This document shows positions 1-64,000 of a DNA stretch of 64,000 bases, piece after piece. How positions within the stretch are numbered: position 1 is the first letter of the stretch; each line of letters starts with the position of its first letter. The translations under genes and the position numbers were made by a program. Under the pieces are notes generated by a model. It saw nothing but the letters and a program-made list of their open reading frames with translations, was not told the DNA's origin and made no database searches. The DNA lies in contig OY727094.1 of assembly GCA_963402885.1 (NCBI GenBank), positions 26,476,501-26,540,500 of the forward strand. Reading direction: 5' to 3'. The DNA is from Antedon bifida (Eukaryota; Echinodermata; Crinoidea; Comatulida; Antedonidae).

Positions 1-339
1 ATCCAATAATTGAGTACTTGTTGTTCCTCTCATACTGTCGCTTATAAATCCTGGCATTGGCGTAGACGCTCGTTTCACTTTTGGAGATTTCTTGCCATTC
101 ATTGTTGGTTCTGGCGTACAAAACGTGTTTGTATTCACCAATGAGTTTCGTAAATTGTACCTATTTCTATTTATATTGCGAAGAACTTCATCCTCATTAG
201 CTTGCAACTTGTTTATTTGTGTTTCAAGATTCGATTGCTCGGCGGAGTTTCGTCGTCGGGCTTGATTCGACCTTCGGTCGAGATAACTAGCTGATGGGCA
301 AGTTCGTATTCCATTTTTTATCCACTTGTGTTTTTCCAT
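1..339 (-). CDS. 5' part of an unrecognised basic, coiled-coil-prone protein (partial)
   Basis: On the minus strand an open frame of 113 codons runs from an ATG at 337-339 off the left edge without a stop. It begins MEKHKWIKNGIRTCPSASYL. An in-frame stop lies upstream at about 412-414 and no other Met lies between, so this ATG is the likely start unless the exon is spliced upstream. The product is rich in Arg, Asn, Gln and Ser. Residues about 39-65 (SAEQSNLETQINKLQANEDE and onward) could form a short coiled coil, and residues about 85-100 are Lys/Pro rich (NGKKSPKVKRASTPMPG), like a linker or phosphorylation region. I see no signal peptide, membrane segment or catalytic motif. The uninterrupted frame with ordinary codon use in an AT-rich, stop-dense background is the main evidence for coding. 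I do not recognise the family. Confidence 0.5.
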   Translation of the reverse strand, partial: MEKHKWIKNGIRTCPSASYLDRRSNQARRRNSAEQSNLETQINKLQANEDEVLRNINRNRYNLRNSLVNTNTFCTPEPTMNGKKSPKVKRASTPMPGFISDSMRGTTSTQLLD

Positions 340-3300
340 AGTAACTACTAGCAATTTAACAGACGCTTTACAGTTACCACTTTCACAGCAACACAGCAAT
401 TTGTGAATTGATCACCAGTAATTCACGCTTAATTTTCCTTTATGTGTTTATCTATAGCCATGTAATGGGTATACTATGTTCGACGTTCATGGTTAGGTAA
501 ACGATATCTATCTGACCGGTATAATTATTTCTACTATTTTGAGATGAGACACCAAACGAAAAACAAATTAAAACAAAACCTTGTTCTTGAGTATGTTTTA
601 ATTGTTTTGGGTTTAATAATTAACAGGTCATTGGTTTCTTCAACGAAACTATGCAACGAGATATCCCGGATTATAACAGACTACTTCTATATTTAGCATG
701 TGAACGTCATGTACATGTTTCATGAGTGTATAGTATTCAATTATCTAACAACTATACATTTAAAACGTAGACAAGGGATGGCATCCACACTGTATTTAAG
801 TTGATGTGCAACTAATTGGTAAAGTTCACCAACCTTGATTAACATTATGGGGCTCAAGATAAAAATAGTGACGATTATTTTATAGAGTATTTTCTATTAT
901 GAACACTTCATGTTCTTGATAAAAATCAGCATAATGAAGAGATAATTATTATAGCTATACTATAATTGCAAAATACTGTTTTAGTCTCCATGCATTCACT
1001 TGTTGCGACACGATTTACCAAGCACATTTTAAAACATGCTTTCAAGCCACCGTTGTATACATATATACCGTTATTGTAGTATTTCTGAAACCGATTAATA
1101 CACATTTTTTTAGTTTATTATTATTCAAATGCATGTTGTTGTTAAAAACTCTAAACTTTGATTTGTCCTATTGCAATTTTGTTTTGTTATGCGATAAAAT
1201 ATATAGTTAGAATTTATTGTTAAACAAATAATGATGTGAAATTCAGACAAGTAACACCATATACAATACCACCTGTCGGCACGTGGTACAACGAATATCA
1301 CGTAACTGCAATGCTCCCACGCACAACGTATGTAAAGCATGACTAATTTATTGTTTACTTAGAGTAGAGTCTGGCTGTTAACTTGATCGGCAAACTAAAT
1401 GCTTCGAATACGCATCTAATACCGGTAAATGAAATCTTATTTAATTACTTTTTTTCGTTTTTCTTATTAGAAATTGATAAAAATAACAACACGGTTTGTA
1501 AGCAACTTTGTATAGATGATTTTTAATCGCATAATATGACGTCATGGAGAAGAAGCAAAAATTCTTCTTAGAAAGAGACAGCCAATAGGAAATGTCATCG
1601 CTTAACCAATTATCTGTAACGTTTCGAAATTACATTTTTGTAAACATTATACAGTAGTTTTTACCGCGTAGATAATTCGTAAGTTAAATAAGAAGGAATT
1701 GTTTTTGTCATTTGAAAAAGTGAAGGTGGTGCATATTCACAGAGTGTAGACAGTGGGAGTTTCGAAAATATTTTAAAATGTCGACGATTAAACGTACACT
1801 TTTGTGTGGATTACATCCATAACTTTGGACCTAATTTTCCAAAATCTTCTTAATCTCATTGTCTCTTTCGCTCTTTTAACAAAATCAAGGATGCAAAAGG
1901 AACCTATAATTTTTACGGCAAAGGTTTGGCCCAACATATCATAATATTGAGGGTGTTATTAATCATGTGACCGAAACCGTCACAATTATACTCTACCGCC
2001 ACCTATTATGTCAACATTTCTGCACCATTGGATTCAGAATCTTTTCAGTATAAATATATTTTGAAATTAGATTATCCAATTAAAAATATAATAAAAAAAT
2101 GAGATTTCGGTTTTATACTGTAAATGTTATCTGAACAAGCCCTATATACAATTAATTCTTCAATTATACCTGCTGATTAAACGTGTTTAAATAAAAATAG
2201 CCTACATTCAATGCATTAAAAAAGAAGTGTACATTTTACCATTATGGTGGCCAAATATTATTAATCATAAAAAAAGGTCAATGCATATGGCCACTGCCTA
2301 ACGCTTGCTCGAAACAGCTGATTGCTAAATTGTCCTTTTACGAAATGATTAATACATGCGCGTGATCTCTCGAATCATGAATAATTCATAAGGCATACAA
2401 CCGAGAGTCACGTGACCGCATTTTTTTGTTGTTGTTGTTGACGTTGTTGAAGGACAGTTAACGTAATTAAGACGTACATCAGATGTATAAAAGGTAAACA
2501 GTTTAAGTTCCTTTATAGTTTCATTGTAATTATATAATCATTATTTTTTTACAATGTCCACATATGACACATTTCAATCAATTATTTAGCGTACGTCCGT
2601 AATTTAATCTGTAAGCGAAGTAGCCATTGATTATAGAGACCGCCATTACCGTTTCAAAACTACCTGGAATACCAAATTACTCTAGGTAAGATAGGTCATT
2701 CAATGTAAACAATCCTATTGATATATCAATTAGAGAAGAGTGTTTTAAATGTCTCTCCATTTCACTCATACATAAAGCGGGATTTTTGAAGACGAATAAT
2801 AGCGATGTGCTACCGAAGTGTCATTATATTACGCCTATGATACAGATACAGATACAGGCTGGTTTGGGTATGGTGGAGATGAAACTAATTGTTGTTCATT
2901 GGTATTCGTATGAATTCAATGCTTATATTTGACATTCATCACCTATAATGATCTGTATTAGTATGGAATGGAGTATGTATGGAACGCCTCCTCTGCCTTC
3001 AGTTCACATTTATCATGCAGTACACACCAATCGTCATGTAGTACACACCAATCGTCATGCAGTACACACCACTGGTGGCTTGAAATATATCTTGGATATA
3101 GACCGATATCTATTTAAAAATATGATAAGGCAATACATTTTTTTCAACAAAGACTTTAATAGTTTTCAAGATTACAGTTTAACAAAAGTATAATTTCAAA
3201 CAGATAATTGTAATTATATTATTCTTGTTACTGTAGGCCTCACTAATAATCGTTAAGATTCGTCATATTACTCGGTTGCAGAAAACACGCCATTCAGTAG

Positions 3301-3436
3301 AAGTAAAAAATGAGGAGATATGTGTTAATGTTTTGATTTCTGACTTCATGAAAAGAAATGTATTTTTGTAGATACAATAAGATTATTATTATTTATTTGA
3401 TTACGTTTATGTCTTGCCCTTATGATTTCATAGCCC
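340..3436. other. Non-coding stretch, presumably upstream of the left-edge gene
   Basis: AT-rich sequence with no convincing exon on either strand. The open frames are short and lack splice signals or recognisable composition. The first few hundred bases are the natural place for the promoter of the minus-strand gene at 1-339, but I see no clear core promoter element. A small 21-bp tandem repeat at 3014-3072 is listed separately. Confidence 0.5.
3014..3072. repeat. 21-bp tandem repeat, about three copies
   Basis: The unit contains CAGTACACACCAATCGT preceded by CATG. The second copy has one substitution and the third is cut short. The frame stays open through it because 21 is divisible by three, which explains the repetitive HTNRH pattern in translation. 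I do not regard it as coding. Confidence 0.8.
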
Positions 3437-3438
3437 GT

Positions 3439-3708
3439 GTTTTTTCAGCCAAAATTAACCGATAATTAACCAATAAACTGCCTGTGGAAACGGGGTTAAA
3501 CCGATTCCATTCGAGAAAAGTTTACCGATAATTATCTCATTCAAACCGAATAATTATCGGATAAATGCGATAATTTTTAATCTTTGACCTGAAGCAAAAA
3601 TTGTTGCGTTGTATGTGTGCACCTGGTTGTTTGGTAATTACTGATTATGCGCACTTTATATTAAATTAATTACCTGATTGGTTAAAAATTAACCGATAAC
3701 GTTTTATA
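3439..3708. repeat. MITE-like repeat with ACCGATAA-type inverted ends (copy 1)
   Basis: The left end reads TTTTTTCAGCCAAAATTAACC and continues through GATAATTAACCAAT. The right end carries the inverted counterpart ATTGGTTAAAAATTAACCG. Internal sequence (TCGGATAAATGCGAT, then TTGACCTGAAG and CTGGTTGTTTGGTAAT) recurs at 46553-46702, where the right end is better preserved and ends TTTTGGCTGCTGAAA. The two copies together imply a short non-autonomous DNA transposon of about 270 bp. The superfamily cannot be assigned. Confidence 0.6.
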
Positions 3709-6383
3709 CACAACGTCAATTCCAAATCACCAGTGAAATAATCATAATTTATTCTCATTATGATTAGTATTCTGATTTAACACAATTATAAAATGTCTTT
3801 TAAAAAAGAAGTAATTGTTTTTGTATCATATGTGGGTGTCTAACCCATTCTGATGAATTGAAAGCTCAAAGGAAAACGTTAGCATCATGCAAATTTGTAC
3901 GGCCCGCGCATCATGAATATTCAAATAGGTACGATGAAAAACGTAATACATTTTTGTCTGCATCAAAACAAAATTGTATAGGTATCCCATGCATTATAAT
4001 ATTGGTTTAAATTTAATTCAAATTGACACTATAACATTACGCTGTTTTTTAAATGAAATACAGTGCAATTGAGGCCTCAGTTGAAATAGTTATATCTGTC
4101 TTGAATAGCGACTAGTATTTCAATTCTGAATGTATAAATTCAAAGCATGTGTGGACAATTAGGATAGAAATTCATTTCATAATTTGCCATAAAGCGTAAC
4201 TGGAATGAAAAATGTATAATAGCATTTCATACTATCTGGTCACGATAGACTGGGTTTCAACAAGCTTGTAGTTTTTATAGTCGTTTGTTATATTGCCTAC
4301 ACAGCCAGTTTACTACTATAAAACTAATACAGCCTGACAGACAACAGACCATAAACCTGTACCCTAAATTCGGCGTTGCTCTTTTCAAGTACTAAAATGC
4401 CGGTTTTAACAAATCTAAATTACAAAAAAAAGGAAAATTTTGCTCTGTTCGTAAAATATCAATCAGTAATTATCTTTCTATATAAGTCACTATGTTGCTT
4501 TGATAATACCTCCCACCAAATATTACTGTATATAAAATTTATTATTTGAATACTTCAAGTGTGTGATATTTTTCCCAAGCATAAACACGAAAACCATGTG
4601 TATATTCTTATAACACTGGTGCAGTATTCCTTAATTTCTCATTATGATCATAAACAATGGCAATTTACACCTTACATATGGTAGTTATAACCACACTTTT
4701 ATCTAGATCAGAAATAAATGACACAGTAAATCCATGCCATATTGTGTTTACAACGTTTTTCTTTTAGCCGACCAATGTCTAAAGTAAGGCATATCAATAT
4801 AATATTGTGTAAATCGGTGTTCAGTTTGTTAAAAACAGCAGATATTGTGACGTACAGTTACATATTCCTTCACATTGAGGAAAGGTCACATTATAAACAC
4901 GTGGTAGGTCTATTTTGTCGAAAATAGTACTTGTATTTGTACTATTTAGGTAACATTGTAATAGGCCTCCATCTCGTCATCTCAGTACACTTTCTTACAT
5001 TATTGGTCTTTGCAAATAACATAGGCCTACTATATTCGACTACAAACGACAATGTTTTATAAATAATGTTTAATCTATTTACATGTTGCATGAAACGATT
5101 TTGTTTCTCCAATTCAAGACGTAATTCACCTTTGTAGGCCTATTCTTATATAATCCTTGACTTAAATGACAGTTACTCGCTTCCATGGTAGATAAACCAA
5201 ACATTTACTCTTCCCTGGATAAACATTCTACTTAGCCTATGCCTACTCTATTTACTTTATATTTGAAATTTACAACAATAAACGAAAGAACCAATGATGA
5301 AACTAATGATAAACAAAACAGGTATACCTTGTGTGTTTCGCTTCTCTAGCAGCCTTACTAAAGATCAAACAAACAAACCCCTAGTAAAAGTGATTATAAT
5401 TACCTTCCAATGTAGGCCTACTCCACTATGAACAAGTGACACATTTCACTTAAGTCAATACACATTTAAGGAAATATTAAGGATTTCCTAAAGTGTACAG
5501 TACAGTAGATAAGAATTTGTAAATTTTAACGTTTTTACATTCTCCTAAGATGTTCATATTATCAGGTAAGCTGATAATTAACCACTCTAATGACAAGTGA
5601 GATATTCACTCAGTCAATAAATATTTCTCTTAATGACATTCACTTACAAAAGATAATTTTTAAATGTTAAGGGTTTCTCTTCTCCAAGGAATTTTAAAAT
5701 GGCTATACAATTTTAAAATTTAACAACAATATTAAAATTAACCATGAAATACAATATTTGAAAGTAGGATTTGTGTACAGTATTCAAAATAAAGTACATT
5801 GATAGTTATTTAAATATATATATACACACAAAAATATTGTTACAAAAATAGTTTAATCATCACCTTATTATAGCTAGCGTTATTAAAATGGAAGCCATTT
5901 CTAGAAATAATTTCACCGTGCGCTACATATCATTATTATCATAAATGGCCTTCCGACAGAGGAAATTACATTCACAATTAACATTGCCATTGAAAGAGAC
6001 GATGTGTATATAATAAAGATGGTCATTTATTATATGTTGTGCAAATGCATCATTTGCCTTGATCGAATTGAAATCTCACGGAAATTAACCATCAATATAA
6101 CTTTGTAGAGCTTGTACGCTACCGTACCTCACTCATCACAAAATGTCACGCCGCTCTCTATATTTCAGCTGTAAAACCTTCATTTCTTTCATAAATTCTT
6201 ATCAATTTTCAACTTCGTTTTCCGAACCAAACACTTTGCAGCGAGTATTCAAATCCGAATACGTAATCGGCATCAACTTGTATCAAGATGGTTGTAAATT
6301 CTTGACAGCCATTGGCTTGATTCGTTATACCTCAAGATGTGTAAACACAATGATTTCAAACTTTCCAGCACATAATAAACTGG
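3709..6383. other. Non-coding stretch with the 3' UTR of the FN3 gene at its right end
   Basis: No exon found. The last few hundred bases are the presumed 3' UTR of the minus-strand terminal exon ending at 6384. A TTTATT (AATAAA on the minus strand) lies near 6026, about 360 bases beyond the stop, and could be its polyadenylation signal. Several TAGGCCTA-type palindromes occur near 4963, 5026, 5137 and 5411. Confidence 0.45.
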
Positions 6384-6865
6384 TCAAACCTTACTATCGG
6401 CTTCCACAGCCTCCTCAAATTTTAACTGTTCGTTATCTTCATAATGTATGTCTACACAGAAATCATCGTGTACCGGTTTATTATGATCCGCGTCTTTACT
6501 CTGGTCTGGTTCACTCCGTGCCAAGGCGATCATATTCAACTTTTCTCGTATGCTAAGTCTGTCTAAAAATGGTTCCCTATCTCTTACGCTGTCGTGCCGA
6601 ATGATACTGTCACGGTCACGAATACTGTCCCGGTCACGTATACTGTCCCGATCACGTATACTGTCTCGTGGACTTTTTGCGCTGCGTCTGCTGCTATCTC
6701 TACTGATATCGGTGGTTGTGCGCCGATATTTGCTACCGGATGAGCGAGGTTGAAGATCCCGGATGACACCCCATTGTCGGAAAAAGAGACCAATCACAAG
6801 AATCCATAGTAAAAAAACTGTGATCAAAATAATGACTTCTTCTGCAGTAATAGTCGATTTTACAC
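6384..6865 (-). CDS. Terminal exon B of FN3 receptor: transmembrane helix plus long RDS-repeat cytoplasmic tail
   Basis: A minus-strand exon preceded by a good acceptor (ATATTGCAG at about 6866-6874) and open for 160 codons to a TGA at 6384-6386. It starts in phase 1, matching the donor of the FN3 exon at 17602. The product begins GVKSTITAEEV, then a single hydrophobic helix (IILITVFLLWILVIGLFF), a short RQWGVIRD stop-transfer segment and a tail of about 130 residues. The tail holds four RDRDSI-type repeats, encoded by an 18-bp tandem DNA repeat at about 6606-6668, then an acidic end (FCVDIHYEDNEQLKFEEAVE). It lacks kinase, ITAM-like or death-fold motifs. The repeats alternate Arg and Asp with regular Ser, so phosphorylation or charge zippering is conceivable (inference). 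The overlapping plus-strand frames are shadows. Linkage to the FN3 exon is inferred from strand, order and phase. Confidence 0.65.
6606..6668 (-). repeat. 18-bp coding tandem repeat in the receptor tail
   Basis: Three to four copies of an 18-bp unit around CGGTCACGTATACTGTCC encode the repeated RDRDSI block of terminal exon B. Its length is a multiple of three, so copy number could vary without breaking the frame. Confidence 0.75.
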
Positions 6866-9080
6866 CTGCAATATAAAAACAAAGATATACTTATTAAAAC
6901 TAAATTATAGAATAGTCTCTAACTGTATATGTGGCAAGCCAAACAATACAAATCAATTTATTCTCGATGTTATTGGTAACAACAAAATTCACAAATTTGC
7001 TTGAATATTAAATAAAGATTAATAACAATGCTATTATTCTGTTGTTGTTGCTTGCTATTATTGTTATTCAAGTTATAAAAACGTCTAGCGTACGAATATA
7101 AGTAGGTTAGTGTAACGTTTGGAATTAAATAGCATTTTGAAACAAAGCTACAAAGCAACCGACCATTTTGATTTTGTTTTAAGATTACCCGACGAGAGCA
7201 TTCCGAAAAAAAAAACACACACACACAATAGCAGTTTGAATGATTGTTGTAATTCACTCACATATCATTATAAGCCACAGTACGTATCATTACTCAACAT
7301 GACGTTGACAACATTAAGTACTATGTTCTACGATTACGAATGCAATACAGAATACTACACTTCATTGTTCTCAGAATACAAAAAAACAATAATAAAAAAA
7401 ATGTTTTGAAATTCGAATAAAGATGATTTACGTAGGTGTTTGTAGAAAATGAATTCATAAGTGTTCCTTTGTAGTACACGCTGTGTTTTTGTTCTTTAAA
7501 AAAAACAATCTTAAGACAAATTATCCACACGATTTGACAGATGTCTCTAGGAAGATTTTAACTGACTATTGACAGTCATCTAGATACGAGTCTAGGTGCA
7601 TTAAGTACTTTTAATACATATTATCACTGTCACTAGTTTTGTATGTATAACGTACATTTATGAGTGATACCCAATGCCACCGGTGCCAATGCACAGAAAA
7701 TTACCGGGTGAATTATCACACCCGCCGTTATAAGCAAAATAAAGAAACGCGTAGGTTGTCCCACATAGAATACGGTATCTATCGATCTTATGTGTAAATA
7801 GTCATAAGAAATAATATTGATTCTATATTTGTATCACCGTTCCGCTCTTCTGTGTAAATTTAAGATTTAAACGTAAGATGTATATATTCCGCATACGTTA
7901 TTTGTTTCGTGTTGGATCCCACATTTTAGAACAAAAATAATCTAAATTATAATTTCTTAACTTATCTTACTGTTCTGTTTCTTTTGTATTTTTGTTGAAA
8001 ACACACTGTTTGAACTAAAACATGTAGTGTTTTGTGTTAAGGCATTTACCGACATTGTTGTAGTGTATTGACTACCATTATTTTTCAAAACTAATCTTAT
8101 AAACATAGCGTGCAAACAAATGGCGTCATAACAGACTGCCAAAGCTTATAATTCTGACTTAACAAACTCTAGAAAGAGACGATGTCTGACCAATACATTT
8201 ATATTGGACTATATCTATAAATCAAACAAACAAAAAGTTCAATAACATTATCCTATAGTGATAGTTATAATAATGTTAGAATATAGATATACTGTAGCAG
8301 CCATCATTATTAAACGAGTTGTTTTGAACATATTTGATATTGGAAACAGTACGGCATTAAATCATCTATTATGATTGTTCAATTCTCATTAGTGTCTCTA
8401 TAAGTATGTCTATAGCTCACTACAATCTGTTTATCGTATTGACAATTCCATAGTGCGTGGCATAACTGAAGAATAAAAACAATTTCGATAGACCACTTTT
8501 CCTTTTCTCTAGAAACTAAATTAATTTATCAGAAGTAAAAATCCCTTAATACCATATTTTCATTTGGAATAAGTAATTATAATTCACATTTTTACTGGTT
8601 CGAAATATTAAGTCAAGTTACCAGTGTTAACTTATGAATAATAATAATAATAATAAGTATGGTCTAATTAGTGAAATATTGATTTAACAAAATAACGATG
8701 ATAGAAATATGAAATAATATATGGTAATATAAATAGTAAATAGTTATATTATTAGTATTAAAATAATATTAATAATCTTAATCTTTTAGAAATTATTATT
8801 ATGTCATTTCAAATTTAAAAATATATATATATAATAATATACAACTAATAATTGTACACAACTAGAAAGGCATGCTATTATGTGTTTTAAAGTATAACAG
8901 GGTTTTCATTGTTGCAGTCAATCGTTCGTACGCCAAAGAGTGTACATGCGTTGTTATTATAGGGATGAAATAGTACATTGGATTTGTGTGTACGTACAAT
9001 GGTATCTAGCAGAATAGTACTGTAACGTGTTTGCAATATACTTAATTTTAATAAAAGGATAATAATCAAAATTTAATCAT

Positions 9081-9241
9081 TTACCTGAATTTAAAGCAAA
9101 AAATAGTCAAATTGGCTGCCAGCCAATGGGTTTTTGGTTGAATTTAACCATTTAGGCCTATGTTGTCATTTTATAAGTGAAGTATTTTTTCACGAAAGTG
9201 ATTAACTTTATTAAAACTACAAATAACCTATTCAAAATATG
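9081..9241. repeat. TTAAAG-family MITE, internal fragment
   Basis: Contains the family's diagnostic middle (GGGTTTTTGGTTGAATTTAA) and AAGTGATTAACTTTATTAAA, shared with the copy at 14658-14986 in opposite orientation and with the right-edge copies. The outer terminal repeats are missing here. Confidence 0.65.
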
Positions 9242-9393
9242 TCTTGTTATGTTATGCCAAAGATATTTGAAACGTTTGCCTATATGACCCACATCTGCCA
9301 TTGACGCTAAAAAAATGTATGTGCGCCTATGAAGTAAATTGTGTATATATGTTCTGTTTGAAAATATTCACCTCAAAGATATTAAATTACTGT

Positions 9394-9619
9394 CAAAGAT
9401 GTATTAATTAAAAAATAATCCTTAAAACATGTTTTTGTTGAATATGACATTTTAATTTCACATAAAAGTTATCCATTTTGACCGAAAATTGGATCGAAAA
9501 AAGTGAAGAGTTTTTTTACGAAAGTGATTAACTTTATTATAATTATGATAACCTATTCAAAGTCTGATTTAATTAATCTTTCATTGTTTATGTTTTTGGA
9601 GGACAATACACAACTTTAA
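9394..9619. repeat. TTAAAG-family MITE, internally deleted copy
   Basis: Starts CAAAGATGTATT and ends GGACAATACACAACTTTAA, degenerate versions of the family's inverted ends. It retains the TTTTTGTTGAATATGACATT and AAGTGATTAACTTTATTA blocks but lacks the middle GGTTTTTGGTTGAA part. Confidence 0.65.
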
Positions 9620-10904
9620 TTGCATAATATCTTTTAATTGCATACTATAACTGGAACATATTGAGACATTGTATTTCTAATTATTCAAATTGACAATCCG
9701 TTGTCATGTATTCGAAATATTATTGTACTTAACACACGATAAAAATACAAAATCAACAACTGTACAATGATTCTAGAAAAATATTGTACTTGAAATGGTG
9801 GGCCTAGTTATACTGTTGGAGTAATAAAAAAAATGATGCATAAAAACCTAATCGATTTTATGAATATTGTTATTGTTTGCATTATTAGTACAAAAAAAGC
9901 AATTTGGTGCGTACATAAAATTGATGAGAAAAATTATTGCCAAACATTAAGAATTAACAATATAAATGTGCATTATGGGTAATTTTTTTATATTGTGCTG
10001 AATGTATTCGGTGCATTTTCTATAAAAATGTCCAATCGGTATAAATAGAAAACAATAACAAACTTTCTTATTGCGCAGGCGCAATTGCAGTTTTACAAAT
10101 GACATGATTCCACAATTTATATTAGTTTGGTCATATTCACCGGTCACGGTCCAAGATCATCGAATATGAATTCGTCACAGTCCATAAGTAAATGTGAAGT
10201 TCGCGATAAAGTGTTGGGTTTCATTAACATCACATAATGTTCTAAGAAAATGTTTTCAATTTATATTTGTAAGCCTAAGTGAATAGGCTTATCAATGGAT
10301 TGTAAACAATAAATTTGCAAATTAAAATCGATCAAATCAAAGTTTAAGATTAGGTTGGCCTGTCCACACGTCACAGTAAAAAAATACACATTTTATACTT
10401 TAGTAGTAACTCATTAATACTAATAAATGTGAAAAAATTGCGCAAATATTAAGCAAAAAATAGTGACATAATACGCCACCAACGGTTAGAACAAATAAAC
10501 GTGCAGTTGCGATATTTCAACGACATTTTTACAGTATAGATTAGTAGGTACGGTAAACTATTAGAAGAGAGAAGGCAGTTTAAGTTAAAATAGAGAATCC
10601 GGTGGACTACAACAACGATATAAATATAGTTTGATTGTTAATGAAATTGAAAACATTCGTGAAAAAAAACAAACACGTCACTGGCACCAGAAATGTTAGA
10701 TAATAAGCAAAACACAAATAAAACAGGCATGAATAATTATACGAACGGTGTAGGATATGGAACAAAGGAAGTATATAGCATTATAATGTATACAGAAATA
10801 GTCAGAAACAGGTAGCAGAATGATGTGTTATTAAATTTGTAATTGATTTAAAAAAAGGGTGAAATTTGTGCGACTGAAAAAGCACTAGTATGTACCATGA
10901 CTAC

Positions 10905-11083
10905 TCAGCGGGAATATCTGGAATATGAGAGTGTTTTGAGCGCACCACGGCCGCCTGTATGTATGGCAAAAGAAGAGACTGAATTCATTTTCTGGTGCCA
11001 GGTCAGGAAGAAGAAAACAACGACAGCTAACCACATCACAACCAAAGCGCAGAACAGAGCAACTCCTCCGGTCGATATGTTAC
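10905..11083 (-). CDS. Terminal exon A of FN3 receptor: alternative transmembrane helix plus short tail
   Basis: A minus-strand exon preceded by a pyrimidine-rich acceptor (TTTTCACAGATTACAGAG) that ends at 11084. In phase 1, as required by the FN3 exon donor, it reads GNISTGGVALFCALVVMW and onward to a TGA at 10905-10907, 59 residues in all. Residues about 6-29 form a strongly hydrophobic helix (VALFCALVVMWLAVVVFFFL). A short tail follows (HQKMNSVSSFAIHTGGRGAL, ending YSRYSR) with several Ser and Tyr but no motif I can name. Using the upstream AG of the two adjacent AGs would shift frame and stop early, so the second AG decides the start. It is equivalent in design to exon B but unrelated in sequence. 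This suggests the two are alternatives rather than consecutive, since each carries its own stop. No transcript evidence is available. Confidence 0.55.
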
Positions 11084-14000
11084 CTCTGTAATCTGTGAAA
11101 ATACGATTAACCTACGTAATTGGTATTAATATTATCATTTATAATTAATAGAAAAATGTTAAGGGTATAAGATTAATTATCGAGAACTGTTTACGAGAAG
11201 TGAAATTTAATTATTAATATTGATTAAGCCAGCTTTATAAACCAATTTAAGCGACTAATAATCGTAAACGCTTCATTCTAAATGATATTAGTAATTCAAC
11301 TAAGAAATCAACAAACACTAACATCTTTTACGATATGCCTTACACACGCTATGGGTATTGTATATACATAATGTACACTGTAAAAATGGCTAAAATTTTC
11401 CGTAAAGTTTAGGCCTAAAGAGATTCGTTCTTTGGATTATAGTTTACTCAAAGATTTGGCCACCTATATGCTACAATCAAACATTGTATATCTGTGGAAA
11501 AGGGGGTATTGTATGCTACCAAATAATACCAACCTTAAACCTTCAAAATATCACTTTAACACCACTAGGCCGCTATTGTTTTTAAACCTCTAAATAGATA
11601 AAAAACCAGTAGGCCTACACTATATAGGCCTACAAAATAATAATTTTGTATAGAATTCGTAATTAATTTATACCGATTGATTGTAATTCTAATTGTTTTT
11701 TAAATAAGTTGAAAATAAAAAAAAAATACTGAAAAAGAATAAAAAATTACACATTCGACGTGCATATTTTCATGATACAGCGAAATAGAGAGCGCCCCTA
11801 TTGACTAAGAATACCAAGTAGCAGCGCCCCTTATTGGCAGACTATAATACCAATAATCATCATGACAGGTACGTGAATAAAGAGAAAATATAGAGCACCC
11901 CCTATTGACTGAGAATACCAAGTAGCAACGCCCCTTATTGTCTGAGTACACAAAGAAGCATAATGAAGATGTAGGCTACTTGCTACCACGAAGAAGCGCC
12001 CCTTATTGTCTGAATACTGTATATTAAGAAGCAATTTACGTGCTCCTTAGAATTACAATAGGCCTACTTGCATCAAGCGATATAAGTAGAACAATTCGTT
12101 TTAACTGACATTACCGTAACTTATAGCCCATGTAGGCCTAGTATTCTGAACACATTTTGGTCAGACGCTAGAAGAAATATAGTTCAAGACACAAGTAAGT
12201 GTTTTGTCATACTAACCATCCATGCGCAGATCAATTTGGGTTTGAAAGTGTGTGTCGGGAAAGAACGTTGCCGTTTAGGTTTACGTGTTGCTTCGAAAAC
12301 TCCCAGTTATTCCATTGCTTCAACACTACTATTACCCAAGTTTCTCCAATATTTTTTTAACAATCTTTTATGTACTTCCATTATCATTATAATCGTTATC
12401 ATAACAATTGCACCAAACAGTCATCTTCACCAAAAACCATCATTATCTTCCCTATACATCATGATTATCAGTTTCAAATTGGCATACTTGTTTCATTTGG
12501 CTACACATTAGTGAGACAATGCATACATTTTTTATATTTGTGTAACTCTTTAAATAGGTATTAATATTAAACATAATGTGTGTGAAAATCCCCATAAGAA
12601 TAATAATGTAAACGGTGGGTCATTACGTATGTTTCATTTGTAGCAAGTGTTAAAGCAGTATGGTACAGTCTTTGTGAAAAAAAGAGGTGAAAACCTGGCA
12701 ATGAATGTACCGTATTCATACCAAACAGGTTAAGCTGTGAATGATGAGCATTGTTTATTGTTGGAATGATTGTTATATTTGCAATATACAATATTAATTC
12801 AGTCATTCGGTATGGCAAATTATCATAAGACTATTACAGATTAATGGATGAACGACGACAAATGGAATATCTTGGAAACATAATAAGGAAAGGAGAAATA
12901 CAACACTATACCGAAAAGTAGAAGGAAGATCAGAAGAAGCCGTGTCCGTCAACGTTTAAGATATCTCTCTATAACCATTTTATGGACAATCATCAACGTC
13001 TGCAACCAGACATGGCACCATGAAGAAGTAATGACATGTACACAAACATGAGATATTAGGCCAATGACAACATGGAGGCAATTTATCAAGCAAGTTTTTT
13101 CTACAATAGTTTGTTTACTCATCACATGAGTATTATTGTATACACAAATAATGCTGATATCCTAATCCAATCTTCATTTTGTTTCCTAACCAATATAAAA
13201 GAACTTAAATATTGACCTAAATATTAATACCAGCAAATTAAATACCCTGACTGTTTTCAGTTTGCGTGACCAATTACCATAACGACTCTCTTCATAATGA
13301 ATCCGCTGCTTGGAATTGGCGTTTGTCCATCCGATATATAAATATTATCTTTAATTAAATTTAGCTTATAGGAATAAAATAACTGGTATACCAGTAGGTA
13401 AGAAACTTACCGTATTTTTTGGGACACTTATTAAGCTTAGAATACACACAAGTCAAATAGAGATGTTTTCATCAAGGTAATGGGTCAACCCGTGTATACA
13501 ATGGTTTTAATTGCGTAATGAAATACAAACTATCGTTCTGTAAAGTGTAAACAATAGTCTTTCTTTCATATGACATTAATGGCAGATCTATATAAATAAG
13601 AATAGATAATAGTTAAGAATGCTCGATAAAAAAATGCTTTTCAAAATGGAATTATTGAAAGAAAATTTGGTTCAATATCAATTAATTTCTCGATGACAAT
13701 AGGCGTGAATGATACAGTTACTGTCAAATGCGGAAAATGAGGAGCAAAATGAAACACTTTGACAACCATCCGATTCCCTGGCGCCAACATTTGTTATTAC
13801 CTCAAAGTATAAAGGCAATTGTTTCACACCTTCTGAACTTGGATCTAACATTTCAAAATACTATTTTAATGTTATATGTGCATAAACCGGAATCTGAATG
13901 CTTCTCTGCCTCTGGGACACTTGGAAGGATCAGTAGAAATTAGTTTCTCCTGTTACTTCTTTTCGAATGTTGGCATAGATTTCGTTCTTTCTTTTCAATT

Positions 14001-14657
14001 TTAACCATCGGTAAACTGTACTCTTGTCTATTATGACTGAACATATTTTTAATTTTATTATTGCAGGCCTACTTTTTTTGCATTGATCATTTCTCTTTCC
14101 GTCAATTTCTTTCTGATAATTACACATGAAATACACATGTATCTGTATCTTTCTATAGTAGGAATGTTCAGAGTACACAACGAGTAGTTGAAAATGTTGA
14201 AACTGCATGATATTATTTGTAATGGTTAGGTAACACTGTGGACATGACACCGAAAACACTTGCCCAAGAACAGGACAGCCGTCTACTATTTTCAATTTCT
14301 GTAGGAATGTCTTCGTTGAAAGTATGACAATCAATGTCCGTACCTTATATAAACATATTGATGGAACAAATTAATAAGGTGTAACATGAACTTGTTAGTT
14401 TCCAACACATTCAAATGTGCAGTAAATTAGCTGAACAGATGTTTCAATAATGACTTCCTCCGTTAGCTAGTAGCATTTTTATTACTGGAAATTTTAGTTA
14501 TTACGACAAGTAAGTGGGTGTACAGGTTTAGTGGCCATATGTTAGTTCATCTCATTAAGTAGTATATAGTTCGTTTCTAATAAACGTTACTTTTTAATTA
14601 AAAGTTCAATAGTCCAAATAACGGTATTAAAAATATCATTAACATTACATAATGTCG
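11084..14657. other. Intronic stretch of the FN3 gene with small repeats
   Basis: No exon I can support. It includes the GCGCCCCTTATTG repeat cluster at 11785-12025. A minus-strand 58-codon frame at about 13675-13865 reads rather like an extracellular domain fragment but lacks convincing splice sites; it is discussed among the rejected items. The remainder is AT-rich with scattered TAGGCCTA motifs. Confidence 0.4.
11785..12025. repeat. Cluster of GCGCCCCTTATTG repeats
   Basis: Five instances of a block like GCGCCCCTTATTG followed by CTGAATAC or ACTAAGAATACC, spaced about 35-70 bp apart. The first two and the next two form a duplicated pair sharing GAATACCAAGTAGCA. It looks like a small local expansion, possibly seeded by a MITE end. 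Confidence 0.6.
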
Positions 14658-14986
14658 TTAAAGATGTATTGTCCCACAAAAACATGAGAAATGAAGATAA
14701 ATTAAATCAGACTTTAAATATGTTATTTTGTAGTTTTAATAAAGGTACTCACTTTCATAGAAAAAATGAAAAAAAATAATGTTTTCACCTATAAATTGAC
14801 AAAATAAATGGTTAAATTCAACCAAAAACCCACTACTGGCGGCCATTTTTTTGCTTTAAATTACAGTTTTTTCAGGTAAATACATTTTTTATCCAATTTT
14901 TTGGTCAAAGTGGATAACTATTATGTTACATTAAAATGGCATATTCAACAAACATTTATGTTTTCAGAGGGACAATACATCTTTAA
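14658..14986. mobile_element. TTAAAG-family MITE, full-length copy
   Basis: A 329-bp element with inverted ends: TTAAAGATGTATTGTCCC at the left and its reverse complement GGGACAATACATCTTTAA at the right. The interior matches the fragments at 9081-9241, 9394-9619, 63408-63553 and 63855-64000. It has no coding capacity. TTAA at both ends would fit a TTAA-targeting superfamily such as Kolobok or piggyBac, but a TA target with ends starting AAAG cannot be excluded from one copy. The frame overlapping its right half is incidental. Confidence 0.8.
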
Positions 14987-17601
14987 AAAAGACGATATAT
15001 ATATTATAGCATCCACAATTACTATTCTAGTACAGTATTTAAAAAAAAATAAGTATATAGATAATGTAAATGATGTATTGTAAGCTACTCGGCATTTTGC
15101 CTTGCTCAATTACTTAATGTGCAAAGGTCGTGGGCAGGACGCCTGCTTCATGTTCATGATCATGAACGGGCCATAGGCTATGTTGTCAAGATACTACTTA
15201 GATTCAATTCAAAATTGGTTGTTAGAAAACAGCTATGATCATAAATTACTTGAAAATTGCGTCACGGTAGAACATATACTAAGCTTGCAAATGGGAATAG
15301 AAAGGACATGTTATAAGTTAAAGCGATTATGAGAATTTACAGTCTGTTTATATTGCGTACATTAAAATGGAAAAATGGAAATTACCTTACCAAATTTTAA
15401 TTTAGAAAACAATTTTTTTATATAGAAAAAAAGTATATATTTCATAGCATAGTAGGCCTAGTTATTTGACCAGGTACATTAATATTTCATTATAGTTAGT
15501 AGGCATTAGCATCGCATAGTGCCTGTGAGTGTTTTGGTGATTGGAATAAAATTAACAAACTTTTATGTCAAAACGTAGTGCTAAAGCTAAGTCACGGTTG
15601 AGAAAGAGGGATGCTCTGATCAATCGGCCGACTTTTAGTCAGGAATTATACTACAAAGAGATTCCGACCACATTAGAGTATGCAACTTATCGGAGGACAC
15701 AGATAGTATTCGGTTTAGACTGAAACGTTTGGACACTATGACAGTAAAGGGCATTTACTGGTTTAATATTAAGTCACAGAACATTTAGGTCAATCACTTT
15801 TCGGAATTGTATGGACAGAGTGTGTTCAACCCTTTTGTCGGTTTGGTTATTTGGCCGCCAAACAAACCAGTTCACATTGGACTCCAGATAGACTAAAAAT
15901 AATATATCGGGTTATAAAAGTAAGAAAGATAATAAATAAATAGTTTAAACTTTTGCTATGCGCATATTCAAATATACAAAACACACAACTTTCGGATGTT
16001 AGCCTTAAATTCAATATTCTTTTCGTGTAGGCGGCATTTACTGAAACTGTAGAAATGACGCTTGATGCCGAAGGCTTCGAAAGAAATAGAATTTGAAATG
16101 TAAAGAAATTATAAATCCATTTATTTTGCTGATGACAAGGGCATTATGGACATTGACAATCAAACCTTCCTACAGTATAATCCAATTATCTAAAAGAAAC
16201 AAACATGGATGAATTCTTCTCAATTTACATAATATATTCTGCTTATTTTCTGACCAAAAAAAAGAATACAACTACCTGATTATGTATGCACTGAATCCAT
16301 CACGAGTGTATTGTAAATATTTACAGACAGAAATGTATAGCTTTGTTTGCATTTTCATGCCATGCGTGTGCCATAAAAAATGTTCAATGTGTACTAAATA
16401 TTATCATCTCACCACAATATCAGTTTTCAATCCAAAAATGAAAAAAAAAAATTTCTAGGCCTAACTTTGCTCTTCGATCCCCACAGGGCATATAAACACT
16501 ATTAAATTTGTATAGATAATACGAACCAATTATATCTCGATAGTTTGTACTCCCTATTGATTAAATCTAAATGATTAATTACTTCATAAATTAAAGATCA
16601 TTTGTTATGGATTTGTGATTTGTGAACTGTTAGGATTCATCTGTCCTGGTAATAAATCAATGTTTAGTATCTTCCTATGTCCATTTGAAGGCACTCGCAC
16701 GTGTCGAGCAATATCTGTTTGGTTCCAATGGTCTTTAGTAACTTCTGACCAATTGGATATCACCACGTCTATCATTATACATGACGTAAGCAACGATCCG
16801 AATTTATAAAATTTGAAACGAAATCAGGACTGAAATCAGAACAAATGTGAATGAACTTTATGGTCTACACTTCATTATTTCTGTGTTTTTATGACATAAT
16901 AATAGCACTATAATATTATTATATACCTCATGTTATTGAGATGGCACACTTTCCCGCTCAAACAACGTGCAATAAGGAACTCTTTGAATTGGTGTACATT
17001 CATATTATTATATTGGTGAGAATCACCATGCGTTACTATACCATGTTGCGTAATCACGGTGTCTAGTTCAAATCTAGTTTATATTATGTTATGTACACTG
17101 TAGTTAGGTTAGTTTGTTACGAATTTATCATTTTTATGACGTAAGGTAACAGAAACCTTTCAACCCTAAACGCAATTGTAAAAAAATTTAATTTTACTTG
17201 GTGTGTATTAGGTTTTTACGCATGTTCGGAGAAACGATACAAGTACTAGTACTAGGTCAACGGGCCTGCAATGTATTACCGTTCTTATTATTTTGAGAGA
17301 AACAAAGACACCATTTGAAATCGGTAAATAACCGAGTGTAAAAATGATAGTATCAAATATTCCGGTATTAGGGGAGCTTTCGATTTTCGATCACCGAAGA
17401 CCAACTTAAGACCGGTCAATCGGTGTGTCGTCGGTCGTCGCCTGGGCCTAGAAACTTTTGTCGATATAGGGAGCGAGGATACACGTCCCACTATTCCCGA
17501 ATGCGCACAATGAACTAACATGATGTACGGGTAGTTTAGTTGTCGTTCGTCGCAAATAGAAAGCTCCCTATTAAAATCATAATGCAATATTCTAATCTTA
17601 C
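14987..17601. other. Intronic stretch of the FN3 gene
   Basis: Apart from the small frame at 15565-15723 nothing gene-like is seen. AT-rich, with a few TAGGCCTA palindromes near 15455 and 16455. The minus-strand frame does run on past the FN3 donor to 17288, but that is intron read-through and not conserved-looking. Confidence 0.4.
15565..15723 (+). CDS. Small ORF, 52 codons, unknown; doubtful
   Basis: ATG at 15565 to TGA at 15721-15723. The product starts MSKRSAKAKSRLRKRDALIN and is very basic at its N terminus. Its composition (KEIPTTLEYATYRRTQIVFG) is more protein-like than that of neighbouring random frames, and the next 150 bases also read in protein-like fashion in other frames. It could be a decayed piece of a mobile element or gene. 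I cannot name a family, and there is no regulatory context supporting expression. Confidence 0.2.
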   Translation: MSKRSAKAKSRLRKRDALINRPTFSQELYYKEIPTTLEYATYRRTQIVFGLD

Positions 17602-17958
17602 CTCGTAAAGGTGTTTTAAGTGAAGTATCATCTGAAGCTTTACTGTATCTCTCTTGATTTCTGTCGACCTTCAAAGTCATGTTTGTTTCTTTATCATAGA
17701 ACGTAAGGGTATGTGTCTTTATAGAATACGACAGCATGTACATGACATATGAAGTGTCAGGGGTCAAATCTTCCACATTGTATTCTGTGGTGTTTTTAGG
17801 TATAGTGATTGTTATTCTAATGTGTGGGGTAGTGCAGACGTAATATACAAGGTAGTACCCCGCTGCTGGACCTTCCGGTTTCTCCCATTTTATGGTCACT
17901 TCACTGTTTTGTATAGTTTCCTTCGGAATGTAAAATGTTGGTGGAACAAGCTTATCGT
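17602..17958 (-). CDS. Fibronectin type III exon of a type I membrane protein
   Basis: A 357-nt minus-strand exon with acceptor CCAACAG ending at 17959 and donor GTAAG starting at 17601, phase 1 at both sides. The 119 residues form one FN3 domain: VPPTFYIP lead-in, B-strand VTIKWEKPEG with the core Trp, C-strand YYLVYYV, the LTPDTSYVMYMLSY E-F motif with its Tyr, and a final SDDTSLKTPL G-strand. A longer than usual F-G segment (THTLTFYDKETNMTLKVDRN) lies between. N-glycosylation sequons NTT and NMT are present. FN3 domains mediate extracellular protein contacts, so this piece should lie outside the cell. Symmetric 1-1 phase is typical of shuffled extracellular modules. Upstream partner: signal exon at 31868-31967. 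Downstream partners: terminal exons A and B. Confidence 0.8.
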
Positions 17959-18915
17959 CTGTTGGTATATAAAAAAGAAAGAAAACAAATTAGATTGGAA
18001 TTATTTTACTTTTCGTGGCTCAGTGTCAGTGCATGCATTTATGATAATTAAAAAAAAACCTTTTTAAAGACCTAGTAAAAACCGTGCAAAAAACATGACA
18101 CATGAACAAAATATCGGTAACAAAATGCTACTACATGTACAATTTTATTATAATCTATACACATTTTATTAACTAAAAAATGTAAATAAAAAGCGCCTTT
18201 TTACCTACTACAGTAAACAATTTTTCTCCATCTCATGTTTAGTTAAAGTAAATAACTAAGCCTATTATGTGACATAAACATGGCATATTCAACAACATAA
18301 TTTAGAAAAGATATTTTCATTCATGTGGACAATATATCTTTACATTTACGACATAGTTTTATACAAACATACTTTAAAGGTAAAGGGACCAACAGTAAAT
18401 ATAATATAAAATAATAGGAATATTCGAGGCCTTCTTCCTGTTACCAATTTTCAATTTAAAATTATACTTCAATCAATTAATTCTCGATGTCGCCATGGTA
18501 TGACGCGTAAAGCTGACATTTTTGTTTACGAACGTGTTAATTCTATGGTGACCGATATCGAACAAAAAGTCCTTGAGTCGCGTAATTATCGGCATCACTA
18601 CTTTAATGACATATGTTTAATTTCTTACAATTCCCGAATGCCCATAACTAATCAATATTATGTTTCATGTCATTTGTTACACCTTCAACTTATTCGATTT
18701 GTAGTCTTAATGTCTGCAAATATTATTCTATTTTATATGGATCGTTATATTATTCCGTTGGTTAATATAAAGATCATAAAAGTGGTATAAAACAATAATA
18801 ATATAATACATGCCATAAACAAATAGGCCTATTTGAACTATAGAAGAATGTAATAACAAAAAAGTATCTTAATATTAATGTATACATTTATTTAAGTCCT
18901 TTTTATTATATATAG
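17959..18915. other. Intronic stretch (FN3 gene, large intron) before the tRNA-like cluster
   Basis: No exon recognised. A degraded TTAAAG-family MITE fragment lies at 18271-18343. A plus-strand frame of 96 codons at 18500-18790 has no recognisable domain and no context, and I treat it as chance. Confidence 0.45.
18271..18343. repeat. TTAAAG-family MITE, terminal fragment
   Basis: Matches the right part of the 14658-14986 copy: GGCATATTCAACAACATAA at the start and GTGGACAATATATCTTTACA at the end. Confidence 0.5.
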
Positions 18916-18970
18916 GCCTAGTCGCTCTCCAATCGAGTTTTAACAATACCATGAAAGTCCCAGTGGTATA
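18916..18970 (+). repeat. tRNA-like repeat, truncated leading copy
   Basis: Carries the family's CCAATCGAGTTTTAACAATA and CATGAAAGTCCCAGTGGT, then stops and is followed at once by the start of the next full unit. Probably a remnant of an unequal tandem event. Confidence 0.6.
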
Positions 18971-19210
18971 TGTTCCGCCGTACCACGCCGAGAATGTTAA
19001 AGAGTCGCTATCCAATCGAGTTTGAAGTCCATGTTTGAACAATACCATGAAAGCCCCAGTGGTCTAATGGTTAGGGCAACTGCATATCAAGCAGACGGTC
19101 CAAATTCGAGTCTCGGTTGGGGCGACTTTTTCTCATTCTCACAGATTTCCTCATCTAAATTTCAGTATATCACCGGGCGGTTTAGAATTAATGTTCTGTG
19201 CCTAATGTGT
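18971..19210 (+). repeat. tRNA-like repeat unit 1
   Basis: Conserved left flank (GTTCCGCCGTACCACGCCGA), then a tRNA-like core at 19053-19123, then a conserved right flank (CTCATTCTCACAGATTTCC, CACCGGGCGGTTTAGAATTA) ending at a TA-rich microsatellite. The core has the GCCCCAG/TTGGGGC acceptor pair, a B box (ATTCGAGTC) and an A-box-like TCTAATGGTTAG. It differs from units 2 and 3 at several stem positions (AGGGCAAC, GACGGTCCAAA), so it is probably not a functional tRNA. Confidence 0.7.
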
Positions 19211-19254
19211 CTATATATAATTATATATATATATATAATGTTCTGTGCCTGATT

Positions 19255-19297
<43 letters not shown>

Positions 19298-19368
19298 CAA
19301 TGATGTTGCGTAGCACTGTGTGAGATCATGTTCCGAATATGAGCACTGTTTCTATAATTTACAGTATG

Positions 19369-19408
<40 letters not shown>

Positions 19409-19410
19409 AA
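19211..19410. repeat. TA dinucleotide microsatellites between inverted tRNA-like units
   Basis: Two long TA runs (about 19257-19294 and 19371-19405) separated by about 75 bp of unique-looking sequence. They form the spacer of the inverted pair made by units 1 and 2. Confidence 0.8.
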
Positions 19411-19656
19411 ATCAGGCAAAGAACATTAATTCTAAACCGCCCGGTGATATACTGAAATTTAATTAATTAATTTGAAGCGATAAAGATGAGGAAATCTGTG
19501 AGAATGAGAAAAAGTCGCCCCAACCGAGACTCGAACTCGGACCGCCTGCTTGATATGCAGATGTCCTAACCACTAGACCACTGGGGCTTTCATGGTATTG
19601 TTCGAACTCGATTGGATAGCGACTCTTTAACATTCTCGGCGTGGTACGGCGGAACA
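19411..19656 (-). repeat. tRNA-like repeat unit 2 (inverted)
   Basis: Same unit as its neighbours but in reverse orientation, so units 1 and 2 can fold into a hairpin with arms of roughly 240 bp. The tRNA-like core at 19517-19587 folds completely. Acceptor stem is seven pairs including one G-T, D stem GTC/GAC, anticodon stem TCTGC/GCAGG with loop ATATCAA, T stem CCGAG/CTCGG with loop TTCGAGT. The anticodon would be ATC, an unusual form for Asp, which normally uses GTC. A repeat-derived tRNA lookalike is more likely than a real tRNA gene. Confidence 0.7.
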
Positions 19657-19667
19657 GATATATAACT

Positions 19668-19930
19668 GAGGACTAGTGCTGTTCCGCCGTACCACGCCGA
19701 GAATGTTAAAGAGTCGTTATCCAATCGAGTTCGAACAATACCATGAAAGCCCCAGTGGTCTAATGGTTAGGACATCTGCATATCAAGCAGGCGGTCCGAG
19801 TTCGAGTCTCGGTTGGGGCGACTTTTTCTCATTCTCACAGATTTCCTCATCTTTATCGTTTCAAATTAATTAATTAAATTTCAGTATATCACCGGGCGGT
19901 TTAGAATTAATGTTCTTTTCCTCTTGTGTT
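19668..19930 (+). repeat. tRNA-like repeat unit 3
   Basis: Begins GAGGACTAGTGCTGTTCCGC and carries an intact tRNA-like core at 19749-19819 identical in design to unit 2, with internal A and B boxes. The conserved sequence upstream of the tRNA core (about 80 bp) is unusual for a classical tRNA-headed SINE, where the tRNA part is at the 5' end. The right flank ends with a TA microsatellite at about 19931-19955. Confidence 0.7.
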
Positions 19931-19959
19931 TATATATATATATATATATATATACATTT

Positions 19960-20216
19960 GAGGACTAGTGCTGTTCCGCCGTACCACGCCGAGAATGTTA
20001 AAGTATCCAATCGAGTTTGAACAATACCATGAAAGCCCCATTAGTTTAATGGTTAGGACATCTCCATATCAAGCAGAAGGTTCCGGATTCGAGTCTCGGT
20101 TGGGGCGAATTTTTATCATTCTCACAGATGTCCTCATCTTTATCGTTTCAAATTAATTAATTACATTTCAGTATATCACTGGGCGGTTTAGAATTAATGT
20201 TCTGTGCCTAATGTGT
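19960..20216 (+). repeat. tRNA-like repeat unit 4
   Basis: Same flanks as unit 3. The tRNA-like core at 20035-20106 is decayed: the anticodon stem reads TCTCC and the variable region has an insertion (AGAAGGTTCCGG). It ends in a TA-rich run. Remnants of the same family occur at 28139-28303 and 61697-61830. Confidence 0.7.
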
Positions 20217-22099
20217 TTATTTGTTTATATATATAGATATATATATAAAGAGAGAACATTGTAAATTATATTTTTTTAGATCTGCTATATAACGCTCTTT
20301 TAATTTTTGATTTTACATGCAAAACTGAAAAATGTGTAGTGGAATACACGTGGGTTGCACCCACGAAGGATAGAGAAAAAAAATTATAATAGATGATTCA
20401 GTGCATTGAAATTAAATCATCGAATAATTTATTTTTAAATGTTTTAGTGTAATCTTACTCTAATAAATAACTAATCTCAGCTAAACATCAAGAATAGCAT
20501 CAGCATATATACTCATTTTACTCACTCGGCTAAGTTAAATTTCACACAGTAACATCAATACAATACAGTATGTGTACATTTTAATATCTCATGCTTGCTC
20601 ATTATAACTTTTGAAACATTCGTTTACATTACTGTTTATAGGATTCGATTAAAATGCGATGAATATCGAGATTGGCTTCATGAAACAAGCAATCTTATAC
20701 AAAGGTTACATCACGGAATCTAATAACTCCGATATCCACAGGGAGTATAACCTCTCTCGGATGTGCAATATTTCCAATCACATCTTCCACGTTAGTTTTC
20801 ACACTATCTATTCGACACATTAGTTAATAGTTAGTCCTACAGATACGGGGTGGAAAATACTGAACCCGAACATGGTAGTTTTTAGACTTATTGTTTGTCT
20901 GGTCACAATGAAACAGCTTAGCTATATAGTTCGAACATCTACATGGGCAGAGGTGGTCTCTATCTTTACCAGTTGGCTTCAGAAATGAAAATAAAAGGTT
21001 TACCAATTATTCCAACAAATGCTCTTATATTTATATATATTTATTTATATGGTTTTCTTTCACATTGGCAGAAGAGTTATTCTCAAAAGAGCGGTTATTT
21101 TATTCTGTAATAGTAATGTCCATCATGAAATTATCTCCAGGAAAAAAACAGAAAAGCCAGTATAACATGTGACCTTATATACGATAGATTATTTTTTCTG
21201 TGTAGCAACACACAGCAAAAATAATCGGATATTGATTTAAAATATAAATACAGATCAATGAAAAAAACAGAAGCAGAAATTGTACGTTCATGTATAACAT
21301 TAACCGATGATGATTAGGCCTATTCATAAAAGTACGATATGAGCTAATGGGCTATAAACAACTGTTTTAAGACATTATAATTGCGTCGTTTATGATACAT
21401 TGTGGTATAAAAGATGCTGATAATATGAGTACGAACACAATGAGTAGATAACTTATACTCCGTAACACTTACAATAATGCTTTTTTTACCGGATGGGATT
21501 AGGAGTGGAGACTTAAAGACGTCATGTGTCTAGTATTGAAATGTGCCTTCAATATGCTTAAATACTACGTTTTGATCACGTGCGTGCCCTCACGTAAGTG
21601 AGACATGTATTCGGTTACTGAAAACAAGATATTGGTTCTGAATGTTTGGTAAAGCACGAACATTCTGAGCCATACGTGATGATCGTGCTCGATTTGTGTT
21701 GCACTCACAGATAGACATTCTACTAACAACATACGTGGTCTCGTTTTACTATAGTCAAGATAGCAGGTTATGGAATATCTTATCACTTATAATATCAATA
21801 CAATGCTTACGTCTTAGAACTTAATGTTTATTTTACCACATTCATATTCACATACATTGAACATGAACAATATTGTACATAGACAGTAGCTATAAAATTA
21901 TTATTATTACGAATATTATACTGATGTTTACATAGAATCACCGTGGCATAAATTATGTATGTATTAGATTAATTTAACTATACAAAATAATCTTCATTCA
22001 CATTCGCATAAAGTTAAAATAAACCTATATTGAACACGAGAATTATGAGACCGAGCATGTGTATGTTCAATATAGCTAGGCTCACGTTCAATTATATAC
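20217..22099. other. Intronic stretch of the FN3 gene
   Basis: No supported exon. A minus-strand frame at 20824-21006 (CPCRCSNYIAKLFHCDQ) followed in another frame by a further protein-like stretch down to about 20690 might be a decayed exon. I recognise no family and no clean splice sites. The rest is AT-rich. Confidence 0.35.
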
Positions 22100-22885
22100 A
22101 AATTGAACATGAACAGTCTGTGACTATCATGTAATATGTTCATGCTAGATTGAACATGAACAGTATGTTCAACTAGATTAAACATGAACTAACTATTTTT
22201 CAACAGATTGAACATGAACAATATGTTAATGCTAGATTGAACATTAGCAGTATGTTTAACTATTGAACAAAAACAATATTTTCCACTAGATTGAACATGA
22301 ACATGTCCATCTATATTGAAAATGACCCGTGTGTTAAACTAGATTTAACATGATCAGTACGTTCATCTAGATTGAACGTGAACAGTAAGTTCATCTAGAT
22401 TGAGAATGAACAGTATATTCATCTAGATTGAACATGAACAGTATGTTCATCTGATTGAACATGAACCGTATGTTCATCTAGATTGAACATGAACAGTATG
22501 TTCATCTAGATTGAACATGAACAGTATATTCATCTAGATCGAGCATGATCCGTATATTCATCTATATTGAACATGAACAGTATGTTTATCTAGATTTAAC
22601 ATGAACAATAATTATGTTTAACTAGGTTGAACATGAACAGTATGTTCATCTATATTGAACGTGAACAGTAAGTTCAACTAGATCGAGAATGAACAGTATA
22701 TTCATCTAGATTTAACATGAACAGTAGGTTCATCTAGATTGAACATGAACAGTATGTTCATCTAGATCGAGCATGAACCGTATATTCATCTATTGAACAT
22801 GAACCGTGTGTTTATCTAGATTTAACATGAACAATATGTTCAACTAGGTTGAACATGAACAGTATGTTCATCTAGATTCAATGCT
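22100..22885. repeat. 28-bp minisatellite, about 28 units, with an inverted-repeat core
   Basis: Units of about 28 bp around TAGATTGAACATGAACAGTA followed by TGTTCATC. The core GAACAgtaTGTTC is a perfect inverted repeat of GAACA with a 3-bp spacer, kept intact in roughly seven units and in near form in most others. Variant units (with ATCGAGAATG, ATCGAGCATGA, or AGGTTGAACATG) recur in the same order twice in the right half. This points to a higher-order repeat of about eight units. It lies in the large intron of the FN3 gene. Confidence 0.9.
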
Positions 22886-25422
22886 CATGTTCAATCGTGT
22901 TCAACAATATGTTCATAATTAAAATGCCACATAAGTGTTGTATCGAAATTATTAAAACACCGTTATTAAGATGATATATCTGACAATTAAATTGAAACAA
23001 TAGAATCATGATTGAGTTTTTGCCTATTGTTTTTGTAATACTTTATATTTTATTACACATTTGCGTTTCTCTTAAATAATATTATAACAAATTTCTAATG
23101 CATATCAATTTAATTCATTACAAGTTATAGCAGGATCAATAGTATACAAATCCATAATACGTTAAGTGGCCCATTATAACCTTTAGTGAAAAATAAAAAT
23201 AATAATGATAAGAATAATTTAAAATCTATAATACTAATGCTGGTTATTTCGTAGCTTTAGACTGTTACGCGAGTCTGCTATATATTATTGTAGGAATTAA
23301 AATTAAATAAAACGCGTACCCTTTAGAATTTGTAAAAAATGGTACAAAGGGCATTTTGTTTTAACTATTATGATTGTAGCCCTGATCGTCCCCTTCACAT
23401 CGAATCGTCAAATCGCAATTTTTTCAAATTTTTATCAAAAAAATAGAAACAAACGACGTATCGATGCAAAGTGCCGTATTGTGTAATCACAAGTGGGAAC
23501 AGTCGACGCAACAGTGCTGCAAACATCGCTATGGGCAGTTTGATTCATGTAAAAACGCAAGAATAACGCTTCACTAGCAAAATACTCAATTATCGGTTGA
23601 CTCCCCCTTGATTTCATCGCTGACTGCGCCCCTGTTTTGTGCAATTTACTGCCCAAACGAGTAGGCACACAGAACCTACGCATTTTTCTCGGCGTTAAGG
23701 TAATGTCTGTTGCTGATGTCACTGTTTATGACAACATATGCCTACCTACATGGTTTTTACCACGTACAGTACGTATCGCAGTCCATGTGTAAAATAGATC
23801 CGTATTCTATTCTAGTAGATATCAAGTTAACTGTATGAATATAAATAGGTCACTACTTAACGCAACACTTACATTAGGAATTGAAGACCTAAGCTTCAAA
23901 TGTGAGTGAAGTTTAAGATGAAAAGATCGAAATAACTGATATTATAGTAAATTGCATCAATTTAGAAGCGATCATATTTAATCTGTCTGATCGACTCTGT
24001 GGTAACACGTGAACGCAGTTACGTTCGACCACTCGGGATCATGGTCATGTACGTCACAGCTCAAACGCGTGTAATCGTCATCGTGAAATTAATATTCATT
24101 CGAAGATTTAGCAATAAAACATTTTAAAAAAAAGTTTTAATTGTGAACTTCTTTTACGTCATCGTAAAACGGTAGAGGATCACTTGTAGTAGCGTCTGTT
24201 TATTTGCCTTTTGTATTGCGTTTAAGCTGTCGTTGGTTAAAGCGAAATGCAAGTGTAACGTTTGAATTTTGCATAGTAACGTCATCTTTAAAATTGCGGA
24301 CGTTCAAACAGTGATCGTTACACGTGGTGTATTTCATTTATAACCATCCAGTATGTCGTCGTTGGAACGTTTGTAGTCAATATCAATATTTCACTGACCG
24401 TTTACGCGATATGTGATCCACGCTTTAATGACAACAACAATAATTTCCCGAGTGACCACATCAACATCAAGAGTGTGTTAAGTGCAGTTTAGGTTTAATT
24501 GCCTCGCACTGCTTTATGAGTTATGGTTGATGGGGATTTGGGTGTTTGATGCTTCAGAGTGTACGAATATAAATTGTATACAATACGATACAAACGGTAT
24601 TTACATATTCATAGACATATATAAGGTAAAGGTGTTTAATTTAATCATACATGATATTGATAATTGATATTCATGTGAAATAGTAACTGATGTGTGTCGC
24701 AAAGAATGAATTAGAGAATTGCTCAACTTAAAAAAAATAATAAGAATATTGAATATTCGTTAAAGGATTGAATACATTTACATAAGAGGTGTTTAAAACA
24801 TCTTCCTAAATTGAGACAAACGTGCATATGTTACTAATATTTGCTTTGATACAGTTGTAACATGGGATAAATATGTGTCTTGTATCATGGAATGGTAATG
24901 AATAAAATACAGGTAAACATGAACCAGTTGACTATTCGTTATTCGTATATGTAAACCTGATAAAATTTTCCTATAGAATATTGCCATTATATAAGCCAAA
25001 ATGGTCAAAAAGTTCAATCAGTATTTTTTTTGTAATACTGAATTAGGAAATACAGAAGTTAAAAACAGAATCAAGAATAGATCAAGCACAATACAATACG
25101 ACGTATTTCATGATTATTAACTGTTGACATGTTCGTCGTCATGGCTACATATTGAACAAAAACCGTAGTGAATTCATTATGGTTTTTTTTTATGTTTTTA
25201 TATTACAACTATCAAAAGGAATTATAATATTAATCATAATAAAAGTTGATACGACTATTATTGCTTGGCAAAATACAATTTTGCTAAAAAACCGACTCGA
25301 TTGTCACAAATAATGTAAGAAGAGTTTCATGATATGATGCTACAGCTACTAATTGCTTTAAGGTACTTCAACAAAGCCATATACATGGCTGCAGTCGCGT
25401 GCTCAAATTTGAGTTAGTGTTT
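22886..25422. other. Intronic stretch of the FN3 gene
   Basis: Nothing I can support as a gene. A 95-codon minus-strand frame at 23435-23722 has no recognisable domain. Around 24000-24330 there is a mild concentration of CACGTG, TACGTCA and ACGTCAT motifs that could be regulatory, but no core promoter is evident. Confidence 0.35.
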
Positions 25423-25453
25423 ACCGACCGACCGACCGTCCAACCGACCGACA
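25423..25453. repeat. ACCG tetranucleotide microsatellite
   Basis: Imperfect run of ACCG units (about seven, one with TCCA) inside a block GAGTTAGTGTTTACCGACCG and onward to CATAGTGAGCTGTAAAGAG. The flanking arrangement has the look of a dispersed repeat, but only one copy is in this window. Confidence 0.65.
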
Positions 25454-28138
25454 TAGTGAGCTGTAAAGAGTCGCGTTTGCACTAGTCCAGTTATTTATAT
25501 AATGAGTATCATTGTCATTATTTGCACGATTGTTGAGAGAACAGCACAGTAAAATTATTTTTGATACAGAAGTTTAGCTCTGTTCACGTACGGTTTTCTA
25601 TACTATAGACTCGTCGGTTAAACTTGGTCCTCGATGTACCTAAAGTCGTAAGGAAGTGAGTAACAGAGAACAGATCAATGTTATTGAAATTTAGATTTAA
25701 GCATAAATCGTACCATAAATACAATAAAATTGAAATAATACTCTAAAGATAACGATAGGCCAAATGAACTGCATAGTTGAAACCACGTTGCATATACTGT
25801 GCTAACTACATTCACTGTTTGGAACAAAACCGGAGGATTTGGCTATAGGCCTAATGTTATTTCCACAAAGTTTTTGCATTTCACCCACCAATCTCAGAAT
25901 GACTAAACCATTATCATTCCGGCTATGCCAATGTAGGGGTTACGCATTTTAGCGGTACATATTTTGTGGGGCCTACTTGGGCTGGTAAAACAGATGGTGG
26001 ACGAATTTAAGTTAACTAAGTGGTAATCCTACCAAATACTGTCTCATGGATCGGAAGTTAAATATTTCGGTTTTACTGGGCCAAAATCATTTAGGCGTGT
26101 AGTTTACGCAAACATTTATTCATGCAATTTAGCTAAGGCAGGCCTCCCAACTCTCTAATAATGAGTTGGCAACGCAATTTTCACTTTCGGCACACGCTCT
26201 GATAGATGCCAAGTATTGTTAGGTTTTTCATAGCGCCATCAACGGTTTGATGTAGTATTATAGTGCCCTCTATAGTGTCATAACCAAGTTGAGGAGGTAC
26301 GAAGGAAGTTGGTTGTTTGCGTACGATTCAATGAATAAGAAAAATAAATAACATTTTTAGACTTAACACAGGTAACATTATTGGAAGTAACTTATTACAG
26401 GAAAAGAGCAATCTAGGTTACAAGGGTAGGCCTACTCCTATGCAGATCGATTCACAAGAACATATTTCACTTCTGTTTTCACATTAGTTTATTTCCAGGA
26501 CACACATTTACTAATGGAATGGCTAATAGAGGCTCACGCCTTTTTGAAGCAAACAGAACACTTTGAACATTAATGGTGATTGATAATGTTTCTTAAACTT
26601 TAAATGGAAAGACATGAATTTTCACGACAGTGTCACACTTTACGCTTAGAGCACATTATTCCTATCATCTTGGACATTTTCCGATAAGAACATTTTACAG
26701 AAATATGTTTATAGTCAACTTGAGTTGCAAATTGAACGAATAAACAATAAAGTCTATCAAACTCAATATCTGCAAAAACGCAATTAGTAATGAACAATAA
26801 CGATTTATGACGCGTCACAATGTAATTAGGAAGACAAAATAACGATTCACGACGCGTCACATCTTTAAATCTTCCCTGTCTTTGTTTAGGTTTGATTGAT
26901 ATACGTACGTATTGCATTTACCACATTGTTTGTAAGATTAATTAGTAGTCAACAATAAGTAATGCCGGCGCGATAAGGTTGAATAGAATCTAGTTCAGAA
27001 TCTAGTTTGCAATTAAGATCAACACAGACACAAACCTGGCAAAATAGTTAGAGGAGAATATGAGGGATTTAATATTTTAGTGATCATATAATAACATTAA
27101 AGAACATGTGAGCATTTTAGCAGGTGATAAATATATCATTGATGAGTAAATGCGGTAAGGTCGAAGGTTATAAAATGTTCAAGACAGGTGCTTGTGACGT
27201 CATTGCGTCATGTTCATTATTTCAAAAAGAATTACCATACTATACGGCTATCAAAATATAATCTAAATTATAATATATTATCAATCTTAGTGAGATGCAA
27301 CAACCCTACTGAGATAACAAACAATGCATATAAAATCTCACCTTTATATACCATGTGAATTCTGGATCATGGAATTATTGTTATTTGGGTATTAAATACA
27401 GCGTCACATGTGATATTACTCATTAGGCATATCATTTAATTTGTGCAATACTAGACATTTTCTAGATTTACAATTAGGAATTTAAAAAAAACGGTTGCTC
27501 TTGTGTAATGATCAAAATAAGGTTCAAATCCCACTGGAGAAAATCTATTAAAAATTGATTTGTGTTTAATGGAACTTTCGCTGATTATCTGAAACACGAT
27601 ATAGATTGTATCACGTTTATGATTGTATGCTTAGGTTGTTTATTGATTGGTCTACTGTATTAAATTTCCTTACAATTATTCGTAAGATTTATTATGTTTT
27701 TAATATATAGTTGCCGTATGAATACGGAAGCTAAAACGAAACAAAGCAAAGTAAGAAATCGACTTATATAGATAATCCAATATATCGATAAAACACCCGA
27801 TTCCCAAGCACTGTATCTCCACATAATATCTATTTCCGAAGTATCATAGGAATATTTGGTAAAACATCATCTCATTTTTATCACATGTGTTGCCTGTATT
27901 ATGTAAGGTTAAGGGTTAGGTTACCACTAGATACATGTGAAACACGTGTGATACTTTGAAATAGATACAGAGTGCCGAGAATCGGCTGAATATAAGCAAA
28001 CTAATGAATAATTTACTTACATATTAGCAATGTTACAAATATTAGAAAGCATATAAAAAAAAACCTGTCAATACAATTTTGGAGCAATTATTTCAATTAT
28101 TTATTTTTTGTTTTTGATTTTAATTTTATATATTATAT
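25454..28138. other. Intronic stretch of the FN3 gene
   Basis: AT-rich with no convincing exon. A minus-strand 94-codon frame at 26633-26917 has no recognisable features. GCGCCATCAACGG and GTGCCCTCTATAGTG near 26231-26276 resemble the outer ends of short DNA transposons, but no full element is delimited. Confidence 0.4.
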
Positions 28139-28303
28139 TCTAAACATTCTAAACCACCCGTAATATATTGAAAATAAATTAAATGTTAAAATAAATAGAT
28201 ATGAGAGGAAATTTGTGAAAATGAGAAAATCCGCTCCGAACAAGATTCAAACTTCTTCTTGATATGCTTAGACCACTGAGGCTGCCTGGTATTGTTCAAC
28301 ATT
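28139..28303 (-). repeat. tRNA-like repeat remnant (inverted, decayed)
   Basis: Reverse-orientation match to the 18.9-20.2 kb family. Recognisable parts are TTCTAAACCACCCGTAATAT, GAGGAAATTTGTGAAAATGA, a degraded tRNA-like core (CTTGATATGCTTAGACCACT) and GCCTGGTATTGTTCAACA. The tRNA core has lost most of its stems. Confidence 0.6.
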
Positions 28304-31300
28304 ATATAAGTATATTATTATTTATTAATCCAAGACAAATTTCTGAAAAAAATGATAATGCTGTGGGTATAAGTGGCTGGATCACAAGGGAGATACAAAA
28401 TAAAATATAAGCAAAAAGCTAAATAAAAATGAATGTAAAAAAAGGCAGAGTTATTTATAGACTGTACAATTGTTAGAGTTTGAAGTGTATGACAATGTTT
28501 TTTGTTATCATGTCTCTACAATAGAATGATATTACATTGGTTACATCCATTTTGAGACAGAGGAACAATGGACCCAACAGAAAAAGAAAGGAATATGAAT
28601 GGAAAAAATCAAGGAACATCTCTCAAATGTTCTATTGTTATCTACTTTTCCTTGTTTTAATTTCTCATTTATAATTCCCTTCGGTTTCGGCAAAAGTGTT
28701 AACAATTTAATTTGAATTCAAAAAAAGGTAATGCTATTATTTAAAACGAAAGGTATAACGATTATTTTATTTGTACAAGACATTGAAAAGGTATACATTA
28801 CTTTAATTATGTTTGTATATCGCTTTCACAAAAACAATATTTATCTAAAACACATCATCTTTTGTGACGTCAACAGTGTCTTTGGTTGCTACGGCATAAG
28901 GACCTGTTACATTTTTGTTTGTGTTATGAATCTTTAATAGATTTTCAGTCAATCTACTGCTGCAACATAATCTCACCATCACAATATTGTCTTCCAATAA
29001 GTAATTGATTAAAATTCAATTATAAAGGAATTAACATAATGCATAGAAAATTGAATTAATTTGGTTATTACTAATAATAATAATCTTGATCGTCGACTAG
29101 ATTATTCATATTTTATTATCATAAATTTAATTAATAACTGTTTTCCAGACTTTATTTAATAATTTATATGACAGACGGATGATTAATACGATACGGTTAC
29201 GAGTGGATTCGGCCTGTGTGTATTTCTCGAGAATCGTACATGCCGCAAATATATAGTGTTAACATGCTTATATTTTGGAAATAATTCTATTGGTAGAAAA
29301 TGTACTATGTATTATTTATGTAATGCTCTAAAAGTAGTCGAAATACTGTAAATCTGACTATTAAAGAACCGTACCGCACACTGTATGTTGGATAATGGAT
29401 GGTTGGATGCACTATATTTTTCTTGATAACCCCGAAAACGTCTAATTCTTCTTACTACGGTGTGTCTAACTGGATTGTGACCCCAGGCAATGTACATTAC
29501 ATGTTTAGGCCTACTAAAAGACAATCAACTTTGATGCGGCTGCAACAATCATGACAGCTGAGCACTTACCCAATTTAACATGATCACTGATCATGTGTGG
29601 CAGAATTAGAATTGCTATTAGGAAAACTTAGAAGGCTATGCCAAATAAAATGGTTTATCTCATTAAATGTACTGATGTATAAAATAAGAGTGTGTAGGCC
29701 TACTCCCCTAGCAAACATTAAACAAACTCTTCTTCGTCTACACGATGACATCTATTAGGTTTCAATAAAATTAAAATGTGTACATTATTATCATAAAACA
29801 ATCCTCAATGTTCTCTGAAATGTTCTTAGGCTTTCAGACAGACACTGTGGCCTCCAGGGATACATCCGTTTCACAGAAGACATGATCTACACTAACAGTC
29901 TTGAAAATAGTCTTATAGTGTAAAGATGTTTTGTTTTTCGGTCGTAGAAACACATGCATTACGGTAGCCGACCACCTCATCAGTAGGAACACATTATTTT
30001 TCACTAAATAGTTAACGCCCACTAGGTTAAATCATTTCAGAAAGTATGACAACATTGGTTAGTGTCTCCATCTTTCCTCAACAGAAAAACAAGACCTGAT
30101 TACAAAGTATGCATACTTATTGAAAAATAGTCAAACGACAAGAACTCGGAACTGTTTTTTATTCGTCCGTAAAAAAATCCGAAAATTACGAATGCTACAT
30201 ATGTGATTGCATAACCTTAATATTGTTGTAAATTAAACTATCCCGGGAACGTGACGTTACAGATAGACAATTAGTTGATTTTGATCACATTAGACCTATT
30301 TTTAAATTGAAGTGCGTACCGATTGTCAGCTGAATTATTTTGAGCCTATGTAAGTTTAATGTTAGGCCTACTTTGATGAAGGTTTAATTTATACATTAAA
30401 TAGTAAAGTGAGAAGCTTTCAAAATATAAATGACAACATTTAGTATGTTATTTTAAGACATTTAATGTTTTTGTGGCGATTTTTTCAGCATTTATTGTCA
30501 GATAATATGCATCATAGTTTTAATCACTTTAAACAATAATAATAATTACCAAATGACCGAAAGCTCGTGCTGAGCAGCCCGTGAGTGGATGCCTGTGTGT
30601 GCCAATCAATTTGTGCAGAAATTAATATTTGACTGGCTGTGCGGATGGCAATACATGATAATCAACTCTACATTAAATGGTAATGACGTTAGTATGTCTT
30701 ACTTATGCAAACAACATTCTCGTCATAATTCTGTGATTGAATTCACAAAACGTGTGGTCAATGATCACCGGAGTCGTAGTAATTATTTTACGCTTGTTTC
30801 AGTAAATAAAACTCATGTTAGTATCTCTATTACTAAATCATGCGAAGGTTAAACTGTGTTATACAACATTATAATGTGTATATTATTATTGCAACTACTG
30901 TATCACGACATCTGACTCATTTTATTTTGTAATTTGTTGTAGAAATATTTTGTCAATATTGACCCAATTATATTGCGTGTGTTATTGGTAGTCAAGGCCA
31001 TTAATTATGAATATTAATACATAAACACGCACTCAATCCATCCTATTAGTGTTAATGACGAAGGAATATTATTCAAAATTATAACTGCTACAGACTTTCT
31101 GTCCAACGAAACAGTATTATAATAATTGTAATGCCGCTATTTATTGTGGATTAGTATCCTTTAGAATAACCAGTTTGTGTAACGATCTTATTAAAATATA
31201 GGCATAATAGATAATTATTCAATTATTCATTTCATGGAGTATTTGTGCCCCATATGTTTGTTTTTTATTTTATTTTTTCCGGAGTATCGTATCAGGGGAA

Positions 31301-31319
31301 TACAATTTAAAAACATTTA
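28304..31319. other. Intronic stretch of the FN3 gene
   Basis: AT-rich. An 87-codon plus-strand frame at 30589-30852 has several Cys and NST/NKT sequons but no domain I recognise and no splice context. No other gene-like signal. Confidence 0.35.
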
Positions 31320-31357
31320 AGCTTTTTCCTTCTTGCAATTGCAAGAAGGAAAAAGCT
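31320..31357. repeat. Perfect 38-bp palindrome
   Basis: Two 19-bp arms with no spacer, left arm AGCTTTTTCCTTCTTGCAA. It lies about 510 bases downstream of the donor of the signal-peptide exon. Such an uninterrupted palindrome can extrude as a hairpin or fold in RNA. Confidence 0.9.
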
Positions 31358-31867
31358 CAAGTGATGCTTAATGGATCTCACTTGGACGCAGCGCAGATGA
31401 AAATACATCCGAAATGTCGCTTGTATTTGGTTAATTCACTTGCGTTGCACGATCACTCTTCCACTGCGCTAAAAAAGGTTGTAATGTCATCTTATTAATC
31501 AAACAATATTTTCGTTGTCTGTTGTTACACGTGTGTTTGCTACATCAATTTTCTGGTGTTCTTACGCGGCGCAAAAAGAAAAAAAAAACACACTTACACA
31601 CACACGCACGTACATCCGAACATTACATGCAATCATATTCTCAAATGTTATACCATTAAACATTCGACTTTCTTTTATCATTGCGTGTTAAAATCACATT
31701 AGTACTGGAATACTAAGAATTCTTAATGATTAATAATGTTATCATACCCACCAGTGTATTGACAATTCTCTGTTAAATATACAAAGTCGAGCATTAGTGT
31801 GAAATATAATACACTGTCTCACGTGACACTTAATATTAATACTAGTAATAAGAAGAATCTCACTTAC

Positions 31868-31967
31868 TTTTCGGGTAGAACTCCAAACTGAAAGTAGGCT
31901 GAAGTATATCGAGTCCAGAAATATAAAACACAAACAGAAAGAATAAAATACTCATTCTTGCTAACAT
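31868..31967 (-). CDS. First coding exon of FN3 receptor: signal peptide
   Basis: ATG at 31965-31967 on the minus strand opens MLARMSILFFLFVFYISGLD and continues ILQPTFSLEFYPK, 33 codons plus one base to the donor GTAAGTGAG at 31867. This is a good signal peptide: a basic N-region and a hydrophobic core (ILFFLFVFYI), with a likely cleavage soon after the Ser-Gly. A second Met at residue 5 could also serve. The phase 1 donor matches the phase 1 acceptor of the FN3 exon at 17958, so direct splicing gives YPKNDKLVPPTF in frame. The connecting intron would be about 13.9 kb, and additional 1-1 phase exons could lie within it, though I found none. Linkage is inferred from strand, order and phase. 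Confidence 0.55.
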
Positions 31968-32859
31968 GAGCACATCATCTGTGTAAAAGAACAGATGGCG
32001 CCTAGACAATCGAGAGGCCTAATGATTTGTTTCCAGGTCTGCGAATTAGTCACTCAGTCGTACGTATATAAAGTATTTTCTCAACCACGCAGTCACAACA
32101 TCCAGGTAATAGATTCGTATTACTTATTAACCATGCAAACATGCATGTCATTTGACAATATTCTAGTTAATTACGAATAATGATCTCCATATTTCGCGTC
32201 TTGAATCGTCGCAAAAACAATCAACTATAGAAAAAAAAGCGACGTGAAATACACGCCGTCACTAATGCGATCGCGTAAGGTCCTTCAATGAGTCACAGTA
32301 ATCACTAGCCAACGTTCCAATGCCGCTGACTCCTGTTAGTTTGGAAATGAGCGTGCATCATTCGCCAATGAAATATACGTTATTTTCATTCGGTTAACAA
32401 TATACTTCTTATTCAACAATAGTCTTTCAATATAGAACGTGACGGGTTTCGCAAGAATAGTATTAGCGATACCCGCATGTAGATGATTCGCTAATCACCT
32501 TACTGCATGTGTGACGTATAATATTCGTATTGTCTGTGTTTATTTATTAGGATGAAACATCGACGATTCTGCATGTTTTACGAACATGTACGGCGTACAC
32601 AATTAGGCATATATAATGATTTTGGACATAATTGGTCGATCCGAAATTGAGTATCCCAGAAGAAAATTCAAGTTGAAATCAGTTAGCCTAAACATTCCAG
32701 TTTAAACCAGTTGGAATTAACTGGTAACTGGTGTTAAGTTACTTGTTTACCGTGATAACTGGTTTTAATTTTTAGTAAAATAAATCCAGCTTGTTCCCAT
32801 TAAATCAACAACCAGTTAGAACCATGAGTTTAAGCACATGTTTACTGGAATTTATAGAG
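31968..32859. other. Upstream region of the FN3 gene (candidate promoter)
   Basis: The few hundred bases upstream of the signal-peptide ATG on the minus strand, the expected promoter and 5' UTR. I see no clear TATA box or initiator. CG dinucleotides are somewhat denser at 32200-32340 (GCGACGTGAAATACACGCCG, GATCGCGTAAGG) than in the surroundings. Confidence 0.3.
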
Positions 32860-33700
32860 GGAGAAAATGGTGAGTTATGTCCAAAATAGAAAATTGTTTA
32901 TCCAAAATGAGAAATTTCTTTATTTCCCAGAATATCAATTATTGGTGGCGCTAATATCATGTGCAAAATGGAGAAACTGTATATAAGACAAATACTGATG
33001 TGTTTATAAAAGTGGACATTCTGTCAAAAATTCCATTCGTCCAGTTGATTTGTTTTAACTTTGTCTACTAAAATAATTATAGATAAATGCTGATTTGGCC
33101 CAAAATGTGGAAATTGTGTTCAGAATATTGAAAGTGTTGTGTCCAAAAAGAGCTGACTAATAGTATAGAAATAGTGGTTTGTCAAAACGTGGCAATTTGG
33201 TATAGAAGATAGTGACTGGTGATGTTGTGTTCAAAATAGAGAAACTATATTAGATATATATTTGTGTGAATAATTGGAATTTAATATAGTACATCCTCAC
33301 TCTCGACATACACTCTCATTGCAATGAAGTCAAAATATAAATTTTACGTTTGACTGTGTTTCTGTTTTGGACGATACAATATCCACATTTCGTAAAGTAA
33401 TTTTCCTATTATAAAAAATTTTATATTTTAAACACAACACTGTCGCTATTCTGGACAAGATTTCCACATTTTGGATACATCTCATTTATCTCTATTTCGG
33501 ACAACATATATTTCAATGTCGCTTCTGAGCAAAATTTCCACATGTTGGACATTTTATTTTCTCTATAATAATTGTTTTTACAGTTTTTAACATTTTTTTT
33601 TTATTATTCTGGACAAAATTTCCACGTTTTGGACAAATCTCAATTAAACTTATATTGGTCAATTTCTTTCGAAAATAACGTACCCATGTAAACAATTAGA
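32860..33700. repeat. Degenerate imperfect inverted repeat built from TCCAAAAT-type units
   Basis: The left half repeats variants of GTCCAAAATAGAGAAATTGT (near 32878, 32970, 33101, 33146, 33228). The right half repeats the reverse form, such as TTTCCACATTTTGGAC (near 33452, 33532, 33619). The two halves face each other around about 33320, giving a long, strongly diverged fold-back. It is probably an old satellite or fold-back element. Confidence 0.55.
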
Positions 33701-34537
33701 CTCACAGCCCATTGTATTAGGTATTACAGCCAGATGTAAAACTGTAATTTCCTCTTGAAATGCTGGGTGTACATGTGGCATACGGTTCGTCGGACCCGTT
33801 CAGGCTCAGTTTTTCATTCTTCATTTTATTTCTCTCATCTCTTTCTCTTACTTGTCCCTTAGCTTCCTAACGAATAACATGGGTCTTTTCATGACCATGG
33901 GACCAATCCTATTAGTAGGGTAGGAAGGAGGGGTTACCGTGCACCCCCATGATGTATTTTTTTAATGTACATTTTTGTAATCCTGAATATATATAATTAC
34001 CATTTTTTGATGTTCCCAAGACAAAATATTGTCCCATGGGGTTTTTTGGGGGCCATTATGGTGGCCATCTTGGATTTATCAAAATCCTAAATATAGACGG
34101 TACTTGACAAAGAGTGATCATAGAGGTATGATTTTGGTCTTAAATTGTTCAGAATATGCACATTTCTATGTACTATAATGAAAAGTTTTCGTTCAAAATG
34201 GCCGGAAATGCCACTTTTTGACCTTTGACCTTGTTTTTACATAAGGGTCATATCTCGGTAACCACTGGTCATAAAGATTTTAAATTGTTCAAAATATCCA
34301 TATTTATATAAGCTTTAATGAAACATATTTTTGAAATTTGGCAGGAAATATCACTTTTGACCTTTGACATTATTGCATGACGATTTTCACAATAATTTAT
34401 ACTATTTTTATATTCGTTCTATATCTTGACAACCAGTGGTCATAGAGGTTTGATTTTGGTCTTATATTGTTTAAAATATGCACTTTCCTATGTAAGCACT
34501 CTCCGGTAATTTTGTATCGGCTCTTGACTGCTATCAT

Positions 34538-36475
34538 ATGGCTTTAACTGCTTTGGTCAACCTGAGTCGTCAACCTTCTATTGTAACTTTTGTGCACAGA
34601 CAGCAGCGCAAGCTTAAGGAAATCAATCACGTTGAGTTCTGTGATGATATTCGTTCATCATCACTGTTACTCAATCCTTCTGACTGCCTAAACACCCTAG
34701 TCCAACAATACAATTCTCTTCTTGGAAATCTTCTTGACAAACATGCCCTTGTGGTTGACCGTAAAATCACTTTACGTCCCCATGCCCCATGGTACTACGA
34801 CCAACTTCGGAGTGAGAAACGTCTAAAGCGTATTGCAGAGAGAAAGTGGAAGAAGTCAAATAGCAGTACTGATAAACAGTCTTATCATCGTTCCTGTCGT
34901 GACTACTCATTACACCTTACTGAAGCAAAGAAACAGTATCACACTACTCGTTTTCAGAAATGCGATCAGCGTAACCTTTTTCATCTCGTCAACGAACTTA
35001 CAGATCCAGGTGATGGTTTTGCCTTCATATGCTGAACCAGATGCCCTCACTGAAGAGTTTGCTGATTTTTTTAGAGATAAAATTCAGAAGGTCAACGACC
35101 ATATCTTTGTCATATCAAGTGTCGATTTACCTCCGGAACCTGCAGTGCACACGATCATGTGACCTTGATCCTCTTCCTACATCCTTGCTGAAAACCCACA
35201 TAAATGAGCTCATAATGTGTATAACATCCATTATAAAAACCTCATTTTCAACAGGTAAATTGCCATCACACTTAAAGCACGCCATCATCACTCATATAAT
35301 TAAAAAACCTAAGCTGGATCACAATATACTTGCTAACTACCGGCCGATCTTAATACTGGTCACGAAGTTCTTTTAGTTCTATTGGAATTCTGCTGCTTTT
35401 GATACTGTCAACCATTCTCTTCTACTTCATCGTCCCAAATCAATGTATGGTATCTCTGGCAAGGTCCTCACTTGGATTGAGTCGTTTAGTTTCTCGCACA
35501 TATGCCATTAAAGTGCGTTCCATTTCATCATCACGCAGTTTGTCATGCAGCGTTCCTCAAGGATCCGTTATTGGACCCCTTCTTTTTATCTTATACACCA
35601 CTCCACTAGAATCATTAATAAATGCACATGGTCTAAACTGCATGCTCTATGCTGACGATACACAGCAGCTGTATTTGGATTTTTCACCCTGTAATCTTCA
35701 TAATACAATGTCTAAAATCTCTGCATGTTTGAAAGACATACACACATGGTCATTCAATCATCTGCAACTTAACATACAGAAGACAGAGCTTATTCATATT
35801 ACATCACGATTCCGAAAATCTCTGCCATTGCAACCATTTTCTGTATAGAACTTAAACCATCCCCAGAAGTTCGAAATCTTGGGGTTTACATGGATTCCCA
35901 CTTGCGGATGGATGCTAACATGTCATTCTGCTATGGTTGGAATTAGGAAGATTGGTCAAATTCGTAGGTTTCTGGATCGGGAAACAACTACACGACTTAT
36001 GCATGCCTTTATATCATCACGTCTGGACCACTGTAACAGTATTCATGTCGCACTGCCCAAGACTCTGCTTAGGAAGTTACAGATGTTACAAAATAGTGCT
36101 GCTCGTCTAGTGTGTCAAACTAAGCATAGAGACCACATAACACCTATCTTGCATGAACTGCACTGGCTTCCGGTAAAGGAGCGTGTCAACTTCAAGATAT
36201 TGCTACTCACATATAAATCTCTTCATGCCCTTGCACCGAGGTACATCGACAATGTTCTCACTCCACAATCATTATGTCGCAATCTTCGTTCCAATTCTCA
36301 GAATCGTCTTGTTCCTGCTAAAGTGAAGACCATCTCATATGGTCACCGTGCATTATCTTATGCAGCTCCTATGCTTTGGAATTCTCTTCCAAACTACATT
36401 AAAGATGCACAGTCGGTGGCTCTTTTTAAGAGGCTTCTTAAGACTTATTTGTTTAATAAAGCATATTAATCCCCT
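34538..36475 (+). pseudogene. L2/CR1-type LINE, EN-RT linker and reverse transcriptase, broken
   Basis: The polyprotein lies in several frames. 34538-35035 encodes the EN-RT linker (RPHAPWYYDQLRSEKRLKRI). 35029-35350 encodes the RT start (FSTGKLPSHLKHAIITHIIK, ANYRPI). Then an internal deletion removes the RT segment between NYRPI and AAFDTVNH near 35380. 35399-35848 carries SVPQGSVIGPLLFILY and the catalytic YADD. 35879-36469 carries the thumb/C-terminal region (HELHWLPVKERVNFKILLLT, ALSYAAPMLWNSLPNYIK). The LHWLPV and LWNSLP motifs are typical of CR1/L2 elements. The N-terminal endonuclease is missing, so the copy is 5' truncated. The 3' flank is not clearly delimited. It sits inside the inverted-repeat element. 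Confidence 0.85.
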
Positions 36476-36594
36476 TTTTCTCCTTTACCATGCCACCTAG
36501 ATTGTTTTAGATCTAATTTAGTAGGGCAGGAGGAGCCTGAGTCCGGGATGACCGAGACACAACTGGTGCTGACCGGGGTTCAATTAGACCGATC

Positions 36595-37160
36595 TCTGGT
36601 TAGCGATGAAGGTGTATCCCCTTACTATATAAAAAAATGTGAGTTTTGAATAGTGACTTAAAGGTGCTCAATAATGATGTTTGTTTAATGTTCAAAGGTA
36701 GGTGGTTCCAGAACCTAGGTCCAGCAATACTGAAAGTCCGATCTTCCCAACTATGTTTGCGCCTCGGAATATCCAGTAGCACCTGATTACTAGATCTTAG
36801 TTCTCGCTTTATCTCCTTGATTGTCAATAATTCTGAGAGGTATTGGAGAGCGCAACTATTCAGGCATCTGAACACCAGCAGCAGGATCTTAAATTTAACG
36901 CAACTCCACTCCAAATATGATCGCCTCGGTCTTTTCATCATTAAGCTTGAGGAAGTTTAAGCCCATCCATGTCCTACTCTCAGCAGTGCAGGCTTCTAAA
37001 CGTTTTACGGCGGTCAGAATCTCAGTCTGACGAGGCCTGACAGAAACATAAATTTGTATATCATGAAGTTGGCCAGGAATATGTCCTCTATACATTTGAC
37101 CCTGGAGGGTTAAATGAACCCACGTCCTCTTATTTGGAAATTTTCGTTTTACCATGGAGT
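36595..37160 (-). pseudogene. L2/CR1-type LINE C-terminal fragment, reverse orientation
   Basis: Two minus-strand frames (36895-37155 and 36600-36941) give the RT end (SRTWMGLNFLKLNDEKTEAI) and the C-terminal region (VKFKILLLVFRCLNSCALQY, FSIAGPRFWNHLPLNIKQ). These match the same family as the plus-strand LINE next to it but are clearly a different, older copy. The 5' break lies close to the palindrome at 37151. Confidence 0.8.
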
Positions 37161-37188
37161 AAAGAATAATTATTCTTTACTCCATGGT
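37151..37188. repeat. Perfect 38-bp palindrome (copy 1)
   Basis: Two 19-bp arms, left arm ACCATGGAGTAAAGAATAA. A related palindrome is at 39109-39144. Both sit at edges of LINE fragments, which suggests a tiny palindromic mobile element or insertion scars. Confidence 0.85.
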
Positions 37189-38325
37189 TTTACACTGGTA
37201 TGAACCATGGGAATGGTGACAGGACAGTGTTCAATGGGTTTTAAATGAGTAATTTATGTACACCTTCATATACATAGTTTTATTTTGAAAACAGAAAAAT
37301 TCTTACTATATATATATATATATATATTGTGAAAATTGAGGTCCTCACTCCTGACGATGATCAAAGCATATTGATCGAAACGTCAAGAAACTCAACAGTT
37401 CTTTTCAGAACTAATATACGTGGTGTACCGCAAACTTTATATTAAAATTGAGGTCAAGGATTAAATGTGACAATACTAAAATTTATGACCATTTCTTGAA
37501 ATAAATATTCATTAGAGCACCGAGTGGATAGAAACATGTATGATTTTAACAATTTAAGATAAAAATAAATTCTTTATAACCAAGGGTTACCGAGATATGA
37601 CCCTCAGGTGAAAACAAGGTCAAAGGTCAAAAGTTGTATTTCTGGCCATTTTGTATGAAAATGTTTTATTATAGTACATAGGAAAGTGCATATTCTGAAC
37701 AAATTAAGACCAAAATCAAACCTATATGACCACTGGTTGTCAAGATATAGAACGAATACAAAAATAGTCAAAATTATTGTGAAAATCGTCGTGCAATAAT
37801 GTCAAAGGTCAAAAGTGATATTTCCCGCCAAATTTCAAAAATATGTTTCATTAAAGCTAATATAAATATGGATATTCTGAACAATTTATGACAAAAATAA
37901 AATCTTTATGACCAGGGGTTACCGAGATATGACCCTTATGTAAAAACAAGGTCAAAGGTCAAAAGTGGCATTTCCGGCCATTTTGAACGAAAACTCTTCA
38001 TTATAGTACATAGAAATGTGCATATTCTGAACAATTTAAGACCCAAATCAGACCTCTATGATCACTATTTGTCAAGTACCGTCTATATTTAGGATTTTGA
38101 TAAATCCAAGATGGCCACCAAAATGGCCCCCAAAAAACCCCATGGGACAATATTTCGTCTTGGGAACATCAAAAAATGTTAATTATATATATTCAGGATT
38201 ACAAAAATGTACATTAAAAAAATACATCATGGGGGTGCACGGTAACCCCTCCTTCCTACTAGACTATATATGCTGTCATTGGATGTTTCTCGTCTAGGGT
38301 GTGTTCAGATGAAAATGAATGATAA

Positions 38326-39090
38326 AAGTTAAAAATTCTGATTGTATAAAAGTTAAAAATTCTGATTGTATAAAAGTTAAAAATTCTGATTGTATAAAAG
38401 TTAAAAATTCTGATTGTATAAAAGTTAAAAAGTTAAAAATTCAGAGTAGGTACAATCTAAAAAAAATCATGTTAATAAAAATATGAAAAGTTAAAAATCT
38501 ATAAAATGTTGCTTTAAATAACTGTGTTTAAACTTAAAAAACGACTCTTCAATAAGATTGTTTCTGATCGTAGCACCAAGTTCTGAAAACATTTTAGGAA
38601 ACCGTAATATCCCTGAGTATTTAAAAGCATGAGTACGAGCTCTACCATGATGAAAGGTGAGTATATCTAGGTGTCGGTTATTAACTAAAAAAGAATCAAC
38701 ATATTCACTCATAAAATCAGATCGTGGAGAAATTATTATATTGGCAATGAATGTCATGTTTAAGAAATCACGCCTATTCTCTACTGACATTAGACCTAGC
38801 TCCTTTCTTCTATCTATATAATGTTGATCTAAATAACCTTTTTTTAAGATTATGCACGTAGCTCTCCTCTGAACGGATTCTAGCATATTTATATGTTTTT
38901 TACGGTACACCCACCACACTGGAGAACAATAATATAAGCATGGCAGCACAAGTGTCTTATAAAGATGGAGAGCTACACTAGGGGCATTAGATGTGATTAA
39001 CCGTATAAGACCAATAAGATGGTTACAATTTGATACTGCATCCTGAACTTGATTATATTTTATATATATTTTAAAAAATGACAATAGAAC
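38326..39090 (-). pseudogene. CR1/Jockey-like LINE 3' end with tandem-repeat tail
   Basis: A minus-strand frame at 38491-39084 encodes the RT thumb and C-terminal region of a non-LTR element (SVALHLYKTLVLPCLYYCSP, NMLESVQRRATCIILKKGYL). It has no catalytic palm, so it is a 5'-truncated copy. Downstream of its stop, at 38326-38442, a 24-bp unit (AGTTAAAAATTCTGATTG plus TATAAA on the plus strand) is repeated about five times. LINEs of the CR1/L2 type often end in short tandem tails, so I take this as the 3' tail. Confidence 0.75.
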
Positions 39091-39108
39091 TTAATTTTGC
39101 AATAGTAG

Positions 39109-39144
39109 TACCATTGAGTAAAGAATATTCTTTACTCCATGGTA
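39109..39144. repeat. 36-bp palindrome (copy 2, one mismatch)
   Basis: Arms of 18 bp centred on GAATATTC with one mismatch. It shares ATGGAGTAAAGAAT with the palindrome at 37151-37188. It lies just beyond the 5' break of the LINE fragment at 38326-39090. Confidence 0.75.
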
Positions 39145-39300
39145 GTACCTAATTTGGCAGTGGTACCTCATTTGGCGTGACAGGCTCTACCGAGAAAGTA
39201 CGAACCAACTTTATATACAATCGAGTAAACATTCTAGAAATAACGCGCGATTTACCGAATTTGCCCTACTTTTTTTTGAATATATATATATATAATAATA
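39145..39300. other. Spacer before the tandem array
   Basis: Unremarkable sequence ending in a TA microsatellite (about 39280-39293) directly before the first module of the array. Confidence 0.5.
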
Positions 39301-39301
39301 A

Positions 39302-40826
39302 CTAGAATTTAATTCGTCACTTTGACGAATTATAGGTGATCATTTTTATCATTTTACTGAAATTAATTTTTTTTAAACATGCACGTACGTTAACATACGA
39401 TCGGAAAATGTTGATGTATGCCATCCTATTATATGCTTATAGTGCTGAGTTGTGCCTATATGCCATATACAATATGTACAGTATATACTGTATATCTATA
39501 TACAGTGTAGCATAGGTGAAATTACGGGACACACATGTTCTAATTTTTTGGCATGATGACGTTATCAAACTAAACTTTAAGATGACAATTTCGAAAGATA
39601 ATTAATTGAGCAAAAAAATATAAGATTTGGAAAAAAATTTGGCACGTAGAAGCGCTGTGCGCGCTCTTTGAATTGTGTATAACTTTGACGAAAAATATGA
39701 AAAAACTACTTTTTCACTTCAACTGGCCATATGTTAACGTCACAACATCCGATAGGCTTAATTTTTATATGAATTAATATCTACATTTCATCAGCTTTCA
39801 TAATAAATTATAATCATCAAGGTAACCTTCAATTCTGAAGAGCTGTAAGATATTCAAATTTACTGCGAAGGTGAAATTACACGGCCTACGTTATTCAAGT
39901 TTTTACGCGTGATGACGTCATTAAAATGAAGATAGTGTCAACTCATGATAAAGATAATTAATTAAGCAAGCACATACTGAAAGTTGTGCGAAATTCGAGC
40001 ACACATAACCAAGATGCGCTCTGTTGAATGTGATAATCTACACAAAAAGATAACAAATCCTAATTTTTAAATTCAAGTGGCCATTTGATGACGTCAAAAC
40101 ATTTTGTACGTAAAATGTGTACATGAATTCATATCTACAACTCAATGGCTTCCAGAATAAGTTAAAAAAATCGGGGGTCATCTTGCATTCTGAAGAATTA
40201 TTTTAATTTTAAAAAAGACCTATTTTTCACCATTTTCAGAACTTTTGTAAAATTAATGTGCGCATTTTGTCATTTTTAACGTGCTCGTATAGCGTTATTT
40301 TAAGTCGGAACTGACTCAAATTTGGTGAATGTACTAAGGATGGTGAGTAGAATGAGATTTGTAAAAAAAATTCATGTTTTTTACGCTTTTTAAGTATCGC
40401 GCGCGCAAAAACGCATTTTTGCGCAGTAATTTTTTGAAACACGCAAATGGCCTAATTCATGCTCTAAATTGATCAAAACTTAGTTTTGAGCGTTTTAAAT
40501 TTTTAACGCGCGATATCAGGCGCATGAACCTACGTGCGCGTGCGTTTTTATTTGCTAATATTTTTACCCTTGATCTGAAGTTTACGTGTAGTGAATTTCA
40601 TTAATATGTGATAATGAATTATGGAGATATGATTGATAATGTGATTTCGCAAAATGGCGTATAAATGTCGTCACGGATGAGTGATCACGCTGGAAAGCTT
40701 ATTAGGATTAAGTTATATTATTTGAAAGATATTCTGAAATTTTTGTAATCATTGATATTAAACTTTTTGAGATAATTGTTACACAAAATAGTGTACAGAA
40801 ACAATAAAAAGAAAAAGAAGAACTAG
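39302..40826 (+). mobile_element. Helitron2/Helentron-like module A1
   Basis: Begins after CTAG with a 5' hairpin at 39311-39331: a 9-bp stem (AATTCGTCA) and loop CTT. TAGGTGATCATTT follows, which pairs with the 3' hairpins at the end of the sister copy A2. About 1.5 kb long with no open frame of note. It is nearly identical to A2 (44042-45549), with only about ten differences seen on reading. It lacks the 3' terminal hairpins and fuses directly to module B at ACTAG. No Rep/helicase is encoded, so it would be non-autonomous. Assignment to rolling-circle elements is inference from the terminal structure. Confidence 0.55.
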
Positions 40827-42416
40827 ACATGAAACTCGTCACTACGGACGAGTTAGTTATCCGCACGACAAACGCCACGTGCACGTCATACGTTAGAATT
40901 TTGCACCCAGAAAAAGAGTATGGCATTATGACCTGATCTGAAGAATATGATATGTTGTTAGTGCTGAATTCTGTCAATTTTGTGTCATATAGTATATACA
41001 GTATAAACAGTATAATCTGTATACATATTACATACAGTGTAGAATAGGTGAAATTACGGGACCCGCCATTTATTCCATTTTTTAACATGGCGACGGTATC
41101 AAAATGAAACACTAAAATACCAATTTTGGAAGGATATTATCTCAGCAACAACATATTAGCGTGTAGAAGAAATTTGGATACGTAAAATATAGATGCGCGC
41201 TCTTTTAAATGTGATGAACTATGACGCAAAATATGAAAATACGACTTTTTTTATTCAACTGGCCATATGATGACGTCACTACATCTGATTGACAAAATGT
41301 TCACATAAGTTCGCATCTACAATCCAATAGCTTCCAGAAAACGTTTTAATCGTGATTATCACATTTTATTCTTACGAGCTATAACAGATTAAAATTTACT
41401 GTAAAGATAAAATTAATGACCCACGTAATTTAATTTTTAGGCATGATGACGTTATAAAAATTAAAATATTTTTAACTCATGCGAAAGATAGTTGATTGAC
41501 CTAGATAATATTAAAATCTCGGAGAAAATGGAAGACGGATAAGCGTGATGCGCTCCATTGAATGTGATGAGCAATAACGAAAGAGACAAAAATCCTATTT
41601 TTTAAATTTGTGTGGCCATACGATGACGTCACAACATCCGTAAGGAAAAAATTCTGCATGAATTCATATCTACAACATATCTGCTTACATATTAAGTTAA
41701 AAAACTCGGGGGTAACGGTTGATCCTGAGGAGCTATAATAGATTCAAAATAGGCATAATTTTGACAATATTTTGTAACTTTTGCAACTAAAACGCATGCA
41801 AATGGTCTAAATCAACGTGTACGTATGACGTCATTTTAATTTGAAATGATGTCAATCTTTTTAAAAATGACTAGGAAAGGCTGGAAAATCACAATTTAAT
41901 AGAAAAAAACATGATTTTCATGCTGCGTGCGCACTGCACGCGTAAAATTGTTCGCGCGCGCGGGAAATTTTGACATGCGCAAAATGTCATGAATGGCGTA
42001 AAAAGTTGATTAGAAATTAATTTTGCGCATTTTAAAATTTTAAATGCGTGTGCGTGCGTAACTTCTTGTAAAACACGCCATTTTTAGTTAACTAAAAGTT
42101 TGCCCTTGATATGACTTAAATTTTCATAAAGGGTAAAAAAAAAATTACGCTTGGTTTTTAAGCTATGATCAATCATTAAAAATCATAAAATCGCGCGTAA
42201 GTCACGTTGCGCAACTCTGACGTCATTCAAAATAGGAGGTGCACAACTTCACGTAAATGCCCACATGTTGTCAAAGTTATGAAATATTATGTTTACACAT
42301 TTTAGAGATACGTGAGCCACAAAAAAACGGGAAAGAAATAAGAATAATACAGAAAAAAAATAATGATCCACTACAATAACAAGGAGTTATCCGCTACTAA
42401 GCGGATAACTAACTAG
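40827..42416 (+). mobile_element. Helitron2/Helentron-like module B
   Basis: Starts with a 5' hairpin (AAACTCGTC and GACGAGTT arms at about 40832-40855) followed by TTAGTTATCCGC. It ends with a 3' hairpin at 42385-42410 (AGTTATCCGC / GCGGATAACT), whose distal arm GCGGATAACTAA is the exact complement of the 5' motif, then CTAG at 42413-42416. ACAATAACAA precedes the 3' hairpin as in the other modules. Internal blocks such as TAGGTGAAATTACGGGAC are shared with module A, at clearly lower identity. No coding potential. Confidence 0.6.
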
Positions 42417-44045
42417 ATCTTAAACTCGTCACTTGAGGACGAGTTTGGTTATCCGCCCGCAACAAAACGTATCTTGCGTATTAAAGTACTTCTCAGTTAT
42501 GACTTTTCCAAAAAAGTAGCCTATTCAAAATTAAAACTGCCCTTTAAGTGTAATAACCAAATAAATCCTTTTTTGATTGTTTTCCCGTGATGGGATTCGA
42601 ACCCGGTACCTGTGATACCAAAGTCGGTTGCACTACACATCGAGCCATATCAGCACCTGGTGAAGAAAATCCGAAGAAAGAATCCTCGTTCATTCGGTAT
42701 GTCGTGAACCCCCTCGATGCAAGTTGATTATTACATATCGAACTTAAATCATAATGTTTACTATGATGAAATCTTCACACATTTTAAACAGTGACATATT
42801 ATGAAAGTGCATACTTTCAAGTTTAATATATTAACATGTAAAGAAAAAAGATAAACGTTATGTTTATTGTTTTACTCTTTGAATATGTTTATGTTTGTTT
42901 GATGATAAATATTTCAAAAATTACATTTAATATGCAAATAATGTAGCCATCAAACACTTTTTAACATTCAAGACTATTATAAATTAGACCTATGATTCAT
43001 ACTCTGCAAGAAAATAAAATAAAAAAATGGGGTAACCTTGCATTCTGATGAACTGTTTCATTTTTAAAAGTAGACATATTTTGGAACATTTTCACAATTT
43101 GTTGACGTTTTCGTGCGCAACCTGTCATGTTTAACGTGCTCGTAGAACGCCATTTCAAGTTGAAAAGTGAATAAAATAACGTAAAATTGTTAACCGAAGA
43201 TTTAAAAACACAAATCGTGTAAAAGAAATGCTCATACGTGTTCCCTGCGCCGTGCGCGCGTAAAAATGTGCGCAACAGTGGCAATTTTTTAAACGCTTAA
43301 AATGACCTGAATCGTGCTCTAATTTAATCAGAAATTGATTTGGAGCATTTTAAAATTTCAAACGCCATTTACGCGTGCACTTTCTAACGTTACAAATTGC
43401 GGTAGCGTTAAAAAAGTTAACTATTGATGTGAAGCAAACGTGGCTGAAAATGACGTTAAAAAATATTCGTTTGTTTCGAAGTTATAACCAATTTAAGATT
43501 TTCAGAAAATCACGCGTAACTTACGCTACGCGGCTCTGACATCGTCAAAAAGCTTGGCTGGACAACTTCAGTAAAATGTCTAAATGCTGAACAAGTTACA
43601 ACATATTATGTTTACACGTTGAAGAGAAACAGCGTGCACAAAATAAGAAGAGTAAAATATTTCAAACGCAATTTACGCGAAAACTTTCTAGTCTCCAAAA
43701 ATTTGTTAAACATTCCAAAAGTTAGCCATTGATGTGAAGAAAACGTGGCTGAAAATTTCGTTAAAAAATATTTATCGGTTTCGAAGTTATGACCGATTTA
43801 AGATTTTCAGAAAATCGCGCGTGACTTACGCTACGCGGATCTGACAGCGTCCAAAAGCTTGGCTGAACATCTTCAGTTAAATGTCTAAATGTTGACCAAG
43901 TTACAACATGTTATGTTAACACGTTGAAGAGAAAACGCGTGCACAAAATCTGAGAAAGAAAGAAGAATAATAAAAAAAAAAAGAAACACGTACAATAACA
44001 AAGGTTATCCGCTTGTGGCGGATAACCAAAAAGAAAAAAAACTAG
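42417..44045 (+). mobile_element. Helitron2/Helentron-like module C
   Basis: 5' hairpin (AAACTCGTC / GACGAGTTT) then TTTGGTTATCCGC. 3' hairpin at 44003-44027 (GGTTATCCGC, loop TTGTG, GCGGATAACC) whose right arm plus AAA is the exact 13-base complement of the 5' motif. About fifteen A-rich bases then lead to CTAG at 44042-44045. A tRNA-like fragment is embedded near 42583-42658. An internal stretch is duplicated: GCTGAAAATTTCGTTAAAAA at about 43748 resembles that near 43441. Confidence 0.6.
42583..42658 (-). repeat. tRNA-derived fragment inside module C
   Basis: On the minus strand it carries a B box (GGTTCGAATCCC) and an A-box-like TGGCTCGATG at tRNA spacing, but the acceptor and T stems do not pair well. 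It is unrelated in sequence to the 18.9-20.2 kb family. Probably a SINE head or tRNA pseudogene. Confidence 0.5.
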
Positions 44046-45677
44046 AATTTAATTCGTCACTTTGACGAATTATAGGTGATCATTTTTATCATTTTACTGA
44101 AATTAATTTTTTTTTAACATGCACGTACGTTAACATACGATCGGAAAATGTTGATGTATGCCATCCTATTATATGCTTATAGTGCTGAGTTGTGCCTATA
44201 CGCCATATACAATATGTACAGTATATACTGTATATCTATATACAGTGTAGCATAGGTGAAATTACGGGACACACATGTTCTAATTTTTTGGCATGATGAC
44301 GTTATCAAACTAAACTTTAAGATGACAATTTCGAAAGATAATTAATTGAGCAAAACAATATAAGATTTGGAAAAAAATTTGGCACGTAGAAGCGCTGTGC
44401 GCGCTCTTTGAATTGTGTATAACTTTGACGAAAAATATGAAAAAACTACTTTTTCACTTCAACTGGCCATATGTTAACGTCACAACATCCGATAGACTTA
44501 ATTTTTATATGAATTAATATCTACATTTCATCAGCTTTCATAATAAATTATAATCATCAAGGTAACCTTCAATTCTGAAGAGCTGTAAGATATTCAAATT
44601 TACTGCGAAGGTGAAATTACACGGCCTACGTTATTCAAGTTTTTACGCGTGATGACGTCATTAAAATGAAGATAGTGTCAACTCATGATAAAGATAATTA
44701 ATTAAGCAAGCACATACTGAAAGTTGTGCGAAATTCGAGCACACATAACCAAGATGCGCTCTGTTGAATGTGATAATCTACACAAAAAGATAACAAATCC
44801 TAATTTTTAAATTCAAGTGGCCATTTGATGACGTCAAAACATTTTGTACGTAAAATGTGTACATGAATTCATATCTACAACTCAATGGCTTCCAGAATAA
44901 GTTAAAAAAATCGGGGGTCATCTTGCATTCTGAAGAATTATTTTCATTTTAAAAAAGACCTATTTTTCACCATTTTCAGAACTTTTGTAAAATTAATGTG
45001 CGCATTTTGTCATTTTTAACATGCTCGTATAGCGTTATTTTAAGTCGGAACTGACTCAAATTTGGTGAATGTACTAAGGATGGTGAGTAGAATGAGATTT
45101 GTAAAAAAAATCATGTTTTTTACGCTTTTTAAGTATCGCGCGTGCAAAAACGCATTTTTGCGCAGTAATTTTTTGAAACACGCAAATGGCCTAATTCATG
45201 CTCTAAATTGATCAAAACTTAATTTTGAGCGTTTTAAATTTTTAACGCGCGATATCACGCGCATGAACCTACGTGCGCGTGCGTTTTTATTTGCTAATAT
45301 TTTTACCCTTGATCTGAAGTTTACGTGTAGTGAATTTCATTAATATGTGATAATGAATTATGGAGATATGATTGATAATGTGATTTCGCAAAATGGCGTA
45401 TAAATGTCGTCACGGATGAGTGATCACGCTGGAAAGCTTATTAGGATTAAGTTATATTATTTGAAAGATATTCTGAAATTTTTGTAATCATTGACATTAA
45501 ACTTTTTGAGATAATTGTTACACAAAATAGTGTACAGAAACAATAAAAAGAAAAAAAATAATAAAGATTTTATACAATAACAATAGGTGATCATTTTATT
45601 CTAAATGATCACCTAATAATAATAAAGATTTTATACAATAACAATAGGTGATCATTTTATTCTAAATGATCACCTAA
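44046..45677 (+). mobile_element. Helitron2/Helentron-like module A2 with duplicated 3' hairpin
   Basis: Nearly identical to A1, with the same 5' hairpin and TAGGTGATCATTT motif. Unlike A1 it keeps its 3' end: a hairpin with 12-bp arms (AGGTGATCATTT / AAATGATCACCT) and loop TATTCT at 45585-45614, repeated once at 45646-45675 with a 61-bp period. Each hairpin is preceded by ACAATAACAA. The right arm AAATGATCACCTA complements the 5' motif of the A type, not that of B or C. Confidence 0.65.
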
Positions 45678-46338
45678 TTATCAACCCGATAGCTTATTAT
45701 TTGTCGGATACTAGATTTATTTACACTTTATACCATGGACCTATACGTATAGTGACGTAATGTAAAATTCAAGCCTCTGATTGGCCTAATTAAACCGGAA
45801 GGGCTGATGACGGATCAAGTGTGATATGTCAAAAACTGGTTTGGCGCGCTTGTCTTTAAAATCCTAATAAAAGGTGGTAGAAGGTATGTTATTAACATTG
45901 TTATTATTGTCATTATTACTTAGGTTTATAGTCATTTAGCGTACTCAATAATTTGCCAGCTTTGACAAGTAACTTCTTTAGGGAAGAAAGATTAGAAGAG
46001 AAGAGCTAGGCTCTATGATATAGTATTAATAAATATTGATAATATTATGTCCGGGAGAAGATTTGCATGACCGGAAACCGAACCACTTTTTCACAGGAGA
46101 TTTCACTGTTTCAGGCAAAGGTCAGCCGCCGAGTAATTGACCGGCCGCCGAGGCTAGGCTAGGCCTAGATGGTATGCCTAGATCAGGTATGCCTAGGCCT
46201 ACATTTTTTGGTGGTATGTCCTAGCCTAATCACACTACTAAATTAGGCCTTACTCTAATTTAATTATAATAATTTAGCCTAGGCCTAGGGGGCCTAGTGT
46301 TTTTTCTAACACTACTACTAGCCTAGACGGTCACAGTG
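45678..46338. other. Spacer with promoter-like motifs and TAGGCCTA cluster
   Basis: 45750-45805 packs a CRE-like TGACGTAA, an inverted CCAAT (GATTGGC) and an ETS-like ACCGGAAGG within about 50 bp, as seen in many animal promoters. No exon follows recognisably on either strand. From 46140 to 46320 the sequence is dense in overlapping TAGGCCTAG motifs. Confidence 0.35.
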
Positions 46339-47063
46339 CATTTCGGCCGCCGGTTATGGAACGACCAATTTCATGAAACTCCAAAAAGGACAAAATATGG
46401 CATGATCATTTCGGCCGCCAAGTATGGCGCGCCAAATTGAAATAGCCAGAAATAACTGTACAGTATTACATTGAAAAAAATAACTTTACCAAGTCTATGG
46501 AACGCCACAACTATGGTCATTTAAACCAGAAATCAGTTGTCATTTAAATTAGATAAATATCGGATAAATGCGATCATTTTTAACCTTTGACGTGAAGGAC
46601 AAATTGTTGCAATGATTGGACATCTGGTTGTTTGGTAATGACTGATCATGCGCACCTTATTGGTTGAAAAATTTACCGATATTTTGTTTTGGCTGCTGAA
46701 ACGGCCGTATTGAGCTGTACGCGTGTCATGCTACAAAATCTGGGATTCCCCCTTTTATGTAAACCATGACGTTTTATCTATATAAAATAAAAGCTATATA
46801 TTTTTAAGTAAAACTGGTGTAGGGCTACGTATCAGTCGGCAAATGAGATTGTTTTTAATGTGTCGAAAAGCGGGCAATCCTGCCATAAATATCGCTGCTG
46901 TTTCTGATAGCTGATTCGGCTTAATTAATACCATTTTCATACATATTCAAGAATAATTACAGTTCTGGCGGCCGAAATGAACAATACATATTTTGTCCTT
47001 TCTGGCGGTTCATGAATTTGGCAATTCCATAACCGGCGGCCGAAATGACTGGCGGCCGAAATG
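46339..47063. mobile_element. DNA transposon with CATTTCGGCCGCC inverted ends
   Basis: Left end CATTTCGGCCGCCGGTTATG and right end with its complement. The inverted match extends about 100 bp inward with indels (GGACAAAATATG present on both sides). The motif GGCGGCCGAAATG occurs twice at each end. A fragment of the ACCGATAA MITE (46553-46702) is nested inside. No open frame of note, hence non-autonomous. I cannot assign a superfamily or a clear target duplication. Confidence 0.6.
46553..46702. repeat. ACCGATAA MITE, right-hand fragment (copy 2)
   Basis: Matches 3550-3708: CGGATAAATGCGAT, CTGGTTGTTTGGTAAT, ATTGGTTGAAAAATTTACCG, ending TTTTGGCTGCTGAAA. Nested in the transposon at 46339-47063. 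Confidence 0.6.
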
Positions 47064-47186
47064 ATCAGACACCGCCTAGACTAGGCCCCTAGGCCAGGCC
47101 TTCAGAATGATGACTGAACATCGCTGATTTCAGCACTATAATCCAGTGTGTTTGCAGCTTGACACATACGAGAGCCACGTGTGCTC

Positions 47187-47882
47187 AGTTTTATTTATTT
47201 ATCTATGGACTTTTTATGAATTTATCAAGGGCTTGTTCAAATGCGACTTTTTGAGACAGTGCGGTTTCGGTCGGGAGGCTGTTCCAATCATTTAATGTCC
47301 TGGGCAGAAAACTGTATTTGTAGCATTGTGTACGACAGAAGATCGGCGTATATTTATGCAAGTTCGTGTTTCGTTGTTGACGTGATGGTTTCTTAACATA
47401 TGATGGGATGTCAATGGCTATCTCCCCATTAATAGCTCGTTTTAGTAACATTAATCTTTTCTATTTCCTACGTTGTTGAAGAGTTGGCCAGTGTAGTGTG
47501 TGTAGCATGGATGGATGTGACACTTGTTCTTCTGTAATCGGATGTTGCAAATCTTGCAGCTCTTCGTTGTACCATTTCAAGCTTGTTTATAAGTTGTGAT
47601 TGATGGGGATCCCATACTGTGGCTGCATATTCAAGTTTTGGACGAACTAGTGATTGATAGGCAGTTGCTTTAATACGAGAGTCGCATCGAGAGAATTTTC
47701 TCCTTAGAAGCCCAGAATCTTATTGGAATCGTTTATAAATTGGTTTATGTGTGGTTCCCATGATAGATCATTTGTTATTAAGACTCCAAGGTATTTGCTG
47801 CTCTTGACAGTGGTTAGAATCTCTCCTTTCATCTTATAGTCAAGTGTAAGTGGATTTTTACTCCTCGTCATGTTCATTGTAT
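47187..47882 (-). pseudogene. Minus-strand LINE, 3' half (RT thumb to C terminus)
   Basis: Minus-strand frames encode TMNMTRSKNPLTLDYKMKGE, then SSKYLGVLITNDLSWEPHIN, KLEYAATVWDPHQSQLINKL, NKLEMVQRRAARFATSDYRR, and the last frame (47203-47451) ends in FLPRTLNDWNSLPTE. This order is that of the RT thumb and C-terminal domain of CR1/Jockey-type elements. A frameshift lies near 47455. It ends in an AATA-rich tail near 47190. It is the continuation of the fragment at 53233-55440. The break falls at a 7-bp duplication (ATTGTAT at 47876-47882) created by insertion of the plus-strand LINE. Confidence 0.8.
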
Positions 47883-49621
47883 CAACTCGCCTTGATTATA
47901 CTATTAGTAATAATGATGTACGTATAAATGGCTATGATCTCTATCGTAAAGATCGTAACAGGGAAGGTGGAGGAGTTGCTGTGTACTTAAATCGCAACGG
48001 GAAGACTACTCATAAGTTAAGACCAGATCTTATGAATGAGCATTTGGAAATGTCTATTATTGAAATTCAAAACCATTCCTCCTTTTATCATGGTATAGAC
48101 CCCCAAATTCTGATATGCAGATCTTTGAGAGAATAGAAAAAGTACTAGAGAATGTTGAAAGTACAAATTTAGAATATATGATAATTGGGGATGTAAATTG
48201 TGACACTCATTCTAAAAACCTATCTTGTTATACTAAAAAATTAATTGATATTGCTAAAAATTTTCATCTAACTCAATTAATAACTGAGCCAACGAGAATC
48301 ACAGAAAATAGTAGTACTTTAGTAGACCATATTTACACAACAGTTCCTAATAGTATCTCCAAATCAGGTGTTTTACATACAGGTATCAGTGACCATTCTG
48401 CTATCTATGTAATTGTTGGTAAACAAGAAAAGTGTAAAGCTCATAAGCATAAATATAAAACAAGTAGAAACTACAAACATTTTAATGAAAATGAATTTAA
48501 AAGGGATATTGAAAAAATAAACTGGCAAGAAATTCAACATTATAATGATATTGATGACGCTACATATTTTTTCGAATCTAATTTTCTTAAAATTGCTAAT
48601 GATTATGCCCCGCTAACAAAGAAGAGGGTGCGAAACAAAACTAGTCCTAGGCTAACAGATGATCTAGTTAGGTCTATGCGTGAGCGTGATGTACTAAAAA
48701 AGAAAGCATCTAAAACTAATACACCTGAACTGTGGGCTCAATACAAACTAGGTAAAAATAAGGTAAATGCTGAAATAAAGAAATGTAAAAAAGAATATTT
48801 TTCTAAACAATTAGATACAAAAGATTCAAAGAAAATATGGGAAACTTTAAGATATATTGTCCCAGCAAAGAGTATAAACACTGAAATATCAAACTTAAAA
48901 ACAAATGATAACAAACTAACAGCAGACTCTTCTAAAATAGCCAACAATTAAACAAATATTTTTCTAAAATAGGACCTGACCTTGCAAAAAACATCCCACC
49001 AGAAATTCCTAGATTACTTATTGTAAATAATACTAATCAAAGTAGGGACCTACTTTAGTTTTGTTAATCAGGAATATATTTATAAACAATTAAACTCACT
49101 CGATGTTAGTAAAGCGACAGGCTTAGATGAGCTTCCAGCTAAAATGCTGAAGTTGGTTAGTGATCAAATCGTTGGACCTCTCACTTATTTGGTAAATCTC
49201 TCACTCTCAACCAGTACTTTTCCAAAAAGATGGAAATGTGCCAAAATATGCCCAGTGTTTAAGGGGGGAGATAGGACTGAAGCTAGCAACTACAGACCCA
49301 TATCAATTTTACCGATTCTTTCAAAAATTATCGAGAGGGTTGTATTTGATCAGGTCTATCAATTTATTAACTCAAAAAATATGATTTATGATTACCAATC
49401 AGGATTTCGTCCTAATTTCTCTACTGTATCTTCATTATTAAACATTACAGAAGATTGGATAAATGATATTGATTGTGGGAAGTATATAGGTTTAGTCATG
49501 CTTGATCTGAAAAAAGCTTTCGACACGGTAGACCATACCATACTTATAGACAAGCTTAAATCATTTAACTTAGATGTCTCTATTATAAATTGGTTTAAAG
49601 ACTATCTTTGTGATCGTACGC
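47883..49621 (+). pseudogene. Plus-strand LINE, 5' part: endonuclease and RT start
   Basis: 5' truncated inside the apurinic-type endonuclease (TRLDYTISNNDV, GYDLYRKDRNREGGGVAVYL). The frame at 48115-48951 carries the EN motifs MIIGDVNCD and ISDHSAIY and a Lys-rich EN-RT linker. A frameshift near 48950 separates it from the RT frame (49144-49620: SNYRPISILPILSKIIERVV, MLDLKKAFDTVDH). The RT is cut in mid-sentence at DRT by the 2.4-kb DNA transposon, and resumes at 52055. Family: CR1/Jockey-like. Confidence 0.85.
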
Positions 49622-52054
49622 GGGGCATTCCACAGTATTTGGTCCGTGGGTTTAAAAATTTCATTTAATGATTTTGATGTAACTCTTGGCCATTTCTCAA
49701 AGTAGACATGTTGAAGTTTATTAAATAACATTTTTTTTATTTTTCTGATATTGATTTTTTAAGTTATTGAATATTAAATATGAAAAAGTCATATTTGGCG
49801 TTACGGACGGGACATTTTTAATCCTATTTATTTCATAAACTATGCATCTTATTACTGTTTTTTCAACAGATATAGTTACTTTATGTCTCAATAATACATA
49901 ATCAAGTATTTAATTAAAATTTTGTTGTTTATTAATTTCATACATCCATTTCAAATTCATAAATGTCCCGTCCGCGACGTTTTAGGCGGTTTTTTTACAT
50001 TTATTTTAAAAGTAATGATGCAAAAATCTTGATATTTCATTTTCTCCTCCTGAGGACTATATCTCATTATATTATGAACAAATTTTTTGAAAATTTAAGA
50101 TTTTGATGAAAATATCATATTTCAAAAATATATTGTTACGGACGGGACATTTTTGTTACGGACGGGACGTATCATTTAAATCCTAATTATTTCACAAACC
50201 ATGCATCTTTTGAACATTTTTTTGCCAGATATAGTTACTCTATGTCCCTATTGTACATATTCAAGCATTTTATAACACATATTTTGTTTATTAAATTTCA
50301 TATATACATTTCAAAATTCATAAATTCATTTTAATAGTAGTTTTATGGTGTTTTTTACATTTCAGTTAAAAGTATTGATACCACAATTTAATATTTTGTT
50401 TTCTCCTTTTAAAACTATATGCAATACATTATAAACAAATATTTTGAAACTTTTGGTGAAAATATCATATTCAAAAATATATTGATGACATTTTTCGTAG
50501 GCACGGGACAGACATTTTTGTTAAGGACGGGACATATCATTTATATCCTTTTTATTTCATAATAAAACCATGCATCTTGTTAACATTTTTGCCCATAAAT
50601 ATACTGCAGTTATTTTTTTTTCAAAGTAAGCTCCAATTATTCATAATAAAGTATTTTATTAAAATTGTTTATTAATTTCATACTTGCATTTCAAAATTGA
50701 TAATTGTTACTTCTGAAACATTTCGATTGGGGGTTTTTGCCTCACTTGTGTTTATTGAAGTAATGGCTTTAAAATTGTTATTTAAATCCTAATTTTAAAT
50801 CTTAATTTTCAACTCCTAAGGATATTAAATTGCAATAGATTTAAACAAGTTTTTTAAAAGTTGTATTTTTTTATTAAAAAAACATTACTATCAAAATTTA
50901 TTGAATGTTACGGATGGGACATTTTTTTTATGGATGTGATGACAATATTGTAAGAATTAAAAAGTGTTTTTGTACTGTAGGCTGAGAAGTACTGTACAAA
51001 GGTGTTAACTGTTGCTTATTAATCACAAAACATTGTGGTCTGTATTTAAAATAACAATCCACAAAAGAACAATTAACCTAAATCCAAAACAACATGACCA
51101 GTATGAATGGGAGTATTGGGTGCGGTCATCGCTTTGTAGATTTCATTCTTTGGTGAATTTGCAACCAAGAACCTTCTATAAATCAGATACTAAATAATTA
51201 AGATTGAATTTTAATAGAAGTAGGCCTACAGTTATTAAATCGAAGCAAGGATAGAAGAAAATTTCAGATGCAACTTGGATCCACTAACAAATTCAGACGT
51301 CAAACGCCAACGCCAATTTTTAAAGATTCGCCTTAAATGTGTTAATATCTTGTCTTGTTTAAATATGCCAAGCATAACTTTTATATTAGTGTAAATAAAT
51401 ATTTTGATAACATTTTACAATATTGCTTCTCGTTATAACTCTTCGAATAATTAATTTTATAAATAATATTTCATATTTATGAATTTTAATATTTTCACTT
51501 GACATAAACTTTTAAACAGTGTTTCAAAGGTTGAATTATATTTTGATTTGTAAATAAAAGATTACATTGATGTAAAAAACATATTTTTAAATTTTTTTAA
51601 TTGCAAAATTATACAATTTTTTAGCGTGGACAAAGTTGTCCTGTCCGCGACGTTAGAAATGTCCCGTCCGTAACGACATATAAATCATATTTATTAATAA
51701 ATTTGCAGTTCAATTTTTATAATTAACATTCAGTTATCTAAAACAACTATCTGGCAACATAATAATACAAAACAAATTTTAAAATCTCTTTTAAATGAGG
51801 AGAAATATTACAATACGTAAACCTTCTCAAAAGTCATGTCCATTTGCCGTCCTGTCCGCGACGCATACAATTTTCATAATAAAAATTTTTTTGTACAGTC
51901 TTTTTTCTTTTTTTGACTTTCATAATAAACATTGGCCATATATGTATACATTTATTCTACTTTGAATCTTGTATTCTTTTTTATTTCTAAGATATGTCTA
52001 GTTATATTCTCAAAAATGTCCCGTCCGTAACAAAAAAATACTGTGGAATGCCCC
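49622..52054. mobile_element. 2433-bp DNA transposon inserted in the LINE, 4-bp target duplication ACGC
   Basis: Inverted ends GGGGCATTCCACAGTATTT, flanked by ACGC at 49618-49621 and 52055-52058. Removing the element and one ACGC restores the LINE reading frame (Asp-Arg-Thr-His-Leu). The interior carries about ten copies of GTTACGGACGGGAC or GTCGCGGACGGGAC, in one orientation in the left half (near 49799, 50135, 50154, 50520, 50906) and mostly the other in the right half (51636, 51658, 51846, 52017). These look like transposase-binding subterminal repeats. About 350-bp internal repeats (CCATGCATCTT, AGATATAGTTACT) occur in the left part. Only a 61-codon frame (51012-51197) is present, so it is non-autonomous. 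A 4-bp duplication fits several superfamilies and I do not assign one. Confidence 0.85.
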
Positions 52055-53232
52055 ACGCACTTAACACAAGTAAATGGTGTCCGATCAGATAAATGCTATA
52101 GTAATTGTGGAATCCCCCAAGGATCAATTTTGGGACCACTCTTATTTATACTTTATGTAAATGATCTACCAAAGCATGTAAATAGTGTACAGATTAGTAT
52201 GTATGCAGATGATACAGCTCTTTACTTTGCATCTTCTGATATAAATGAAGTACTTGCAAAAATTAATGAAGATTTAAAAAAAATCAAATCATGGCTAGCA
52301 AGTAACAAGCTTAGTCTAAATGTAAATAAAACTCAGTGTATGTTTATAGGAACACAACAAAGGCTTGCAAAATTAGCAAACATTGATCTAAATTTAAACA
52401 TAGACAATGTTCGGCTACAAAGAGTAAAAAGCTGTAAACATCTAGGTGTTGTTATTGATGAATATTTACTGTGGGATAAACAAATAGATAATGTTAAAAG
52501 TAAAGTATTGCCAGGCTTGTACTACTTAAAAAAATCTTCAAATCTCGTCCCAAAACATGTATCTTGCTTAATGTATAATAGTATTATCTCTCCACAGTTT
52601 AACTAATTGTAATATTGTGTGGGGCAGATCAAATAAAAAAAAATACTAATAAACTACAAATGCTACAAAACAGAGCAGCCAAAATTATTACAAAAACAAG
52701 GAAATACGACTCAAGTACACAAGCCCTGCAAAACTTAAACTGGATAAATCTTAATACTCAACTACATAATAATGAAGCCAAAATGTTATATAAAATATTC
52801 CATAATCAAGCACCACCATATCTAAACGAACTATTTACACCCAAACTAGACACATACAATACAAGATCAAAGGATGTATTAAAATTGAATAAACCCAAAA
52901 CAGAATATAAACAAAAAAGTTTTTCATATCATGGTGCTAGTTTATGGAATACTTTAAAAAAACCAATGCAAAATGCCACAAATTTAAATACTTTCAAAAA
53001 ATTATTGGTGTGATTTATTATTTATTTCGTACTCTTATCACAAATGTAATTAAGGTTTCTGTTCATATATTTTTGTTCTCTAATTTGTTATTTTTAAAAT
53101 TTGTTATTTTTAAAATTTGTTATTTTTAAATGTGTAATGTACTACTGTTAGTTGATCACGGCCTTGTAGAAGAACACCTTTATGGTGACACAAGCTTTTT
53201 CGTGTTAAAATAAAGTATTTATTATTATTATT
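52055..53232 (+). pseudogene. Plus-strand LINE, 3' part: RT palm, thumb and tail
   Basis: Continues the RT from 49621: GIPQGSILGPLLFILYVNDL, the catalytic MYADDTALYF, the thumb (KSCKHLGVVIDEYLLWDKQI) to 52606, and after a frameshift the C-terminal region 52615-53013 (LQMLQNRAAKIITKTRKYDS, SFSYHGASLWNTLKKPMQ). The 3' UTR ends with an ATT trinucleotide tail (about 53208-53232) abutting the second copy of the target duplication ATTGTAT at 53233-53239. The copy is relatively young: long frames survive and the tail is intact. Confidence 0.85.
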
Positions 53233-55440
53233 ATTGTATAGCATTTTGTAAAGACATCTGCCATTTTTTAGACCATTGGACTACTTGATCACGGTCATGT
53301 TGTAGTTGTTCTTGGTCTGCTTTTTTATTTACAGGTCGAAAGAGTAAACAGTCATCAGCAAATAATGTTATGGTTGTACCGGTGCTAATATCTTCTCCGA
53401 TGTCATTGATGTATAATAGAAACATTAACGGACCAAGTACCGTGCCTTGAGGCACTCCTGATGTTACCTTTGCTGTTTTTGATATCTTCCCATCAACTAT
53501 GACACATTGGTTTCTATTTGTAAGCCAATACTGGATCCAGTTTAGAGTTTGTCCTGATATTCCATATTTGCTGAGTTTGTGGAGTAGTCTCTGATGCACA
53601 ACCGTGTCAAACGCTTTACTGAAGTCAAGTATTTGTACATCAATTTGGCGTTTACTTCCTTGGTCAAGATGGCGGCTGATTTCTTCAATTGTGTTTAAGA
53701 GTTGAGTTTCACATGAATGTTTCTTCAGAAAGCCATGCTGGTATGGCTTGATGATGTTGTACTTTTCAATATGAGCCATGATGTTGTGAAATAGGATATG
53801 TTCCAGTAGCTTACAGCATACCGATGTTAATGAAACGGGTCTATAGTTTGCTGGTGATGATTTATCTCCCTTCTTATAAATAGGACAGACATTAGCTGAT
53901 ATCCAGTCATCTGGAAGACTTCCTGTTTGTAGTGATTGACTAAAAATATTTGTTAGTATTGGGGCGATTTCATTTGAACATTCTTTCATAATACGTATCG
54001 GAATTTGATCGGGTCCAGGCGCTTTATGGGTTTAAGGTTTTCTAAGAGTTTTGATACACCTGCAATGTCTATTTCAAAGTCCTCCATTTCAGGAAATTGA
54101 CTGCTTATCGAAGGTATTGATGTGGTATCTTCTTTGGTGAAGACGCTGGTATATTGTGAGTTAAAAACTTCAGCTTTTTCAGTACTTGTATATTACAAGT
54201 CCAGATTGGGATGATAATGGTGGTAATCCAGTACGATCTTTCTTCTTGTGTGCAATAAATGACCAAAATTTCTTTGGGGCAGTATGGAGGTTTTCTATAT
54301 TTAGAATTCCTTTAATGTAGTTAAGTTGTGCTTTATCCAGTTTTCTTCTAATGGAGTTCCTTAGAGTACGAAATTGCATCCAGTCATCATCCTTTCCAGA
54401 TCTCTTTGCTTTTCTATAGACTCTTTTAAATCGTTTTATCATTTTTCTTATTTCATCATTCATCCATGGAATGCCTCTTCCGTTCTTTATGGTTTTCCGA
54501 GGTATATGGCAGTTGATAATGTTTATGATACTTTCCCGTAATGTGATCCAATTTTCATTTACAGACTTTTCTTCAGTATTAATATTAATGTGTTTTAGGT
54601 TGGTTTTTACTGTGTCCATATTTCCCTTTTTGAACATGTAGATTTGCCTTGATTTTTTCTTGTTTGTCTTTACTGAGGTGTTTATTTCTGCAACTACTGC
54701 GTGATGGTCACTAATCCCTGGTATTACTCTTACATTTTCCACGCAAGAGGGATATGTAGTTAGCAAAATATCAAGTATGTTGTTCATTCTTGTAGGTTCT
54801 AGGACATGTTGAGTTAAAGAAAAATTGTTTATTAGGTCAAGGAATTTCTGGTTGATGGACATACTGTACCATATTGAGGATTTGGTTGAACTGAGATAGT
54901 TTCCCAGTCTATACTTGGCAGATTAATGTCGCTTCCTAATATAATGAGTGGTAAAGAGTTGCCAGTGGTGGTGGTACCCCTGTTTGCACTGGATATGTCT
55001 CATCAAGGTGGGTTTCAGTGCACAATACTATGTCAGGATTTTCTGTTTCAATAAGTGATTGGAGTTCAGCTTGCTTAGATATACTCCGTATACTGCAGCA
55101 GTTCGCGATAAGTATTTTTAATGTAGTCTTCTTTTTTGCTTTATGACGAGAATTATTATCGTTATCCGCAGTTATGGGGTCATGCATTACATCATCATCA
55201 TCACCACTCTCATCGCTTAAGGCTGAGAAAGAGTTTGTACATACGGGAGATTCTTCGTTATTGAAGAAAAAGGAATCAGAGAAGTTTGGTAGCTCACATG
55301 ACAGGCAAAACCAAACAACATTTGCGTCTGATTTCTGTAGCTTACGGTACTGTTGTCTTTTAAGGAGAGTGAGTGTGATCACACTCCTAACAAACTGCCC
55401 TTGAGGAGAGCGATTTACAACACGCCTAAATTTGGTAAAT
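53233..55440 (-). pseudogene. Minus-strand LINE, 5' half: zinc-finger region, endonuclease, RT
   Basis: Reading leftward: 54936-55382 carries a PHD-like zinc-finger end (VVWFCLSCE) and the EN start (LKILIANCCSIRSISKQAEL, IVLCTETHLDETY). 54179-54862 carries the EN end (PGISDHHAVVAEI) and linker. 53231-53989 carries RT motifs (NYRPVSLTSVCCKLLEHILF, ILDFSKAFDTVVH, SGVPQGTVLGPLMFLLYIND, FADDCLLF). Frameshifts separate the three blocks, and a small deletion removes residues just after KKWQMSLQ. It continues at 47882 after the inserted plus-strand LINE. The 5' boundary is approximate. Its presence of N-terminal zinc finger plus EN plus RT fits CR1/Jockey-like elements. Confidence 0.8.
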
Positions 55441-56353
55441 TTCTACACACCAAAGTACAAACAGCACACCTACAACACCCCTAAATGTAGGCCTATTGAG
55501 GAGTGCAATTTGTAGCACACCTACAATTTTAAAAAGACAAGGCCTGCTAGGCTATAGGTAGGCCTAGTCTAGTTAGGCTAGGCCTAGCCTATTATTATTA
55601 TAGCCTACTAGCTAGGCATATCTCTAAAATAATTACATAAAATCACGTTTTTTAGTAAAATATTTTTTTATTAACATTGTAAAATTCAATAAAATATGAT
55701 ATTAATTAATTATTAGTAAATTAAAAATAATATTTAATCAACCTTATTCAAAGAATGTCAATACTTTTATTTAGACCATGATGAACTTATGTACTGCATA
55801 CACGTAGTACTTACTGTAATCACTAGACTACGCAAAATGGCGTAAAAGACTCACTGAGAGTTACATAGAAATCACTGCCGGCTCAATTTGTCGGCGGCCC
55901 AACAGGTCATATGCCGTGTACTACAGTATCTAGGCAGTAGTTTAAAAAAACTAAAAGCAGTGCTCCATCCAAGGTTGATTTTATTGTGACTGATTTGAAA
56001 TGCAATCAATCGATTTCATTGTCACCATACAGGCTCGGACAACATGGTCAGCACTACAGTTTGACTAATTATTAATGAAATGCATTATATAGATGTTAGG
56101 TACTGTACTGTATACTGACTGAATAGTTACTGATCAATGCATACGGTAACTGTAGAAACCAAAGTTTAAATCTTTTTGTATTCCTTTAATTTAAATGGTC
56201 AATTTATGATCATTATACTATATTGTTACTATGGTTATTATTATGTTTGGTAATATTTGATTGAATAAGGTTCCCAAGAAGTTATTTTATTATAAACTTG
56301 TTAAGATATTCAGTGAATTAATAATAATTAGAATTAAATTATTTATTCAACAG
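55441..56353. other. Upstream region of the CARD-OB gene
   Basis: Candidate promoter and 5' UTR region for the plus-strand gene starting at 56367. It has a cluster of TAGGCCTAGTC-type motifs at 55540-55620 and several TACTGTA motifs, but no clear core promoter. The acceptor TTTATTCAACAG just before 56354 implies that an upstream non-coding exon exists, which I could not place. Confidence 0.4.
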
Positions 56354-56495
56354 ATTTTACTGAATCATGGAAGCTGCACACAAGAAGATTCTTCAAAAGA
56401 ATCGTATAATATTAGTTAGCGATATGCCCATTGAAGTCTTGACTGAATTAGTGGCGAGACAAATTTTTAGTCCAGATGATGATGAAAAATACCGG
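56354..56495 (+). CDS. CARD-OB gene, exon with start codon: first half of CARD
   Basis: An acceptor (ATTCAACAG) at 56345-56353 precedes 13 bases of 5' UTR and ATG at 56367. The exon encodes 43 residues, MEAAHKKILQKNRIILVSDM to FSPDDDEKYR, and ends at a GTTTGTAG donor (phase 0). The sequence follows the first three helices of a caspase recruitment domain. KKILQKNRIILV resembles the helix 1 region of caspase-2 and RAIDD CARDs, followed by LTELVARQIFSPDD, like the LLEHLLEKDIIT segment of caspase-2. CARDs polymerise through like-like contacts in apoptotic and inflammatory complexes. The read-through frame beyond the donor (VCRVVITQYSN) is not CARD-like, which supports splicing here, although GTTTGT is a weak donor. 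Confidence 0.75.
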
Positions 56496-56863
56496 GTTTG
56501 TAGGGTTGTCATAACACAATACAGTAATAGAAAAAGATACAGGCTCTTATAATATTAGAAATTAAACTAAACATACAGTGAGTACTGTACTACAAGATTA
56601 TAAATTAATTTAGGAAATTACCACCTTTTTGACTTTGGTACATTCTTTTAAAAATAAAAATTGATTAATATAAAAACAATTTATACCAACATATAAATCT
56701 TGATACTAGGCATAGCATATATATTATGTTTTTATAATAATTAGGTTTAATTAAATGTAAAATTAAATATATAATTTAATAAAAAAACAACAATAGAAAT
56801 AAATCATCTTGTGCACAGTGCATTTCCAAAGTCCAATTTTAATATTTTTCTCTTTTTTTATAG

Positions 56864-57134
56864 CGTATGGTAACAACTGAGCGAAATACTAAAATCTTAA
56901 TTGATATTACTCGTAAAGGACCAAAGGCATTCTGTGCACTAGCTGAGTCCTTATTTGCTGCAGAAGCGTACCATCTAGCTACACTTTTAATACCAGACCT
57001 TACTGAAAAGAAATTACACGATTTAGGGTTTTATAATTTTAATAATGAAAACCAGCCACCTGTGCTAGAGCAAAGAGCTGGAAACATGCAAGGTAATGCA
57101 GAAGGGGGTAAAAAAAAAAGAAAAAGAAAAAAAG
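56864..57134 (+). CDS. CARD-OB gene, exon 2: second half of CARD and basic linker
   Basis: Acceptor TTTTTATAG at 56855-56863. Phase 0 start restores DEKYRRMVTTERNTKILIDI, then TRKGPKAFCALAESLFAAEA and YHLATLLIPD. The RKGPKAF segment is the hallmark of the CARD helix 4-5 region (RAIDD has SRGPKAFDAF, caspase-2 KRGPQAFDAF). CARD therefore spans residues about 1-88. A linker of 45 residues follows and ends GGKKKRKRKK, a strong candidate nuclear localisation or nucleic-acid contact patch. Two GGTAATG donors occur, after 57092 and after 57134, both phase 1. Choice of the first would drop 14 residues including the basic patch. The stop-bounded frame runs on to 57202 with a hydrophobic end, which would be an intron-retained form. 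Confidence 0.8.
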
Positions 57135-57961
57135 GTAATGTATATATCATAGTAGCTCTGTTTTTAATTATTATTATTTGTAAAGATTGTTGTTCCTGTT
57201 GAATCTGTTGACTAAACCATACTATAATATGAAGAATAATTTTGAAGTTGGCAAACTAAAAACTGGCATCTTAATACTGGTTGTGGTACTATCCAGTGTA
57301 TTCTAAAAATACAATTCTGTACTGCAGTACAGTACTATATATATGTTCACCATCAGTCAGTCAGTGGTTCATCACAATTTTTGCCTAAAAAAAATCTTAC
57401 TTTAACCAATTTGCTTCATTAATAAGTTGGTTCACTAGTATAGCTGGTTGGCCAGGCTGCGGCTTGGTTGTTGTATGCTGCAAAATAAGTTCAGAAGAAT
57501 AAGCAATCCACATTTTGTTTTTCTAATATTGTCTTTGCCAGTACAGTACTATAACTTCAGTAATACAAAGCATGTGTTCTCCATATTATAAATCTAAATG
57601 GTGTGGTGAACTGACAAAATACAAAAGGCATACTGTACAAAACATCATTTTTTGGTAAAAAATGATTGCTAAAAAAATGTTTTTCCTAAAAAATGAGTAG
57701 TTAACAGTAGAAATTTAATATTTTTTTTAGTGGGTCAGTGAGTCGTATACTACATTATTCAATCACTTTTATGTTGGTTCGGTGGGGTTTGCTATGTTTT
57801 TATTTGAGGTTTGCGAGGTTTAGCAATACCCTACTGTACTTTTTATCGTTTAGCCATACATATTTTCCAAATTTTCACCACTCATATCATTGTTTTAATA
57901 ATGTTTCTATTTTTTATTGCATTTTTTTACTTGACTTTTTCTTTTATCTTTGTTTCTTCAG

Positions 57962-57990
57962 ACACTGCAGAAAATATTCCCCAAGACACA
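57962..57990 (+). CDS. CARD-OB gene, microexon 3
   Basis: A 29-base exon between TTTGTTTCTTCAG and GTAAGT, completing the phase 1 codon from exon 2 and leaving phase 0. It adds DTAENIPQDT. Both splice sites are strong and the phases fit its neighbours, but so short an exon could be skipped or be spurious. Skipping would break frame, since exon 2 ends in phase 1 and exon 4 starts in phase 0, which argues that something of this phase must lie between. Confidence 0.5.
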
Positions 57991-58128
57991 GTAAGTAAAG
58001 ACAAAAAATTGTCTCTTTAGTACTAGTGGCTTTTCTAGAAAATAGGCATATTGCTTTTGAAAAAAATGTACCCCTTTGAATAATTCTCTTGATTAAATGC
58101 CCAAATGGAATATCATTAGGAATGAACT

Positions 58129-58142
58129 CCCCCCCCCCCCCC
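58129..58142. repeat. Poly-C run of 14
   Basis: Mononucleotide run in intron 3, striking in an AT-rich region. Its exact length may be uncertain for sequencing reasons. Confidence 0.85.
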
Positions 58143-58184
58143 TCAATTAAATGCTCTGAGGCTTTTATTTTTTCTTCAAAGCAG

Positions 58185-58695
58185 TGTTACGACCCCTTTT
58201 TGCCTAGGCCGAAATACTTAACTAATTACATCGAGGTTTGGAACAAACAATAGCCAACACTCAAAGTTCTATGCAAGAAGCACGAGCTCCATTTAATTTG
58301 CTTGCACAGTTCATTACATAACAACAAAAACTATAATACAAATGATACCGAGTGGTTGGTTTGCCTAGGCATCCGTACATTCAATCACAACTTTCCCATT
58401 CTTATTGTCCTTGTGTCCTGCCTCGCTACCAGTCTCGAACACAGTTCACTGCAAGTCTTTATTCCATTATTACACAGTCGGCAGTCTCATATCCACTGTC
58501 TTATCTCTTATCCAGAAAGCCTACCATCTCCAACTTGTACCGTCTCGTGAGTGAGTCAGTCTTTTCCTTGTCTCACACACCCAACACAGCTTTCCAAAAT
58601 ACCGCACATCACAACACTACATTCTGATTCGTCCACTTGACCACCGGTGACTTGATTCATTTGCATGCGACACCTGATTATCATCACACGTAACA
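58185..58695. mobile_element. Solo LTR of a retrotransposon (fossil)
   Basis: A 511-bp sequence beginning TGTTACGACCCC and ending CACACGTAACA, that is TG...CA ends with a 7-bp terminal inversion (TGTTACG / CGTAACA). It is flanked by a 4-bp direct repeat GCAG at 58181-58184 and 58696-58699. No internal coding region lies next to it, so it is a solo LTR left after recombination between two LTRs. Ends and target length fit a Gypsy-like element, but family assignment is tentative. It sits in intron 3 of the CARD-OB gene, and the overlapping open frames are incidental. Confidence 0.75.
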
Positions 58696-58699
58696 GCAG

Positions 58700-59361
58700 T
58701 ATTCAAATACATGACACACACACAATACTGTATTATAGCATTTCTATCTTTCATGAGCTACAATTTAAAAAGACATTTTTACTGTATTTATCAAGTTATC
58801 ACATCAATGGTGAGATTATGTTATACATTTTAAATTTCATCTGGATTCCAACACTAAGGGCCTTTTCAGAACTACCTTTCATAACGTACCTCTGAACCAG
58901 GAAAAGATTTTTTCTTTTCTCTTACGACACTGATCTTTCATTTGTTATAACATCTCAAGGTAGAAGATTAGTGACCGACGCTGAATGATACGAAAGTCAT
59001 GCATCAACAATTTTGACCTCAACCAATCAAATTTTCTCTTGCATACCAGACGTTCACCTACAGTAAATCGGGCCTACCCTAACAGAATGTTTGTAACTCA
59101 GCTTATTATAATATACAGATGGAATAATATCCTGAAGAGCCTGTCATATTGTACAGTCATTCTACTTTTTTTAAATATGTAACTGTAACATGTAGCACTG
59201 TGACTGATCAAATGAATTAACTTAAATTAAAAATTAAAAATTAAAAAATGTTCCTACACACCACACACAGGTAATGTACAACATGATATTATTATTATTT
59301 GATCACTAAATATATATACATATAAAAAACTATATTAATAACAATTGATTCTTTCTTTTAG
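58700..59361. other. Remainder of intron 3
   Basis: No exon recognised. AT-rich with a short AAATT repeat near 59225-59247. Frames here are short and unlike coding sequence. Confidence 0.5.
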
Positions 59362-59592
59362 TATATAAAAATGATATCCATATATGTTTTGACGTCACCT
59401 GCTAACCATGGAAAGTACTGGGAATTTCATGCCTTTAATGACAAGTTAGAATATTTACGAGGAAAAATAAAAGCGGAAAATGTTTCTATTGTTGAGAAGA
59501 TTAAAGAAGGTTCCTTTAGAAAAATAGCAAAGGCAAAACTAAGTTTCAATGAAAACATATGGGAATTGGAAATTAGTGACAACACAGCCTTC
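59362..59592 (+). CDS. CARD-OB gene, exon 4: first OB-like region
   Basis: A 231-base exon between CTTTCTTTTAG and GTAAGT, phase 0 at both sides, 77 codons without stop. It reads YIKMISIYVLTSPANHGKYW, then EFHAFNDKLEYLRGKIKAEN, a helix-like VSIVEKIKEGSFRKIAKAKL and SFNENIWELEISDNTAF. The alternation of short beta-like strands and one helix, ending in a strand of the WELEISDNTAF type, suits a diverged OB fold equivalent to the first DNA-binding OB of RPA70-like proteins. I judge this by pattern only, and conservation here is weaker than in exon 6. No metal-binding cysteines are present. Confidence 0.7.
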
Positions 59593-59819
59593 GTAAGTAA
59601 GAAATTATCATTTTGATTATTGATTCCTTTTAAATACTCTGGCAGTCAAACTCTACATTCACATACTGTACAGTTGAACTTCACTCCAAAGCTGATGCCT
59701 CTCTTAAGTGGTAGACATCTAATCAAATTTACCTCTGGTATTTAGACACCCACAATTACTGAACCAATTTGTATTAAAATCATTACTACTTTTCATGTTA
59801 TAACCATTATACTTTACAG

Positions 59820-59960
59820 GTGTTTCAAGGGGGAAACAATGATTTTGAAATCCCACGAGAAAAATTGAAAAATTTTTTTACGCCAGATGAGGTGAGCATT
59901 GAGGAGGCAATGGGAAGCCCCAAAAGAAGGCGAGTCACTATCCAAGGAGAAGTTACACTG
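59820..59960 (+). CDS. CARD-OB gene, exon 5: linker between OB regions
   Basis: A 141-base exon (acceptor ACTTTACAG, donor GTAAGT, phase 0 at both sides). It encodes VFQGGNNDFEIPREKLKNFF, then TPDEVSIEEAMGSPKRRRVT and IQGEVTL. The first residues finish the OB region of exon 4 and the middle is a charged linker with SPKRRR. The end, VTIQGEVTL, is the first beta strand of the next OB fold, as in RPA70 (typically a VxVxGxV strand). Stop codons appear shortly after the donor if unspliced, consistent with splicing to exon 6. Confidence 0.75.
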
Positions 59961-60143
59961 GTAAGTAACAAACTTAATTCTCCACAATCTTTTAACAAAC
60001 TATTTCATACCAATAAAATCACAATCATACATTAATACCAGCAAACATTAGCTAAATGCTTAACTTGTTACTGTAGGTTAGATTTTGAACCCGGACTGTC
60101 ATAAAAATGTATTTCCTGTTGGTCCAGATACTGCACACTGACT

Positions 60144-60737
60144 TTAAAGTCCCCTTCCCTACGTTTTTTAGATCTAATTTGAGATCACAAACTATATTTA
60201 ATGTAAAAATAATACTTTATGGTCCTACTGCGATAACTTTTTTCGTCTTTAAACGGTTAAAAATGTGAAAAATAAGTCGATTCTAAGATTATAACGGCCG
60301 CTATAAATCCCAAAATGCATTGCGCGCAGATCTTCTATAATTCACCCACTTTTCGATCGATCGTGAGGCCAAAACAAATGGAAGACTCCTAACTTTTCAG
60401 CAAAAATACCGGGTTTTCCCCAATTTGTATCAATGGAGTCTGGCAAAAATAGAAAGACAATTAATGCAGCAACTATACAACGTCAGGCTAGGTATATAGC
60501 TAGCGTACGATGTTCGTACGTTACCGTTGTTTACCATCTAGGCCTACAAAACAAAGCCAAGCAAGGCTAGGCCTAAAGACCGTCCATGAGAGGTCATTCA
60601 CCGCGAGCTACTTAGGTAGTGAATTGTTTACCATAAAATGTACATTTAAGACAAGGAATGACCTGGTTTAATGTTTTTAAAGTAATATATGTATTATTTT
60701 TACAAAACGTCACAAATTGTAGGGAAGGGGTCTTTAA
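60144..60737. mobile_element. MITE-like DNA transposon with TTAAAG ends in intron 5
   Basis: Left end TTAAAGTCCCCTTCCCTACG and right end, read inverted, TTAAAGACCCCTTCCCTACA. Internal similarity of the arms (GTAAAAATAATAC) extends about 90 bp with gaps. TTAA lies at both ends, compatible with TTAA target duplication. The middle is comparatively GC-rich with TAGGCCTA motifs and holds no open frame. The ends resemble those of the TTAAAGATGTATTG family only in the first six bases. Confidence 0.65.
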
Positions 60738-61449
60738 CTATAGGTGTTACAAAATCCTAAAATTTAGCCTAAAATAAATAGTTAATTACATATATACATT
60801 GTATTTATTTATACATATATGCAATAAATATTTGTAAATCATCACATATGATTCTACACATTATATATATAATTACTAAGTCTTACCAACTGTAATAATC
60901 TAAAATGTGTATGAATATCTTACACTTACAGTAAAATAGAAATTTCAATATATAAAATATCTTCCAAAATCTGAGTAAAAATCATATAAAAATAATACCA
61001 AAATGATATTTAAAAAAGTTACATAATACTGTAATAGTACTGTACATGTATTACATATGGCCCCCATCCTGTCATGACAAACAATAATCTTAGGTCCAAA
61101 ATATTATTTTCTAATAATTAAGCTAAGTACTTCTCTGCTACGGATGAGTTCTGTTGTGTTCATTTATTTGTTAAAATATTTGTATACAGTAATTTTATAA
61201 GCATCTGCAATTATGTGTTTAACTACTCTGTTGGTTGCGAATACTACGAAGACTTTCACATTCAGCAACATTAACCGAATAAACAATAGTTATTACTGCA
61301 CTCCCTGCTGGCGTACAGTACAATCTTGAGTCTTTGCTAGTCTTACACAGACTGTTAACACAAAACTTGACTTAGTACACTTATACTGTAACCAAGTACA
61401 CCACCATTTCCAAAAGACTAAATATTAACAAACTTTTTTTTTAATACAG
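60738..61449. other. Remainder of intron 5
   Basis: AT-rich with no exon recognised, ending in a T-rich tract and the acceptor AATACAG of exon 6. Confidence 0.55.
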
Positions 61450-61662
61450 ATCGAAAAAAAAGTTGTTGCGAAAACTTGGCAACGTCGTGATATTCATATA
61501 AAAAACACAAACTTCAAAATAATTAAATTAAAACTCTGGTGTGAAAAGGCTGATGAAGTTACAGAAGAGCATGATGGTGCAACATTCTGCTTCACTAATG
61601 TTGAAGTGGATATTTTTAACAAAAAAGCAGAACTGAAATCATTGAAATTAACACGCATAGAG
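61450..61662 (+). CDS. CARD-OB gene, exon 6: RPA70-like OB fold
   Basis: A 213-base exon (acceptor TTTTTTAATACAG, donor GTATAC, phase 0 at both sides), 71 codons. Joined to exon 5 it reads IQGEVTL-IEKKVVAKTWQRRD, then IHIKNTNFKIIKLKLWCEKA, DEVTEEHDGATFCFTNVEVD and IFNKKAELKSLKLTRIE. This follows the RPA70 DNA-binding OB order: a basic strand (RPA70 has REVAKRNIYLMD), a strand ending LxLW then an acidic CEKADE (RPA70 TATLWGEDADKF), a hydrophobic strand before a VEVDIFN turn (RPA70 KGARVSDFGG), and a final strand. RPA-type OB folds bind single-stranded nucleic acid in a groove lined by aromatic residues. The aromatic Trp and Phe positions are kept here. This is the best supported domain after the CARD. 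Confidence 0.8.
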
Positions 61663-61696
61663 GTATACCTTTCTCAAATTATAATTAGAGCAAAAT

Positions 61697-61830
61697 GTTC
61701 CGAGTTTGAATCTTAGTTGAGGCTGCTTTTTCTCGTTCTCACAGATTTTCTCATCTTTATTGTATCAAATTAATTATTTGATATTCAGGATATCACCCGA
61801 TGCTTCAAAATTTGTTCTGTGCCTGTTAAT
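61697..61830 (+). repeat. tRNA-like repeat remnant in intron 6
   Basis: Right half of the family seen at 18.9-20.2 kb: GTTCCGAGTTTGAATCTTAG (B box region), TTCTCACAGATTTTCTCATC, ATATCACCCGATGCTTCAAA, TTTGTTCTGTGCCTG. It begins 34 bases after the exon 6 donor. Confidence 0.65.
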
Positions 61831-61849
61831 CTATATAATATATTATTAG

Positions 61850-63115
61850 ATTATTATAATTAAATCCTAGGTTATATTATAATTACATCCTAGGACATGT
61901 TAAAATTACATCATTTGCGACATTATAATTGTAACCTAGACTAACATAATATAATATATATGTAATTAAGTCCTAGACTACCTACATTATAATTACATCC
62001 TAGACTACCTACATTGTAATTACAACCTAGACTAACATTATAATTACATCCTAGACTACCTACCTTATAATTACATCCTAGACTAACATAATTACGTCCT
62101 AGACTACCTACATTATAATTACATCCTAGACTACCTACATTGTAATTACAACCTAGACTAACATTATAATTACATCCTAGACTAACATAAATACATCCTA
62201 GACTACTTACCTTATAATTACAACCTAGACTAACATAATTACGTCCTAGACTACCTACATTGTAATTACAACCTAGACTAACATTATAATTACAACCTAG
62301 ACTAACATAATTACATCCTAGTCTACCTACATTGTAATTACAACCTAGACTAACATTATAATTACATCCTAGACTAACATAATTACATCCTAGTCTACCT
62401 ACATTGTAATTACAACCTAGACTAACATTATAATTACATCCTAGACTAACATAAATACATCCTAGACTACTTACCTTATAATTACAACCTAGACTAACAT
62501 AATTACGTCCTAGACTACCTACATTATAATTACAACCTAGACTAACATAATTACATCCTAGTCTACCTACATTGTAATTACAACCTAGACTAACATTATA
62601 ATTACATCCTAGACTAACATAATTACATCCTAGACTACTTACCTTATAATTACAACCTAGACTAACATAATTACGTCCTAGACTACCTACATTATAATTA
62701 CAACCTAGACTAACATAATTACGTCCTAGACTACCTACATTGTAATTACAACCTAGACTAACATAATTACATCCTAGTCTACCTACATTGTAATTACAAC
62801 CTATACGAACATAATAATTACATCCTAGACTAACATAAATACATCCTAGACTACCTACCTTATAATTACAACCTAGACTAACATAAATACATCCTAGACT
62901 ACCTACATTGTAATTACAACCTAGACTAACATTATAATTACAACCTAGACCAACATTATATTTATATCCTAGACTTATATATTATAATTACATTCTAAAC
63001 TAACTTTATAATTACATCTTAGATAACATTATAATTACATCTTAGACTAACATTTTAATTACATGTTAGACTAAAATTATAATTACATCCTAGTATAAAA
63101 TAATTAAAACCTAGG
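61850..63115. repeat. Minisatellite of CCTAGACTA units in intron 6
   Basis: About 1.25 kb of interleaved short units: ATTACATCCTAGACTA, CCTACATTGTAATTACAA, CCTAGACTAACATTATAATT, and versions with ACGTCC. They combine into longer repeats of roughly 70-80 bp that are themselves reiterated, with progressive decay at both ends. It occupies most of intron 6 of the CARD-OB gene. Confidence 0.9.
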
Positions 63116-63231
63116 CTGCATTCTAGTTACTGTACATTCTTGTCTCCTGAAGTAATTACATCCCAGGCTCCCGAAGTACACGTTTCCTTAACATATTGAT
63201 GATAATTTTGTTTTGCTTGCAATTACTACAG

Positions 63232-63296
63232 AACCTGTCTAAACCACCTGACAAAAACATTCAAGTTCAAATCATCAATGGTATTGATCCCACAGT
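63232..63296 (+). CDS. CARD-OB gene, exon 7 (gene continues beyond window)
   Basis: A 65-base exon between TTACTACAG and GTAAGT, starting in phase 0 and ending in phase 2. It adds NLSKPPDKNIQVQIINGIDP and T plus two bases of a Val codon. If unspliced the next codon is TAA, so either splicing continues off the right edge or the protein ends here at about 360 residues. The strong GTAAGT donor favours continuation. The residues resemble the linker after an RPA-like OB fold; no new domain is visible. Confidence 0.6.
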
Positions 63297-63407
63297 GTAA
63301 GTTTAATTCTCTAAACTAAATAGTCTGAAACAATGATACAAACAATATGAACTGTATTTATATATTACAATTGCAGATTTATTTATCATTCAATAATCCT
63401 CTTCTGT

Positions 63408-63553
63408 TTATTTTGTCTTTTTATTATTGAAATCAAAGTGGTTTTTTTCTACTAAAGTGATTAACTTTATTAAAGCTGCAAATGGCCTATTAAAAAATCT
63501 GATTTTACTAATCTTCATTTTCCGTGTTTTTGGGGAACAATACATCTTTAATA
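63408..63553. repeat. TTAAAG-family MITE, right-end fragment
   Basis: Contains AAAGTGATTAACTTTATTAA, CTTCATTTTCCGTGTTTTTG and the end GGGAACAATACATCTTTAA with one insertion relative to the consensus end. Confidence 0.7.
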
Positions 63554-63854
63554 CTAGAGTTCTTATATACCAATTTTCTACACTTTTTAATTGAAACTCA
63601 TTTGTGTTCATGAAGTGTTCAAAACATTGCTACAGCTACCTGTTTGCCATATATGATCTTACCAACTTCTTATCAATGCCCTGCTCCTCTATTTATCTGT
63701 TTACACTTTCTTTTTAAAGAATTTCAAGGGCATATTCAAAATAACATAGAGAAAGCATCGATCTGGTTGTAGCTTTACGTAAATCTAAGTTTACTGAGCA
63801 GGTTTAGGTGATGTCCCATTTTGCAGTTTCATATTGGTGTTGTGGATAACTTTT

Positions 63855-64000
63855 AAAGATGTATTGTCCCCCTGAAAAATGTTTTTGTTGAATATTTTAT
63901 TTCAATGTCACATAATAGTTATTCACTCCACAAAAAATTGGGTCTGAAAAAAATTTATTTACCTGAGAAAAATGTAATTTAAAGCAAAAAATGGTCAAAT
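63855..64000. repeat. TTAAAG-family MITE, left part, cut by the window end
   Basis: Starts TTTAAAGATGTATTGTCCCC and continues TTTTTGTTGAATATTTTATT, TTTACCTGAGAAAAATGTAA, AAAGCAAAAAATGGTCAAAT, in the same order as the full copy at 14658-14986 read in reverse. It continues past the window. Confidence 0.75.

Follow-up and report, generated by a model that had tools for sequence, protein, structure and literature searches.

A predicted CARD protein with RPA70-like tandem OB folds, encoded beside a CARD-caspase gene in the crinoid Antedon bifida

Among described systems, the PYHIN/AIM2-like receptors (AIM2, IFI16, p202, and p204) share with the gene reported here the combination of a death-fold domain and a tandem-OB module. 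They differ from it in two respects: the death-fold domain is a pyrin in PYHIN proteins and a CARD in the fusion protein, and the OB folds have HIN sequence in PYHIN proteins and an RPA70-type profile in the fusion protein. RPA70 (RPA1) and Teb1 resemble it in their tandem OB folds and linker, in the profile homology to RPA70, and in the DBD-B aromatics that the fusion protein has kept; unlike RPA70, the fusion protein has a CARD attached and has lost the DBD-A aromatics, and it gave no match to any other RPA70 domain. Apaf-1 is also a CARD protein, but it is of the NB-ARC/WD40 type and is not known to carry an OB module. One paper reports DNA sensing by Apaf-1-like molecules from lancelet, fly, mouse, and human (PMC11747288), and another reports PYHIN genes solely from marsupial and placental mammals (PMC3458909). 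CARD16, CARD17, and CARD18 are primate CARD-only proteins derived from caspase-1. A further paper gives 97% identity between CARD16 and the caspase-1 CARD and places CARD16 in the same genomic region (PMC3775265). As in these three proteins, the CARD of the fusion protein closely resembles the CARD encoded by an adjacent caspase gene, but the protein is not CARD-only, having two OB folds in frame.

The region first noted covers positions 56354-63296 of the window, by which we mean the whole 64,000-nt stretch of contig OY727094.1 that was analyzed. The initial annotation described seven exons with consistent phases, and this was borne out by in-frame joining (entry phases 0,0,1,0,0,0,0 for exons 1-7) and by canonical splice junctions throughout, with GT donors at exons 1-7 and AG acceptors from exon 2 onward. 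The model runs past 63296, as exon 7 ends in a donor (CACAGT/GTAAGT), and extends to an eighth exon beyond the window that completes a predicted protein of 416 aa. The order along this protein is CARD, KKKRKRKK patch, two OB folds, and a short C-terminal piece. At the protein level, exon 8 can be aligned to the C-terminal exons of four paralogues (for every one of them, 0/2000 shuffles scored as high). That exons 1-8 form one joint transcript is a prediction of the gene model. The features are as follows.

55951..56366, + strand: 5' flank, putative promoter region, common to the downstream CARD-caspase gene (360/403 aligned bases identical)
56367..56495, + strand: exon 1, N-terminal CARD half with the start codon (donor GTTTGT; 1/129 bases differs from caspase exon 1)
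56864..57134, + strand: exon 2, remaining half of the CARD, plus the KKKRKRKK patch (acceptor TATAG, donor GTAATG; Pfam CARD match)
57962..57990, + strand: exon 3, a short linker that may be left over from caspase exon 3 (entry and exit phases agree; blastn)
59362..59592, + strand: exon 4, OB fold 1, RPA70 DBD-A-like (AlphaFold2, Foldseek)
59820..59960, + strand: exon 5, linker between the OBs plus strand 1 of OB fold 2 (linker kept in paralogues)
61450..61662, + strand: exon 6, remainder of OB fold 2, RPA70 DBD-B-like, with W361/F386-equivalent aromatics (AlphaFold2, Foldseek, residue mapping)
63232..63296, + strand: exon 7, beginning of the C-terminal piece, with a donor leading to exon 8 outside the window (splice sites, 416-aa frame)
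64542-64713 (extended coordinates), + strand: exon 8, ending with stop TAA (similar to the C-terminal exons of four paralogues)

The N-terminal CARD proposed at the outset scored above the Pfam cut-off of 23.9 bits for PF00619, both in the joined 360-aa protein of exons 1-7 (36.3 bits, residues 7-85) and in the N-terminal 146 aa taken separately (38.7 bits). No pyrin domain was matched by Pfam, and the N-terminus scores as CARD. The Lys/Arg patch that had been noted corresponds to KKKRKRKK, starting at residue 126. A plain CARD of the RAIDD or caspase-9 type was considered and rejected, the PDB matches being weak (RAIDD 0.025, caspase-9 0.057).

The relation of the OB module to RPA70 emerged from profile comparisons. 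OB2 alone scored 18.5-18.9 bits against REPA_OB_2, under the curated cut-off of 27, so the single protein is merely suggestive of such a relation. Profiles built with the paralogues made it firm and extended it across both OB folds. Searching PDB with the OB profile matched the RPA70 chain 4gnx_C over both OBs and the linker (E 4.3e-4, compared with E 1.7e-75 for the same chain when human RPA70 is the query), and hhalign against RPA70 DBD-A/linker/DBD-B gave scores of 38.8 and 43.9 over 153 and 160 columns, with shuffle maxima of 22.7 and 22.9 (0/200 shuffles reached the score in each of the two tests). A second branch of the OB family, used by itself, aligned poorly with RPA70 (hhalign probability 9, 31 columns). 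Judged by these profiles, the tandem OB module and the DBD-A/DBD-B pair of RPA70 are homologous. The initial annotation had seen RPA70 features in the second OB; the likeness holds in both profile and fold, whereas its restriction to the second OB does not, the match being to DBD-A, linker, and DBD-B together. Elsewhere in the genome there is a much stronger REPA_OB_2 match (C7:3970708, E 3.2e-28), presumably RPA1 itself.

AlphaFold2 models, made exon by exon for the OB exons, were consistent with the two OB barrels expected in exons 4-6. Exon 4 (OB1; pLDDT 91.5, pTM 0.80) was modeled as strands with a short helix following the third, and exon 6 (OB2) reached a pLDDT of 89.7 and a pTM of 0.74. 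Both models match Teb1 in Foldseek; the top match of OB2 is human RPA70 (1jmc), and OB1 also matches HIN-200 OB folds. Family, profile, and structure tests agree with the layout first proposed, a CARD followed in frame by two RPA70-like OB folds. The stacking aromatics of RPA70 are F238, F269, W361, and F386, two of which have equivalents here, both in OB2 (the DBD-B residues W361 and F386, by residue mapping), while OB1 has I for F238 and L for F269 of DBD-A. The equivalent of RPA70 R382 in OB2 is E, and the OB region at residues 223-340 is barely basic (22 K+R vs. 20 D+E). The linker between the OBs is conserved in paralogues. RPA70 itself carries an N-terminal DBD-F and a C-terminal DBD-C; neither these nor any other RPA70 domain appeared among the Pfam matches for exons 1-7 (E-value ceiling 10) or for the OB and C-terminal part.

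The lowest Foldseek E-values of the OB1 model go to HIN-200 structures, which make up 26 of the 50 matches listed (best E 1.1e-3; of 796 matches in all, 0 at E <= 0.001). Among the rows listed, query TM-scores were 0.72-0.77 for Teb1 vs. 0.57-0.70 for HIN. Homology to HIN-200, raised by a reading of motifs and by the OB1 fold, was rejected at the sequence level: PF02760 had no Pfam match in the OB and C-terminal part of the protein and none in the genome (control genomes likewise gave none), and hhalign of the OB module against HIN gave scores of 20.8 and 17.0, reached by 2/200 and 14/200 shuffles. We read the similarity between the OB1 model and HIN as a likeness of fold, not shown kinship.

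An intact CARD-caspase gene (453 aa; Peptidase_C14 E 4.1e-67; THG and QACRG present) starts 11 kb downstream of the start of the fusion gene, 2.7 kb past its stop. Exon 1 is identical to caspase exon 1 at 128/129 bases, with 0 synonymous changes and 42/43 residues identical, and the whole CARDs share 85/103 residues. The similarity continues upstream, where the 5' flank aligns with that of the caspase gene (extended 66968-67445; 89% identity, JC 0.115). The CARD part of exon 2 has diverged from its caspase counterpart at a dN/dS of about 0.8, indicating weak constraint or diversification. Around exon 3, blastn aligned 57899-58000 with extended 69760-69864 (E 2.4e-6, much of it T-rich intron end); exon 3 alone is less like caspase exon 3 (28/2000 shuffles reached the score). 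These comparisons suggest that the flank and CARD exons 1-2, possibly 3, were apparently duplicated from the neighboring caspase gene, the direction probably being from the caspase gene to the fusion gene.

The explanation that we favor, with a probability of roughly 50%, is a young chimeric gene whose CARD-OB protein binds nucleic acid and recruits and activates the neighboring caspase by CARD-CARD contact. The 5' flank and CARD exons would have been duplicated from the CARD-caspase gene and spliced onto a member of the tandem-OB family. OB2 and the basic patch would most likely let the product bind exposed nucleic acid, with single strands the probable target, and several molecules on one strand would bring their CARDs together. 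Because the CARD of the fusion protein is nearly the same as that of the neighboring caspase, the cluster could recruit and activate (less likely titrate) that caspase. A single protein would link nucleic acid to the caspase, in a layout analogous to that of PYHIN sensors. That OB folds on exposed strands would cluster the CARD and engage a caspase had been proposed before; the adjoining gene with its near-identical CARD adds strong circumstantial support for a caspase partner, while strand binding and activation are steps that we infer. More tentatively, an AIM2-like, PIDDosome-like switch may have arisen independently, and in a single step, in an echinoderm that placed the promoter and CARD of its caspase on an RPA70-type single-strand binder, with the sensor carrying the polymerizing domain of its effector and co-expressed with it.

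The adaptor is one of two readings of the CARD, since a caspase-derived CARD beside its own caspase also fits a decoy like CARD16/17/18. Here the CARD-OB protein would occupy the caspase CARD and restrain the enzyme, with the OB part tethering this brake to DNA or DNA releasing it. The near-copy of an adjacent CARD, in the same genomic situation as CARD16, makes this a serious rival, but, unlike CARD16/17/18, the protein has some 270 extra residues that include two OB folds; although sequence does not separate activation from inhibition, we regard restraint as somewhat unlikely.

Two other accounts question the joined protein itself. Exon 4 has an internal ATG where the first coding exon of paralogues begins, right after an acceptor, and the frame of exon 2 is open into intron 2 until a stop 68 bases on; as we read the phases, a transcript that skips the 29-base exon 3 also loses the frame. 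Exons 1-2 could then yield a CARD-only protein, through read-through or exon 3 skipping, with a separate OB gene starting in exon 4. Yet exon 3 has good splice sites, preserves the frame, and shows a modest likeness to caspase exon 3 in position and phase, and we consider separate transcripts unlikely. Least probable is a non-functional young chimera, with neither part under selection and the frame open by chance. The weak constraint on CARD exon 2 would suit it, as would the broken appearance of some OB-family copies: 34/60 matches contain stops, many arising where matches overrun exon ends into introns, and two source exons of the query itself count among the 34. Against it, the gene has zero stops or frameshifts across 416 codons and retains the OB2 stacking residues. 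In simulations with substitution only, which assume the entire gene to be as old as the CARD duplication, 8%, 2.6%, and 0.75% of copies (n=2000) stayed stop-free at 0.05, 0.075, and 0.1 substitutions per site.

If the favored reading holds, a CARD common to a neighboring caspase and joined to RPA70-type OBs would represent an independent origin of the PYHIN-like layout, with the probable effector identified from map position. The locus would offer a clean test of the birth of a death-fold sensor, and likewise of whether caspase activation can be driven by nothing more than single-stranded nucleic acid.

The CARD-OB fusion was seen once in this genome. Of the 21 places found with the CARD profile, the nearest to any of 55 other OB-family places (overlapping ones left out) was 428 kb away, and none of 9 other places found with the fusion gene's own CARD was nearer. 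By eye, all 150 listed Death places (of 241 candidates) lay at least 400 kb from every OB place. The search covered CARD and Death profiles, and the CARD profile misses CARDs split over two exons, including that of the fusion gene, so "seen once" does not equal "unique". Among the matches listed from the open-licence PMC literature, none described a CARD-OB or CARD-RPA protein; one paper reports an RPA-like gene in a plant Helitron.

The OB module belongs to an expanded, dispersed family of intron-containing tandem-OB genes, with copies spread across many contigs. An origin of this family from a mobile element was considered but not adopted. Their DNA, introns included, is 72-98% alike in the stretches compared (13 loci). 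All five paralogues inspected have an intron acceptor (CAG) directly before the site of the OB1-exon start codon, which reads ACG in one of them (L064), and an upstream coding exon could therefore be spliced on.

The seven exons that the initial annotation had joined into a CARD fused to tandem OB folds are in frame, and an eighth exon with the stop codon was found past the end of the window (C7:26476501–26540500 in the searched 315.6-Mb assembly of 27 contigs; C7 is contig OY727094.1). In this assembly, contig C27 contains a COX1 gene; under the echinoderm mitochondrial code, AAA is read as Asn and ATA as Ile at conserved positions, which points to a probable echinoderm. The complete predicted CARD–OB protein is 416 aa long, and the gene model has GT donors and AG acceptors at every junction. 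Exon 8 could be aligned to the C-terminal exon in four paralogues (members of a tandem-OB gene family in the same genome), with each score reached by 0/2000 shuffles. The features are, in order (extended coordinates continue window numbering past 64,000):

56367–63296, plus strand: exons 1–7 of the CARD–OB gene
extended 64542–64713, plus strand: exon 8 and stop
residues 7–85: CARD (Pfam profile)
from residue 126: Lys/Arg patch KKKRKRKK
from residue 147: first OB fold (OB1)
from residue 257: second OB fold (OB2)
C-terminal to OB2: piece encoded by exons 7–8, with no matches in a Pfam scan

With intron 2 retained (57135–57202), the CARD frame continues directly after the Lys/Arg patch through a very hydrophobic stretch, VYIIVALFLIIIIC. 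This could give a CARD isoform with a tail anchor, or the stretch may have arisen by chance, the DNA here being AT-rich. Most of intron 6 is occupied by a minisatellite (61852–63114) in which a unit of 24 bases is repeated ∼52 times, with higher-order periods of 48, 120, and 168; inside it lies a 346-aa minus-strand open frame (61941–62981). Just upstream of the gene's flank (53231–55442, minus strand), frames were recognized by eye that resemble a non-LTR reverse transcriptase together with the part preceding it.

Judged by sequence, the OB module is of RPA70 type. The single protein gave a sub-threshold REPA_OB_2 match in Pfam and nothing of note in PDB by phmmer (one match, E 1.7). Its OB region had 37 genome matches at E ≤ 1, four of them the CARD–OB gene itself; querying with an OB paralogue gave 60 at E ≤ 0.01. 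A profile from six joined family members matched PDB chain 4gnx_C (E 4.3e-4), which is RPA70 (a human RPA70 query recovers it at E 1.7e-75). RPA70 features had been claimed for the second OB region; the kinship holds, and its restriction to that region does not, since the match spans DBD-A, linker, and DBD-B. Profile–profile comparison with RPA70 scored 38.8 for a four-member alignment (probability 73, 153 columns) and 43.9 for a six-member one (probability 85, 160 columns), compared with maxima of 22.7 and 22.9 among column shuffles (0/200 reaching the real score in each case) and 11.7 and 11.6 for reversed alignments. Scores against HIN-200, the PYHIN-type OB domain, were 20.8 and 17.0, equalled by 2/200 and 14/200 shuffles. 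The second OB branch by itself (two members) matched RPA70 poorly (probability 9, 31 columns).

AlphaFold2 gave confident models of exon 4 (OB1; pLDDT 91.5, pTM 0.80, nine rows) and exon 6 (OB2 minus its first strand; pLDDT 89.7, pTM 0.74, 12 rows), both with OB-fold proteins as best fold matches. Foldseek ranked HIN-200 and Teb1 top for OB1 and human RPA70 top for OB2, with 0/796 and 0/214 matches, respectively, at E ≤ 0.001; in its predicted fold, OB1 looks HIN-like. In alignment, OB2 keeps the RPA70 stacking positions (W361 as W, F386 as F), OB1 has I and L at F238 and F269, and R382 is replaced by E.

The segment at extended 55951–57048 recurs at ∼66968–68110 with 79%–80% identity, where the CARD exons are part of a CARD-caspase gene. 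Its model consists of seven exons joined at GT/AG sites plus a final coding stretch read from 77257; the 453-aa product contains Peptidase_C14 (E 4.1e-67), a CARD (36.3 bits), and THG and QACRG motifs. Exon 1 differs between the two genes at one of 129 bases, and no synonymous change was counted among 25 sites; identity is 89% in the 5′ flank and 85% in intron 1, and the CARD part of exon 2 has dN 0.19 and dS 0.23. The excess similarity of exon 1 over its surroundings points to either gene conversion or strong constraint in this exon. Similarity extends weakly to exon 3, where the likeness is modest once the T-rich intron end is removed (28/2000 shuffles reach the score). Another CARD-caspase is located near C7:26.13 Mb, and eight of the 29 caspase-domain matches listed cluster at C10:23.16–23.26 Mb.

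Because their CARDs are near-identical, their genes adjacent, and their 5′ flanks similar, the CARD–OB protein and the neighboring caspase are likely to meet. The OB part would let the fusion protein hold on to nucleic acid, and a long strand would carry many copies next to one another with their CARDs displayed. Given the established general behavior of CARDs, these would recruit and activate the caspase. We give such a sensor a probability of about one-half. Counted against it are the lack of stacking aromatics in OB1, an OB region that is only slightly basic, little constraint on CARD exon 2, a stop-free frame that neutral evolution makes only moderately improbable (8% to 0.75% for 0.05–0.1 substitutions per site), the modest exon 3 likeness, and the fact that the fusion was seen once. 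The same encounter could have the opposite sign, with the CARD–OB protein as a brake on the caspase; we consider this rather doubtful, and it has a precedent in CARD16, which shares 97% identity with the CARD of caspase-1, has its gene in that same genomic region, and is described as a decoy (PMC3775265).

The layout is that of PYHIN proteins, which one account places only in marsupials and placentals, describing HIN as unique to them (PMC3458909). Apaf-1-like molecules from lancelet to human are reported as DNA sensors (PMC11747288), and new death-fold combinations are known from amphioxus and, less markedly, from sea urchin (PMC2575513). Among the open-licence papers listed in our searches, none was on a CARD–RPA or CARD–OB protein.

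In five inspected paralogues, an intron acceptor immediately precedes the place of the start codon in the OB1 exon; in the CARD–OB gene, the corresponding exon begins 9 bases before its ATG. The simplest history would be duplication of the caspase flank and CARD exons ahead of an OB gene, followed by splicing onto the OB exons. The fusion was seen once in the genome, but it may not be unique, as the CARD-profile search overlooks any CARD divided between two exons, including that of this gene. The tandem-OB family is dispersed and partly clustered (C8:10.5 and 18–23.6 Mb; C14:10.52 and 21.67 Mb; C7:23.63 Mb; C10:17 Mb; C13:5.6–12.5 Mb), with 72%–98% DNA similarity over compared stretches, introns included. 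On three contigs, sub-threshold REPA_OB_2 matches at four places (C8:8205560, C8:15339371, C10:3263934, and C12:7427249) have identical scores and could represent a mobile element encoding an RPA-like protein. Death-domain matches number at least 150 genome-wide (of 241 candidates, 150 were scored), and many form clusters at C7:11–18 Mb and C10:11.7–16.2 Mb.
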